From positions 1 to 64,000 of the forward strand of contig JAUYTV010000058.1 of the NCBI GenBank assembly GCA_030694985.1: 64,000 nucleotides of DNA, read 5' to 3'. Positions within the stretch are counted from its first letter, which is position 1, and each line of letters begins with the position of its first letter. The position numbers were made by a program, and so were the translations under genes. This DNA is from Methanoregula sp. Its GTDB lineage: Archaea > Halobacteriota > Methanomicrobia > Methanomicrobiales > Methanospirillaceae. The notes under the pieces are model-generated. The model was given only the letters and a program-made list of their open reading frames with translations, did not search any database and was not told where the DNA came from. Positions 1-64,000 of the stretch are shown one piece after another.

Positions 1-144
1 CGCCCCCATCTCCTGATGGTGATGATGGGGATAGCCCTCATCCTCTACACTGCCTGGCTCTATACCGCAAATGAACTGTTAAATATCGCCTCGTTTCTCA
101 TGCTCATCGTTGGCGCACTCTACATATGGTACCGTCAGCGCTAG
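1..144 (+). CDS. C-terminal end of a membrane protein (5' truncated by window)
   Basis: Frame 1 open from base 1 to TAG at 142-144; hydrophobic ...LLMVMMGIALILYTAWLYTANELLNIASFLMLIVGALYIWYRQR*; overlaps the start of cbiB. Confidence 0.6.
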   Translation, partial: RPHLLMVMMGIALILYTAWLYTANELLNIASFLMLIVGALYIWYRQR

Positions 145-1055
145 CGCTTTTTGCAATAGTATTTTTTGCCGCGCTTCTGGTTGACCGGCTGATAGGCGAC
201 CCCCGTTCAGCGTGGCACCCGGTCTCTCTTATCGGCCGGTTCATAGGCTGGTGGGGAAAGCCCGAACTATATTCTCCAAAAATCCAGCGGTTTACCGGAG
301 TCCTTTTCTGGCTGGTGACTATTGTCCTCTTTGCGGCCCCGTTTTATTGCTTTGCTACACTCGCCCCATGGTACCTGTACCTGATCATCGCTCCGTTTCT
401 TCTGAAGTGCTGTTTTGCGTGGCGATCCTTAGAAGAGCACACGCTTGCTGTTGTCGATGCTCTCAAGGATGGCGTAGAGACCGGGCGTGAAAAGGTGAAG
501 ATGCTAGTCTCGCGCAGCACAGCAAACCTCGATCGCGAACATATCCTCTCTGCCGGTTACGAATCCATGACGGAGAATCTCACTGACAGTATCATCTCAC
601 CGCTTTTTTTCTTCAGTCTGTTCGGGCTTACCGGGGCTGCGGTCTTTCGAGCGGCCAATACTATGGATGCAATGCTGGGATACCGGGACGAACGTGAGCG
701 TATCGGGTGGTGCGCGGCCCGGATGGATGACATTCTCAATTATATCCCAGCCCGAATCACCGCTCTGCTCATCCTGCTGCACTTTGCACAAAAAGGGCGT
801 TTCTCCCCAGCTCTGCGGGTAATGCGGCGGGATGGAAAGAACCGCCCCGGGTTTAATGGCGGGATTGTGATGGCCGCAATGGCTGGTGGTGCAGGTGTTC
901 GGTTTGAGAAGCCCGGAATGTATACGATCGGTGACAGCGAACGAACGCTGGACGAGGGAGGTGCAGACATTCTTGAGGCAACACGGATGGTCACGCTGAT
1001 GTTTGTACTGATTGCCGCTGGTACTCTGTTTTTATTGGGATCGTTGATCAAATAG
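126..1055 (+). CDS. cbiB: Adenosylcobinamide-phosphate synthase CbiB/CobD
   Basis: LLVDRLIGDPRSAWHPVSLIGRFIGW...; family motifs (DRLIGDP..WHPV, NTMDAMLGYRDERERIGWCAARMDD). Confidence 0.93.
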   Translation: MVPSALALFAIVFFAALLVDRLIGDPRSAWHPVSLIGRFIGWWGKPELYSPKIQRFTGVLFWLVTIVLFAAPFYCFATLAPWYLYLIIAPFLLKCCFAWRSLEEHTLAVVDALKDGVETGREKVKMLVSRSTANLDREHILSAGYESMTENLTDSIISPLFFFSLFGLTGAAVFRAANTMDAMLGYRDERERIGWCAARMDDILNYIPARITALLILLHFAQKGRFSPALRVMRRDGKNRPGFNGGIVMAAMAGGAGVRFEKPGMYTIGDSERTLDEGGADILEATRMVTLMFVLIAAGTLFLLGSLIK

Positions 1056-1064
1056 TACCGTCAT

Positions 1065-1961
1065 ATGAAACTCGAGGAACTGAGATTCGGTACCGAGCTC
1101 CTCAAGCGCGGCTTTGCATCCATGCAGAAAGGGGGCGTTATCATGGATGTGGTGAATGCTGATCAGGCTAAAATTGCTGAGGAAGCCGGGGCCGTTGCAG
1201 TCATGTCGCTGGAGCGTGTGCCTTCAGATATCCGGAAGATGGGCGGAGTTGCCCGCATGGCAGATCCCCAGAAGGTTATCGAGATCATCGATGCGGTTTC
1301 CATCCCGGTGATGGGAAAGGTGCGGATCGGCCATTTTGTCGAAGCACAGGTGCTTGAAATGCTTGGTGTTGATATGATCGATGAGAGCGAAGTCCTGACA
1401 CCGGCAGATGAGCAATACCATATCGATAAGAAACGCTTCAAGGTCCCCTTTGTCTGCGGTGCCCGCGATCTCGGTGAAGCCCTGCGCAGGGTCAATGAAG
1501 GAGCCGCCATGATCCGGACCAAGGGAGAGGCAGGGACCGGAAACGTTGTTGAGGCAGTGCGCCACATGCGAAACATCATGGGAGAGATCCGCATGCTCAA
1601 GGGAATGGACAAACAGGAGATGACCGATTATGCCCGGGACATTGAAGCCCCGGCAGAACTTGTGATCGAATGTTCCGAGCGCGGCAGGTTGCCTGTTGTG
1701 AATTTCTCTGCGGGAGGTATTGCAACACCATCCGATGCCGCGATGATGATGCAGCTGGGCGCAGACGGCGTTTTTGTCGGGTCTGGTATCTTCAAGTCCA
1801 CAAGTCCTGAGCTGATGGCAAAAGCGATTGTCGAAGCCGTTAACCACTTCAATGAACCTGAGGTTATCGCACGGGTGAGCCGCGGGCTTGGCGATGCGAT
1901 GCCCGGTCTTGATATCCACACCCTCAGGGACGATGAGGTGCTGCAGACCCGTGGACGTTAA
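1065..1961 (+). CDS. pdxS: Pyridoxal 5'-phosphate synthase lyase subunit PdxS
   Basis: [52 protein letters not shown] is a classic PdxS signature. Confidence 0.97.
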
Positions 1962-2541
1962 GATCGGCGTTCTCGCATTGCAGGGAAACGTGAGCGAGCA
2001 CATCGATGCGTTTTTGCTTGCACTCGACCGCCTTGGCTGCGGGGGCACATCATCTGTTCTCACCGTACGCCATCCCGCCGATCTCGAAGGCTGCCATGCG
2101 CTAGCCCTCCCGGGCGGGGAATCGACAACGATCTCCCGGCTCATAGATAAGAACCACCTCTATGAGCCGATCCGCAATTTTTCCGGTGGCATCTTTGCAA
2201 CCTGCGCCGGCATGGTGCTGATCGCAACTCATGTGGATGATGCCCGCATCAATACACTGGGTCTCATCGATATGACCGTAGACCGGAACGCATTCGGCCG
2301 ACAGCGGGAATCGTTTGAAGCAGATATTTCCCTTACCGGTTTTGATGGAGGACCTTTCCATGCAATCTTCATCCGGGCACCGGTTGCAACTCATGCGGGT
2401 AATGGTGTCAATGTGCTATCCCGGCTGGATCAGGGGATTGTTGCTGTAGAGCAGGGAAAGCACATGGCCCTTTCGTTTCACCCGGAACTTGGAGGGGACA
2501 CCCGGCTGCACGAGCGGTTTTTGAAAAAAATTGGCGTTTAA
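1951..2541 (+). CDS. pdxT: Pyridoxal 5'-phosphate synthase glutaminase subunit PdxT
   Basis: GTG start at 1951 overlapping pdx[38 protein letters not shown]. Confidence 0.95.
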
Positions 2542-2709
2542 CTTCGTATCACCCGGTTTTTTAAAAAATCCATACTCTCAAAAAAATCCGGAAAAATTCC
2601 TACAGAATGGTAAAACTGTTCTGCACCCGCCATCCAACCCAATCCACATACCCTTCCCCATAGTTATTTAGGCAACCCCCATCTAATCACCATTTATCTC
2701 GGTGTATTA

Positions 2710-2786
2710 TGCCCCAATCGCCAAAATGCCCCTAAATTGAGGCGCATATAATGCGTTCTAAGGCTCCTTATAGCGGTTTGGGGGCA
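2710..2786. other. Intergenic segment with nested inverted repeats (candidate structured RNA or element relic)
   Basis: TGCCCCAA (2710-2717) can pair with TTGGGGGCA (2778-2786); inner ATGCCCCT (2726-2733) pairs with AGGCGCAT (2740-2747), one mismatch. Confidence 0.35.
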
Positions 2787-3001
2787 CTTTATTTTCGATC
2801 CGCTACCTACCGTTGATTTTAAGATTCAAAGCGAAAACTCACGCAGCTCCCGAAAAGGTCAAAATAACCTCTTTTTGCGGTTTCCTCTCATATATCAGCC
2901 CTGATGGAATCCGGGTATTTTACGGGGTTTTTCAGAAATGCCCCGTTTGACAAACGGAGCGTTTTGCGGGGTTTTAGGGGTTTCAACCCTCCCTTTTACA
3001 T

Positions 3002-3036
3002 AACCCCCCGGACAGTCTGGCGAAAGGGGGGTTTTT
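3002..3036 (+). terminator. Strong GC hairpin followed by T-run (terminator-like)
   Basis: AACCCCCC-16nt-GGGGGGTT followed by TTT. Confidence 0.4.
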
Positions 3037-3398
3037 GGAGATTATCCGGGAGTTGTGCGGCAGGAAACGTTACGAGAGGGGCGGGCATTGATGGATGGGA
3101 TGCGGGACCGGGACGGGGATTTTTTATTTTTTTTCGCGTGCCCGGTTAAAAAAAATCCAGCCCTTGTTATCGACAAAATGTGTACGGCACTTACAATTGG
3201 GACATGACCGGAAGAACGCGTGAAAGATTTTTTTAATCACTCTTCAAGTGTGTTTCAACCGTTGATGGATGTACCGTGAATCAATCCGGTAAAACGTTTG
3301 GATTGGGATTGGAAATCGTATGAAAACACCGATGAAATATCCAAGTGCAGCACAACCAAGGTTTAATACAATAAAATGCAATCTCATGTCGTGGAATA

Positions 3399-3761
3399 AT
3401 GGATAAGAAAAATGTCCTGATTGTTGAAGATGATCTGATCATCCAGCATCTCATCCAAATCTGCTTAAAAAATCTCGGGTACGAAGTCTGCGGCACTGCA
3501 GTGACAGGTGATGAAGCGGTGGCGGCCGCTCAAAAAACCAAACCCGATTTTGTCCTCATGGATATCAGCCTGAGTGGAAGAATTGACGGGATTGATGCAG
3601 CACGGGAGATCAAAGCCAATTCGGATGCACGAATTATTTTTCTCACTGCTTTTTCCGATGAAAAAATTATTGAACGTGCAAAAAAGATTCATCCGGCTGG
3701 ATTTATCTTAAAACCATTCTCAAACGATACTCTTCGTGTTGCGCTTGAGCTTGCAAAATGA
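3399..3761 (+). CDS. Response regulator receiver protein
   Basis: NVLIVEDDLIIQ...PDFVLMDISL...IIFLTAFSDE...GFILKPF: REC domain. Confidence 0.93.
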   Translation: MDKKNVLIVEDDLIIQHLIQICLKNLGYEVCGTAVTGDEAVAAAQKTKPDFVLMDISLSGRIDGIDAAREIKANSDARIIFLTAFSDEKIIERAKKIHPAGFILKPFSNDTLRVALELAK

Positions 3762-3850
3762 TTTTTTTGGTATGCTGGTGGCAGGAATGCAGAAGAGTTG
3801 CTCTTGGCTCGTGTGGGAAACCGCATGGATACGATAGGGATGTGTAAGAA

Positions 3851-5632
3851 ATGACAGCAAAAAAGATCCGTGGTTGGCAGATTATCGCACTGATAATCAT
3901 TATCGCCGGGATACTTTTGTCTGGTTGGGCCGCTCATCAGCAGGACACATCCAAACGCAGTGAACTTCTGTTAAATACCCGGCTTGCACAAACAGGTATC
4001 ACCCCGTCAAATATCGGCGCACTCACCGGGTCGGCTGCGGATCTTAACTCCCCTGAATACATTGCACTTAAAATGCATCTCGTACAGATCCGGGCAAATG
4101 TTCCTTCGGTCAGGTTTGCGTACCTGATAGGACAACGGCAGGACGGTACAATTTTCTTTTATGCGGACTCAGAACCCTCTACCTCAAAAGATTATTCGCC
4201 CCCGGGGCAGGTCTATACCGAGGCACCGGCTGGTGCCAGTATGGTGTTTTTAACCGGGAAGATGGTAAGTGAAGGGCCAGTATCGGATCGCTGGGGAACG
4301 TGGGTGACCGGGTTCACTCCAATTACGGATCCTATAACGGGAAAGGTCATAGCCGTCATGGGTATGGATGTCGATGCCACTGACTGGAACCTGGAAATTT
4401 TCCGGCAATGTCTGCCCACCCTGATCGTAACCTTCCTGATCCTTCTCCTGGTTCTCGCATTCACTCTTTTCCAGCAGCGTGCGCAGGAAGATGCACGGAG
4501 GATTGCACAAGCACAAGAGGTTCTGCGGGAGAGTGAGGAAAAATATCACGATCTCCTTGAAAATGCCAGTGATCTTATCCAGAGTGTGAAGCCCGATGGA
4601 ACATTTGTATTTGTAAACCGGGCATGGTGTGATATTCTGGGGTATACCAAAGATGAATTACAAAACATCACATTATTTGATATCATTCATCCCGACAGTC
4701 AGGCTCACTGTATGGAAACTTTTAAGAGGGTGGTCAGTGGCGAAAAAATTAATGATGTTGAGGCCAAGTTTGTAGGAAAAAATGGTAATGTGATTGTTGT
4801 TGAAGGAAACGCGAATTGTCGTTTTATAGATGGCATACCTGTTGAATCCCGTTCAATTTTCAGGGACATTACCGAACGTAAAAGGATGGAGGAACAAAAT
4901 GCAAAACTTATCCATGATCTCGAAGTAGCAAATAACGAGCTCAAGGATTTTGCCTATATCGTCTCACATGACTTAAAAGCCCCCCTCCGTGCGATAGGGT
5001 CACTCTCCCAGTGGCTATATGCTGATTACAAGGATAAAATTGACCAGGATGGAAAGGTCCAGCTGGATCTTCTTGTCAACCGTGTCAACCGCATGCAGAG
5101 CCTGATCGAAGGAATTTTGGAATATTCCCGTGTTGGGAGGGTTAGTGAAGTGAAAGAGGTCATTAACCCCAATAAGCTCATAGGTGAAATAATCGAAAGC
5201 CTGTCCCCCCCATCAAATATAAGCATCGTAGTTGACTCACTCCTTCCTGACGTATATTATGAAAAGACCCGGATTCGGCAGGTGTTTGCGAACCTGATAG
5301 GAAATGCCATCAAATATATGGACAAGCCGATGGGCGAGATCCATATCGGCTGTATGCAGGACGGGGGTTACTGGAAATTTTCTGTGAAGGATAACGGACC
5401 GGGCATTGATAAAAAATACTATGACCGGGTGTTCCAGATATTCCAGACGCTACATGCACGGGATGAGATCGAGAGTACCGGCATCGGGCTTACCATCGTC
5501 AAGAAGGTCATTGAGATGTATGGCGGAAAGATCTGGATTGAATCTGAATTAGGGAAAGGCAGTACTTTTTATTTCACCATTCCCATTCAAGGTACTGCAC
5601 CAGTTGGTGGTAATGGAGGTTCTGATATATGA
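3851..5632 (+). CDS. Membrane sensor histidine kinase with extracytoplasmic sensor and PAS domains
   Basis: TM segments, PAS (LLENASDLIQSVKPDGTFVFVNRAWCDILGYT), HisKA (FAYIVSHDLKAPLRAIG), HATPase (NLIGNAIKY, DNGPGID, GIGLTIVKKV). Confidence 0.93.
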   Translation: MTAKKIRGWQIIALIIIIAGILLSGWAAHQQDTSKRSELLLNTRLAQTGITPSNIGALTGSAADLNSPEYIALKMHLVQIRANVPSVRFAYLIGQRQDGTIFFYADSEPSTSKDYSPPGQVYTEAPAGASMVFLTGKMVSEGPVSDRWGTWVTGFTPITDPITGKVIAVMGMDVDATDWNLEIFRQCLPTLIVTFLILLLVLAFTLFQQRAQEDARRIAQAQEVLRESEEKYHDLLENASDLIQSVKPDGTFVFVNRAWCDILGYTKDELQNITLFDIIHPDSQAHCMETFKRVVSGEKINDVEAKFVGKNGNVIVVEGNANCRFIDGIPVESRSIFRDITERKRMEEQNAKLIHDLEVANNELKDFAYIVSHDLKAPLRAIGSLSQWLYADYKDKIDQDGKVQLDLLVNRVNRMQSLIEGILEYSRVGRVSEVKEVINPNKLIGEIIESLSPPSNISIVVDSLLPDVYYEKTRIRQVFANLIGNAIKYMDKPMGEIHIGCMQDGGYWKFSVKDNGPGIDKKYYDRVFQIFQTLHARDEIESTGIGLTIVKKVIEMYGGKIWIESELGKGSTFYFTIPIQGTAPVGGNGGSDI

Positions 5633-6042
5633 CAGTACTAAAATCGATTCTTCTTGTTGAGGATGATATCGTTGATATGATGTCCGTCAAACGGGCACTC
5701 AAGGATATCAATGTAACAAACCCCTTGTATCACGTTGAAAATGGCGAAGAGGCACTTGAATTTCTCAGGGATAAGGAAAAACCGAGACCAACAATCATCC
5801 TCCTGGACCTCAACATGCCCAAGATGGGGGGGATCGAATTTCTTTCGATCATGAAAAAAGATGAGGCAATAAAGAGGATCCCCGTTGTCATCCTCACGAC
5901 ATCCCGGGCGGAATATGACAAAATCCAGTCATATAATCTGGGTGTTGCCGGGTATATGATCAAACCCGTTGATTACCATCAGTTTATGGAAGTGATCCGG
6001 GCAATGTGTATGTACTGGACATTAAGTGAAGTATCTGAATGA
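5629..6042 (+). CDS. Response regulator (Rcp1-like REC)
   Basis: SILLVEDDIVDMMSVKRAL...TIILLDLNMPKMGG...VVILTTSRAEYDK...GYMIKPVDY; overlaps upstream HK by 4 nt. Confidence 0.93.
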   Translation: MTVLKSILLVEDDIVDMMSVKRALKDINVTNPLYHVENGEEALEFLRDKEKPRPTIILLDLNMPKMGGIEFLSIMKKDEAIKRIPVVILTTSRAEYDKIQSYNLGVAGYMIKPVDYHQFMEVIRAMCMYWTLSEVSE

Positions 6043-7991
6043 TTAACAAGGATCAGTCTTCTGGGCACGAAAAGGAACTGGCGGTTCTCTTAATAGAAGA
6101 TGATCTTGTTGACCAGATGGCATTTATCCGGTTAATGAAGGAGCAGTCGAAATCCTATCTTGTTGAAATTGCAGGATCTATTGCAGAAGCCCGGACCATT
6201 TTAGAGAAAAAATCCATTGATATTGTCATCAGTGATTTTTATCTTGGTGACGGAACCCACCTTGATATCCTCCCTGATATTATTAAGCGGGGAATTCCGG
6301 TCATTGTTGTGACCAGTGTCGTGGACCCGGATGCTGCTGCTGACGCCAAAAAGAGAGGTGTTGACGATTTCCTTGTCAAGGATCAGAATTACAATTATCT
6401 CAAAGTACTTCCCTTAACCATTGAACGGACGTTGAGCGCACACAAGGTTCGGGTTCCTGATCAGGTACGCCAGACGCTGCCCGCTTCTGAATTACAATCT
6501 TCGGAATCCTGTACCCCACGGGATGTAGAAGATATACATGTGCGGCGCCTTGTTATCGATCAGTCAGAACTGATTGCGCGCTACCGGCCTGATGGGGCGA
6601 CCATCTTTGTCAATGATGTGTTCTGTCAGTACTTTGGAAAAACCCGGGGTGAACTGATTGGAAAACAATTCGATCTCCTGCTGCCTGCAGAAGAGTGTGG
6701 TCTTTTAGATGGCCATCGTGCTGCGCTTACCCGTGAGAATTCCAAGGTCACAATTGAGCACCCCATCACTCTTCCGGACGGCAGCATTCACTGGATCCGA
6801 AGAAAAGAACGTGCACTTTTCGATGAAGATGGCGGAATTATCGAATATCAGACAGTTGCAACAGACATAACGGACCGTAAACTGGCAGAAGATGCCCTGC
6901 GGGAAAGTGAAGAGCGTTACCGGATGCTTGCTGAACATGCATTTGATGGTATTTTGATCCAGGACTTTTCCGGAACGATCCTGTACGTAAACCAGAGTAT
7001 TGTGCAGATGCTGGGCTATTCCTGCAGTGAAGAAATTCTCTGGAAAAACACCCTCACATTCATTGCTCCGGAATATCAGGAACTGGTTATTCATGACATG
7101 CAGAATGTTTTAAATGGAATTCAAGGTTATCTCCAGAAATACAAGGCGGTAAAGTCTGATGGTGAAGAGATTTTTATTGAATCTATTGGAACTCAGATAA
7201 CCTACCGCGGAAAACCTGCCAACATCGTTGCCTTGCGCGATATAAATGAACGGGAGAATGCGGTAATTAACCTTCAAAAGGAACTGGAGCGCAAAAAGGA
7301 CTTTATCGATGTTGCAGCTCATGAACTCCGGACCCCCCTTCAGCCGGTAATCGGTTTTCTCGATCTCCTCATCGAGCAATCGGATCAATACCAGATCCTT
7401 CCGGACGTTCTTAAGATCTTAAAAAAGATCAATACGTATGTGGAGATGGAACGGGATATCGTCAATAAGATCCTCTCGATCAGCCTTCTCGAGTCGGTTC
7501 ATAACCAGTTCAGACCCCCGTTAGAGCCCGTTCCCATCCGGGAGCTTATTGAACTGGTCATACAGCATGAACAGTGCCGTTCCGAAGTTGCCTTTACCTT
7601 AAATATTCCCAAAGAAACTGCAATAACCAGCAATGGCGCAATTATTTATGAGATTATTGACACGCTCATCTCCAATGCAGTGACTTATTCCTGCCCGCCA
7701 AGGCAGATCGCTATCACATCTGAAGAGACGGATACAGAATTCCGGCTTTCTGTCTCTGATAACGGGGTCGGCATCCCCCCCGAAAGGTTTGAGGTCATTT
7801 TTGAACCCTTCTTCATTAGCGATGCTGATAAACTCTCCCGGAAATATGGGCGGCTGGGCCTCGGGTTGACGATGGCCCGGAAACAGGCCACCATGCTGGG
7901 GGGGACCCTGACGCTAACCCGGTCATCTGGAGCGGGCAGTACGTTCACCCTCTCCCTCCCGCTGCAGGAACCCCTGAAGCAGGGAGCGTGA
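6039..7991 (+). CDS. REC-PAS-PAS hybrid histidine kinase
   Basis: N-terminal REC, two PAS/PAC repeats, FIDVAAHELRTPLQPVIGF HisKA, DNGVGIPPE / GLGLTMARK HATPase. Confidence 0.93.
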   Translation: MINKDQSSGHEKELAVLLIEDDLVDQMAFIRLMKEQSKSYLVEIAGSIAEARTILEKKSIDIVISDFYLGDGTHLDILPDIIKRGIPVIVVTSVVDPDAAADAKKRGVDDFLVKDQNYNYLKVLPLTIERTLSAHKVRVPDQVRQTLPASELQSSESCTPRDVEDIHVRRLVIDQSELIARYRPDGATIFVNDVFCQYFGKTRGELIGKQFDLLLPAEECGLLDGHRAALTRENSKVTIEHPITLPDGSIHWIRRKERALFDEDGGIIEYQTVATDITDRKLAEDALRESEERYRMLAEHAFDGILIQDFSGTILYVNQSIVQMLGYSCSEEILWKNTLTFIAPEYQELVIHDMQNVLNGIQGYLQKYKAVKSDGEEIFIESIGTQITYRGKPANIVALRDINERENAVINLQKELERKKDFIDVAAHELRTPLQPVIGFLDLLIEQSDQYQILPDVLKILKKINTYVEMERDIVNKILSISLLESVHNQFRPPLEPVPIRELIELVIQHEQCRSEVAFTLNIPKETAITSNGAIIYEIIDTLISNAVTYSCPPRQIAITSEETDTEFRLSVSDNGVGIPPERFEVIFEPFFISDADKLSRKYGRLGLGLTMARKQATMLGGTLTLTRSSGAGSTFTLSLPLQEPLKQGA

Positions 7992-8041
7992 GAGACGGTG
8001 CTTTGGAGCACACCGCTGCAAGCGCTCATGATGGTATTTAG

Positions 8042-8233
8042 GATCGTGCAGGCAAATCCCCATCAATTCATTGGTGGGATACAGCCGTAATTCGTGTCAA
8101 CCGCAAAACACAGGCAAAGTTTGTCTGTCTGAAATGTGGTCATTCTGAAAATGCAGACGTTAACGCTGCTAAAAATATACTCGGATTGGGACTACAATCC
8201 GTTGCCAGTACACTATCAACAGTACTTGCATAG
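8042..8233 (+). pseudogene. TnpB (IS200/IS605 OrfB) C-terminal remnant
   Basis: Not in ORF track; frame reads DRAGKSPSIHWWDTAVIRVNRKTQAKFVCLKCGHSENADVNAAKNILGLGLQSVASTLSTVLA*; KCGHSENADVNAAKNI matches the TnpB zinc-ribbon/RuvC-III tail. Confidence 0.85.
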
Positions 8234-8236
8234 ATG

Positions 8237-8256
8237 CCCACGAATTTATTCGTGGG
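8237..8256 (+). mobile_element. IS605-like right-end hairpin adjacent to TnpB remnant
   Basis: Perfect CCCACGAA-TTTA-TTCGTGGG 4 nt after the tnpB stop codon. Confidence 0.75.
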
Positions 8257-8346
8257 AGTGGTCACCTGATTGAATCATCAGAACCCTGTTCCAACCATTT
8301 AATCTGGGATGAATATTTATTATCCGGCGAGTAGCACATAACCATA

Positions 8347-8601
8347 ATGACTATCAGAAAAACGCGCCGGAAAAATGCTGAAAAACCTTTTCATGAATCT
8401 GTGACCGACCTGCTCTTCTCTGCTATGGCAAATTACGAGGATTTCGTCATGACCTATGAGGTTAACCCCGCCACGAATAAAAAGGAAATTCATGTGATGT
8501 CCGGGAAATTAATTTCCCCCGATCTGCTTGGGACGCTTAAGGATCATGTTGCACAACAGATGGGTGAAGGCAGCGGGCACCATATCCGGCAGATGGAATA
8601 A
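8347..8601 (+). CDS. Conserved hypothetical protein
   Basis: 84-aa ORF with plausible composition; no antisense competitor. Confidence 0.55.
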   Translation: MTIRKTRRKNAEKPFHESVTDLLFSAMANYEDFVMTYEVNPATNKKEIHVMSGKLISPDLLGTLKDHVAQQMGEGSGHHIRQME

Positions 8602-8669
8602 GAAACAAAGCCTATTTCACCGCCATTGTCTCCTCACAAAAAGGGGGGATATCACCTTTTTTAGTCGGG

Positions 8670-9383
8670 TTACCAATCTTTCTTCATCGCACCTGCCTTA
8701 AGCTCCCGGGGCATCAGTTCAATTGCATACCGCAGGGCAGTTCGTGGCATCACCGTTTTATTTTTCATTACGTAATCGAACACTTCTTTCTGGTGCATCC
8801 GGCTTGCCTCTTTGAGCAGCCAGCCGTAGCCTTTCTGGACCATGTCATCTTTATCGATCAACAACAGGTCAGCAATTTCTATCGCCTCATTGAGAAACTT
8901 TCCGCGCTTTGCCGGGATGATAAGCGAGACTGCCGCCGCACGCCGCATCCAGCGGTTCTGTGATTGCGTCCAGCATTTCATTTCATCGATATATTCCGGG
9001 TATTGTTCGATGAATGAACCCATGGTATGGTTACAGAATCCGTCGCAGGATGCCCAGTTGGTTATGTATGTGTCAATCCAGTGCCGGAATACCGCGAGGT
9101 CTTCTTGCTCATATCTTCCCGAGAGGGCATGCGCCCAGTTCGAGACAATAAACGACTCCTCTATGTAGCCGGATTGGTACAGCTCTGCACAGAGGGCAAA
9201 GATCTCCGGTTTTGATCGCCCTTTTACAACGTTCCAGTATTTCTTTGCAATTGCGATAACTGTTGCACTCTTCACTCCGTAGCACGTGATTTCCTCTTTG
9301 AAGAACCGCTGTGAGGTCTTCCGGATCTCAGAATTTGCGTGGCTTTCGAGCTCCCGCCGGATATGGGAAATTACCGGGTCCAT
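8670..9383 (-). CDS. DNA alkylation repair protein (AlkD-like HEAT-repeat glycosylase)
   Basis: RFFKEEITCYGVKSATVIAIAKKYW...WVxSWAHALSG-type repeats...WMRRAAAVSLI. Confidence 0.88.
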   Translation of the reverse strand: MDPVISHIRRELESHANSEIRKTSQRFFKEEITCYGVKSATVIAIAKKYWNVVKGRSKPEIFALCAELYQSGYIEESFIVSNWAHALSGRYEQEDLAVFRHWIDTYITNWASCDGFCNHTMGSFIEQYPEYIDEMKCWTQSQNRWMRRAAAVSLIIPAKRGKFLNEAIEIADLLLIDKDDMVQKGYGWLLKEASRMHQKEVFDYVMKNKTVMPRTALRYAIELMPRELKAGAMKKDW

Positions 9384-9734
9384 GCAGAGAGGTGAGCGGG
9401 TATGAGTGATAAGGGAAACGGCATTCAGGAGGTGAGTACCTGGGAAAATCTGTCACTTTTTCAATCCGAGCCGTTTCCGGATCTTCCCCCACAAGGATAA
9501 TGCCGGCAGCTTACAGAATGGGAGCATACCTTTTGTCATGCGATCCGCTTCGCACTCATCGCAGAGCGTATGGCGTTTGCACGTGGTCTTTGGGCAGGGG
9601 CAGTCAAGGCGTATGATGGGGGACATCAGTGATCAATCTGAACCGGGCAGTGGTTTAATGGTTTTGCCAAAAACGGTGCGCATCCCTGTAAAAAAGACCC
9701 CAAGGTTCATGTCGTATCATGATCCTGTCTCTGT

Positions 9735-10067
9735 ATGGATGTGCCAACGGTTTTTTCCATCATCAATATCTGTGCAGAACTTCTCGGCATTGCAGGGGCA
9801 GTCCTGATAATTTTTGGAGGGTTCAGGGCAATTGTCAGAATCCTCCTCCGGGAGTTCTCAAAAACGGCATTTACTTACAACCAGATCCGCAGGGATTTTA
9901 CTGACAAGATCGTCTTCGGGCTTGAATTTCTCATTGCAGCTGACATCCTTGCCACCCTGCTCTCTCCTACTCAGCAGGATCTCATTAACCTTGCAGTAGT
10001 CGTGGTTATCCGGATTATCCTTGGTTATTTCCTCTCAAAAGAAGCAGCGGAATTCAATCTCCAGTAA
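9735..10067 (+). CDS. DUF1622 family membrane protein
   Basis: IRRDFTDKIVFGLEFLIAADILATLLSPTQQDLINLAVVVVIRIILGYFLSKE. Confidence 0.75.
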   Translation: MDVPTVFSIINICAELLGIAGAVLIIFGGFRAIVRILLREFSKTAFTYNQIRRDFTDKIVFGLEFLIAADILATLLSPTQQDLINLAVVVVIRIILGYFLSKEAAEFNLQ

Positions 10068-10112
10068 CCCCCGAATATTCCGCTTTTAACCCCGCGATGG
10101 TAAAGTAACCGG

Positions 10113-10616
10113 TCAGAGTTTCATTCTCTCCGGCAACTCCTGTGCCCATGTGGTAATCGCGTCCCAGTCCCGGAAATCACCGGCAGGGATCTTTGCCATC
10201 TCTAAAAACTTCCGCATCACAAAGTTTACCATTGCCGGGTCCAGTTTTCCGGCAAACAGGATCGATGATACGGGTGTGACCGGTCCAAGTGATTTTTTTA
10301 AGGCCGCCATTGCCGCCTCCACTGCACCGGGATCCGGGTTCTTTGGCGCAAGCCCGACTACAAATGCTGCAACCGGAAGTTTGAGGAGCAGCTCATGATT
10401 TTTTTCCACAAATTTCCTGACAGCACCATCGACACTTCCCATGTAGAGCGGTCCGCCGATTACGATCGCAGCGTAACCCGTAAGCGTTGAAACCTTTTTG
10501 ATCTCGGTGACATCAACGGCATGTCCTGCTGATACCATTTCCCTGCCAATAACTTGTGCAATTTCGGCAGTTGACCCGCTCCGCGTTGCATAGGCAACAA
10601 GAATTCGTGCACTCAT
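10113..10616 (-). CDS. Flavodoxin-domain protein
   Basis: ILVAYATRSGSTAEIAQVIG FMN-binding loop; YAAIVIGGPLYMGS. Confidence 0.88.
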   Translation of the reverse strand: MSARILVAYATRSGSTAEIAQVIGREMVSAGHAVDVTEIKKVSTLTGYAAIVIGGPLYMGSVDGAVRKFVEKNHELLLKLPVAAFVVGLAPKNPDPGAVEAAMAALKKSLGPVTPVSSILFAGKLDPAMVNFVMRKFLEMAKIPAGDFRDWDAITTWAQELPERMKL

Positions 10617-10818
10617 GGGAATTTCCTGTAAAAAATATTCGCCCGGCGCCCTATTAAATTCAGTGTGAACCCATTGGTTCAGGTTTTTCGCAAACCCATG
10701 CAGTCATAAAAAAACCGGAGATGAATCAGGATCGGGGTTCTTCTAACCGGTATGCCTCGTTCAAAAGCGAGAGCATTTTATGAAATCCGCACAAATGGTG
10801 TGTTGAAGTGTTTTTACC

Positions 10819-11001
10819 ATGGCCACCGATCCCGTCTGCCTGATGATAGTTGATGAAGAAGATGCGAAACTGACCAGCACCCACAAAGGCGAGAAATATT
10901 ACTTCTGCTGCAACTGGTGCAAGAATAAATTCGATGAGAACCCGAAGCGATATTCGCGTATCTCTAATGATGTCAGTGTAAACTTAAAAGAAGTGAGATA
11001 A
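10819..11001 (+). CDS. YHS-domain protein
   Basis: DPVCLMIVDEEDAKLTSTHKGEKYYFCCNWCKNKFDENPKRY. Confidence 0.88.
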   Translation: MATDPVCLMIVDEEDAKLTSTHKGEKYYFCCNWCKNKFDENPKRYSRISNDVSVNLKEVR

Positions 11002-11165
11002 ACGGAATTGACCGGGCAGAAAAACCCCCCGGCTCTGATAAACGATCTTCTGGACCCGGTGGGAAATGATGCCAGAGAAATACGGGTAGCAGATATCATT
11101 TTTTAAGCCACGCGGGCAGATACAGGTACAATAATTATCAGACCGGAACGATTGAGAATTTTTTT

Positions 11166-11966
11166 ATGAAACCCCAAGACGATCCCTGGCTCAAAAACGC
11201 ACATAAAAATGCAGAAAAACTTGACCGTGAGATCAAAAACCTGTTGTCATTAACCGGTCCGATAAAAGAAAACCTCCCGATCATCACCAAATACCAGGAT
11301 TTCTGGCATAAGGCAAAAAAGATCACTGCGTTATTCAAAGAGCTAAAACCGTTAGCCCAGAGCGACCGGGATCTGCTCTGGAAACAGTTCAATGAGCTCT
11401 GCTGGGAAGTAAAGGAGAAACAAAAATCTGAGTATGGGACGCTGGAATCCCTGTCGCAGGGGCATTTCGATGAGATAATAAAACTTGCAGAACAGGCAAA
11501 GCTCCCCGTTGATGCCCCCGCAATGGAGATCCATGAACTGGTGGAACGAGGGCATGCGCTCAAAAATGCCGGTGACCTGCTCGGCAAATTCAAGCACGAG
11601 ATGATCGCAAAACACAAAAAAACCTGTTTTGTGCAGATCCAGCAGATCCGAAAAACCCACGACGCGGCATGGGAGTCGGTAAAGGCGAAAAAACCCCGGC
11701 AGCAGTCAGAAACAGAGTCCCGTGTCCGGAAGAATCTTGAAGCCAATTATGAGCGTTACCGGAAAGCAGCGATTGCTTTGGAAAATTTCCAGATCGGCAG
11801 GGGCCATATACGCACATTTCTTGTCACCTCTGATGATCCTGAGAAGACCACACAGGCAACCGCCCAACTCGCAGAAACCGAACGGCGGATAAAGGATATT
11901 GAAGAGGGTATCCGGAAACTGGAGAAATGGATTGAGGTTGATGAGGGAATACTGAGAGGAGAGTAA
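11166..11966 (+). CDS. Hypothetical coiled-coil protein
   Basis: Lys/Glu-rich helical 266-aa ORF; DUF349-like character only. Confidence 0.6.
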   Translation: MKPQDDPWLKNAHKNAEKLDREIKNLLSLTGPIKENLPIITKYQDFWHKAKKITALFKELKPLAQSDRDLLWKQFNELCWEVKEKQKSEYGTLESLSQGHFDEIIKLAEQAKLPVDAPAMEIHELVERGHALKNAGDLLGKFKHEMIAKHKKTCFVQIQQIRKTHDAAWESVKAKKPRQQSETESRVRKNLEANYERYRKAAIALENFQIGRGHIRTFLVTSDDPEKTTQATAQLAETERRIKDIEEGIRKLEKWIEVDEGILRGE

Positions 11967-12082
11967 CCGCTTTTTTAGAGCCAGATCGTTTGCAGTCAAA
12001 AGATCCGGCGACTTTTTCCCTTACTGTCCTTTATCATGGTCCATGCCCGTACAATCTTGCATGGCTCTCTCTGTTCAGAGGA

Positions 12083-12895
12083 TCACAAGAGACCGTGGTG
12101 CTTTTCGACACTCCGTTTTTTCATACGGGCCGAATAAACGAATAATGCCAGCTCACCATCCTGAGTGATGCGGTAGAGTTTTTCCTGTTCATTGCCCGGT
12201 TCGCTCTCCTCCCGGATAAGATTCCACCGGATCAGGGTTGATAACAAACGGGAAAAGGCTGCCGGAGTGATCTCCTGCCCGGGGGTCCCAATATCCGCAT
12301 CCCGGACCGGGATCTGCCAGACCTTTGTCTCGTTAAACAGAGTCTCTTTTGGCACCAGCGTACTTGCCCCCTTCCCGTGCTCCCGCCCCCGGAAGAGAAT
12401 GGTTAAGATCACGAGATAGTGCGGATTGGCCGGCAGGTTCTTTGTGGGAAGTGTCGGAACCGGCACTCTTCGCGTGGGGGAACTTCCAAATGCGTAATAG
12501 GAGTCGCCTTCCACCCAGAGCGACATAGAAAACAGGCCAAGTGAGAGACGTTTTGAGCCGGCGGAGATATCAAACGAGTACCGGGCATCAGGATGATCGC
12601 TAAATATCCCCAGCACCGGATCACGAATAGCATCGAATGTGGCCGCATCGATGCAGACCAGTGCACAGGAAATATTCCGTGAGAGGGAGATGGTATTTAC
12701 CGCATCAATTGCGTCCCGGATGGCAACTTTCCACAGTCTTTTCTGGTTATCATCACGGGCCGAGTTGGTATAGACCTCTTTCTCAGCAAAGATGAACGTG
12801 TGGGTGACGGTCCGGAGATCCTTAAGAACTGCAGGATAGGTCTTATGAATACTGTCACCTGCGCTGATGATGTGGATGTGTTCCTGCGGATCCAT
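12083..12895 (-). CDS. CARF-like ligand-binding domain fused to winged HTH
   Basis: HIHIISAGDSIHKTYPAVL..., FDISAGSKRLSLGLFSMSLW, C-terminal wHTH (FSRLLSTLIRWNLIREESEPGNEQEKLYRITQDGEL); start set at ATG 12895 rather than ORF maximum. Confidence 0.65.
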   Translation of the reverse strand: MDPQEHIHIISAGDSIHKTYPAVLKDLRTVTHTFIFAEKEVYTNSARDDNQKRLWKVAIRDAIDAVNTISLSRNISCALVCIDAATFDAIRDPVLGIFSDHPDARYSFDISAGSKRLSLGLFSMSLWVEGDSYYAFGSSPTRRVPVPTLPTKNLPANPHYLVILTILFRGREHGKGASTLVPKETLFNETKVWQIPVRDADIGTPGQEITPAAFSRLLSTLIRWNLIREESEPGNEQEKLYRITQDGELALFVYSARMKKRSVEKHHGLL

Positions 12896-12992
12896 GAGTA
12901 TTATCCGGAGTTGGATGATAAATTGTTGTCCAGTATCATGGCACCGCGTTTCCCAAAAAAAATGGATAAGGTAATAAAAAAAGTATCGGTTC

Positions 12993-14408
12993 CTAACCAG
13001 AAATCCCCGCAAGGTGTGCTACTGTGGCAGTGGAAGCCTTGACATACGCAGTGTAATATTTCATGTTCATCTTTTCATGGAGGTCGTCTTGAGAATGATA
13101 ATAGGGATTGAAATCATTATTGCCATCTTCAAGTGCCCAGATGCCGGGATATCCCTGTTCCCAGAATGAGGCCTGGTCGGATAGTTCTTCGCCATCTGAG
13201 AGGATGACCGGATTAATATCACCTGAAAGATCATACTTGCTGACCACATCTGTGAATACGTTTGCTATTTCCATATCCCCTTCATAGCCGGGATTTGACG
13301 GTATGCGTGTGTGGATCTCAGCCACATTGGAATTTTGGTTCCATGAGATCATGTCCATGTTATAGACAGCAACAATGAGCTCATCGTTCTTTGCCGCCTG
13401 CCGGGCGTACGCATCACTTCCTAAAAGACCCTGCTCTTCGCCACTGAAAGCGGCAAATCTAATCGTCCGGTCGAAATCCTGCCTGCTTGTGAGATCGGCG
13501 ATCAGCATGACTGCCGCAACTCCACTGGCATCATCGTCCGCACCCGGAGAGCGACCCGCTGAAGGCTCGGTATCGATGTGTGCAGTGACAAGAACGACTT
13601 CAAGTGGTTTTGTCTTTCCGGTCTTTGTGCCGATCACATTGGTACCGGAATAGTCGTCACTGGTCCATTGGGGATACTCAACAGTGAGATTACGGGCGGC
13701 CAGATAATTTCCGAAATACTGTGTTGCCTTTTTTATTGTTTCACCGGACTCTGTTGCCCTGGAAGTGATTGTAACCTTCTCCCCATCAACCATTATGGGC
13801 TGTTCACCGCTGAGCTCGCCCACGAGACTAGAAAGGGTGTCCTGCCGTACTGCAGAAACCATCCCCCCGATATGGGTATCATATGTAACACCAGACCCCG
13901 TCCGGGATCCCAGTTTGAGCGAGCTCCGTGGGATGAGTCTGAGGGGGGTGTCTGGCAGCCAGTTGAAATCCAGATCGGCACTGGCGATCAGTTTTTTCTG
14001 GCCGGCTGGTGCACGAAGGATCAGGTGTTTGCCATCATCCAGAATAATTGCTGAGCAATAATTCACCGGTACCTTGCAATCTGCATTGTGTTTAAGAGCA
14101 ATGGCATAGCTGATGTCCCGGGTATCTGGATCAATGATGATGTACTTCCGGCCACTTTTATCCAGTTCTGCCGTGGTTGTTTTTGCCAGAACATATTCCT
14201 GCTTGCGTCCATCCATGAGATGAGCATAGATCGGAAGCCCGATGTCAGCAATATTTCCGTAAACCTCGACTTTTGCAAGTACCTGTTGAACGGGGCTGGA
14301 AACGGTGTTTGCACTTGTGGACTGGCTCGTCTGACCGGTGGGCTGTGTACAACCGGTCACGAGAAGAAAGATGATCAGGATGGAAATAAGTACGAGTATC
14401 TTTTTCAT
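12993..14408 (-). CDS. M28-family zinc aminopeptidase, lipoprotein
   Basis: Lipobox LLVTGC; VTAHIDTEPSAGRSPGADDDASGVAAVM..SGEEQGLLGSDAYA. Confidence 0.88.
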   Translation of the reverse strand: MKKILVLISILIIFLLVTGCTQPTGQTSQSTSANTVSSPVQQVLAKVEVYGNIADIGLPIYAHLMDGRKQEYVLAKTTTAELDKSGRKYIIIDPDTRDISYAIALKHNADCKVPVNYCSAIILDDGKHLILRAPAGQKKLIASADLDFNWLPDTPLRLIPRSSLKLGSRTGSGVTYDTHIGGMVSAVRQDTLSSLVGELSGEQPIMVDGEKVTITSRATESGETIKKATQYFGNYLAARNLTVEYPQWTSDDYSGTNVIGTKTGKTKPLEVVLVTAHIDTEPSAGRSPGADDDASGVAAVMLIADLTSRQDFDRTIRFAAFSGEEQGLLGSDAYARQAAKNDELIVAVYNMDMISWNQNSNVAEIHTRIPSNPGYEGDMEIANVFTDVVSKYDLSGDINPVILSDGEELSDQASFWEQGYPGIWALEDGNNDFNPYYHSQDDLHEKMNMKYYTAYVKASTATVAHLAGISG

Positions 14409-14612
14409 TGATCTCTCTTCGTAATACAGCATTATGTATCTTGTCAGAAGAGGGCATAAAAAAGCCCGAACCCTATGGCACTGTGCCTGAAAGATTGTTT
14501 ACCCGGCACTGGTCATAATCAAAGCCGCATATTGTGCGCGACCTCTAAAAAACGTGTGGGTGTTACGTTGTAAAATTCCCTTGGAGGGACCATAAACTAA
14601 AAAAGATTTTTT

Positions 14613-16655
14613 TTAAATGAACAGCGGCGCAAGCACGAGCGAGAGCGTGGCGAGCAGCTTGATGAGCACGTGGAGTGACGGGCCGGCAGTATCCTTGCAC
14701 GGGTCTCCGAGCGTGTCACCGATAACGGCTGCCTTGTGGGCAATGCTGCCTTTACCGCCATGAGCACCGGATTCGATATATTTCTTGGCATTATCCCAGG
14801 CACCGCCACCATTGTTGAGGATCAGTGCCAACAGGATACCGGTGATCGTGCCGACCATCAGGAAGCCTGCAAGGGCTTCGTATTTCATGGTCACACCGAT
14901 GAAGATGGGAAACGCGATTGCAATTGCGCCGGGCAGCACCATGTTCTTGAGTGCGCCAAGTGTGGTGATGTCGATCACACGGGCGTAGTCAGGTTTCTTG
15001 GTTCCTGCCATGATACCCGGGTCTTTGAACTGGATGCGGACCTCCTCGATCACGCACTGTGCGGTCTTGGAGACTGCACGGATTGCAAGACCTGCAAAGA
15101 CAAAGATGAGCATTGCGCCGAGCAGTGCACCGACAAATACCGGGACCGATGCAATGTTGACGATCTCAAAGGGTTTGCCGATAAGGTGGCTGATGTCTAC
15201 CATGTAGGCATTGAAGAGCAGGAAAACTGCGAGTGCAGCGCTGCCGATTGCGTATCCTTTGGTGAGCGCCTTTGTGGTGTTGCCTGCTGAGTCAAGCCGG
15301 TCCATCCGCTTGCGGACCGATTCAGGAGCCTGGCTCATCTCAACAATACCTCCGGCATTATCAGCAATGGGGCCAAAGGAGTCCATGGCAAGCACATAGG
15401 CACAGACCATCAGCATACCTATGGTTGCAGCAGCAGTTCCAAAGAGACCGCCGAACGGGAAGCCGCTCTGGGAACCGAGCCAGTAGGAGAGGAGCAAGGA
15501 TGCACCGATCATGATTGCCGGGACTGCAGTGGTTTCAAGGGCAACCGAGAAACCGGTAATGATGTTAGTTGCCGGTCCGGTTTCCGATGCATCGGCGATT
15601 TCCTGCACAGGCCGGTAGTGGTGGTCGGTGTAATACATGGTCACTCTGAGGAAGAGGACGGATAACACAATGCCCACAAGGCCTGCGTAGAAGAACCAGA
15701 TGCTCCCGAGCAGCCACATCGTGCCGATATAGAAGAACACCGCTGAGACGATTGCTGTGATGTAGTAACCAAGGTTCATGGCAACCATCGGGTCAGCGTC
15801 ATCCTTTCCGCGAACGCATAGAATACCGATCATGCTGGCGAGCAGACCAAAAGCGCACATAACGAGCGGGAAGAGAATGCCTGCTGCACCAAAGACCGGG
15901 AAGAGAGCGATACCGAGGATCATCGCTCCGATGTTCTCGGCAGCAGTGGATTCGAACAGGTCAGCACCACGGCCGGCACAGTCCCCGACATTGTCGCCGA
16001 CAAGATCCGCGATGGTCGCAGGGTTCCGGACATCATCCTCAGGAATGCCGGCTTCAACTTTGCCGACAAGATCTGCACCGACATCTGCGGCTTTTGTGTA
16101 GATACCGCCACCGAGCTGGGCAAAGAGGGCGACAAACGAGGCACCAAATGCAAACCCGATGATGATGAAGGGGGTGGTTAACGGGTTTGCACCAAGTGCA
16201 ATATAGGTAAGCGAGACCCCGAGCAGTGACATCGCCGTGATGATAAGACCGGAGACTGCTCCGCCACGGAACGATATGTCAAGTGCCTTTCCCGAACTGG
16301 TCTGGGCTGCGGCTGCCGTGCGGATGTTAGTCCTTACGGCAACAGACATGCCAATGACACCGGCGAGCGCACTGCAGAACGCACCTACGATGAACGCAAG
16401 TGCCGTATAGGTGGCAAGACCCTGTTGCCCTGTGAAGTAGTACACTCCAAAGATGACAACGGCAAACACGATCGCCAGGATGGCGATGGTCGAGTACTGT
16501 CGTTTGATGAATGCTTCCGCACCCACCTTGATCGCATCGGATACCTCACGCATCTTTACTGTGCCCACATCATTTGAGAGGACGTTCCGCGCAAGTATTA
16601 CCGCGAGGATCAGTGCGAGAATACTTATTCCAATTATGAACTCAAGTTCGTACAT
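14613..16655 (-). CDS. hppA: Membrane-bound V-type H+-translocating pyrophosphatase
   Basis: DVGADLVGKVEAGIPEDDVRNPATIADLVGDNVGDCAGRGADLFES; GNTTKALTKGYAIGSAALA; GDTLGDPCKDTAGPSLH. Confidence 0.97.
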   Translation of the reverse strand: MYELEFIIGISILALILAVILARNVLSNDVGTVKMREVSDAIKVGAEAFIKRQYSTIAILAIVFAVVIFGVYYFTGQQGLATYTALAFIVGAFCSALAGVIGMSVAVRTNIRTAAAAQTSSGKALDISFRGGAVSGLIITAMSLLGVSLTYIALGANPLTTPFIIIGFAFGASFVALFAQLGGGIYTKAADVGADLVGKVEAGIPEDDVRNPATIADLVGDNVGDCAGRGADLFESTAAENIGAMILGIALFPVFGAAGILFPLVMCAFGLLASMIGILCVRGKDDADPMVAMNLGYYITAIVSAVFFYIGTMWLLGSIWFFYAGLVGIVLSVLFLRVTMYYTDHHYRPVQEIADASETGPATNIITGFSVALETTAVPAIMIGASLLLSYWLGSQSGFPFGGLFGTAAATIGMLMVCAYVLAMDSFGPIADNAGGIVEMSQAPESVRKRMDRLDSAGNTTKALTKGYAIGSAALAVFLLFNAYMVDISHLIGKPFEIVNIASVPVFVGALLGAMLIFVFAGLAIRAVSKTAQCVIEEVRIQFKDPGIMAGTKKPDYARVIDITTLGALKNMVLPGAIAIAFPIFIGVTMKYEALAGFLMVGTITGILLALILNNGGGAWDNAKKYIESGAHGGKGSIAHKAAVIGDTLGDPCKDTAGPSLHVLIKLLATLSLVLAPLFI

Positions 16656-17102
16656 TCCTTGACCTCCCTGCTATTGTATGAATCACCTCCATTAAACCCA
16701 CGAATGCGCTGTACCGCACAGCAAATGCAGACGGATTTTTAGAGGCCCCACACAACATCAGGTATGATAAACTGGTATCAGCAGTAACCTGCTCTTTTTG
16801 GAACCAAAGGATGGCGCAACGGTTCCCGGGATATTCCCGTTTTTTCCACAACCCATCCTAAGAGATTATTAGTGCTTTTCCATGACATTAAACTTTTATC
16901 ATTAATCCGGCACTGCACCACACGGTACTACAACTCAAAGAAAAAGATACACATGTTTTTCCGGATTTTTTTGCCAGTTTTTCGGGTTTCCTCAGATTTC
17001 AAGGTGTTTTTTTTGGAATTTTCAGAGATTTATACGTGAATTCTGGTATGATGCCAGCCATGTGCAATTCACTATGATTAATAATGATAGATTCTCATAT
17101 TC

Positions 17103-19037
17103 ATGGAGGGAGGGTATCTGGTGCAAACTACGCAACTGTTAATATTTCTCATACTGTTTCCGCTCATCGCCGCGTTCTTCTTATTACTGGCAAAAAAAGA
17201 TTTCGAACGCGCCTGGATCGTGAAACTGTCCGCACTGGCCATTGGTATAGCCAGTGTCTACCTGTTGATTTCGACCTATAACAAGGGGGCCCTGCTGATG
17301 TCTGCCATTCCGGCAGAGCCAACCGGCATTGTCATGTTCATCCTCGGGATGCTGATTGCCGTATTTATCCTGTATCTCGGGATCGTGTACAAGAAGTGGC
17401 TTGTTGTGGCGCTCATCCTTGTCCAGTCCGCTGTCATGCTCTACTTTGAACTGGTGTTCGCCCACTCAGTCCATGTGCAGTCGAACATGTTCATGGATGA
17501 ATTCTCAATTATCATGGCACTCATCATAGGCATCATCGGCAGTCTCATCTGCGTATATTCTCTGGGTTACATGAAGTTCTTCCATGAACACCATCCCGAG
17601 ATGCCTGACCGGAGACCATGGTTCTTTGCCATCCTGTTTCTCTTCCTTGCCGCCATGTTCGGGCTGGTCTTTTCCAATAATCTCATATGGGTCTACTTCT
17701 TCTGGGAAGTTACCACTCTCTGTTCATTCCTGCTGATCGGGTACACAAAAACAGAGGAAGCCACCAATAACGCGTTTTCTGCCCTGTGGATGAACCTGCT
17801 TGGCGGGGTTGCCTTTGCCGGTGCAATCATCTACCTTGCGATGTTTGGCAACGGCATCATGGGAATGACAGATCTGTTAGCTTCTGGAAAAATCATCGCC
17901 CTCATTCCGGCAGCTCTTATCGGGTTTGCCGGTCTAACAAAGGCGGCACAGCTGCCGTTTTCCTCCTGGCTTGTGGGAGCAATGGTGGCGCCAACCCCGG
18001 TCTCGGCACTCCTGCACTCCAGCACGATGGTCAAAGCAGGTGTCTTTATTCTCGTCAGGCTTGCTCCCATCTTCCAGTCCACCGTCACCGGTTATATGAT
18101 TGCCATGATAGGAGTGCTCACCTTCCTGATTGCATCAGGTATTGCCATATCGCAGAGCAATGCAAAAAGGGTGCTTGCCTATTCCACGATCGCAAACCTT
18201 GGTCTGATTGTTGCCTGTGCCGGTATCGGAACCTATGAGGCGATCTGGGCTGCAATCCTCTTAATCGTCTTCCACGCAGTCTCTAAGTCCCTGCTCTTCC
18301 TCTCGGTGGGAACCGTTGAGCACCGGATCAAGAGCCGTGAGGTCGATGATATGAACGGGCTCATTGTGCGGATGCCAAAGATCGCCGCGATGATGGTGAT
18401 CGGCATTGCCGGTATGTTCCTTGCACCATTCGGTATGCTGATCTCGAAATGGGCAGCCATCCGGGCGTTCATCGAGATACCCTATGGCTTCTTGTTTGTG
18501 ATCATCCTTGCCTTTGGCAGCGCCATGACCATCTACTTCTGGGCCAAATGGATGGGCAAGATCATTTCAGTTACTTCAGACAGCAAGAACATCGAAGGTG
18601 AAGTTGATCACAGCGAGTGGGCAGCGCTTGTATCGCTAGCCGGACTTTCGTTCATCACCACGCTTGTCTTCCCGCTGCTCTCAACAAAACTACTCGAACC
18701 CTATCTCATGGCAAATTATGGTCACGTGGCCCAGTTGTCGCAGGACAATATCATCATCATGATCCTGATGCTACTCCTGCTCATTATCCTGCCACTGAGC
18801 ATCCTGATACCCCAGAGAAAGCACAAGCATGTCGCCCCTTACATGGGTGGCAGGACCACCACGCACGATATGCGGTTCTCCGGATCGCTGGGCGTCCAGA
18901 AAAAGACGGTGCTATCCAACTACTATCTCCACGAGTATTTCGGTGAAAAGAAACTCCGGACCGCAGGGATCTGGATCTGTTCAGCCATCATCGGCATCAT
19001 GTTTGTAGCCACCGCGTTGCGGGGGGTGTTCCTGTGA
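17103..19037 (+). CDS. echA: Ech hydrogenase subunit EchA (NuoL/antiporter-like)
   Basis: Proton-translocating NuoL-type membrane protein, first gene of six-gene ech operon. Confidence 0.92.
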   Translation: MEGGYLVQTTQLLIFLILFPLIAAFFLLLAKKDFERAWIVKLSALAIGIASVYLLISTYNKGALLMSAIPAEPTGIVMFILGMLIAVFILYLGIVYKKWLVVALILVQSAVMLYFELVFAHSVHVQSNMFMDEFSIIMALIIGIIGSLICVYSLGYMKFFHEHHPEMPDRRPWFFAILFLFLAAMFGLVFSNNLIWVYFFWEVTTLCSFLLIGYTKTEEATNNAFSALWMNLLGGVAFAGAIIYLAMFGNGIMGMTDLLASGKIIALIPAALIGFAGLTKAAQLPFSSWLVGAMVAPTPVSALLHSSTMVKAGVFILVRLAPIFQSTVTGYMIAMIGVLTFLIASGIAISQSNAKRVLAYSTIANLGLIVACAGIGTYEAIWAAILLIVFHAVSKSLLFLSVGTVEHRIKSREVDDMNGLIVRMPKIAAMMVIGIAGMFLAPFGMLISKWAAIRAFIEIPYGFLFVIILAFGSAMTIYFWAKWMGKIISVTSDSKNIEGEVDHSEWAALVSLAGLSFITTLVFPLLSTKLLEPYLMANYGHVAQLSQDNIIIMILMLLLLIILPLSILIPQRKHKHVAPYMGGRTTTHDMRFSGSLGVQKKTVLSNYYLHEYFGEKKLRTAGIWICSAIIGIMFVATALRGVFL

Positions 19038-19897
19038 TCAATATCGTCTGGGCAATTGTCTTTGTCCTTGTGGCTCCGGTTATCGGCGGACTGGTTGTGG
19101 GTATTGACCGGAAGATCACTGCACACATGCAGGGCAGGGTTGGACCGCCCATACTGCAGCCGTTCTATGATGTGGGCAAGCTCTTTGAAAAAGAGCAGAC
19201 CGTAGTGAACGAGACGCAGATCTTCTATGCAATCTGTTACATCATCTTCATGATCTTTACCGGAGCGCTGTTTTTTGCCGGTGGCGATCTATTGCTCGTC
19301 ATCTTTGCGCTCACACTCGCACAGGTATTCCTTGTAATGGGCGCATTTGCCGCAAATTCCCCCTACAGTTATGTCGGGGCAGAGCGGGAATTGCTCCAGA
19401 TTATGGCCTATGAACCAATGGTGATCCTGGCTGCGGTGGGCATGTTTGTTGCAACGAAGAGCTTCAATGTCAGCGAGATCGCTTCAACCACGATACCCGT
19501 TGTCCTCCTACTCCCCGGTATCTTCCTTGGTTTCCTCTACGTGCTGACCATCAAGCTGCGCAAATCACCGTTCGATATCTCGACATCGCACCACGCACAC
19601 CAGGAGATTGTAAAGGGCGTGACCACAGAATTTTCCGGCCCATCACTCGGCCTCATCGAGATCTCCCACTGGTACGAGACGGTCTTTTTGCTCGGCTTTG
19701 TCTACCTCTTCTTCGGGTTCAACCCGTTGATCGGTGTAGCTGCTGTCATCATCATCTACCTGTTAGAGATCCTGATCGACAACACGAATGCCCGTGTGAA
19801 GTGGCAGCTTGTGGTGAAGAGCTCGTGGCTGATTGCCGCCGTAGTGAGTGTGGTCAATCTGGCTGCACTCTACTACCTGTCGGGAGGTGTACCATGA
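19034..19897 (+). CDS. echB: Ech hydrogenase subunit EchB (NuoH-like)
   Basis: GLVVGIDRKITAHMQGRVGPPILQPFYDVGKLFEKE. Confidence 0.94.
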   Translation: MINIVWAIVFVLVAPVIGGLVVGIDRKITAHMQGRVGPPILQPFYDVGKLFEKEQTVVNETQIFYAICYIIFMIFTGALFFAGGDLLLVIFALTLAQVFLVMGAFAANSPYSYVGAERELLQIMAYEPMVILAAVGMFVATKSFNVSEIASTTIPVVLLLPGIFLGFLYVLTIKLRKSPFDISTSHHAHQEIVKGVTTEFSGPSLGLIEISHWYETVFLLGFVYLFFGFNPLIGVAAVIIIYLLEILIDNTNARVKWQLVVKSSWLIAAVVSVVNLAALYYLSGGVP

Positions 19898-20385
19898 CCT
19901 ATCTTGCAAAATCCCCGTGGATCATCCACTACGATGCCTCGAGCTGTAATGGCTGCGACATTGAAATCCTCGCATGTCTCACTCCCATGTATGACGTTGA
20001 GCGGTTTGGCATCATCAACACGGGCAACCCGAAACATGCGGATATCTTTGTCGTAACCGGTTCGATCAATGAAGCGAACCGCGAGGTCATCCAGAACATC
20101 TACAACCAGATGTCGGATCCGAAAGTGGTTGTGGCAGTGGGTATCTGCGCATGCTCGGGGGGAGTGTTCCGGGAATGTTACAATGTTGCCGGCGGCATCG
20201 ACAAACTCATACCGGTCGATGTCTATGTGCCCGGTTGTGCAGCACGCCCCGAGTCCATCATTGACGGGATCGTGACAGCACTTGGTGTTCTTGAAGAGAA
20301 ACGGAATAAACATGTGAGCTCTCCCATGGTCACTGACCATGGTCATACACATCGCCACAGGCACGCGGAAGGAGGTGCACAATGA
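19894..20385 (+). CDS. echC: Ech hydrogenase small subunit EchC (NuoB-like)
   Basis: YDASSCNGCDIEILACLTPMYDVERFG...; start ATG at 19894; His-rich C-terminus. Confidence 0.94.
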   Translation: MTYLAKSPWIIHYDASSCNGCDIEILACLTPMYDVERFGIINTGNPKHADIFVVTGSINEANREVIQNIYNQMSDPKVVVAVGICACSGGVFRECYNVAGGIDKLIPVDVYVPGCAARPESIIDGIVTALGVLEEKRNKHVSSPMVTDHGHTHRHRHAEGGAQ

Positions 20386-20759
20386 TGGAACCACAACAAA
20401 TCACCCCCATTAGTGTCGGGGACGTAGTTACAAAGGCTGAGCAGGCAAAAAAAGATGGCAACCGGCTCGTCCAGATCGGGTGCACGAAGATCGAAGACAA
20501 CTTTGAGATCCTCTATGTCTTTGACAAGGACTACAAGCTGACAAACTACCGCATCACGGTAAAACAGAATGATGAAATTCCCAGCATCAGTGGAGTATAC
20601 TTTGGTGCGTTTGTGTACGAGAACGAGATCCACGACCTGTACGGCATCCACGTGACTGGGATCAATATTGATTTCAAGGGTACGTTTTACAAGACCGCGA
20701 TCAAACATCCCTTCAGTGTGACCATTGTTAAGGAGGATGACGCATGTCAAAACAAATAA
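20382..20759 (+). CDS. echD: Ech hydrogenase subunit EchD (NuoC-like)
   Basis: YVFDKDYKLTNYRITVKQNDEIPSISGVYFGAFVYENEIHDLYGIHVTGI. Confidence 0.92.
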   Translation: MMEPQQITPISVGDVVTKAEQAKKDGNRLVQIGCTKIEDNFEILYVFDKDYKLTNYRITVKQNDEIPSISGVYFGAFVYENEIHDLYGIHVTGINIDFKGTFYKTAIKHPFSVTIVKEDDACQNK

Positions 20760-21823
20760 CCATCCCGTTCGGACCCCAGCACCCGGTACTTCCCGAACCC
20801 CTCCACCTCGATCTCGTGCTTGAGGATGAAAAAGTCGTAGATGTCATCCCGACAATAGGGTACGTCCACCGCGGTCTTGAGAAACTGGTAGAAAAACGGG
20901 AATACACCGAGTACGTCTTCATCGCAGAGCGAATCTGCGGGATATGCAGTCACATCCACGGCCAGACCTATGTTCAGGGTATCGAACAGATCATGGGACT
21001 TGAGATTCCTGAACGCGCCCAGTATCTCCGGACCATATGGTCGGAATATTCAAGGCTGCACTCGCACCTGCTCTGGCTCGGACTTTTTGCTGACAGCATG
21101 GGTTTTGAAAGCGTCTTTATGAACTCATGGAGGCTCCGCGAGCACATTCTCGATGACCTTGAAGCGACCACTGGTGGCCGGGTTATCCAGGGCGTCTGCA
21201 AGGTGGGCGGTGTCCGGCGGGATATCGCCCCGGAGAAACTGGATGAGATGGTAAAGGGGCTCAAAGGAATTGAGCATGAGCTCCAGGCACTCACGAACGT
21301 ATTTTTGCATGACAGCTCTATCCAGCACCGGCTGAAAGGTATAGGTGTGCTCAGTAATGACGATGCCTATTACCTCGGGGCAGTAGGTCCGACTGCAAGA
21401 GGCAGCGGCGTTGCGATTGATCTCCGTGAAACCGGCTATGCAGCCTACGGGAAGATCAATTTCAAACCGGTTGTTGAGTATGACGGGGACTGCTATGCCC
21501 GCTGTGCCGTCCGGGCAAAAGAGATGTTCACATCGATCGATATCATTGAGCAGTGTGCAAAGAAGATCCCTGATGGCCCGGTTGACATGAAAGTGACCGG
21601 TGCACCGGATGGTGAATTCCTTGCACGGGCCGAGCAGCCCCGTGGAGAAGTCATCCATTACATCAAGGGCAATGGCAAGAAAAATCTTGTCCGGCACCGC
21701 GTCCGGACACCAACGTTTACCAACATCCCCCCGCTTGTCACGCTCCTCAAGGGTTGCGATCTTGCGGATGTGCCGGTGATTGTCCTGTCTATCGATCCCT
21801 GTATCGGCTGTGCGGAGAGGTGA
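20744..21823 (+). CDS. echE: Ech hydrogenase large subunit EchE (NiFe)
   Basis: RICGICSH N-terminal and DPCIGCAER C-terminal NiFe Cys motifs. Confidence 0.96.
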   Translation: MSKQITIPFGPQHPVLPEPLHLDLVLEDEKVVDVIPTIGYVHRGLEKLVEKREYTEYVFIAERICGICSHIHGQTYVQGIEQIMGLEIPERAQYLRTIWSEYSRLHSHLLWLGLFADSMGFESVFMNSWRLREHILDDLEATTGGRVIQGVCKVGGVRRDIAPEKLDEMVKGLKGIEHELQALTNVFLHDSSIQHRLKGIGVLSNDDAYYLGAVGPTARGSGVAIDLRETGYAAYGKINFKPVVEYDGDCYARCAVRAKEMFTSIDIIEQCAKKIPDGPVDMKVTGAPDGEFLARAEQPRGEVIHYIKGNGKKNLVRHRVRTPTFTNIPPLVTLLKGCDLADVPVIVLSIDPCIGCAER

Positions 21824-21829
21824 GGAGAC

Positions 21830-22225
21830 ATGACCTTTTTCCAGATGACAAAGACGGTGTTAAAAAGTCTATTCTCCCGCCCGGCCACCCTGATGTACCC
21901 GGTAAAACCGGCCAAGAAGACTAAAGCCACCCGCGGACACGTAAAGATCGACCCAACGAAGTGCATCACCTGCCGGATCTGCCAGCGCAAGTGCCCGACT
22001 CAGGCGATCTGTGTGGATGTCAAGGAAAAGACGTGGGAGATTGACCAGATGCGCTGCGTGGTCTGCGCCATATGTGTTGATACATGCCCGACCAAAAGTC
22101 TCACCATGGACAACCAGTACCGCCCGGCGATGACTGCCCGTGGCGGTCTTGAGAAATTTACCGTGGCAGGGCCAAAGAAGAAGGAACCGGTGGCGGCTGA
22201 TGCAGCAAAGCCGGCAAAAGAATAA
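21830..22225 (+). CDS. echF: Ech hydrogenase ferredoxin subunit EchF
   Basis: Two 4Fe-4S motifs CITCRICQRKCP and CVVCAICVDTCP. Confidence 0.94.
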   Translation: MTFFQMTKTVLKSLFSRPATLMYPVKPAKKTKATRGHVKIDPTKCITCRICQRKCPTQAICVDVKEKTWEIDQMRCVVCAICVDTCPTKSLTMDNQYRPAMTARGGLEKFTVAGPKKKEPVAADAAKPAKE

Positions 22226-22321
22226 TTTTTTTTTGGATTGTGTAACGACAATGCTCGCGGCACAGATCAGTAACGGTATCAACTGGTGCTGACACACGGG
22301 ACTCTTTTTTTGCCCTTGCAC

Positions 22322-24163
22322 TTATATTGTGGGGGGGTCTCGTCTCATAGGACGGACGTTTGCCCCCTCCATCTCCCCTCCCGCCCACGCAAACCGTTCC
22401 CGGATGGTAGGTGGCAGTTCTTTTTCATTGATCGGGACGAATCCGAAATTTCCATAGAATTTCGTGAGATCCCACACTGAATGCATGTAGAGCATATCCT
22501 GCCCGCATGCCTCGACAAGCCCCCAGATTGCAGCATTCGCATACCCGTGACCGCGCTGGCTGACAGGAGTGAATACGCCATCTACTTCAAACCCGTCCGT
22601 ATGCCGTTTGCACCGGGCAACAGAGACCGCCTGCCCGCCATAAAATGCGGCAAATATCCGGTCTGTTTTCGAGTCGCCCTTTGTGTTGTGGTAATCTGTC
22701 CAGAGCGTCTCTGCAATGGAAAATTCCAGAGAAACCAGCTCCCTCACGGTCGCACCGGTGCGGTGTTTCGCGAGATGCCGTGCCGGTACAGATGATACCG
22801 GCAGCGCGGGGGTCTCTTCACTGGTCCCCTCGATACGATAACCCCCGGGCGGAACATGGATCACGAAACGTGCCCCCTTGCCTTCGATCCCGGTCTCCTG
22901 TATGGTCATATCGGTCACCTCAACGATCTGGCGGCAGATGAAGAGCCCTATCCCTGCGCTCCCCCCGGCATCATACTTGAATATCTGCCGTTTCTTCTCT
23001 GTTGGGATCCCGGCACCATCGTCCGTGAAGCAGAGATCAAGCCCTTCAGCGGTCTCGTGATACGTGACAACAATGTTCTTTATCCTGCCGTTGCTATGCC
23101 GCAGTGAATTCTCCAGAAGGTGGGTGAGGACATCGGCAAAGAGCGGATCTGCGTAGACTTCGAGGCGTCCTGCCCAGCACCGGATTGAGACCGTGCCATC
23201 ATCCGAGGGAAGGCGGGCGGACTCAAGCGTCTGCTGCACACTCATCCAGACCGGAGGGAGCGTTCCGAGATCCTTGTAGGACTCGGTGAGGAAGAGCTGG
23301 CGGGCAACGTTCCATGCCAGCGTCCGGATCCGATCGATATACGTGCGTATCACGGGTTCCTCGCAGTGGGCATCGGCCTCATCAACAGTCTCCAGGATCT
23401 GGTCGACCGACCGGTGGAGATGGTCTGCCGAGAAGTGCGACAGGATGCTGAGTTTGTCGTTTGCCATCTGACATGCATGCTCGGCACGAACGCGGCTGGT
23501 GATATCGAAGAATGTGAGGATCGCCCTTTTGCCCGGGAGTGATGCAGCAGAGACAAGCACGATAACCGAGTTCTCATCCGGTAGAGAGAAACTCGTCTCT
23601 GTTGCGTATACCGCCCCTTCGCTGGAGAGCCGGTTGAAAAAATCCAGCTCCCCATCCCCGCCCCAGATGGTTGCAATTGAAGTGCCCTTAAGGTCAGCAG
23701 CATTTCGTTTGAGAAGGTCAGCAGCTTTCCAGTTGATCGCTTCAATCGTCCGGCTGCTGCCAATCTCGGCAACAAGGATGCTGCCACCTTCCGAATGGTC
23801 AAAAAGACCTTTGTAGAGCACTTCCTGTTCCTGGAGGCGGATGGTAAGTGTAGCGATCAGCCACCCGATAACAACAATGACAAGTGTGCGTACCAGCGCT
23901 TCAATAAGAATTGTTGGCGAGCTTCCGGCAAGAAGGATTACGAAGATGAGGTATATAGCTCCAATGCAAACGGCGATGATAGTACCCCTGCGCGGGTACT
24001 GGTATGCGGCGATCACAACCGGAATGTACAGGAGATGGGGGAGACCTGTTGAGATTCCAAAAAGGAGTCCGGTAAGATTAGCGAGAAGTGCAGCTGCAGC
24101 CGTTCCAAGGATTACCGCATTCCAGAGGAGATCGCGATTCTCAAACCGTGTATTGATGGTCAT
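22322..24163 (-). CDS. Membrane PAS histidine kinase with C-terminal GNAT acetyltransferase domain
   Basis: 4 TM N-terminus; PAS; HATPase (LENSLRHSNG, DDGAGIPTEKK, GIGLFICRQIV); C-terminal GNAT (VDGVFTPVSQRGHGYANAAIW..LTKFYGNFGFVP). Confidence 0.88.
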   Translation of the reverse strand: MTINTRFENRDLLWNAVILGTAAAALLANLTGLLFGISTGLPHLLYIPVVIAAYQYPRRGTIIAVCIGAIYLIFVILLAGSSPTILIEALVRTLVIVVIGWLIATLTIRLQEQEVLYKGLFDHSEGGSILVAEIGSSRTIEAINWKAADLLKRNAADLKGTSIATIWGGDGELDFFNRLSSEGAVYATETSFSLPDENSVIVLVSAASLPGKRAILTFFDITSRVRAEHACQMANDKLSILSHFSADHLHRSVDQILETVDEADAHCEEPVIRTYIDRIRTLAWNVARQLFLTESYKDLGTLPPVWMSVQQTLESARLPSDDGTVSIRCWAGRLEVYADPLFADVLTHLLENSLRHSNGRIKNIVVTYHETAEGLDLCFTDDGAGIPTEKKRQIFKYDAGGSAGIGLFICRQIVEVTDMTIQETGIEGKGARFVIHVPPGGYRIEGTSEETPALPVSSVPARHLAKHRTGATVRELVSLEFSIAETLWTDYHNTKGDSKTDRIFAAFYGGQAVSVARCKRHTDGFEVDGVFTPVSQRGHGYANAAIWGLVEACGQDMLYMHSVWDLTKFYGNFGFVPINEKELPPTIRERFAWAGGEMEGANVRPMRRDPPTI

Positions 24164-24422
24164 CTGTCAGCCTCTGGTTTTCGTGCACCGATTTCCATTG
24201 ACGGATATTGCAAATCAAAATACTTGAGGGTTTTGATTTTGTGAGCGGGGTTTTTTAAGAGATCCCGCGAGCCTGTCGGCAGGGGTGCTATAACTGTGTC
24301 GAAATATCCAATGTATCACTGTAGTAAAAAAATCGGACTGGTTCTTTTTATCGGGCATACGTGAACGTTTCCGGATATATCACTGTTGGGGGATAGAGAT
24401 GCAACCAGAAAAAAAGTGTTTT

Positions 24423-25820
24423 TCAGGCGAACGTGAACGTCTCATGTAACAGTGTCTGAAGATCGACTACAATCGCAAGCGCCGGTGTCGGGTTCACGTT
24501 CATCTGCTTCTGGAATTTCGTCTGGGACTGCCAGGTACCGGCATTGATGCCAAGTACGCCCCGGTAATTTGTAATCCCCTTGATATGGACATGGCCGGTA
24601 TGGAGAATCTCGGGCAATGGATCGATGATCATCCGGTCGGTCTTTCCTGCAGCAATCGGGGTTTTACGGCCGTACACCGGTGCCAGATGACGGCGCTGTA
24701 GCATCTCTTGCATTATCAGTCCGCTCTGCGCGTAGGATGCCCCGGGGATGAGACCTATCATATCATCGATCGATCGCCCGTGATACATAAGCACCCGAAC
24801 ACCCTGCAGGTTGACAAGCGAAGGGTTCTCTACAAGGATACAATTGTCCGGGAATTTTTTGATGAATGCATCAGGTAACACCGGTTGTGGCTCTGCGCCA
24901 CGAACCACATCGTGGTTGCCGGGCGATATGATAATTTTCATCCGCGAGGGAAGATTACGCATCATCTCACCGAACGCCTCGTACTGCTCGTAGATGTTTT
25001 TTATTGTCAGTTCGTTTTCATGCCCGGGATAGATACCGATACCATCCACAAGGTCACCGGCAATCAGCAGGTAAGAGAAATCCGATGCCGAGAGCCAGTC
25101 GGAAAAGCGGCTCCAGCTATCCGCTAAAAAGGTGTCACTGCCCACATGAACATCCGAGATGAAAACCGCCTTTCCCGGCTTTTCACTCTTGAACGGGGTG
25201 TTGTCAATGCGGATGTCCGGGCGGTAGAGCAGCTCGGCAAAGAAGAGTTTCCCATCGCTGGAGAGCTTGCCTTTGACACCAATGACTTCGTCATGGATAA
25301 TCCGATCGGCATCGATAAAGACCGGACGATCTTTTAAAAAGAGCACAGTAATACTTGCCGAAGAGTCCTCGATCTCGGCGATCCGGTGCCCGTTTGTCGT
25401 GGTCTTGATCTCTGTGACCATACCAATGATGGTGCACTCCTCCTGCCGGTACCGGTTGGAACGCGTCAGTGCTTCGATGGGCATGGCGCTGCACCGGCTC
25501 CGTATCATTCCACTCAGTCTGGCGTAACGGTCGCGGAAATAGTGGAGATAATCACCAGTACCGTTTATGGGCCCGGAAGTTCCAGAAGAGCCGCTGATCA
25601 CTTCCACGCTGGGATCGGTGAGAAAGCGGGTGCCGTCCCGGGTGACGGTCATGCCGGGGATGTGCTGCGCCGAGACCACAATTGCATGGTCAGGCACCCC
25701 GGCAATGATGCGTTCTATCAGCTCAGGGTCATCCTGTTCCAGGAGATACCGCACCACATCGGGATGTACCTGCAGCCGCTTGTCTAAAAAAGCGAGTGTG
25801 ATCTGCTGTACATCGAGCAT
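24423..25820 (-). CDS. polB: DNA polymerase II (PolD) small subunit DP1
   Basis: Calcineurin-like phosphoesterase motifs FISDVHVGSDTF, IAGDLVDG, ISPGNHD, HTGHVH with OB-fold upstream. Confidence 0.95.
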   Translation of the reverse strand: MLDVQQITLAFLDKRLQVHPDVVRYLLEQDDPELIERIIAGVPDHAIVVSAQHIPGMTVTRDGTRFLTDPSVEVISGSSGTSGPINGTGDYLHYFRDRYARLSGMIRSRCSAMPIEALTRSNRYRQEECTIIGMVTEIKTTTNGHRIAEIEDSSASITVLFLKDRPVFIDADRIIHDEVIGVKGKLSSDGKLFFAELLYRPDIRIDNTPFKSEKPGKAVFISDVHVGSDTFLADSWSRFSDWLSASDFSYLLIAGDLVDGIGIYPGHENELTIKNIYEQYEAFGEMMRNLPSRMKIIISPGNHDVVRGAEPQPVLPDAFIKKFPDNCILVENPSLVNLQGVRVLMYHGRSIDDMIGLIPGASYAQSGLIMQEMLQRRHLAPVYGRKTPIAAGKTDRMIIDPLPEILHTGHVHIKGITNYRGVLGINAGTWQSQTKFQKQMNVNPTPALAIVVDLQTLLHETFTFA

Positions 25821-26053
25821 GGATACATATCGTCCACTGAGAAAATATAAAGATCCCATCATTCTATCGTGCCGGCTGTTCCACAGGAAAGGACAATTAT
25901 CTCTGGTACCTCTCATCGCAGGATCATGGGAGTGTGTGGGGTTTAAAAAAAAACCTGTTCGGATCTAACTATCTCTTAAAGATACTCCCATGGTGTTCCG
26001 CAGTTCGAAAGGTGCGCTATATTAACAAAAAATCTCATACAGTGTAGCAAGAA

Positions 26054-27007
26054 ATGGCAGAAAAAGAAAAAACCCGGGACCTCCGCATGTTAATTGGCCA
26101 GTTCCGGACAAGCGATCATTGGGCGGTATCCCTTGTTCGTGATCTGATCTGGGTAGTGGCAGTTGTCGGTTGTATCGCGCTCGCCCTCTATTTGATCTGT
26201 GGCACATGGCCGGCTGTTGTCACGATCGAGTCCGGGAGCATGGTGCCCAACATGAATGTTGGGGATCTCGTGGTTGTAGTCCAGAAAGATCGTTTTCTGG
26301 ATCTCCAGACATGGGATGAAGGAAAGGTGTCAGGGTATAAAAAGTTCGGTGACTTCGGGGATGTGATCATCTACCGCCCGAATGGTCTCACCGACATGTG
26401 GGCCTCGGTAGGTCTCCTCCCGCTCTCAAAGGCGCAGCACCCGATCATCCACCGGGCAATGACATGGACAAATGCCGGCCAGCCGGTTCCATCGTATCTC
26501 AATCTCTATCGCGGGAAAGTCACTCCGACAGGGTATCTCCCGCTCACTGTCAGGGGAGAGACCCAGAATGGGTACCAGATCCTCTCGACCGTTGTTGACG
26601 CTCCCCCGGCTGCCAACTTCACGCCCGGCTCAAAGGATCTCATCATAAAAACCCCGCAGGGCAACTATGTCCTTCCCGCGGATGCCATAATACCGAACTC
26701 AGGCTATGTCAGGGACACCGGTACTCAGGCAACCCATGGCGGTTACATCACCAAGGGTGACAACAACATTCTCAGCGACCAGGGGTACCTCACGTTCCCC
26801 GGGACAGGGACAGTTGAGCCCGTGGCAAAGGAGTGGGTTATCGGAAAGGCCCTCTTTACCGTGCCCTATGTCGGACTCCTCCCGCTCCACATTGTAGAAG
26901 TGATCATTGTTGTTATCATCATCATGGTGCTCCACGAACTCTACCTCCGCAGGAAAGAAGAAGCAGGGATCCAAAAACCGAAAAAGAGCGGGAAGAAACA
27001 GCGGTGA
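26054..27007 (+). CDS. Signal peptidase I (S26B type)
   Basis: TIESGSMVPNMNVGDLVVV; YITKGDNN; C-terminal TM. Confidence 0.9.
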   Translation: MAEKEKTRDLRMLIGQFRTSDHWAVSLVRDLIWVVAVVGCIALALYLICGTWPAVVTIESGSMVPNMNVGDLVVVVQKDRFLDLQTWDEGKVSGYKKFGDFGDVIIYRPNGLTDMWASVGLLPLSKAQHPIIHRAMTWTNAGQPVPSYLNLYRGKVTPTGYLPLTVRGETQNGYQILSTVVDAPPAANFTPGSKDLIIKTPQGNYVLPADAIIPNSGYVRDTGTQATHGGYITKGDNNILSDQGYLTFPGTGTVEPVAKEWVIGKALFTVPYVGLLPLHIVEVIIVVIIIMVLHELYLRRKEEAGIQKPKKSGKKQR

Positions 27008-27015
27008 GAGGAGAT

Positions 27016-28101
27016 ATGGTAAACGTATCAACCCTGCTGTCCGATGTGCTGGGGGGTCACCGCCTCACCGCAAAGGAAGCAGAACACCTCCTGAACACGA
27101 AGGGGCACTATGTCCTTGCAATCACTGCAGCTGCCGATGAGCAGCGTGAACGCCGGGTCGGAGATACCGTCACCTATGTGCGGAACCAGAACCTGCACGT
27201 CACAAACATCTGTAAGAACCTTTGCGGGTTTTGCGGGTTTGGGAGGAAAGTGACTGATGAGGGGGCATACTGCCATGACAAAGCGGGGATCCAGGTACAG
27301 GCAAAGCTGGCGTATGAGCGGAAGGTGACCGAGATCTGCCTGCTCTCGGGAGTGCATCCCGGCTTCACGCTGGACACATTCGTCGATCTGATTCACTGGG
27401 TGCATGAGGCAGCGCCAGGGGTACATGTCCATGCCTTCAGCCCGGACGAGGTTGCCCATGCAGCACACCGGGGCGGGTGTTCAACGCCCGAAGTGCTCGC
27501 CCGGCTCAAAGAGGAGGGTCTTGGAACAATCCAGGGAACTGCGGCAGAGATCTTAGTGGACTCTGTCCGGGAAGTGATCTGTCCCCGCAAGGTGCCCGCC
27601 GCAGACTGGGTCCGGATCATCAAAGAGGCACATGGGATTGGCCTGCGATCGACAGCGACCATTATGTACGGATCGTACGAGACCGCAGCAGATCAGGTTA
27701 AACATCTCGGCATCCTGCGGAACATACAGGAGGAAACGCACGGGTTTACTGAGCTTGTCACCCTACCTTATGTCCATACCAATACAACGCTGTACCAGCA
27801 GGGGATTGCCAGAGCCGGGCCCACTGGCAGGGAAGATCTCCTGATGATCGCAGTTTCCCGTCTCTTCCTTGATAATTTTACTAATATTCAGGTTGCATGG
27901 GGAAAAGTCGGGCTGAAGATGACCCAGCTTGCCCTTTTATCCGGAGCCAATGATCTTGCGGGCACCATGTTCACCGATGATGTGAGCGGTGATGCCGGAG
28001 CTTCTGGCTCGAACTATCTGGATCCAAAAGATATGGAACGAATCGTTACCGATATCGGTCGAAGGCTCAGGCAGCGGACTACCCTGTATGAGATTGTTTG
28101 A
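27016..28101 (+). CDS. cofH: Radical SAM CofH-type F420 (FO) biosynthesis protein, copy 1
   Basis: VTNICKNLCGFCGFGRK (CxxxCxxC); ATIMYGSYETAADQVKHL; start ATG 27016. Confidence 0.93.
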   Translation: MVNVSTLLSDVLGGHRLTAKEAEHLLNTKGHYVLAITAAADEQRERRVGDTVTYVRNQNLHVTNICKNLCGFCGFGRKVTDEGAYCHDKAGIQVQAKLAYERKVTEICLLSGVHPGFTLDTFVDLIHWVHEAAPGVHVHAFSPDEVAHAAHRGGCSTPEVLARLKEEGLGTIQGTAAEILVDSVREVICPRKVPAADWVRIIKEAHGIGLRSTATIMYGSYETAADQVKHLGILRNIQEETHGFTELVTLPYVHTNTTLYQQGIARAGPTGREDLLMIAVSRLFLDNFTNIQVAWGKVGLKMTQLALLSGANDLAGTMFTDDVSGDAGASGSNYLDPKDMERIVTDIGRRLRQRTTLYEIV

Positions 28102-28164
28102 GATCTCTGAGAAAAAGCGGTTGAACCGCAAGAAAAACGCTTTTTTTTGTTTCTGATCCGAAGA

Positions 28165-28464
28165 TCAGAGCAGTTCCAGCGCCTGACGCCCGGTCATGCC
28201 GTTTTTGATCCCGCGTCCCATTGCAGAGCGGTTTGCTTCCTTTACAATCCCTTTTAAGACATCATCGATATCTACGATCGACGGTCCGATGGAGGGTCGC
28301 ACCTTGACTGCCGGGTAGCTGAACGAATCGAGCGCTGCTACATCAAACGCCCCACACCCAACCATACCCACATCGGTCTTGACCGCGACAAGGTTTGCCG
28401 GGCCTAATGGGATGATGAATCCATCTGCGAGCTTTCTTGTCAGTTGAACATTTACCTGCTGCAT
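28165..28464 (-). CDS. DUF1805 family protein
   Basis: VAVKTDVGMVGCGAFDVAALDSFSYPAVKVRP..IGRGIKNGMTGRQALELL. Confidence 0.8.
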   Translation of the reverse strand: MQQVNVQLTRKLADGFIIPLGPANLVAVKTDVGMVGCGAFDVAALDSFSYPAVKVRPSIGPSIVDIDDVLKGIVKEANRSAMGRGIKNGMTGRQALELL

Positions 28465-28573
28465 ATCGCTCCTGTAGAGATGGTTGGCTTCAGGGAATAA
28501 GAATCATGCGGATAATAGCGACAGGTTTACTTTTTTGCGGACCAACACTGGACAACAAACGCGTGGAGTACCC

Positions 28574-29662
28574 ATGAAAACCCTCTTCCAGAATCTGCTT
28601 TCGGATGTGAAGGCCGGCCACCGGCTGACGGATAAGGAGGCCCACCTGTTATTCTCGGTACACGACCGGCAGGTGTGGGATGTTGCCAGAGCAGCAGATG
28701 AGGTGCGCGAGGAGCGGGTCGGTCCTGCGATCACCTATGTCCTGAACCAGAATATCAACGTGACCAACCTCTGCGTTAATGCCTGCGGGTTCTGTGGTTT
28801 TTCAAAAAAAACCGGTGATGAGGGGATATATTTCCATGACAAGACAGAGATCCAGAAGAAAGCTGCCCTTGCAAAGACACGGGGCGTCTCTGAGATCTGC
28901 ACCGTCAGCGGGCTTCACCCGGCATTCACCGCGCAATCCTATGCCGATGTCTACCGGTGTATCCATGAAGCGGCGCCGGGAGTCCATCTCCACGCGAGCA
29001 ACCCAATGGAAGTTGCGTATGCGGCTAAAAAGAGTAAGATGAGCACAAAAGACGTGCTCGTCCTGATGAAAGAGGCCGGGCTGGGATCGATGTGCGGGAC
29101 GGCAGCCGAGATCTTAGTGGACTCTGTCCGGGACGCGATCTGCCATGAGAAGATCTCTACGGCAGAATGGGTGCGCATCATCAAAGAGGCGCACAGGCTT
29201 GGAATTCCCACTACCGCTACAATCATGTACGGCCACTGCGAAAGTGACGCGGATCGGGTTTCTCATCTTGCAATTCTGCGGGAGATACAGGATGAGACAC
29301 ATGGATTTACCGAGTTTGTGCCACTCTCGTTCATCCACATGAACACGCCCCTGTTCCGCGCAGGTATCGCCCGGGCGGGAGCAACAGGAAGAGAGGATCT
29401 CCTGATGGTAGCCGTCGCCCGCCTCTTTCTTGACAATTTTAAAAATATTCAGGTATCGTGGGTGAAAGAGGGGATCAAGATGGCGCAACTCGGGCTCATT
29501 GCAGGGGCCAATGATCTCGGAGGCACGATGTTTGAAGAGAGCATCTCAAAAGGGGCTGGAGCGCTCAATACCGATTACCTTGATCCCAAAGAGATGCAGC
29601 GCGTGGCAGAGGATGTGGGCAGATCCCTTAAACGGCGCACCACGCTGTATGAGGATATCTGA
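28574..29662 (+). CDS. cofH: Radical SAM CofH-type F420 (FO) biosynthesis protein, copy 2
   Basis: NVTNLCVNACGFCGFSKK; paralog of copy 1 along the whole length; start ATG 28574. Confidence 0.93.
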   Translation: MKTLFQNLLSDVKAGHRLTDKEAHLLFSVHDRQVWDVARAADEVREERVGPAITYVLNQNINVTNLCVNACGFCGFSKKTGDEGIYFHDKTEIQKKAALAKTRGVSEICTVSGLHPAFTAQSYADVYRCIHEAAPGVHLHASNPMEVAYAAKKSKMSTKDVLVLMKEAGLGSMCGTAAEILVDSVRDAICHEKISTAEWVRIIKEAHRLGIPTTATIMYGHCESDADRVSHLAILREIQDETHGFTEFVPLSFIHMNTPLFRAGIARAGATGREDLLMVAVARLFLDNFKNIQVSWVKEGIKMAQLGLIAGANDLGGTMFEESISKGAGALNTDYLDPKEMQRVAEDVGRSLKRRTTLYEDI

Positions 29663-29679
29663 AAAAAGGATTTTTCGTT

Positions 29680-30237
29680 TTATTTGTTGTGATTGCTTTT
29701 GACAAGCCGGACGATCTTATCCCCGATCTTCTGGGCTTTTTCTATTGCTTCCTTATCAGCGAGCACTTCGCCTTCGTGATACCCGTTGCCCTTGACTGAT
29801 CCCAGCGATGAAAATTCATGGGTGCTTAAGAATCCTTCAAGTGTCTGGATCGTCCGGCTTGCACCTTTCTGTGCCTGCACGGCCACCGCAACTCCCTTTC
29901 TGCCAGCCAGCTTGTGGTCATGGTAGAGGGAATACGTGCGGTCTATGAAATTCTTGATATGGCCGCACACATCGTAGTAATATGTGGGTGAACCGATCAC
30001 GAGCACATCGCAGTCGAGTATCTTCCTGACGATAGAATCCCAGTCATCGTTCTCGATCACGCACCACTTCTTCTCTTTGCACTTCTCACAGCCCAGACAC
30101 GGGTGGATCTTCTTGCCTGCAAGTGAGACAAATTCGGTCTTGACCCCTGCATCCTTACAGCGTTCGAGAATGACATTGACCAGCACTGCGGTGTTGCCAT
30201 CTTTTCGCATGCTTCCGGATATTCCCAGCACCTTCAT
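29680..30237 (-). CDS. Flavodoxin/NADPH-dependent FMN reductase family (iron-sulfur flavoprotein-like)
   Basis: VLGISGSMRKDGNTAVLVNVIL; CLGCEKCKEKKWC; GSPTYYYDVCGHIKNFIDR. Confidence 0.9.
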   Translation of the reverse strand: MKVLGISGSMRKDGNTAVLVNVILERCKDAGVKTEFVSLAGKKIHPCLGCEKCKEKKWCVIENDDWDSIVRKILDCDVLVIGSPTYYYDVCGHIKNFIDRTYSLYHDHKLAGRKGVAVAVQAQKGASRTIQTLEGFLSTHEFSSLGSVKGNGYHEGEVLADKEAIEKAQKIGDKIVRLVKSNHNK

Positions 30238-30689
30238 ATGTTATCCTCTACGCAGGGGCTCATGATTGTTTTGGTGGTTGGAGTGACCTGGAGCTGCCGG
30301 AAAGCAGAGATTATCTCCTCCTCTGGATCGCACTGCCGGTAAAAAAGGTGGGATATGCAGGTGCAGTCACTGCAACCGAACTTTGGAACTTCGTCCCCGC
30401 CCAGCTCGTGAGCAAGCCGGCATTCGAGCCTCTCACTAGTTACCCCACAGACTGCATATATCAGAGAAAAAAGGGGCGAAGAGAGGAGATAATCCACATG
30501 CCATTTCGGCCGTTTGTCGCGCTGTGCTGCAAGGCTGATGTGGCGCTCCAGACGTTTTAAGCCCCCGCTGCCCAGCGCAGAACCGATATAGCAGTGCCAG
30601 CCGGGCTTAAACGTGATCTCACCGAGTGCACCGATACGGACCGTGCTGCCCTGATTTTTTAAAACAAGACAGTAAATTCCCTTATCCAT
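30234..30689 (-). CDS. GIY-YIG/DUF123 family protein
   Basis: YCYIGSALGSGGLKRLERHI...KRPKWHVDYLLS. Confidence 0.88.
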   Translation of the reverse strand: MDKGIYCLVLKNQGSTVRIGALGEITFKPGWHCYIGSALGSGGLKRLERHISLAAQRDKRPKWHVDYLLSSPLFSLIYAVCGVTSERLECRLAHELGGDEVPKFGCSDCTCISHLFYRQCDPEEEIISAFRQLQVTPTTKTIMSPCVEDNI

Positions 30690-31284
30690 AACCGCTCTTG
30701 ATAAGACTTAGCGCAGCGGCGATATGCCGTCTCCCGTTTTCTTCCACCGGCGACCCGTGGCCCGGGAAGAGCCCTTCCACATCAAGCAGTGCGAGGCGTT
30801 CAAGTGACCGCTGGAGCTCTGCCCGGCTCCCGCCCGGGAAATCATAGCGCCCGAATGCCCCGTCGGTAAATACGGTATCCCCGCTGAAGAGAAGCTGTTC
30901 TTTTTCGGAGAAGAGGCAGATGCATCCCGGTGTATGGCCCGGCGTGTGGAGGACAACAAAATCGCCGATGGTGTCGCCCTCTTTGAGTGTTATGTCCGGC
31001 AGTACTCCAGGCGAGCGGGCTCCAAAATGCATGGCGAGGTTCTGTGCTTCGTCAAGCAGACCACGGGCATCGTTCTTGTGAATAGCAACCTTGGCTTTGC
31101 ACATGTGCGCGATCTCTTTTACCCGTGCGGTATGGTCGAAGTGACAGTGGGTGAGGACAATCGTCTCGATCCGCTCCTTGTGCGGTGCTATTGCCATGGG
31201 CATGACCCCGGCATCCACGAGGATATTTCCTACGATAAAGGAATTTCCCCACATATCTCCATTTGTTATCCACTCGACCTGCAT
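30682..31284 (-). CDS. MBL-fold metallohydrolase (glyoxalase II-like)
   Basis: TIVLTHCHFDHT; LHTPGHTPGCICLF; FSGDTVFTDGAFGRYDFPGG. Confidence 0.92.
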   Translation of the reverse strand: MQVEWITNGDMWGNSFIVGNILVDAGVMPMAIAPHKERIETIVLTHCHFDHTARVKEIAHMCKAKVAIHKNDARGLLDEAQNLAMHFGARSPGVLPDITLKEGDTIGDFVVLHTPGHTPGCICLFSEKEQLLFSGDTVFTDGAFGRYDFPGGSRAELQRSLERLALLDVEGLFPGHGSPVEENGRRHIAAALSLIKSGYG

Positions 31285-31309
31285 GCACAATAATAAGGAC
31301 TCCGCACAG

Positions 31310-32605
31310 ATGTGTCTTATGGATTTGCTGGTCCGCAGGTGTTTTTGCGGTGTTCCGGAAGAGGTGGCAGCGGCAGCCCGGATTGAGGGCATGGACCCTG
31401 CACGCATGGCGCGACTGGTTGCGGCCGGCAGGATTGCGATTCCCACAAACCCCGCCCGCAAGCACCCGCTGTGTGCGATCGGTCAGGGATGCACGGTCAA
31501 GATCAATGTTAATGTCGGTACATCGGGCAGCCGGTGCGATGCGGCAATGGAGCAGAAGAAGGCGCAGGCAGCGCTCGATAACGGTGCCGATGCCATCATG
31601 GATCTCTCGACCGGCGGCGACCTTGTCGCGATCCGGAAGAAGATGCTCACCCTGGATACAACGGTCGGGACCGTGCCAATTTATGAAGCGGTGCGCCGGG
31701 CCGGGAATGCGGCGGATGTGGATGCCGATCTGCTCTTTAAGGTCATCCGCGAGCACTGCCAGCAGGGTGTGGATTTCTTAACGCTCCACTGCGGTGTAAA
31801 CCGGCAGGCACTTGCAGCGCTCCGGAGCGATCCGCGCCTGATGGGTGTGGTGAGCCGGGGAGGTTCATTCCACTGCGCGATGATGATGCAGCGCGATGAG
31901 GAGAACCCGCTTTACGCTGAATACGATTACCTGTTGGAGATCCTCGCAGAATATGACGTGACGGTCAGCCTTGGGGACGGGATGCGCCCCGGTTGTTTAC
32001 AGGATGCCGAGAAGCTCGCAAAGTCAGTCGAGTACATCACGCTCGGCACGCTGGCAAAACAGGCGCAGGCAAAGGGTGTCCAGCGGATGATCGAGGGGCC
32101 AGGACATATGCCGCTTGACCAGGTGGGCTACAATGTGAAGATGATCAAGGAGATCACCGACCATGCCCCGCTCTACCTGCTCGGACCGCTCGTCACCGAT
32201 ATCGCGCCGGGCTACGACCACGTAGTCGCGGCCATCGGTGGGGCGACTGCCTGTCTCAACGGGGCCGACTTCCTCTGCATGGTTTCGCCCAGCGAGCACC
32301 TTGCGCTGCCGGACGTTGCGGATATCATCGAGGGAACCCGGGTGGCAAAGATCGCTGCGCATATCGGGGATACCGTCCGGAAACACGAGGGCTGGCGGAT
32401 GGAGCGCGAGGTGCAGATGGCGGAGGCCCGGCACGAGCTGGACTGGGACGAGCAGTTCCGGCTTTCGTTATATGGGGAGCATGCGAGGAAGATTCACGAG
32501 CGGGACGGGGAGATGGAGACCTGCTCGATGTGCGGGGATCTGTGTGCGGTCAAGATGGTGAACGAGCTGTTCGGGACCGCTCCAAAGGGGAAAGGGAAGA
32601 AGTAA
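31310..32605 (+). CDS. thiC: Phosphomethylpyrimidine synthase ThiC
   Basis: VNVGTSG..., GADAIMDLSTGGD, EGPGHMPL, C-terminal CSMCGDLCAVK cluster motif; start uncertain (31283/31310/31319). Confidence 0.96.
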   Translation: MCLMDLLVRRCFCGVPEEVAAAARIEGMDPARMARLVAAGRIAIPTNPARKHPLCAIGQGCTVKINVNVGTSGSRCDAAMEQKKAQAALDNGADAIMDLSTGGDLVAIRKKMLTLDTTVGTVPIYEAVRRAGNAADVDADLLFKVIREHCQQGVDFLTLHCGVNRQALAALRSDPRLMGVVSRGGSFHCAMMMQRDEENPLYAEYDYLLEILAEYDVTVSLGDGMRPGCLQDAEKLAKSVEYITLGTLAKQAQAKGVQRMIEGPGHMPLDQVGYNVKMIKEITDHAPLYLLGPLVTDIAPGYDHVVAAIGGATACLNGADFLCMVSPSEHLALPDVADIIEGTRVAKIAAHIGDTVRKHEGWRMEREVQMAEARHELDWDEQFRLSLYGEHARKIHERDGEMETCSMCGDLCAVKMVNELFGTAPKGKGKK

Positions 32606-32686
32606 GGGGAATGGTCCATAAGGGAAAAGCCTGACTGGAAGCAGGGGCCGTAACTATGGAATTGAATACGCCCTTTTTTTAAGTGC

Positions 32687-33997
32687 TCACCGTTGAAGTG
32701 AAGCGGATTTTTTAAGAGTGTTCATTTCAAGTCCATCTCTCTCAAGCCATTTCCAGATGGGTTCGTATATGACGGTGCCCTTTTTGCCAAACCATTCTTC
32801 TTCTGCGCTCCGGTCCTCTGTTTCTGTCAGGACACGGAGCCGGTTGCACTGGAGCTCCTCTCCTGCCTTGAGGAGAGCCCTGACTTCCCGCTCTTTTGTG
32901 GCCGGGGATCCGGTATGCGTGCAGACCTGAATGAGCTCTGATATCCGGTTCTGTCTCCGGATTACAAAATCCACCTCTTCCTGCTGGGCATTTTTCCAGG
33001 TATAACACGAAAGAACGCCGTTCATCTCATGCCGTTTTAAGGTGATAGCAACAAGGTTTTCATAGAGGCGCCCGCGATTTTCAGAGAAATTAGCGGCTTT
33101 TGCCTGGATGAATCCGTTGTCAATACAGTAGATCTTCCTGTTTGCCGTAATCTGCTCTCTGACCTTGAACGAGAATCTCGGGACGGAAAAGAAAAGGAAT
33201 GTCTGTTCAAGGTAAGCCAGGTATTTCTTGACGGTATGGACACTCCGGCTCCGGGTGACCTTTGCAAGTGTGGAATAGGAATATTCGCTTGCAACATTTG
33301 AGATGAGGTACAGCGCCAGATCCTCAATAGCAGGAACTGAGCGGATGTGGTACCGTTTCACTATATCCTTGTATACGACAGCATCGAAAAGGGTGGAGAG
33401 GTATTCCCTCGCCTCCAGATCCTTCAGTATCACCTCGGGGAACCCACCGTTCTTTGCGTACTGGGTGAGCATTGCCTGTTTCTCTGCAGTTGTAATGAGT
33501 GTGCCACGAGTGTGCAGGACCTCTTTAAACGAGAAGGGAAAGAGGGTGGTCTGGAGATATCTTCCGGTTAAGTGTGTAGCAAGTTCAGAACTGAGGAGCT
33601 GGGAGTTGCTGCCGGTGAGGAACAGTTTATATCCCTCCCGCTGAAGCCGGTTTACGAAGAGTTCCCAGTTCGGCAGGTTCTGGATCTCGTCAAGAAAGAG
33701 GACTTCCGGTGCACCGAATACCTCTTTTACTGCCGCGATGATCTCGTCACCTTCCCGTGCTGCAAGCCGTTCATCGTCGAAGTTCACGTACCCGAACCTG
33801 CCATCCTGTGGCAACTGATGCATGGCAAAAAATGATTTTCCTGCCCTTCGCGGCCCAGAAATAACTCGTATCAGGTTGGCCGATTTCCCACTGATCGTTG
33901 CATCCCGCTCAATGTACCGCTCTTTGAGCCGGCTCTCTATCTCATGTCGCTGCGTGATCAGTGCATCGGTTACTGCCATACGGTACCCTTGATCCAT
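32687..33997 (-). CDS. AAA ATPase with DUF4143 C-terminal domain
   Basis: VISGPRRAGKSFFAMHQL Walker A, EVLFLDEIQNL Walker B, NWELFVNRLQREGYKLFLTGSNSQLLSSELATHLTGRY. Confidence 0.93.
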   Translation of the reverse strand: MDQGYRMAVTDALITQRHEIESRLKERYIERDATISGKSANLIRVISGPRRAGKSFFAMHQLPQDGRFGYVNFDDERLAAREGDEIIAAVKEVFGAPEVLFLDEIQNLPNWELFVNRLQREGYKLFLTGSNSQLLSSELATHLTGRYLQTTLFPFSFKEVLHTRGTLITTAEKQAMLTQYAKNGGFPEVILKDLEAREYLSTLFDAVVYKDIVKRYHIRSVPAIEDLALYLISNVASEYSYSTLAKVTRSRSVHTVKKYLAYLEQTFLFFSVPRFSFKVREQITANRKIYCIDNGFIQAKAANFSENRGRLYENLVAITLKRHEMNGVLSCYTWKNAQQEEVDFVIRRQNRISELIQVCTHTGSPATKEREVRALLKAGEELQCNRLRVLTETEDRSAEEEWFGKKGTVIYEPIWKWLERDGLEMNTLKKSASLQR

Positions 33998-34069
33998 TAA
34001 AGTGCACGAAAATAGATAAAATTATGCATTATGGTGTAATAACTGCATGAAAAGATAAAAGCATGAAAA

Positions 34070-34180
34070 AGCCGGAGTCGGATGGAGTGCGAGGTGCAGA
34101 TGGCTGAGGCCCGGCACGAGCAGTTCCGGATGTCGCTATATGGGGAACATGCCCGGAAGATCCATGAGCGGGAACGGTCC
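34070..34180 (+). pseudogene. Duplicated fragment of thiC 3' region
   Basis: ECEVQMAEARHEQFRMSLYGEHARKIHER matches ThiC EREVQMAEARHELDWDEQFRLSLYGEHARKIHER with a 15-nt in-frame deletion. Confidence 0.85.
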
Positions 34181-34182
34181 GC

Positions 34183-34620
34183 TTATTTCAACGGTTCCTT
34201 CCCGGCAACAGCATCCACAACCTGCGCCATCGTCACCGGTAGGGTTTTTGAAAACGGGATTGACCAGCCGAACAGGAGGCAGTCGATGGTTGCCTTCCCC
34301 TGAATTGTTACCTGTATGCCACCCTTGGTGACAAACGTTGCGAGTGCCCCGATGAGAGCGGTGTTCTGCGAGGTGGTTGGGATGCGGAACACCGTGCTGC
34401 CCTTTGCGGGTATTTTTATTCGCCCGGTATTGCCGGCAGCGATTTCCTGATCGCGGTTGCCGGAACTGCACATCACAGTAAACGGCAGTTCCCGCACAGT
34501 GATGCCAATGAGGTTGGGGTTCTCCACGCGAATTGTCACTTCAAGGTCAAGGGATGAGAGCGATATTTTCCGGACCCTGACATCCTCCAGAGTGACAACC
34601 GGGTCGTGCAGGACGGGCAT
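34183..34620 (-). CDS. LEA14-like (type 2 LEA/WHy domain) protein
   Basis: DLEVTIRVENPNLIGITVRELPFTVMCSSGNRDQEIAAGNTGRIKIPAKGSTVFRIPTT. Confidence 0.75.
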   Translation of the reverse strand: MPVLHDPVVTLEDVRVRKISLSSLDLEVTIRVENPNLIGITVRELPFTVMCSSGNRDQEIAAGNTGRIKIPAKGSTVFRIPTTSQNTALIGALATFVTKGGIQVTIQGKATIDCLLFGWSIPFSKTLPVTMAQVVDAVAGKEPLK

Positions 34621-34670
34621 GATAAGTACGTACGACAGTCACTCCTATAAGCATGCCCATCCCTGAGTGA

Positions 34671-34880
34671 CTATTTCCTCACATGGAGTTCCTGCTCCAT
34701 TGCTGCGATCATACCCACCTGCATATCATCGCTCACTTCCGGATTCTTAAACCTGGTGAACCGCTCGCGTATCAGGTCCGGGCATTTCCCGCAGTGCAGC
34801 AGCTTTTTATCATTCACGCAACAGTCATAGATCGGGCAGCAGTTAATACCTGCAAACGCAGTCCAGAACACTTTTCCCAT
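34671..34880 (-). CDS. Small Cys-rich protein, DUF3795-like C-terminus
   Basis: INCCPIYDCCVNDKKLLHCGKCPDLIRERFTRFKNPE. Confidence 0.55.
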   Translation of the reverse strand: MGKVFWTAFAGINCCPIYDCCVNDKKLLHCGKCPDLIRERFTRFKNPEVSDDMQVGMIAAMEQELHVRK

Positions 34881-35058
34881 CGTTGTTTCGCATCAGGGAC
34901 CCTTCTTTTTGTTGTGCTCGCACCCGCGGCATGAATATCTGCAGACTGTTTGTATTTTCTTCTTTGCCATACCCTGAGATCTCAAATCAGGGTAATGTAA
35001 GGGAGTGGTTTGAAAGGTGAAAGTGGGAAGTGGTACTGTAACGGATGCCGTTGCCCCC

Positions 35059-35097
35059 GACCACAAAGCACTCAAATCCCCGTCTCCCAACCTTTGA
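35059..35097 (+). promoter_or_regulatory. Conserved leader upstream of methyltransferase copy 1
   Basis: GACCACAAAGCACTCAAATCCCCGTCTCCCAACCTTTGAG; near-identical block at 43498-43536. Confidence 0.6.
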
Positions 35098-35103
35098 GAT
35101 ATC

Positions 35104-35850
35104 ATGACTTTGGATGCATTTTTTTACCAGATCTTCGAGAACATTCCCCGCCAGGGACCCGGCTGCCAGGGTGCGACAAGGAAGGTCTTTTCATATCTTC
35201 CCCCACTGCCCCCCTTGGCATCCGTTCTTGACATAGGATGCGGGAGCGGCACGCAGACCCGGGACCTTGCCCGGCTCACCACCGGTACAATTACGGCAGT
35301 GGACAATCACCAGCCGTTCCTCGATGCGGTCAGCAAAAAAGCAAAAGAGGACGGTACTGAGGGACGAATCAAAACCGTTTGCGCTTCAATGGATTCTCTT
35401 CCCTTTGATCCGGGACAGTTCGACCTCATCTGGTCTGAAGGAGCCATTTTCATCATGGGTTTTGAGCAGGGACTGGCAGCATGGAAACCTCTTTTAAAGA
35501 ATGGCGGGCACATGGTGGTCTCCGATGCGGCATGGTTTGAACCCAATCCTCCCCGGGAACTGGTCGAGTGGTGGGAGACGGAGGGGTACATTCCCAAAAC
35601 GGAGGAACAGCTCAGGGAGCAGGTGAAGAATGCAGGACTCAAACTCATCAGGACGTACCGGCTGCCGGAAGTCGGGTGGTGGGAAAACTACTATGTCCCG
35701 ATGCTGGCCCGGATTGCAGATTTGAGAAAGACCCACGGATCAGATCCTTCCTGTGCCGCTATCCTTGACTCATTGGATAACGAAGCAGAGGTGTACCGGA
35801 AGTACAAACGGTATTACGGGTACACGTTCTTTGTTATGCAGAACCCCTGA
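35104..35850 (+). CDS. Class I SAM-dependent methyltransferase, copy 1
   Basis: VLDIGCGSGTQTRDLA; FDLIWSEGAIFIMGFEQGL; 248 aa, alignable without gaps to 43542..44288. Confidence 0.92.
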   Translation: MTLDAFFYQIFENIPRQGPGCQGATRKVFSYLPPLPPLASVLDIGCGSGTQTRDLARLTTGTITAVDNHQPFLDAVSKKAKEDGTEGRIKTVCASMDSLPFDPGQFDLIWSEGAIFIMGFEQGLAAWKPLLKNGGHMVVSDAAWFEPNPPRELVEWWETEGYIPKTEEQLREQVKNAGLKLIRTYRLPEVGWWENYYVPMLARIADLRKTHGSDPSCAAILDSLDNEAEVYRKYKRYYGYTFFVMQNP

Positions 35851-35982
35851 CCGGAAAAGCCAGCGGCTTATAGGATACTCTCCCTGTGCAGGACCGGCAT
35901 CTCACTTTTTTCATGTCATCACCAGATTCTAAAAAAAACTCCCGCTTTGACCATAATCCTGATGTTTCCCCCTGTCAGCCCT

Positions 35983-37617
35983 TTACAGGAATGTAAGCGG
36001 ATGAAGCTCGGGAACCGGCTCCGAGCGGGATTTCATCCGCTTGATCAAGGCCAGTTCTGTCTTCAACCCGAGTTCCTTACTGAACCGCTCTGCATGCTCA
36101 AGCTTGTCGGCGGTGACCGCATACTTATCCGGGAACGCCTCAGACGAGGCATGGTACAGGAGTGCCTCTGAGACAAACGTCTGGACAATGCCCCACCGGG
36201 ACGAGATCTGGCAATAAATCTCGAAAGCATTTGCGTACTTTGTATCGAGATCCCGGGGGAGCGGTGTGTTGCATTTCAGAAGAGCAACCCGGGCGAGCTC
36301 GCACTCCCCGATCAGACTATGGGCAAACCAGTTGATGTTCCGTATCCTCTGGGACAGCACCTTGGCTTCATCATATCGTGCTGAGGCTGCCGCAAGGTGC
36401 CCCCCGGCAACAGTGCCTTCGGAATCGAAAGCCCTGGCCCGCAAAAGTTCAGCCTGCTCGGGCAGCAGACAGATGAGACCACGGATCATTCCGTTGCGGT
36501 AGATACTCTCTGCTTCCGAATAGCAGGTTTGAGCATCATCCAGTCTTCCCAGGAGACGGTGGATTGTTCCGGTCCTCCGCAGTATATCTGCCATTAGTTC
36601 CTGGACGTCCGTGTCTTCCCGGGCCGGGTCTGCATTACTGCAAAGTTCCAGTGCCTTGGTGAACCGTGTGGGGGCATAGGGTGTAGCGATATCACCACAG
36701 AACAGCTCAGCCTCACCGGCACCAAAGAGACTTTTTGCCTGTGCAAAAGAGCTGCTGTTTTTATCCCGGCCAATCTCGAAAAAGGCCTCTTTTGCCCCAG
36801 CAAAGTCATTGAGATGGAGCAGGATGTGACCTTTGGAGATTCGGGTTTCTGCAAGTATAGCGGGAAGATTGAGCCCCTCCTGCCCGGCCCGTTCCACCCC
36901 CTTAACGAATGCATCGTACGCTTCCGGGTACCGGTCGAGGATATGGAAAAAGTCAGCAAACCACAGGAAGAACCGGACCTCCCGCTCCTCATCCGGGGCA
37001 GTAGCAACAAAACGCAGGAAATCCCGGGCAATGAGTCCGTCGATATCACTCTCGGGCACTTTCCCTTCGTAGATATCCTCATAGATCCCCTCAAGATAGT
37101 CGCCGATTGCAGTCTTGTTACCGAGTATCTTCTGGAAAGCCCCATACGCTGCTTCAATCTGGTGGCTACGTTCCGTCCGCTCTCCTGACGCGGAGATGTA
37201 TCTCGGGTGGGGAATGGCAGAATTCCCCTCCGCTGTCATATGTGAGAGCTGATGGAGCAGGATAGTGAGATCGAGAAGTCCGCTGGATGGACCATCCCGG
37301 CATTTGATGAGGATATACTGGTTGAAGATCCACGTGCGGCGGAGATAATAGTACGGATTCGTCCGTTCGCTGCCTGCTCGGGCGATCATGCCGCGGGTGA
37401 TCAGTACATCCAGCCGTTTCCGGAGAGCCGACTCGGAAATATTCTGGTTTTTTACTCTGTCTTCGGTCGCTGATTTTTCCGGTGTATTGATGATGTCTAG
37501 TATCTGCCGGAGGTGAAGCGGGCCGTCATACAGGGCGAGCAGGGTCTCCCTGCCGGCACCGGAAAGATTCGGCTCGTCTTTTACCATTCGCTGGAACATT
37601 GCCCGGTCTGGATACAT
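35983..37617 (-). CDS. N-terminal winged-HTH / C-terminal TPR-repeat protein (putative regulator)
   Basis: SESALRKRLDVLITRGMIARAG wHTH; repeated FAGAKEAFFEIGRD / DDAQTCYSEAESIY TPR-like units. Confidence 0.65.
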   Translation of the reverse strand: MYPDRAMFQRMVKDEPNLSGAGRETLLALYDGPLHLRQILDIINTPEKSATEDRVKNQNISESALRKRLDVLITRGMIARAGSERTNPYYYLRRTWIFNQYILIKCRDGPSSGLLDLTILLHQLSHMTAEGNSAIPHPRYISASGERTERSHQIEAAYGAFQKILGNKTAIGDYLEGIYEDIYEGKVPESDIDGLIARDFLRFVATAPDEEREVRFFLWFADFFHILDRYPEAYDAFVKGVERAGQEGLNLPAILAETRISKGHILLHLNDFAGAKEAFFEIGRDKNSSSFAQAKSLFGAGEAELFCGDIATPYAPTRFTKALELCSNADPAREDTDVQELMADILRRTGTIHRLLGRLDDAQTCYSEAESIYRNGMIRGLICLLPEQAELLRARAFDSEGTVAGGHLAAASARYDEAKVLSQRIRNINWFAHSLIGECELARVALLKCNTPLPRDLDTKYANAFEIYCQISSRWGIVQTFVSEALLYHASSEAFPDKYAVTADKLEHAERFSKELGLKTELALIKRMKSRSEPVPELHPLTFL

Positions 37618-37702
37618 AGGTTACACTAATAGATCTGGTGGGAACTATAAAAATCCCGACACCCCGTATACGGATGCTCTGCCAATTGAGTCTGGCGTTA
37701 TG

Positions 37703-37729
37703 TGGAAAAAAATCCCTTCTTTTTTTCCA
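37703..37729. promoter_or_regulatory. Palindromic operator candidate, copy 1
   Basis: TGGAAAAAAA-n-TTTTTTTCCA followed by CTTTTTATG TATA-like. Confidence 0.5.
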
Positions 37730-37929
37730 AACTCCTTCCCTTTTTATGACCCTGAATGAAACAAGCATGAAACAACAAACCGGCCCTCAAGCGGGTAAAA
37801 TCGGGGATTTTTCAGGGAGTATCCTGTAATGTTCGCCCCTCCGATCTTTAATGATTGGGAATATCTCGCTGGTGCGGGCAGATGTATCGACGCACAGGAC
37901 CAGAAAACCAACATAAACGGAGGAAAAAT

Positions 37930-38268
37930 ATGGAAATTCACCAGAGCACATCACAGGGTGTGACAATCATTACCCTCATCGGCAGGCTGGATACAAACAG
38001 CACTTCGGCATTCGAAGAGGATCGCAGAACGTGGATGGCGGGACCGATCATTCTTGACCTGAGCAGCCTCGATTATATCAGCAGTTCCGGTCTCCGGGTC
38101 TTTCTCCAGTTGAAACGGGATTGCGCAAAGAAGAATACCTCAATTGTCTTTGCCGGGAGCCGTGGGAGTGTCGATAAGGTCATCAGGGTGAGCGGGTTTG
38201 AAAATATCTTCCCGCGGTACCCCTCAGTGGAAGACGCACTTCAGGCAGTTGCGGCGGCGAGTGCATGA
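37930..38268 (+). CDS. STAS-domain protein (anti-sigma-factor-antagonist type)
   Basis: TIITLIGRLDTNSTSAFEED...ILDLSSLDYISSSGLRVFLQL with conserved Ser. Confidence 0.9.
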   Translation: MEIHQSTSQGVTIITLIGRLDTNSTSAFEEDRRTWMAGPIILDLSSLDYISSSGLRVFLQLKRDCAKKNTSIVFAGSRGSVDKVIRVSGFENIFPRYPSVEDALQAVAAASA

Positions 38269-39401
38269 TTATGGCGGGCGTGTGGCAGGATACCATCGGG
38301 AAATCAGAAAATTTCCAGGCTATGATGGCAGATATGACCCCCCCAGATCATACTCCGGCATGCGGACCGGTATCGCACAATGCCCTTCCCGGCATAGATA
38401 TCCATTGCTTACGGCCGGAAGAAGCAGACGGGGTTGCACTGCTTATGCATGAAGTGTACCGGGATACCTATCCCAAGAAATATGTGTATGATCCGGAACA
38501 GATCCGCAAGAAAAACGCGATGGGAGAGATAGTCCCGGTCGTAGCGACCAGCTCGGAAGGAAGGGTTCTTGGTTACGGTGCGATGAATCCCGTTAACGCG
38601 TATCCTGAGACCGGTCTGCTGGGTTCCCTTGCGGTATTGCCGGTTTTTCGCAGTCACGGTCTTGGGGGATTGATACTCCGGCATCTGTTGAGCTGCAGTG
38701 AAGGCAGAGGATTTCAGAGTCTCACGGGTGGTGCCTTCACCGTGCACCCCTACTCCCAGATGGCACTCCAGAGATTGGGATTTCACACTAGTGCCATCCT
38801 GCTCGGTTCGCAACCGCAGGAGATATCGTTCCAGGGGATCTCAGGAAAACTGGGTCAGCGGGAGAGCATGGCGTTTCTCACCAAAGTGATCTCACATGAA
38901 GAGTACGGGCTCCAGTACCTCCCCAGTAACCATCACAGGATTATACAGGAGATAACCACAGAACTCGGGTTGCGAATAATTCCTGGCAGCGGGGAAAGGT
39001 TCGGACATGAATCAACAGTTACCGAACACTCAATAAATAAAGAAACCGGCGCCGGAATTGTGTTGATCCAAAGAGTCGGTCCAGATCACCGGGTGATACT
39101 TGCAGGGATAGTCAGACAACTCCGTACAAAGGGTGCAAAGAGTATCAGGCTGCATCTTTCACTGAGTGATCAAGGATCACCGGCACTTGCATCCGCAGCA
39201 GAAGAGATGGGATTTATTTTCTCGGGAATACTCCCGACAAAAGACGGGATTATCCTTCTTCTCCAGAACCTGCATGGAGTTCCCATAGATTACGAACAGA
39301 TCCATATGGGTAATCCCTTTGGAGAACGGTTGCTCTCTTACATAAGGTCCCAAAACCCGATTGAAGAGACCGATTCACGTCAGATGATTCAGAATAACTG
39401 A
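38265..39401 (+). CDS. GNAT acetyltransferase (possibly two GNAT-like halves)
   Basis: LRPEEADGVALLMHEVYRDTY...LGSLAVLPVFRSHGLGGLILRHLL; start overlaps STAS stop. Confidence 0.8.
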   Translation: MIMAGVWQDTIGKSENFQAMMADMTPPDHTPACGPVSHNALPGIDIHCLRPEEADGVALLMHEVYRDTYPKKYVYDPEQIRKKNAMGEIVPVVATSSEGRVLGYGAMNPVNAYPETGLLGSLAVLPVFRSHGLGGLILRHLLSCSEGRGFQSLTGGAFTVHPYSQMALQRLGFHTSAILLGSQPQEISFQGISGKLGQRESMAFLTKVISHEEYGLQYLPSNHHRIIQEITTELGLRIIPGSGERFGHESTVTEHSINKETGAGIVLIQRVGPDHRVILAGIVRQLRTKGAKSIRLHLSLSDQGSPALASAAEEMGFIFSGILPTKDGIILLLQNLHGVPIDYEQIHMGNPFGERLLSYIRSQNPIEETDSRQMIQNN

Positions 39402-39415
39402 AAGGAGTTATAACA

Positions 39416-40720
39416 ATGACACAAGTAAAAAAGGCTCAGAAAGTGGTAGTAATAGTGAATGGATTATCTTCAGGAGTTTTTCTGGCACCAAGGTTTCAGG
39501 CGCGGGGAATTGCCTGTATCCACCTTCTGAGCCATGCGATCTTTCCAGAAGGGATAAAATCAATGAAGACGGCAGATCTGAACAACACAGATTCCTATTA
39601 CCTGGAGTCCCTGGTTTTTGAAGGGGATTACGATAGAATCATCAACACTCTTAAGAAGTATACGGTTATCGGCATCATTCCCGGTATGGAGCTCGCTGTA
39701 CCTCTTGCGGATGCCCTGAGTGAGCGGATGGGTCTCCCGACAAACGGCACCCGTGGCTCCGCGGCACGGCGAAACAAATACCTGATGCAGTGCGCACTCC
39801 GAAATGCCGGTCTGCCCACGAAACGATTCCTCTGCACAAACAGCGAAGAAGAAGTCCTCAAATGGGCCCGGTCAGAAGGGATAAACGAAGTCGTCATAAA
39901 GCCGATGAACAGCGCCGCAACAGACGGGGTGAGGTTCTGTAATTCCGATGATGAGATCCGGGAGGCATTCCGGGCAATCATCGGCCAGGAGAACCGTATC
40001 GGTGAGATGAACAATGAGGTTCTTGCAGAAGAACGCTTAATCGGAACGGAATTCGGGGTGAATACTGTCTCATGGGATGGGAAACACCGGCTTGCCGAGG
40101 TCTGGGAGTACAGCAAAGTCAGGGTTGAAGGTGCAGGAAATGTGTATGACTGCACCCGGCTGCATGACTGGCCGGATGCGAAGCTGATGCCACTCATCAG
40201 GTATGCTTTCGGTGTCATCGACGCATTGGGAATCCGTTATGGAGCTGCCCATACTGAAATCATACTTACTGAGAGGGGGCCGCTCCTTGTCGAGTCGGGC
40301 GCCCGGGTCATGGGGGGGAAGATCCCTCCGGATCTCATTATGCAGTGCGCCGGCCAGTGCCAGGTCGACCTTATGGCCTTTGCGTACGTGGACCCAAAGG
40401 GATTCCTTGAACAGGTCGATACCGCATACAATCTCCGTTGCCAAATCATACGGAAGCATCTCATTGCCGGGTGTGAGGGAGTTCCTGAAGGGGAGATCTT
40501 TGCGATCGATAAACTTGCAGAGCTTAAGAGCTGTGTCAAGGGGGATTTTGTTCACCTGATCAGTGACTGGTATGTTCACCGGACCGTGGACATGCTCTCC
40601 AGCCCGGCAACGGTCTTCCTCCTCCACGAGGACCCGGAGATCATACTGAATGATTACCGCACCATCCGTGACTTTGAGATAAATCACGAAAAAGAACTCT
40701 TCAGTGTGGGAAGTACCTAA
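39416..40720 (+). CDS. ATP-grasp enzyme, amino-acid-ligase/BacD-like
   Basis: NKYLMQCALRNAGLPTKRF, EVVIKPMNSAATDGVRFC, VLAEERLIGTEFGVNTVSWDGKH, AHTEIILTERGPLLVESGARVMGG. Confidence 0.85.
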   Translation: MTQVKKAQKVVVIVNGLSSGVFLAPRFQARGIACIHLLSHAIFPEGIKSMKTADLNNTDSYYLESLVFEGDYDRIINTLKKYTVIGIIPGMELAVPLADALSERMGLPTNGTRGSAARRNKYLMQCALRNAGLPTKRFLCTNSEEEVLKWARSEGINEVVIKPMNSAATDGVRFCNSDDEIREAFRAIIGQENRIGEMNNEVLAEERLIGTEFGVNTVSWDGKHRLAEVWEYSKVRVEGAGNVYDCTRLHDWPDAKLMPLIRYAFGVIDALGIRYGAAHTEIILTERGPLLVESGARVMGGKIPPDLIMQCAGQCQVDLMAFAYVDPKGFLEQVDTAYNLRCQIIRKHLIAGCEGVPEGEIFAIDKLAELKSCVKGDFVHLISDWYVHRTVDMLSSPATVFLLHEDPEIILNDYRTIRDFEINHEKELFSVGST

Positions 40721-40752
40721 AAAAAACCACCGATACTTGAGCCTGATCAAAC

Positions 40753-41985
40753 ATGACAATAGCAGAAAGGGGCGAGACAGCGGATGCTGTTGTACTGGAC
40801 CCGTCAAAAAAATATGGAATTATCCTGATCCTCTATTTCGCGGCATTCGCAACGATGCTCGGGATCGGGACCATAGCCCCGGCCCTCCCCCTCTATGCCC
40901 AACTGATGGGAGCCTCAGGTTTCTGGATCGGGATCATCTTCTCATCTTTTTCCCTGTCACGGACCATCTTCCTCCCAATCTTTGGGAAACTCTCCGATCA
41001 GCATGGCCGGAGGATGCTCCTTCTTATAGGTCTGTCCGGCTATGCGATCTTCTCAGCGCTGTATGTGATGGCAGATTCGGTTTTTACCCTCTCCCTTATC
41101 CGGTTCCTCCACGGTATCGCTGCGTCAATGGTCTTCCCGGTCGCGGTTGCCTATGTAGGGGACATCGCTACGGTTGGTGAGGAAGGACAACTGATGGGGG
41201 GGTTCAACAGCGCTGCGTTCCTCGGTATGAGTTTTGGTCCCCTGCTCAGCGGTGTACTGATGGATTACATCGGGATATCCTCGGCATTCCTTGCACTTGC
41301 CCTGATCTCGGTGATAACCGCATGGGTCTGCCTGGTCTCTCTTCCCGACTACCGCACACGGCCCCGTCAGCCAACCCCCCTTCTGGAAGTCTTCCGGCAC
41401 CCGGCGCTCCGCATCCCGATATTCTTCTACCTCGTGTATTCGGTTGCCTACGTGACGTTTCTCATCTACCTGCCGATCATCACCCGGACCATGGGACAGT
41501 TCAGTGGAATCGAGATCGGAGCCCTGCTCTTTATCGGAACTGTAACCATGGCCGGCGTCCAGAAAATATCCGGCAGGATTGCAGACACCTCCAACAAATA
41601 TCTCCTTCTTGCAACCGGGATATCAGTTATCGCAGTGTCCTGCATTCTTATCGCGTTTGCGGGCAGCTTCTTTGAGTATGTCGGTGCGGTTGTCATCCTC
41701 GGGTGCGGTTTTGGGATATCATTGACAACGGTTTCGGCGCTGGTAACAATAGCCGGGCGTGAGACCGGACAGGGCAGTGCGGCGGGAGTGGTCAACATGG
41801 CCCAGGGTGTCGGCTTCATCATAGTTCCAGCAATCTTTGGTATCGTGATGGACTATTCGGGTGTAAGGACAGTTTTCATCATTACAGCTGTTGTAGCTCT
41901 CGCAGCGGCACCATTTCTTCTCTCCGCGGGAAGGAATCCGCTGCCTCCTCTGCCGCAAAATATCCCGGTGCCAACTGGTAAATAA
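40753..41985 (+). CDS. MFS transporter (drug-efflux type)
   Basis: 12-TM protein; FLPIFGKLSDQHGRRMLLLIGL MFS motif A. Confidence 0.92.
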   Translation: MTIAERGETADAVVLDPSKKYGIILILYFAAFATMLGIGTIAPALPLYAQLMGASGFWIGIIFSSFSLSRTIFLPIFGKLSDQHGRRMLLLIGLSGYAIFSALYVMADSVFTLSLIRFLHGIAASMVFPVAVAYVGDIATVGEEGQLMGGFNSAAFLGMSFGPLLSGVLMDYIGISSAFLALALISVITAWVCLVSLPDYRTRPRQPTPLLEVFRHPALRIPIFFYLVYSVAYVTFLIYLPIITRTMGQFSGIEIGALLFIGTVTMAGVQKISGRIADTSNKYLLLATGISVIAVSCILIAFAGSFFEYVGAVVILGCGFGISLTTVSALVTIAGRETGQGSAAGVVNMAQGVGFIIVPAIFGIVMDYSGVRTVFIITAVVALAAAPFLLSAGRNPLPPLPQNIPVPTGK

Positions 41986-42100
41986 GCGGCCCCCAGTGCA
42001 GTTCGTGTAAATCTTCAATTATTCCGTTACACACGGGAGCGCCTGCATGAAAGTATGATACCCTTTGAGGATGTTCTTTCATCAGGAAAAAACCGGGCCG

Positions 42101-42131
42101 GTTGGAAAAAATCCGATCTGTTTTTTCCAAC
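42101..42131. promoter_or_regulatory. Palindromic operator candidate, copy 2
   Basis: Perfect 11-bp arms GTTGGAAAAAA-TCCGATCTG-TTTTTTCCAAC, then TTCTTATACT. Confidence 0.6.
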
Positions 42132-42204
42132 TTCCCGCCCTTCTTATACTGCCTTGATCAACCTACTGATCAGGCCCGGGACCCCCGGGCAGGATCGAGT
42201 AACC

Positions 42205-42378
42205 ATGACCAGACGAAAGTCAAACCAGGAATTTGAGACCGATGAGGAGTTCTTCTTTGACTCTCTCGGAGGTCATGGCAGGGACCCGTCCCTGTTCTCA
42301 CTCTGGCAACTGCTCAACGCGACACCCCTCCCGTCGCTTAAGGCAGTAACAAAAAAGACCTCTAAAGCGAACAATTGA
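42205..42378 (+). CDS. Small hypothetical protein (57 aa)
   Basis: MTRRKSNQEFETDEEFFFDSLGGHGRDPSLFSLWQLLNATPLPSLKAVTKKTSKANN downstream of palindromic promoter. Confidence 0.5.
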   Translation: MTRRKSNQEFETDEEFFFDSLGGHGRDPSLFSLWQLLNATPLPSLKAVTKKTSKANN

Positions 42379-42661
42379 ATGAAACCATCATACATTTCCA
42401 TCACCTCATACTCCATGCAATGCCAGCAAGGAAAAACAAGAACAATCTGATAAGGGCATACCCATACAGGGATCTATACCCCTCTTTTTATCAGTATTCA
42501 AACTCTCTCTGAATTGTGATTAACATCCCGAGATATAATAGCAGATTTTAAAAGCCTCATTGTTCATCCCCCAGGATTCATCTCATGAACCTTTTAGAAA
42601 CCTGCCATGCAGGCTGTTGCCCCCAAGATTGTGTCGAAATTATGCGGAAAAAACGATCCGT

Positions 42662-42691
42662 TTGGAAAATTTCCCCGTTCTTTTTTCCAAC
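42662..42691. promoter_or_regulatory. Palindromic operator candidate, copy 3
   Basis: TTGGAAAA-n-TTTTTTCCAAC then CTTCCCGCTCTTCATATC, aligned with copy 2. Confidence 0.55.
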
Positions 42692-42763
42692 TTCCCGCTC
42701 TTCATATCTCCTCAAGTCAAGTTTGTGATCAAGCCCGGAACTCCCGGGAAGGGCATGTGTATC

Positions 42764-42886
42764 ATGACTGAATTTGGGGCGTCACAAGAAGCGTATGTCT
42801 TTTCCCCATGCATGATTATCCAAGACCATCTGCTCATCCTCAATAATTCGGATGGGTGCATTACTTACACAGGAGATAAACTATGA
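42764..42886 (+). CDS. Small hypothetical protein (40 aa), translationally coupled to next gene
   Basis: MTEFGASQEAYVFSPCMIIQDHLLILNNSDGCITYTGDKL*; stop overlaps ATG at 42883. Confidence 0.4.
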   Translation: MTEFGASQEAYVFSPCMIIQDHLLILNNSDGCITYTGDKL

Positions 42887-43311
42887 TAAAACGACGTTTA
42901 ATCCTTAATTCCTTACTTGCAATAGCTGTTATGTTCCTCCTTTCCATTTCTGTCGCACCAGTAATGGCAGCAGGGCATAACGGGAATATGGCAGTATTCA
43001 CGGACGCAGATAACGGCACGACCCAGGATATTACGTTAGAGAACTGGTTCGTAGTCAAATTACACGAGAATCCCACAACCGGTATCGTCTTGATCCCAAC
43101 GTTTTCGTCCGGCCTTAATCTAATCTCTGATACTTACAAGGAAGATCCGAACCCCGGAATGATGATGGATGTTGGTAGGACGCGTACCTGGATTGTCCAT
43201 GCAAAGAATACCGGCGACCAAAAATTCTCGGTAGTCTATCGGAAACCATTGATGCCATTCATCGTAAAAGAGACCGCTTTTGTCATGTACTTGAATGTTG
43301 TAAAAGCATGA
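42883..43311 (+). CDS. Secreted chagasin/I42-type protease inhibitor candidate
   Basis: Signal peptide (LLAIAVMFLLSISVAPVMAA); VVKLHENPTTGIVLIP matches the NPTTG inhibitor loop. Confidence 0.75.
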   Translation: MIKRRLILNSLLAIAVMFLLSISVAPVMAAGHNGNMAVFTDADNGTTQDITLENWFVVKLHENPTTGIVLIPTFSSGLNLISDTYKEDPNPGMMMDVGRTRTWIVHAKNTGDQKFSVVYRKPLMPFIVKETAFVMYLNVVKA

Positions 43312-43497
43312 CAACACATGATGTGATGGGGTGAACACTTAATCTCCCTCACAGTTCCGTTTTTTTTATAAACCTGCGGACATGGGTTGATGCCATTATG
43401 GCGATTACCCGAAATATTTGTTTCTTACGATCCTTTCGCAAAGAAGATTGAGTGCGCAGGAAGGTGAGGATTTTTTATCTGTTACCTGGATCTCTAT

Positions 43498-43536
43498 GAC
43501 CACAAAGCACTCAATTCCTCATTGCCAACCTTTGAG
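43498..43536 (+). promoter_or_regulatory. Conserved leader upstream of methyltransferase copy 2
   Basis: GACCACAAAGCACTCAATTCCTCATTGCCAACCTTTGAG; TATA-like TTTTTTATCT about 25 nt upstream. Confidence 0.6.
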
Positions 43537-43541
43537 TCAGA

Positions 43542-44288
43542 ATGACACCTGAAGAATTTTTTTACAATGTATTCGAGTTCCTCCCACGGCAGGGGCCCGG
43601 GTGCACGGGTGCAACAAGGAAAGCATATTCATACCTCCCACCCATTCCTGGGGATGCGAAGATCCTAGATATTGGATGCGGTTCAGGTACCCAGACAAGG
43701 GACCTTGCCGGCCTGACCTCCAACACGATAACAGCAGTGGATAATCATCAGCCGTTTATCGATGCCATCGCCGCACAGGCTCAGAAGGATGGTATGGCAG
43801 GACGGATCCGGGCTGTGTGTGCCTCGATGGATACCCTGCCGTTTGAGCCGGGGCAGTTTGACCTCATATGGTCCGAGGGGGCCATCTTTATCACGGGATT
43901 CGAACAGGGACTCCGGGCATGGAAACCGCTCGTCAAAAAAGAAGGGTTTATTGTGGTCTCTGACGCTGTACGGTTCGAGGCAGATCCCCCTGTCGAACTT
44001 ATGCAGTACTGGGAAAAGCTGGGGTACCCGCTCCTCTCCGAACAAGAACGGGTGGAGCAGATCCAAAGAGAGGGGCTCAGGTTCATTGCAATGTACCGGC
44101 TGCCGGAAGCCGGGTGGTGGGAGAACTTCTATGTTCCGATGCTTGCCCGTGTGGCAGAGCTCAGGAAAACTTACGGGAACGATCCCACCCTTGCTGCTAT
44201 CCTTGACTCCTTCGAGCTCGAAGTGGAGATGTACCGGAAGTATAAGTGGTACTTTGGGTACACGTTCTTTGTGATGCAGAATCCCTGA
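43542..44288 (+). CDS. Class I SAM-dependent methyltransferase, copy 2
   Basis: ILDIGCGSGTQTRDLAG; same length and ends (YTFFVMQNP) as copy 1. Confidence 0.92.
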   Translation: MTPEEFFYNVFEFLPRQGPGCTGATRKAYSYLPPIPGDAKILDIGCGSGTQTRDLAGLTSNTITAVDNHQPFIDAIAAQAQKDGMAGRIRAVCASMDTLPFEPGQFDLIWSEGAIFITGFEQGLRAWKPLVKKEGFIVVSDAVRFEADPPVELMQYWEKLGYPLLSEQERVEQIQREGLRFIAMYRLPEAGWWENFYVPMLARVAELRKTYGNDPTLAAILDSFELEVEMYRKYKWYFGYTFFVMQNP

Positions 44289-44412
44289 TGCTGACCACTA
44301 TCCCGAAATTTTCCCACAGACACATAACGATGCGGTGCCGGCAGTGCATCTAACGATATGTGGTAACTTTTTTATAAATGCGTTGAGGAATGACAGCACG
44401 CAGCATCGTTGA

Positions 44413-44883
44413 CTATTGCCGTTTATTCAGAAGAGCTTTGATCCAGTTGGGTGTATAATTCTCGTACTTTCTTTTGATCTCGTCAGGCAGATCCGCGTAA
44501 TTCCCGATGATTTTACGGCATTGCGGGGAGCCGCACCTACATTCGAGCTGCCAGTTATCGGCTGTGACAATCGAATAGTCGAACGTGACCTCATCGTCTT
44601 TCTTTATGCCCCGCATGGCGACCAGAAACACGTCCTTTGCGATGCCGGCATTCGGGTTGCATGAATGGTTTGTGCGGACGGCAGGCTCCCTGGCTATGAT
44701 GTATTCACACACGCCAACGTTAAACAGGTGGTCCCAGACCTCATGGGGAATACCCTCCATATCCTCTATCCTGATCCGCGGGCCACGAAATTCAGCAATG
44801 ATCTCATCCTTTCCAATATCCCTTACGGCGAATATTCCAAGCCCCATCTCCGGGTTTTCCCTGACATAGACAAGTTCTTTCAT
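44413..44883 (-). CDS. SET-domain protein lysine methyltransferase candidate
   Basis: NPEMGLGIFAVRDIGKDEIIAEFRGPRI, RTNHSCNPNAG, DDEVTFDYS, CRCGSPQCRKIIG post-SET. Confidence 0.9.
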   Translation of the reverse strand: MKELVYVRENPEMGLGIFAVRDIGKDEIIAEFRGPRIRIEDMEGIPHEVWDHLFNVGVCEYIIAREPAVRTNHSCNPNAGIAKDVFLVAMRGIKKDDEVTFDYSIVTADNWQLECRCGSPQCRKIIGNYADLPDEIKRKYENYTPNWIKALLNKRQ

Positions 44884-45343
44884 GGTCAGTCCGTCCTCCT
44901 GTATTGTGTTTCTGGTGGCAGATCGTCCTGTTAATAGGGTATCTCCCATATTTTGTGGTTTTTTAATGCATTAATGGGGTGCGGTCATCGGATAGCCGTA
45001 ACTTTTCCCAGCACGCATGAGAAACGCCAATAGAAATGCTATACGGGATTGTTTATCACCCCCTTCGGTCAATAAAACCAGAAAAAACGCAGCCCGGCCG
45101 CATCCCCGTTATGATAGCCGGCTCGTGTAGTACTGTGACTGCCAACACAGTACTTCATCAGGAACCGGTCCGATGAACCTCGGGAGGCCCGGTTCGATAG
45201 AGCGGCCTGCGATCGGTATTACAAGTATCTCAAAACGGAGATGGGCTTTGGCTGGGTCGAGGGGATCTTTAACCAAGCGTGCCCGCATATGAGGGAAGGG
45301 GGGGCGATAAATGAGCAAAAACGGGTTTTTTAAAGAAGAAGGG

Positions 45344-45742
45344 TTATTTCGCCAGTTTCAGGATCCTGACTGCCAGCCACGCCGCATTATCGCCATTGTC
45401 CACACCCACGCATGCGACCGGAACCCCTTTTGGCATCTGGGCGATCGAGAGGAGTGCATCCATCCCGTTTAACGTCCCGCTCACCGGGACCCCGATCACC
45501 GGTTTGTCGGACTTGGATGCAATAACTCCAGGGAGCGCAGCGGAAAGACCGGCGATCGCGATGAAAACCTTCGCGTTGCTGGTCTTGATATACGCATCCA
45601 GCTTGTCGGGATCGCGGTGAGCGGAGATGATCTGGGAGTCATACGACACCGTGTTCTCATCAAGGACTTTTCTGACCTTGTCGGTAATTGCTGAGTCTGA
45701 TGCGGATCCTGAAATAATTGCTACGTCTGCCATATTAGCCAT
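45344..45742 (-). CDS. purE: 5-(carboxyamino)imidazole ribonucleotide mutase / AIR carboxylase PurE
   Basis: [47 protein letters not shown]. Confidence 0.93.
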
Positions 45743-45788
45743 CCAACCTTATATTGTATCTATATAAATATACTATGAGTGGATCCCC

Positions 45789-47377
<1,589 letters not shown>

Positions 47378-47437
47378 TGCAAAATGAAAAAAAGAGTAAG
47401 GGTTTATGAAGTTCAATAAAAAAAGAGATGATCAGCT

Positions 47438-47857
47438 ATGTGTGACACACAACCAATAAAACTGGGATTCGTTGTTGCGGAATTCAACCGCGACATCACG
47501 TACATGATGGAGATCGAAGGAAGAGAGCACGCCGCATTCCTTGGCGCTGAAGTAACTGACTGCATCTATGTGCCGGGCGCGTACGATATGCCGCTTGCAA
47601 TAAAAAAGATGCTTCAGGCTGGAAAAGTTGATGCAGTCATCACGATCGGGTGTGTGATTGAGGGCAATACTCAGCACGATGAGATTGTTGTGCAGCACGC
47701 AGCAAGGAAGATAATCGACCTCTCCTTAGAGTTTGGAAAGCCGGTAACGCTTGGCATCTCCGGGCCCGGTATGACCCGGCTTGAGGCGAACGAGCGGATT
47801 GATTACGCAAAGCGTGCCGTGGAATCTGCGATCAAGCTGGTCAAGCGATTGAAATGA
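47438..47857 (+). CDS. ribH: 6,7-dimethyl-8-ribityllumazine synthase
   Basis: [47 protein letters not shown]. Confidence 0.95.
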
Positions 47858-48993
47858 GGCAGCTCTCGGAAAAGATTGCCGGTGTTGTCGAGTCGGCAAC
47901 GATTGCGATCTCCAACCGGGCCAAGAAGATGCAGGCGGAAGGGATCGATGTCATCAGCATGTCGATCGGTGAGCCCGACTTCGACACTCCCCGGCACATT
48001 ACCGATGCTTGCATCGATGCCCTGAACCGTGGCCAGACTCATTATGCGCCGAGCAACGGCATCCCCGAGCTGACGAGTGCCATTGCCGAGAAGATCGTGC
48101 GGGAGAACAAATTCCCCTGCACGCCCCAGCAGGTGATTGTTGCCGGTGGGGCCAAGCAGGCCATCTACGAGGCTTGCGAAGCCGTCCTGAACCCCGGTGA
48201 CGAGACGATCATCCTTACCCCGGCCTGGGTCTCCTATGAACCCTGCGTCCAGATTGCCGGCGGAAATGTCGTGAAGCACGCGATCAATCCCAAGACCTTC
48301 CAGCTCGATGACTCGCTGCTGGAGCGGGTGAATGCAAAGACCAAGATGGTCGTGGTCAACTCCCCCTCGAACCCCACGGGGTCCGTCTTCGACATGAAGT
48401 CCATGAAACTTGTGGCAGACCTCTGCGAGGATCATGATATCTACGCAATGTCGGACGAGATCTACGAGAAGATGGTGTACGGCAAGGAACACGTCTCGCT
48501 TGCGGCTATCGGCGACATGGCGCAGCGGACCATAACCATTAACGGGTTCTCGAAATCTTATGCCATGACTGGATGGCGGCTCGGGTACGCGGTTGCCCCG
48601 AAACAGATCATCACCGAGATGTCCAAGGTGCAGCAGCACACCATCAGCCAGGCCACGACGTTTGCAATGTGGGGCGGAGTTGCGGCACTCAAAGGTGACC
48701 AGTCATGTGTCGAGGAGATGCGGAAGGAGTTCGACCGAAGGCGGAAATATGTCATCTCGGAACTGAACCTGATGGGCTACGAGACGGCACCGGCAGACGG
48801 GGCGTTCTATGCCTTTGTCAAGGTTGCCGGTGACGATATGGAAGTTGCGTCACGCTGGCTTGAGAAAGGGCATGTGGCGGCGACACCGGGGAGTGCGTTC
48901 TATGCGCCGGGGTGGGTCCGGTTGTCGTATGCGACGTCGATGGAAAAACTTAAAGAGGCAATGGGAAGGATTCGAGAGGTTGGTGGGAAATAA
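47854..48993 (+). CDS. Class I/II PLP aminotransferase (aspartate-aminotransferase-like)
   Basis: [44 protein letters not shown]. Confidence 0.95.
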
Positions 48994-48999
48994 TAATCT

Positions 49000-49878
49000 T
49001 CAATTCATGTCCTGTTTTTTTACATCTTTTTTCCACCAGATCTTTGCAAACGTGGAATCCCCTGATATGATAATCTCTGATCCCTTTGTCCGGATCAGCG
49101 GTTTGAGATAATCATCCAATAACTGTTCCTGTTCCGGTTTTGTGACATTAAACCGGCGCCGGAAAAAGGCAGTCATCTCATCCTTTGTTGTAAACCGGTA
49201 CTCTTTTTTCAGCGGCAGCATCTCCACGTTTGCGTAGATCCCCATCTGGTACATGACGCCAAAGAGGCAGTCTGCCTTTGGCCCGGAATAGTAGGGCCGT
49301 CCATGGAGCGGTTCCCAGAGATCGGCATACATCCGCTCCCAGAACGGCATGTCCACAAACCAGAAAAGGTACACAGAACCCCGCGAAACGGCATCCATCT
49401 TCAAGAGTGCCAGCCGGATGTCTTCCATAGTGAGTGAGAGCGAAGCGATTACAACATCATACTGCTGTGCGAGATCGCTTTTAGGAATTACATCCTCCCA
49501 ACGTTTGGGGATGATCGTAATATTGGTGACGCGATCCTTTTTCATTCGCTCGGTTAAGATTGCCGCCATCCCCTCCCCCGGCTCAATTGCCGTAATCTCC
49601 TTTACCCGTGGTGCAAGTGGAAGAGCGAGCGTGCCCGGCCCTGCACCGATATCGAGCACACTGGACTCTTTTGTTATATCCAGACCATTGATGGTGGTCA
49701 ATACCCGCTCGTCATATTCGATGCGGGACGTGGAATCGTAGCGTTCAGCATTCTCCCGTTTGTTCCAGTTATGCGAAGGATCATCGGAATGCTTTGAAGA
49801 TTCGTGCAGGTGCTGTCGTGCCTTCCAGATCTCGTTCCAGTCCGGATCAATGGGAAGAGGGGGTGACGGGCTCATCAC
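49000..49878 (-). CDS. Class I SAM-dependent methyltransferase
   Basis: SSVLDIGAGPGTLALPLAPRVKEITAIEPGEGM. Confidence 0.88.
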   Translation of the reverse strand: MMSPSPPLPIDPDWNEIWKARQHLHESSKHSDDPSHNWNKRENAERYDSTSRIEYDERVLTTINGLDITKESSVLDIGAGPGTLALPLAPRVKEITAIEPGEGMAAILTERMKKDRVTNITIIPKRWEDVIPKSDLAQQYDVVIASLSLTMEDIRLALLKMDAVSRGSVYLFWFVDMPFWERMYADLWEPLHGRPYYSGPKADCLFGVMYQMGIYANVEMLPLKKEYRFTTKDEMTAFFRRRFNVTKPEQEQLLDDYLKPLIRTKGSEIIISGDSTFAKIWWKKDVKKQDMN

Positions 49879-49942
49879 ATTGAGTATGCATGCGACCGGT
49901 TAAAAAGTATCTGCTCTCACATAACCGGACTAAAAAAAAGAA

Positions 49943-51139
49943 TTATTCGTGCCTGAGTGCATCGATCGGGTTGAGATTGGCAGCCCGCCAGGCCGGATAT
50001 ATCCCACAGATCAGACAGATGGTGATCCCAAACGTCATGCCATACACGATATGAATCATACTCGAGGGAACGAACAGGTACTTGGTGTTCTGGAGCATCA
50101 GGGTGCTGATGGCATATCCCCCCAAAAGGCTCATCACGCCCCCGATGATACTGCCGATAATCCCAAGAATTGCCGCCTCATAGAGGAACATCGCCATCAC
50201 CTCTTTCCTCTGCGCCCCGATACTGCGCATAATGCCTATCTCTTTGATCCGCTCCGTGACCGACATCATCATGATATTGAGTATGGAGACTCCGGCAACA
50301 AGCATGGAAATCCCGCCAATAGCCGACACAAACGTCGTGATCTGGCCAAACGCCTGGAAGATGGTATCCATGGTCTTTCGTGTATCCATCACGTCCACCA
50401 CCGTATCGCGTTTGTTCATCTGTTTCTCGATTGCACTTTTTACAATTGGGAGATCTTCAAGTTTTTTTACCTTCACTACGACTTTGTCAAAATCATTACG
50501 GTTGTACGCAGCATCAAACCAGTCTTTTGTAGCCACTACCGCCGAATCTGTGCTGACATCAAATGCCATGCCACGCTCCTCGATGATACCGGTAACACGC
50601 AGTGTGCCTTTATTTCCATCAGTTCCAATTAAAATCCGGGAGCCGACCTTGACATTGTGGTCATCAGCAAATTTGGATCCGACAAGACAACCCGAGTTGC
50701 CCCTGCTGTATCCTCCCTCTTTTAATTTGAGCAGTTCGGGAACATCATCAGGGTTCAGGCCATATATGGTGGCTACGATCTCATCACTGCCGACACCCAG
50801 TTGCATACGATCAGAAGACTGGAGAACCGGAATCGCCACATTCGGAGCAGATACCCGTTTGATCTGCAAAAAATCCTGCTCTGAAAGGGTGAGCGATGTA
50901 GCCCCCCCGCCCCCACCACCAAACCCGCGGGTATTTCCACCCACATGGGGCGTGACAATCACACTGTCACCAACTGTTTTGAGACTGTCCGACACGGTAA
51001 GTACAAGGCTGTTTCCCAGAATCCCCATTGAAGCAATGGCTACGACTCCGATGATGATTCCGAGCATTGCCAGGGATGATCGGAGAAGGTGAATCCGTAC
51101 GTTACGCTTTGCAATCTCGTAAAAGATTCCCCCGCTCAT
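49943..51139 (-). CDS. ABC transporter permease (MacB/FtsX type)
   Basis: NVRIHLLRSSLAMLGIIIGV, ISMLVAGVSILNIMMMSVTERIKEIGIMRSIGA. Confidence 0.94.
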   Translation of the reverse strand: MSGGIFYEIAKRNVRIHLLRSSLAMLGIIIGVVAIASMGILGNSLVLTVSDSLKTVGDSVIVTPHVGGNTRGFGGGGGGATSLTLSEQDFLQIKRVSAPNVAIPVLQSSDRMQLGVGSDEIVATIYGLNPDDVPELLKLKEGGYSRGNSGCLVGSKFADDHNVKVGSRILIGTDGNKGTLRVTGIIEERGMAFDVSTDSAVVATKDWFDAAYNRNDFDKVVVKVKKLEDLPIVKSAIEKQMNKRDTVVDVMDTRKTMDTIFQAFGQITTFVSAIGGISMLVAGVSILNIMMMSVTERIKEIGIMRSIGAQRKEVMAMFLYEAAILGIIGSIIGGVMSLLGGYAISTLMLQNTKYLFVPSSMIHIVYGMTFGITICLICGIYPAWRAANLNPIDALRHE

Positions 51140-51813
51140 GATACTATCCTCCCGTCTGCAATCCTGATGGTCCGTTTTGAGTACTCGGCAATTCCATGAT
51201 CGTGCGTGACCATGATGATCGTGGTACCCTTACGGTTGAGTTCTGTCATCAGTTCCATAATGCCGGCCCCGGTCTTTGAATCAAGATTACCGGTTGGTTC
51301 ATCGCAGAGCAGGATATCCGGGTCATTGATGAGTGCCCGTGCAACCGCAACGCGCTGCTGCTGACCCCCTGAAAGCTCGGTGGGTGTATGGCTGTAGAGC
51401 GACTCCTCCAGTTGTACTGACCTGAGTACCTGCCGGCCCTTTTCAGCATCCGCTTTTTTCCCGGATTTCAGCATCAGCGGAAAGGTGACATTCTCAAGAG
51501 TGTTTAAGAGAGGAAAGAGATTGAAATACTGGAAGATAAAGCCAATCCTGTCCCGTCGCAGGTTGGTCAGTTCGATATCCGACATGTCCCCAATGCGGGT
51601 ACCGCTGATGAAGATGTCACCGGTCGTTGGTACATCGAGGCACCCCATCAGGTTCAACAGGGTGGACTTGCCCGAACCCGATGGGCCCATAACAGAGATG
51701 AACTCACCCCGTTCTACCTGGAAAGAAACACCGTCAAGTGCTGTCACGTCACCTGCGGGTAATGGGTATACTTTTGTTACATCCTGAAATACCATGACCG
51801 GCTGTTCGCTCAT
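51136..51813 (-). CDS. ABC transporter ATP-binding protein (LolD/MacB type)
   Basis: MGPSGSGKSTLLNLMGCLD, LSGGQQQRVAVARAL, LLCDEPTGNLD. Confidence 0.96.
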   Translation of the reverse strand: MSEQPVMVFQDVTKVYPLPAGDVTALDGVSFQVERGEFISVMGPSGSGKSTLLNLMGCLDVPTTGDIFISGTRIGDMSDIELTNLRRDRIGFIFQYFNLFPLLNTLENVTFPLMLKSGKKADAEKGRQVLRSVQLEESLYSHTPTELSGGQQQRVAVARALINDPDILLCDEPTGNLDSKTGAGIMELMTELNRKGTTIIMVTHDHGIAEYSKRTIRIADGRIVS

Positions 51814-51820
51814 GGAAGTC

Positions 51821-52996
51821 TCACTTCTTTGATTTTTTCAGGTACAGGATCCATCCGCCAATGAATACGGCAAGGATCACGATCGCAGCGATGATAGGGA
51901 TCATGGGAAGTCCCGTTCCCGGGGATACTGCTCCTGCTCCGAATGCAGATATCTTTACATCCTGCAGTGAGGTATACACGTTTCCGTCGGCATCCTTGAA
52001 GGATAACTGGAGTGGAATGCTCTCTGCATTCTTTGCAGAGAATGTCAGTTCGAAGCTGCCGAAATCATCGGGCTTGAGGGCGCCAACCACATATGTCTTG
52101 TATGGATCCTGAGGAACTGCCGGCGCAAGTGAAGTGACCATCACGGTATTTGCGGTTTCGAGACCGGCATTATTGACATCACCGGTGATACGATAGGTGC
52201 CGGCCTCATTTTTCACTATCACGTTGCTCATCACAGGGTTTGCCTGTTTCTTATCTACGCCAAAGGTGATCGGGACATCCAGATTCACGGTATGAGGGTT
52301 GTCGCCATTGTCATAGTTCAGGAGAAGATTGAGGGTGGTTGGCTGATCCGCAGTCACAGAAAAATTCACTGGAACTTTGGCACCGGAAGCCAGCTCCCCG
52401 ACAAATATTTTTAAGGGTGTTGAAGTAATTCCTGTGCCCGAAACACTGAGTATGATGTTCCTTACAGTATTTTCGCGGGGATTTGCTACCTGTGCATAGA
52501 TGGTCTTTTTCTTGCCTTGGGTAAATGTATCGGGCTGGTCAACGATCGTCAGTACGATAGGTGTATTTTCAATCTTGACCATTGCCCGGTAATAGAGGCT
52601 GTCCGCATCGCGGAAACTTAGTGAAAACGTTGGATAATAGGTCCCATCCACACCATCTGCAATTACCTGAAACGAGTATGATTTTTTCTGGCCCGGTCCG
52701 AGACGGGATGAGGAATCATAGGGGCGGCTTGTTGTTTTTATTGCTGTGTCACCGGATAACGTGGCATGATTCACTGAAATTCCCGTATCGTTTGCATTCC
52801 CGTTGGTGACCTCTATAGTGATGGTGCCCTTATCCCCCGGGAAAAAAACTGCAGGATCAGAGGTGGCACTGGATACGTACACTTTGCCAGCAGCAACGAT
52901 TGATTCCGGAGTATTATATCCTCCGGCAACTACGCCAACCATGGCGCATGTGATCAGCACAAGGCTGAACAAGGAAATAATTCGAACCGTTTTCAT
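51821..52996 (-). CDS. Secreted, C-terminally anchored CARDB/COG1361-like protein
   Basis: Signal peptide, repeated Ig-like segments, C-terminal TM + KKSKK; operonic with ABC transporter. Confidence 0.8.
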   Translation of the reverse strand: MKTVRIISLFSLVLITCAMVGVVAGGYNTPESIVAAGKVYVSSATSDPAVFFPGDKGTITIEVTNGNANDTGISVNHATLSGDTAIKTTSRPYDSSSRLGPGQKKSYSFQVIADGVDGTYYPTFSLSFRDADSLYYRAMVKIENTPIVLTIVDQPDTFTQGKKKTIYAQVANPRENTVRNIILSVSGTGITSTPLKIFVGELASGAKVPVNFSVTADQPTTLNLLLNYDNGDNPHTVNLDVPITFGVDKKQANPVMSNVIVKNEAGTYRITGDVNNAGLETANTVMVTSLAPAVPQDPYKTYVVGALKPDDFGSFELTFSAKNAESIPLQLSFKDADGNVYTSLQDVKISAFGAGAVSPGTGLPMIPIIAAIVILAVFIGGWILYLKKSKK

Positions 52997-53665
52997 TTAT
53001 ATCACCGTCATTGAGTAGATCATATAGAGAATATAGAGGACAACCGGTATTCCTACGCACAGTGCTGCATCACGGGGCGAAAGTTTACGGGAGTGCTGCA
53101 TGGCAAAGATCCAGATGTTGGCACTCCAGAGGAGAAAGACAATCGATATGATCAGGGTGATCTGGCTGAGCTCCATCATCGCGGGATCATGCATCAGGGC
53201 TTTTATGGCTTCTGTTACGAGATCAGGATTCTGGGCAGCTGATGCAGAGAGATGGGGTACGTGAATACGGGGAATATAGTAAAGAGCGATGATGAACGTA
53301 ATAAGGGTTCCAAACAATTGGGGCAGGTAGCCGTAACCAGTGAATTCAAGCGTTCGTTTAAAATTCCCATTACCTTTGAACACGATTGAAAATGCATAGA
53401 ATACCCCCGCGTAGATTAACCAGAAGATGAACGTACCAATAAGCGCACCGATCACCGCTGAAAGTACAATGATTGTACCCATGCCCTGTATGATCCCGCC
53501 CAGCAGTTGGCCGGTCAATCCCCCGATGAGGAACCCGTACATTGCTCCGGCAATACCCACTGCAAGGACAACGAGTGCCGGAAATTTCAGGCTCTCTTGA
53601 TCATTCATGGCATTCTGGAAAAATGCACCTGGTCTGATGAGCAGATCAATGATTGAATGTTTCAT
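52997..53665 (-). CDS. Yip1-family membrane protein
   Basis: LLIRPGAFFQNAMNDQESLKFPALVVLAVGIAGAMYGF; multi-TM. Confidence 0.8.
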   Translation of the reverse strand: MKHSIIDLLIRPGAFFQNAMNDQESLKFPALVVLAVGIAGAMYGFLIGGLTGQLLGGIIQGMGTIIVLSAVIGALIGTFIFWLIYAGVFYAFSIVFKGNGNFKRTLEFTGYGYLPQLFGTLITFIIALYYIPRIHVPHLSASAAQNPDLVTEAIKALMHDPAMMELSQITLIISIVFLLWSANIWIFAMQHSRKLSPRDAALCVGIPVVLYILYMIYSMTVI

Positions 53666-53972
53666 CTGATGTTCTCCACTTTGGTTGAACCTATCTGTTG
53701 TTGCAGAAATAACAACTTCATTACAGGTTCTATTTCGGGTATATTAATAATATGCGTAAAGAAAACAAAAGTTGGTTTCCGGAGTTTGTCGATTTGACTT
53801 TCGATCCGGTTCGTCAGTGAATTCTGTACAAACCCTCCTTGATCTTTGCTTTACCTTGCAGTTTCATCAGTCCGGGTAGGGAAGCGATGAAATTTTTTTA
53901 ATGCATAGACCATTCCAGAAATTTTAAAACTTGTGCAACAATGTATATATTTGTACACAGCAATGATTATGT

Positions 53973-55331
53973 ATGCAGACAAAAATCCTCCTCGATGAGG
54001 AGCAGATGCCAAAGAAGTGGTACAATGTAGCTGCGGACTTAGCGTCTCCGCTCGCTCCCCCGCTCCATCCACAGACCCATAAACCCATTGGTCCTGCGGA
54101 TCTTTCCGCCATCTTCCCTATGGAGATCATACGGCAGGAAGTAACTACCGATCGTCATATCGATATCCCTAAAGAGGTGCAGGATGTACTGCGTCTCTGG
54201 AGACCAAGCCCCCTGTACCGTGCTCACCGGCTCGAGAAGTTCCTAAAGACCCCGGCAAAAATTTACTACAAGTGGGAAGGTGTGAGTCCCGCAGGCAGTC
54301 ACAAGACAAACACGTCAATCCCGCAGGCATATTATAATATGAAGGCAGGGATGGAGAGGATCGCAACCGAAACGGGCGCAGGACAATGGGGTTCTGCCAT
54401 GTCTTTTGCCACCATGCTCTATGATCTGGAGTGCACAGTCTACATGGTCAGGTCGAGCTATACGCAGAAACCCTACCGCAAATCGATGATGCACGTCTGG
54501 GGAGCGGAATGTATTCCCAGCCCGAGCACAAAGACAAATGCCGGTCGTTCCATGCTTGAAAAGGATCCAGACACGCCGGGAAGTCTTGGAATGGCCATCT
54601 CTGAAGCGGTCGAGGATGCCGCAAGCCACAGCAACACCAATTATGCGTTGGGCTCAGTACTGAACCATGTCTGTCTTCACCAGACAATCATCGGGCTCGA
54701 ATGCCGCGAGCAGCTGGCAATGGTTGACGATTACCCGGACGTTGTTATCGGGTGTGTTGGCGGCGGGTCCAACTTCGCTGGTATCGCATTCCCGTTTGCC
54801 GGAGACAAACTGACCGGAAAGCACAAGGATGTGGATATCATAGGAGCTGAACCGGCCTCCTGCCCCACGCTGACAAAAGGGCTGTTTACCTATGACCTTG
54901 CCGATGAAGCCGGCTACACACCGCTCCTTAAGATGTTCACGCTCGGGCATGACTTTGTCCCGCCCTCCATGCATGCAGGGGGTCTCCGCTACCACGGGGA
55001 TTCACCGATTGTTTCGCGCCTTGTGCATGATGGTGTGATGAGGGGAGTTGCCTATCACCAGAGCGAAGTCTTTGATGCAGCCCAGACCTTTGCCAGAACA
55101 GAAGGAATCATTGTAGCCCCAGAGACCTCCCATGCGGTAAAAGCAGCGATTGACGAGGCACTCAAATGTAAAAAGAGCGGTGAGGAAAAGACGATCCTCT
55201 TTAACTGTTCAGGCCATGGCAACTTCGATATGTCTGCCTATGATGCATATTATGCAGGCGAACTCGTTGATTATGAATACCCGGATGCACTGATCAATGA
55301 ATCTCTCGCCCGGATCCCAAAGATATCCTGA
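53973..55331 (+). CDS. TrpB2-type tryptophan synthase beta chain
   Basis: [54 protein letters not shown]. Confidence 0.94.
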
Positions 55332-55343
55332 AATCCTTTTTTT

Positions 55344-56453
55344 ATGAAGCGCATCGGATTTCTCATCAACCCCATTGCCGGTATGGGCGGTGCAGTGGGG
55401 CTGAAGGGAACCGATGGAAATGTAAACGAAGCCCTTTTTCGTGGGGCAACCCCTCAGGCACAGGACCGGGCACAGGTTACGTTAACACTGCTTGCACTGG
55501 AGAGCGGGTTGCATTTTGTCTCCTGTTCGGGTGCGATGGGAAAAGATACCCTCAAAGCGTCTGGCGTTCAGAATTTCCAGGTAATCTACTGTTACAATGG
55601 TAAGAGTAGTGCGGATGATACCCGGCAGGCTGCACTGTCATTCCAGAAAGCCGGTGTGGACCTGATCCTTTTTTGTGGTGGTGACGGAACCGCACGCGAC
55701 ATCTTTGATGCAGTGGGCCGGGAGGTACCGATCCTGGGAATTCCTGCAGGTGTGAAGATGTACTCCGCAGTCTTTGCCATTGATCCGGCAACCGCAGCCA
55801 TACTCGTTACCCGGTATGATGTGAAATCCCTGCGGGATTCTGAGGTGATGGATGTGGACGAGGATGCGTACCGGCACAATGAACTCAAGACCCGGTTATA
55901 CGGGATCGCCCGTACACCGGTTCTGGCAGGAAAGGTTCAGGCTTCCAAGCACGTTTTTGAGGAGAGGGATGAAGAGCGTGCGAAAAAGGAGATAGCCCGT
56001 TTCATCCGCGAGATCATGATACCGGATGTGCTCTATATTCTCGGCGCGGGCACAACGACAGAATCAATAGCCCGCGAGATAGGGGTGAACAAGACTCTCC
56101 TGGGTGTTGATGCCGTCATGAATGGCAGGACCGTTGCCATGGATCTCGATGAAAAAACACTCTGGGCGTTGCTTGAGCACGATCAGGAGACAAAAATTCT
56201 GCTCAGCCCCATAGGGGCGCAGGGATTCATTCTTGGAAGGGGCAACCAGCAGATCAGCGCCCGCGTGGTGAGAAAGGTGGGCAGGGAGAACATAATCGTA
56301 GTTGCCACGCCGCACAAACTCCGGGAAACCCCCGTCCTCTATGTTGACTCAGGGGATTCATCGCTCGATGCAGAATTTGGTGATGCGGTGCTTGTGGTTT
56401 CCGGGTATCGTATGGCCCAGAAAAAACGCATCTACCAGCCGGAAAGTGGATAA
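55344..56453 (+). CDS. ATP-NAD kinase-like protein
   Basis: IGFLINPIAGMGGAVGLKGTDG, LILFCGGDGTARDIFDAVG, LGIPAGVKMYSAVFAIDP. Confidence 0.9.
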   Translation: MKRIGFLINPIAGMGGAVGLKGTDGNVNEALFRGATPQAQDRAQVTLTLLALESGLHFVSCSGAMGKDTLKASGVQNFQVIYCYNGKSSADDTRQAALSFQKAGVDLILFCGGDGTARDIFDAVGREVPILGIPAGVKMYSAVFAIDPATAAILVTRYDVKSLRDSEVMDVDEDAYRHNELKTRLYGIARTPVLAGKVQASKHVFEERDEERAKKEIARFIREIMIPDVLYILGAGTTTESIAREIGVNKTLLGVDAVMNGRTVAMDLDEKTLWALLEHDQETKILLSPIGAQGFILGRGNQQISARVVRKVGRENIIVVATPHKLRETPVLYVDSGDSSLDAEFGDAVLVVSGYRMAQKKRIYQPESG

Positions 56454-56459
56454 AAAAGG

Positions 56460-57725
56460 TTAGATCTTCTGGGGTGCCTGCGGCGGTTTGAGCATCGTAA
56501 ATGCGATAACAATCCCGATCACTGCAAGGACCAGCACATAGGGGAATACCCCGAGATAGGATCCGGTAGAGGTCTTGATGAACCCCGCGAGCTGCGGCCC
56601 GGCAATCCCGCCCGCACCGTAGGCAAGGAACATGACGCCATAGCAGCGCGGGTAGTCGCACGTGCCGAAGTAGCTTGCTGTGGCAGTGGGAGCGATTGCA
56701 AGCCAGCCGCCAAGACAGCCCCAGAGGATGGCAAAAGCCAGAATGTACACGGTCACACTGGGTGCAACAATGATGAGCAGCGATGCCAGTGCAATGAGGA
56801 CAAAGGATACCATTGCCGTGTTCCGCGGTGTCAGCTTGTCGGTGAGGGACCCGAAGACCGGGCGGCCGAACCCGTTGAAGACCGCAAAGACACCAACGAG
56901 CATGGTTGCAAGTCCTGCTTCAACGCCGACATCGACACCTACGGGTTTCGCAATCCCGATTGCCATAAGCCCTGCAAGGCAGCCGATGAAGTAGCATATC
57001 CAGAGCGCGTAGAAGGACGTGGTCTTCCACATCTCTTCCCGTTTGAATTCACAGGTGGCTGCCTGGCCCGGTGCCGGCGCCGGAGGCACCCAACCCGCGG
57101 GTTTCCATCCTGCTGTAGGGAACCGCAACGGTAATGCGAGGAGAATGATGAGGATGATGAACGCGATGCCAAAGACCCTGAAGGTGTTCATGACGCTCGA
57201 GGCTTTGATGAGGTACCCGGCAATATTAGCCGTGATAACTGCGGAGAACCCGAACCCGAGCAGGGTCAGGCCTACGGCAAGTCCCCGCCGGTCCGGGAAC
57301 CAGCGGGCAGCAACGGCAACCGGAACCCCGTAGGCGATACCTACACCCATGCCGGCAATGACCCCATAGAAGATGTAAAGCCACATCACGGACCCGGCAA
57401 AGGATGAGAGCAGCCAGCCGAGCCCGGTGAGGATACCCCCGACAATGACGATATTCCTCGGACCGTACTTCTCGATATACTTACCGGTAAACGGCATCGC
57501 AATCGCGAAGAAGGCGAGGAATACCGAGAACGGCAGCAGGATCTCGCCTGCCGTGACAGCCTGGCCGAGATCTTTTGTGAAGTAGGTGGTCAGGGGGCCG
57601 ACAAACACGCTCCATGCATAGACCGACCCAAGGCAGAGATTGATGATCATACCGAGGATGATGAGGGCCCAGCGCCCCTTCTCTGCATCCATCCCCAGGA
57701 TTTTTTCCATAGCACTATCAGTCAT
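56460..57725 (-). CDS. OFA-family MFS transporter (oxalate/formate antiporter-like)
   Basis: NLCLGSVYAWSVFVGPL, 12 TM, YGVPVAVAARWFPDRRGLAVGLTLLGFG. Confidence 0.93.
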   Translation of the reverse strand: MTDSAMEKILGMDAEKGRWALIILGMIINLCLGSVYAWSVFVGPLTTYFTKDLGQAVTAGEILLPFSVFLAFFAIAMPFTGKYIEKYGPRNIVIVGGILTGLGWLLSSFAGSVMWLYIFYGVIAGMGVGIAYGVPVAVAARWFPDRRGLAVGLTLLGFGFSAVITANIAGYLIKASSVMNTFRVFGIAFIILIILLALPLRFPTAGWKPAGWVPPAPAPGQAATCEFKREEMWKTTSFYALWICYFIGCLAGLMAIGIAKPVGVDVGVEAGLATMLVGVFAVFNGFGRPVFGSLTDKLTPRNTAMVSFVLIALASLLIIVAPSVTVYILAFAILWGCLGGWLAIAPTATASYFGTCDYPRCYGVMFLAYGAGGIAGPQLAGFIKTSTGSYLGVFPYVLVLAVIGIVIAFTMLKPPQAPQKI

Positions 57726-57773
57726 GCTTCCTCCAATCCCATAAATCCGAACGTGATTATCCCAAAAAAGGGA

Positions 57774-59669
57774 TTATTCCTCCAGCGTTGAGATGTCGCC
57801 GGGGTCCATACCCATCTCCTTTGCTTTTAAGACCCTGCGCATGATCTTGCCGCTCCGGGTCTTGGGTAGTTTATCGACAAACTCGATCTCCTGCGGGACT
57901 GCAATAGGTCCCAGGGTCATACGGACGTGATACATCAGGTCCTGCCTGAGCTTGTCGCTGGATGTATTGCCCACCCGGAGGATCACGAACGCCTTGATGG
58001 AGTTGCCCTTCAGCTCGTCGGGTTTTCCGATCACAGCCGATTCTGCAACTGCCGGGTGGGAGACTAAGGAGCTCTCGACTTCTGCCGTTCCGATATTGTG
58101 GCCTGCAACCACGATGATGTCATCGGACCTGCCGAGGATCATGATATACCCGTCAAGGCCTTTCACTGCGAGATCGCCTACCGTATAAACCCCTTTTAAC
58201 GTCTCCCAGTATACGCGGTACCGTGCATCATCCTTCCAGACCGTCCTGAGCATGGATGGCCACGGGGATTTGATCACAAGCAGCCCTCCGGTTCCAGCGG
58301 GAACAGAGTTTCCTTCTTTGTCAACCACATCCGCTTCTACACCGGGAATGGGTCTGCCGGCAAATCCCGGCCGCATGGGTTCACCGATCATTGTGGTGAT
58401 CATATGCATACCGGTCTCGGTCTGCCACCAGGTGTCGAGGACCGGGATCTTATCCTTACCAATGACATGGTAATACCATTCGAATGCTTCGGGATTGAGG
58501 GGTTCTCCGACTGATCCGATGATCCGCAGTGAGCCTAAGTCATACTTGTTCGGCCATGTCTCACCCAGTTTCATGAACATCCGGATCGCAGTCGGTGCAG
58601 TGTAGAAGATAGTGATCTTCTGCTCTTCAATTAAACTCCAGTAACTGCCTGCATCCGGGTAATCCGGCGTGAGCTCGGACATGAATACTGTAGCCCCGAC
58701 TGCAAGCGGGCCGTATACAATGTAACTGTGGCCGGTAATCCAGCCCGGATCTGCAGTGCACCAGAAGATATCCTCGTCCTTCATATCAAAGACATATTTA
58801 CTGGTGTAGTAGGTTCCGACCATGTAACCCCCACAGGTGTGTACGATCCCTTTTGGCTTGCCGGTGGATCCGCTGGTATACAGGGTGAAGAGCGGGTCCT
58901 CAGCATCCATGACTTCAGCTGGGCATTCCTTCGGGGCACTTGCCATGATCTCGTTGAAATCCAGTTCAAGACCCGCTCTCAGATCAACCTGAGGATTCTG
59001 CCGCCGGAGAACTACGATGTGCTCTACTGATGAGCAATCAACGATCGCATCGTCAACGATAGATTTCAGCTGGATTGTTTTGCCGCGTCGCATCCCGATA
59101 TCTGCGGTGATGACCACTTTTGCAGAAGCATCCTGGATGCGCATCTTGAGTGCTGCGGATCCAAATCCTCCGAACACCACGCTGTGCACTGCACCGATAC
59201 GGGCGCACGCAAGCATAGCGATCACCTGTTCAGGTACGAGAGGCATGTAGATGCAGACACGGTCACCTTTTTTTACACCGATCTTTTTGAGTGCATTGGC
59301 AAACAGCATCACTTTGCTGAGCAGCTGCTGGTAGGTAAAGATCCGCTCCGCACCATTCTCCCCCCTCCAGATGAGCGCTGCCTTGTTACGCCGCTGACCT
59401 TTCACATGGCGGTCAAGACAGTTTGCAGAGATGTTGAGTTGTGCGTTGATGAACCACTTTGCATACGGGTAGTTCCACTCCTTTACCGCAGTCCAGGGCC
59501 GGATCCATTCCAGCTCTGAGGCCATTTTCGCCCAGAACCCGTCCTTGTCAGCCAGAAAATCATTGTAGGCTTTCTGGTAGTCTCCCATCCATGCATTTTT
59601 TCTATACTGTGGGTCGGGTGTGTATGATTTCATATCCTCGACGAGTCTGACGTTAAAATCCTCTGTCAT
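57774..59669 (-). CDS. acs: Acetyl-CoA synthetase (AMP-forming)
   Basis: FTLYTSGSTGKPKGIVHT, DTWWQTETG, KTRSGKIMRRVLKA. Confidence 0.97.
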   Translation of the reverse strand: MTEDFNVRLVEDMKSYTPDPQYRKNAWMGDYQKAYNDFLADKDGFWAKMASELEWIRPWTAVKEWNYPYAKWFINAQLNISANCLDRHVKGQRRNKAALIWRGENGAERIFTYQQLLSKVMLFANALKKIGVKKGDRVCIYMPLVPEQVIAMLACARIGAVHSVVFGGFGSAALKMRIQDASAKVVITADIGMRRGKTIQLKSIVDDAIVDCSSVEHIVVLRRQNPQVDLRAGLELDFNEIMASAPKECPAEVMDAEDPLFTLYTSGSTGKPKGIVHTCGGYMVGTYYTSKYVFDMKDEDIFWCTADPGWITGHSYIVYGPLAVGATVFMSELTPDYPDAGSYWSLIEEQKITIFYTAPTAIRMFMKLGETWPNKYDLGSLRIIGSVGEPLNPEAFEWYYHVIGKDKIPVLDTWWQTETGMHMITTMIGEPMRPGFAGRPIPGVEADVVDKEGNSVPAGTGGLLVIKSPWPSMLRTVWKDDARYRVYWETLKGVYTVGDLAVKGLDGYIMILGRSDDIIVVAGHNIGTAEVESSLVSHPAVAESAVIGKPDELKGNSIKAFVILRVGNTSSDKLRQDLMYHVRMTLGPIAVPQEIEFVDKLPKTRSGKIMRRVLKAKEMGMDPGDISTLEE

Positions 59670-59720
59670 GTTCCCACCTATTTTACATTATTAATCATGT
59701 TAAACATCCTATATAAAATT

Positions 59721-59742
59721 TGTCGAAGTTACAATCGACAAT
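59721..59742. promoter_or_regulatory. Inverted repeat upstream of acs TATA box
   Basis: TTGTCGA-AGTTACAA-TCGACAA; minus-strand TATA-like TTTTATATA adjacent on the acs side. Confidence 0.45.
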
Positions 59743-59887
59743 GCTGCGCACAGGGGTTTTTTAACAACGTACAATTAGCAAAACTGCGGAATCTCTTTGT
59801 GGTTAAGGTTCAGCGCGCAGAGGAATTGGTTGACTGTGGGTTGTATATAAAAAAGGTTATCTGTCCGGGTTTTTCAATATAGGATTG

Positions 59888-60802
59888 ATGCTCGAGAAAT
59901 TCAAGGGGTGCCTGCTGGGTGCAGCAATTGGCGATGCGCTGGGTATGCCAAACGAGAGCGGTGCTCCTAACTTAAACAAGATGAAGTACGGGTACCGCCG
60001 CCCCTACAAAGGCCATCCAAATGATGGCCTGAACCCCGGACAATATACCGATGATACCCAGATGATGATCCTTGTTGCCACCCTTCTTGCGGATGGGAAA
60101 TTTAACGAGGAACGGTACGTGAGCGCACTTAAAGAACTCTATACACGTGGAACCCTACGCTTTCCCGATGGATCTGTCTCATCGGTATGTGAGCAAACTG
60201 TAAAAGAAAACGTTCCGCAGAAAGGTGTGAAGTCCACCACTTCCGGCTGCCTCCCGATTGCGATCCCGTTTGCCTTAGCATTTCCTGATATGAGCGAGGG
60301 GTGTGAACGGGCTGTACGGGCATGCAATGTCACCCACACGCACCCGGCAGCCCATGCGGCCGTTTCTACTGTTGTCACACTCATCTATCACGCCCTCCAC
60401 GACAGTCATGACCCTGTCGGAAAGGCAATGCATAAGGCACAGGCGGAAGATGAGGTACTGGGTGGAAAGATCAGGAATGCAATCCTGCTCGAAAAAGAGG
60501 GGATGGAGACCGAGACTGCCCTGCTCAAGATTGGTAACGATGTCTCTGTCTTCCAGACGCTGCCGATTGCGTTCTTCTTGATCAGCAGGTATTCCCACCC
60601 GGCGGATCTACTCACAGTCTCTGCCAATACCGGTGGAAATACCGACACCATCGCGTGTATCTGTGGGGCATATCTCGGCGCATCAAAAGGAATCGGGGCA
60701 CTTCCTGAAGATCTGCTAAAAGGCCTTGAAGATCGCCAGCGCATCGAACTGCTCGGCCAGCGACTGCACAGCGTTTATTCCCGCAAACGTGATCAGGTGT
60801 AA
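59888..60802 (+). CDS. ADP-ribosylglycohydrolase family protein
   Basis: GCLLGAAIGDALGMPNE, YTDDTQMM, NTGGNTDTIACICGAYLGA; alternative start at 59885. Confidence 0.93.
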   Translation: MLEKFKGCLLGAAIGDALGMPNESGAPNLNKMKYGYRRPYKGHPNDGLNPGQYTDDTQMMILVATLLADGKFNEERYVSALKELYTRGTLRFPDGSVSSVCEQTVKENVPQKGVKSTTSGCLPIAIPFALAFPDMSEGCERAVRACNVTHTHPAAHAAVSTVVTLIYHALHDSHDPVGKAMHKAQAEDEVLGGKIRNAILLEKEGMETETALLKIGNDVSVFQTLPIAFFLISRYSHPADLLTVSANTGGNTDTIACICGAYLGASKGIGALPEDLLKGLEDRQRIELLGQRLHSVYSRKRDQV

Positions 60803-60885
60803 ATCTTTTTTTAAAGGCACAATCTGTATTCATCCCGCTTCCCCGGTTAACAAGCATTAAATTTTGACAATCGGATACTCTTTGT

Positions 60886-61872
60886 ATGAAAATTGCGATT
60901 ATCGGGGCCTCCGGTTATGCCGGTGGTGAGCTCGTTCGCCTGCTTGTCCATCACTCAACGGCAAAAGTCACGTGTGCCACTTCCCGCAAACTTGCAGGAA
61001 CTCCTCTTGACCAGATTCATCCCCACTTGAAAGGGTTTACCCATCTCAAATTCGAAAATCCCGGGATGGATGATATCGATGCCGATGTGGCGTTTCTTGC
61101 AGTTCCGCATACGGCAGCAATGACCTATGCCGGCAAGCTGCTGGAGCGGGGGATCAAAGTTGTGGATCTCAGCGCAGATTACCGGCTGCCAAAAGAGATC
61201 TTTGAGAAGGTGTATGATGTTGCGCACACAGATTATTTCCCTGCACCCTACGGGATTCCGGAAATTCACCGCAAGGAAATAATCAATGCAAAGTTTGTTG
61301 CAAACCCCGGGTGCTTTCCCACTGGTGCAACGCTTGCAGCCGCACCTCTTGCAAAATATGCCCATACGGTTATCTTTGACTCAAAGACCGGTGTGAGCGG
61401 TGCGGGGGATAATCCGTCTGCTACCACCCACTATCCGAATGTAGGGGACAATATCGGACCTTACAAATGGACGAGCCACCGCCATCTTGCCGAGATGAAA
61501 CAGGAACTCTCCAGGCTGGGTTCAAAGGCAAACGTCTACTTCACCCCGCATCTTGTTCCGGTGAACCGCGGTATTCTTACTACTGCACATATCCTGCTCA
61601 ATCAACCCCTCGGGCAGAAAGAGGTGGAAAAAATCTACCATGATTTCTACAAGAGTGAATACTTTGTCCGGTACCAGAAACCTTCGCTTGCCGCAGTTCG
61701 CGGGAGCAACTTCTGTGACCTGATGGTAGAGAGCGAAGGGCTGCGTGTTGTTGCAGTCTCTGCAATCGACAATCTTGTGAAAGGCGCAAGCGGACAGGCG
61801 ATCCAGAACATGAACCTGATGTGCGGGCTCCCTGAAAATGACGGGCTTGTCAGCGCAGGTATGCTCCCGTAG
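60886..61872 (+). CDS. argC: N-acetyl-gamma-glutamyl-phosphate reductase
   Basis: [43 protein letters not shown]. Confidence 0.97.
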
Positions 61873-61883
61873 GTGATTAAATC

Positions 61884-62378
61884 ATGTTGGTAAAAGATGC
61901 AATGACAAAAAACCCGGTGGTCTGCTCTGTTGACACCCCTCTCCGCGATGCGGTAAGCATGTTCCGTAAATATCATATCGGTGGCCTTCCGGTGATGGAA
62001 GGTGGGGTAATTGTCGGGATGCTCACCGAGTCGGATCTCATCTCGCTCCTTGAATCAGAACGGATCTCTGATGATCTCTGGCTTCCCTCGCCCTTTGAGA
62101 TCATTGAGATCCCGATCCGCGAGTATGTGAACTGGGAAAAGACCAAGCATGCCCTGCGAAACATCGGGGATATGCCGGCAAAGAAGGTGATGACACGCCA
62201 TGTGTTTACCACAACTGAGGATGTGGAAGTAGAGGTTGCAGCATCCTTAATGTTAAAAGAAGGCATCACCCGGCTGCCGGTGATGCAGGGAAAAAAACTG
62301 GTTGGGATTCTTACCCGGGCTGATATCATCAATGCAATCGGTTCATTGCATTCCGATAATGAAAGGATGGGTGCGTAA
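61884..62378 (+). CDS. CBS-domain pair protein
   Basis: MLVKDAMTKNPVVCSVDTPLRDAVSMFRKYHIGGLPVM; second CBS KKVMTRHVFTTTEDVEVE. Confidence 0.92.
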   Translation: MLVKDAMTKNPVVCSVDTPLRDAVSMFRKYHIGGLPVMEGGVIVGMLTESDLISLLESERISDDLWLPSPFEIIEIPIREYVNWEKTKHALRNIGDMPAKKVMTRHVFTTTEDVEVEVAASLMLKEGITRLPVMQGKKLVGILTRADIINAIGSLHSDNERMGA

Positions 62379-63536
62379 ATGTCATTTCGTAGTATCTGTG
62401 CAGTCAAAGGTGTAACTGCGTATGGCATGAAAGAGGGAAAGTTTGGTCTTGCCCTTATTCGTGCAAGCGGGACTGCCGCCGGGGTCTTTACCGAAAATCT
62501 TGTTAAAGCTGCGCCAATCGAACTCATGCGTAAACAGATAAAGAAAGGCACAATGGAAGCCGTGATCGCAAACAGCGGATGTGCCAATGCCTATACCGGC
62601 AAACGCGGGTATGAGGACGCCGTTGCGATGACCGGGTTTGCCGGTTCAGCACTCGGGGTCGATGCAAAGCAGGTGGGGATTGCAAGCACCGGGGTGATCG
62701 GGCGGTATCTCGATCTTCCGCTTATTGAACGCCAGTGCAAAGTGGTTGGGCCAAAACTCGATCGTACGGTGGAGGCAGAAACCCTCACTGCACAGGCGAT
62801 CATGACAACCGATCTCTACCCAAAGCACGCACTGGTGGAGAAAGAGTCGTTCTGTATCGGAGGAATAGCAAAGGGAAGCGGCATGATTGCGCCTAACATG
62901 GGCACGATGCTTGCGTTCATCTACACGGATGCCGAGATCGGCGCAAAACCGCTCTCCGATGCCCTGAAACTTGCCACAAAGAGATCGTTCAACCGCGTGG
63001 TTGTTGATGGCGATACAAGCACAAACGATATTGCGCTCTGCACGGCAACGGGAGCCGCCGGCAAAGTGAATGCGAAGGAATTTTACGCTGCATTAGAGGA
63101 GTGCTGCCGCTCCCTTGCTATACAGATCGCCGCTGATGGAGAGGGGGCCTCAAAACTGCTCGAAGTGACTGTTACGGGTGCACCCAAAGAGGATGCAGCA
63201 GAAAAAGTTGCCCGCACGATCATCGAGTCACCGCTTGTAAAGACTGCGGTGTATGGTGAGGATCCCAACTGGGGACGTGTGGTTGCTGCAGCGGGCCGGG
63301 CCGGTGTGAAATTCGATCCCAATTCGGTCTCACTCTGGATCAGCGACGGAAACGTGAAGTATCCTCTTGTAAAAACCGGAGAGATCATTGCAGATCTCAA
63401 GAATGCAAAGGCGGCTATGCATGGAAAAAAGGTGATCTTTATTCTCGATCTTGCAGCAGGAAAAGCAGAGGCAACAGCCTGGGGTTGTGACTTAACCGAA
63501 AAGTATGTGGAGATCAATGGGAGGTACACCACGTGA
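62379..63536 (+). CDS. argJ: Glutamate N-acetyltransferase / amino-acid acetyltransferase ArgJ
   Basis: [41 protein letters not shown] autocleavage motif, [16 protein letters not shown]. Confidence 0.97.
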
Positions 63537-64000
63537 TGAAGCGCGAAGACGTACTCATGGAAGCCCTGCCGTATATCCAGCAGTTTTATGGCAAGACGAT
63601 TGTGATCAAGCTCGGTGGGCATGCAATGGTGGACCCGGTGGTTCTGGAGAACGCGATCCGGGATGCGGTGCTCCTGCACTATGTGGGGATCCGCGTTGTT
63701 CTGGTGCACGGCGGGGGTCCGGAGATATCAGAGAAGATGAAGGCGATGGGTAAGGAATCTGTCTTTGTCGGGGGACTCCGGGTGACCGATCCCGAAACCC
63801 TTGAGATCGCCCAGATGGTGCTTGTTGGCAAGATCAACAAAGGGATCGTGTCGCTTATTGCCAAATGCGGGGCCCGCGGGGTCGGGCTCTCGGGCAGTGA
63901 CGGCAACCTGATCATTGCAAAGAAGATGGATCTCCAGAAAATTGAGGTTGGCGGTGTAGAGAAAGAAGTTGATCTTGGGCATGTGGGCGAGATCGAACGC
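63536..64000 (+). CDS. argB: Acetylglutamate kinase (3' truncated by window)
   Basis: Open frame to window end: [68 protein letters not shown]. Confidence 0.96.

Follow-up and report, generated by a model that had tools for sequence, protein, structure and literature searches.

A movable STAS-GNAT-ATP-grasp-MFS cassette in methanogenic archaea that may make and export a small amide-linked metabolite

What might an archaeal operon make that joins a STAS switch protein of the anti-anti-sigma type to an acyltransferase, an ATP-grasp ligase and a drug-efflux-type pump, and how could it be controlled in an organism with no sigma factor for such a switch to act upon? To our knowledge, standalone ATP-grasp ligase pathways, well known in bacteria, are hardly described in archaea, and the same is true of small-molecule synthesis combined with a bacterial-type switch and a dedicated DNA control site. 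The locus considered here lies in a 64,000-nucleotide stretch of a Methanoregula sp. contig (JAUYTV010000058.1), all of which is referred to below as the window. We assign a probability of roughly 0.6 to the reading that the four genes make and export a small amide-linked metabolite under the control of a winged-helix/TPR protein and a palindromic operator, with the STAS protein belonging to a partner switch.

The four open reading frames are co-directional and tightly packed (37930-41985), with a 4-nt overlap between STAS and GNAT, a 14-nt gap before the ATP-grasp gene and a 32-nt gap before the MFS gene; the STAS gene is preceded by a good Shine-Dalgarno sequence, GGAGG. Place, strand and Pfam domains agree with a preliminary description of this DNA made from the letters alone, which had also pointed to a phosphorylatable SSSG motif in the STAS protein, present as ISSSG (Table 1). 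The best NCBIfam model for the transporter, TIGR00880, scores 93 bits, below its cut-off of 131. PADLOC returned no match, and the GNAT had no relatives among the viral contigs scanned, so that nothing indicates a phage or defence origin. An Rfam search gave only a sub-threshold match, and literature searches on the STAS-GNAT-ATP-grasp-MFS combination yielded nothing relevant.

Table 1. Positions of the features of the locus in the window, with the basis for each assignment
Feature	Position	Strand	Basis
Divergent regulator candidate, N-terminal winged helix + TPR superhelix, 544 aa	35983..37617	-	TPR matches just below Pfam cut-offs
Operator 1, GTGGAAAA-N11-TTTTTTCCAA, between TPR gene and STAS	37702..37730	.	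palindrome search
TATA-box-like element TTTTTATG, just downstream of operator 1	37741..37748	+	sequence reading; aligned position kept in relatives
STAS (anti-anti-sigma type), 112 aa, ISSSG	37930..38268	+	PF01740 4e-20; TIGR00377 67.8 bits > cut-off 53.45
Tandem-GNAT acyltransferase, 378 aa, RxxGxG acyl-CoA loop	38265..39401	+	Acetyltransf_1 1e-6
ATP-grasp ligase, PRK07206/DdaF/L-amino-acid-ligase type, 434 aa	39416..40720	+	ATP-grasp_4 4e-9; NF005543; HTE + ESGAR active-site motifs kept
MFS transporter, drug-efflux type, 410 aa	40753..41985	+	MFS_1 1e-52
Operator 2, perfect palindromic arms, before microprotein ORF	42102..42130	.	palindrome search
Microprotein, 57 aa, conserved, SLxSLWQLL motif	42205..42378	+	
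Operator 3, before I42-inhibitor unit	42662..42690	.	palindrome search
Chagasin-type (I42) inhibitor-like protein, downstream of operator 3	42883..43311	+	PF09394 1e-11
Class I SAM methyltransferase, conserved right flank of cassette site	43542..44288	+	paralogue 35104-35850, 68% identical

The ATP-grasp enzyme is the component that says most about the chemistry. Its likeness to amino-acid and dipeptide ligases, proposed in the preliminary description, is borne out by a score of 365.5 bits against the family cut-off of 302 for NF005543/PRK07206 (residues 8-422; full-length homologues score 338-355 bits), by the nearest solved chain, an L-amino-acid ligase (PDB 30VH, E=6e-66, full length), which a profile built from seven relatives matches at 4e-88, and by the active-site HTE and E-x3-R motifs, which are retained across the relatives. 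Membership in a housekeeping ATP-grasp family, the outcome singled out beforehand as decisive against the proposal, is ruled out by the scores for PurD (49.5 of 288 bits), Ddl (23.7 of 243) and PurT (20 of 502). The protein also falls under the equivalog cut-offs for DdaF (NF041595; 219.4 vs 840 bits) and for the alanine-anticapsin ligase BacD (NF053745; 22.8 vs 850 bits). Judged by sequence, then, this is an enzyme of the amino-acid/dipeptide-ligase type, related to DdaF but not DdaF itself. Of the earlier suggestion that ligase, acyltransferase and exporter follow the logic of a dipeptide antibiotic cluster, the ligase type stands, whereas a dipeptide antibiotic is not supported, either by the DdaF and BacD scores or by any further antibiotic-pathway genes. 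Among 100 relatives, the ligase occurs in this genus and otherwise in just two genomes, which belong to another family of the order; 393 genomes sampled across the phylum revealed no wider distribution. In those two genomes, G085 and G060, an ATP-grasp-SAM methyltransferase fusion adjoins a STAS gene and an SNF-type Na+ symporter (L038:8223-10133, L039:7957-9867); the fused methyltransferase has no detectable relationship to the one that flanks the cassette. A diverged, shortened homologue occupies the equivalent site in G017 and G020; that of G017 is probably inactive, as STR, D and W stand in place of its HTE and E-x3-R motifs. A plasmid search located a Streptomyces homologue that has a second ATP-grasp, an iron-containing redox enzyme and an MFS transporter as neighbours.

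The arrangement is not a chance one: six genomes of the genus (this one and G008, G014, G028, G030 and G033) share all four genes in identical order, with identities down to about 48-64%, and the co-occurrence in other genomes on which the preliminary description had staked its proposal is thus seen. A contig scan found a single match, G008 contig JANYKQ010000033, a near twin of the window. The cassette site lies between the TPR gene and a microprotein-methyltransferase-PurE-aminotransferase block, and its content varies: G011 carries STAS-STAS-GNAT without ligase or pump, which implies that the STAS and GNAT genes can be retained where the ligase is absent, G006 carries a STAS gene with an unrelated 576-aa protein, and in G036 and G038 the site is empty. 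In the window, methyltransferase paralogues flank the cassette on both sides; the relatives examined have one, on the right. Between G000 and G008, dS is 0.20-0.23 in the four genes and 0.39-1.6 in the flanking genes, with the microprotein intermediate at 0.33; since the values within the block are lower than those of its flanks, the block appears to have moved or recombined as a unit, and more recently than its surroundings. We therefore read the four genes as a horizontally shuffled cassette. Within it, omega values of 0.11 for the ATP-grasp and 0.17 for the MFS protein indicate purifying selection, and those of GNAT and STAS (0.34-0.39) weaker constraint.

This patchy and mobile distribution bears on the possibility that the product stays in the cell, as an N-acetylated dipeptide or acyl amino acid serving as compatible solute or store, with the MFS protein as importer or overflow valve. 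Known acetylated dipeptide osmolytes, such as N-acetylglutaminylglutamine amide (NAGGN), are made by a GNAT together with an ATP-grasp enzyme, and the Na+ symporter beside the STAS gene and ATP-grasp fusion of G085 and G060 would fit such a role. An osmolyte pathway is not expected to be patchy and mobile, however; no NAGGN-synthetase model appears among the GNAT or ATP-grasp matches at E<=0.01, and the transporter resembles drug-efflux families, so that we regard an intracellular solute as rather unlikely.

The GNAT, which had been described as unusually long, is predicted to adopt a tandem GNAT fold behind a disordered N-terminal stretch of ~40 residues, and its context in other genomes links it to partner switching. 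Its distant homologues in five other Methanomicrobiales genomes are fused to an N-terminal HATPase_c_2 (RsbW-type) domain, which the GNAT of the window does not have. In G041, a related methanogen, such an RsbW-GNAT gene comes last in a co-directional operon that runs SpoIIE, STAS, RsbW, MFS, LuxE, LuxC/AMP-binding and AMP-binding ligase before it, and a Salmonella plasmid carries, in matching order, an acyl-protein synthase, a LuxC/AMP-binding protein, a ligase and a related GNAT. Two side observations may be recorded here: in G041 an archaeal SpoIIE-STAS-RsbW module is found complete within an operon that also carries synthesis genes (L138:1080-4436, L031:8646-16324), and the LuxE-LuxC-ligase-GNAT biosynthetic module of Salmonella resides on an IncF conjugative plasmid (L063:4785-10948). 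These neighbourhoods also weigh against a detoxification or resistance cassette, in which the GNAT would modify, the ATP-grasp conjugate and the pump expel a toxic environmental amino-acid-like compound. The drug-efflux type of the transporter would suit that role, as would the best structure matches of the GNAT, phosphinothricin/arsinothricin-type N-acetyltransferases; but many small GNATs give matches of this kind, the score against ArsN, at 21 of 125 bits, is far from the cut-off, and the GNATs of G041 and the Salmonella plasmid have LuxE-LuxC-ligase synthesis enzymes rather than resistance genes as neighbours. We consider detoxification improbable.

If synthesis and export of a metabolite is the function of the cassette, the STAS protein would be its switch. 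Ser52 is presumably the phosphate acceptor, by comparison with Ser58 of SpoIIAA, and the acceptor region varies in some relatives (SSSA, SSTG, SRTG). An RsbW-type kinase is absent from the four-gene operon; because the GNAT family is elsewhere fused to RsbW, and in view of the G041 operon, STAS is best seen as a relic or a member of a partner switch. The preliminary description had found a STAS protein an odd controller in an archaeon. Here it is not odd: STAS proteins number seven in this genome, alongside one clear RsbW (contig C15) and four SpoIIE phosphatase loci over the cut-off, and the full module exists in G041; with such numbers, the cognate partners could act in trans. The target of STAS might be the GNAT or a shared kinase, and the operon of the window looks, from its gene content, like a reduced, ligase-swapped relative of synthesis operons controlled by partner switches.

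A second layer of control appears in the DNA itself and, together with the divergent winged-helix/TPR gene, the cassette nature of the locus and the link of the tandem GNAT to RsbW fusions, goes beyond the preliminary description. A 29-bp palindrome, TTGGAAAA-N11-TTTTTTCCAA, starts at 37702, 42102 and 42662 and adjoins the TATA boxes of three units, the operon and, downstream of it, the microprotein and I42 units; the TATA-like box follows it at near-constant distance. The window contains 7 strand matches to the 29-bp pattern against 0.10 expected, a number that no shuffle reached, and the good copies in this genome occur only at this locus, with one non-palindromic match elsewhere; a looser pattern proved too unspecific (64 matches vs 34 expected) and was replaced by the spaced one. 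The palindromic site is found in 13/14 genus genomes with the TPR gene and in 1/22 without it (Fisher p=8e-8, uncorrected for phylogeny). Across 12 relatives the TPR protein keeps 59-81% identity, and its gene is present beside empty cassette sites as well; the protein is modelled with an H-H-H-strand-strand winged helix at residues 20-92 followed by TPR helices (mean pLDDT 73); its best structure matches are generic TPR proteins (LGN), with Rap and NprR lower (E~1e-4). We infer that this protein binds the operator.

The operator is not restricted to the cassette and its neighbours. In relatives with more sites, some of them weaker matches, it also precedes genes for a SpoIIE phosphatase, MoxR, a beta-lactamase-fold protein and small Cys-containing secreted-like proteins, which suggests a wider regulon in some relatives. 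Specifically, it stands before genes for a Cache-HAMP-SpoIIE phosphatase in G024 and MoxR ATPases in G024 and G030 (L124:5150-7279, L126:5394-6380, L135:5099-6085). It also lies directly upstream of the 576-aa gene at the G006 cassette site (L084:8570-10300), the product of which has no Pfam or NCBIfam match and the ATG of which keeps a 104-nt spacing, as in the microprotein. In almost every relative the microprotein, which has no Pfam match, has its ATG about 104 nt from the start of the operator, and a GC hairpin in its 5'-UTR folds significantly in some members, not all. As a RiPP precursor it was rejected, having no family match and persisting without the ligase. Its place directly downstream of the operon under a shared operator, and the envelope regulon suggested by the MoxR, beta-lactamase-fold and secreted-like genes, could mean that the target of the operon is the cell envelope or a macromolecule, for instance a surface polymer or the microprotein, and that no free small molecule is made. 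This seems to us very unlikely, given that the microprotein persists at cassette sites that are empty or lack the ligase and that the characterised relatives of the ligase act on free small substrates. Similarly doubtful is an archaeal small-molecule or peptide signalling cassette, in which the winged-helix/TPR protein would act as a receptor and, on sensing either what the ligase makes or the microprotein, switch the locus on via the palindromic operator, while STAS/RsbW would gate the enzyme directly because no sigma factor exists as a target.

In the preferred reading, a synthesis and export cassette, the ATP-grasp enzyme would couple an amino acid, via an acyl-phosphate, to another amino acid or a second amine, the tandem GNAT would acylate the amino-acid substrate or the product, and the MFS protein would export the product; substrates, reaction order and export direction are inferred. 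The winged-helix/TPR protein would control transcription by binding the 29-bp palindrome beside the TATA box of the operon, the microprotein gene and the I42 unit, and STAS would be a member or relic of a partner switch with its kinase unlinked here and fused to the GNAT in related methanogens. With an operator and a likely regulator in hand, the system is directly testable, and an ATP-grasp ligase locus with a clear control site is present in cultivable methanogen relatives. The RsbW-GNAT fusions and the G041 operon suggest that partner switching can control metabolite synthesis in place of sigma factors which, if true, would address the role of archaeal STAS and RsbW proteins.

Among known systems, the PRK07206/NF005543 family (DdaF and the L-amino-acid ligases 30VH, BL00235 and BacD) is close in its full-length homology and its HTE and E-x3-R motifs, and a Streptomyces plasmid cluster also in its neighbouring MFS gene; unlike these, the locus is archaeal, has STAS and GNAT partners, misses the DdaF and BacD equivalog cut-offs and includes no other dapdiamide or bacilysin genes. 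RRNPP-type regulators such as NprR and Rap share with the TPR protein a DNA-binding-like head on a TPR superhelix and a small ORF nearby, and appear among its structure matches; however, there is no sequence match, LGN scores better, the head is a winged helix rather than the HTH of NprR, and no signal peptide is evident on the 57-aa microprotein. The LuxE-LuxC-AMP ligase-GNAT cluster of the Salmonella conjugative plasmid CP054717, without STAS and RsbW in the stretch read, resembles the cassette in that a related GNAT (34% identity over ~140 aa) ends a ligase-based synthesis module, but that plasmid and G041 use LuxE/LuxC chemistry where the window uses an ATP-grasp. From the bacterial partner switch (RsbU/SpoIIE, RsbV/STAS and RsbW), the operon differs in containing neither kinase nor phosphatase and in belonging to an archaeon without a sigma factor to control; it agrees with that switch in its acceptor-serine STAS protein, in the kinase and phosphatases encoded elsewhere in the genome and, in G041, in a full module linked to the same GNAT family.
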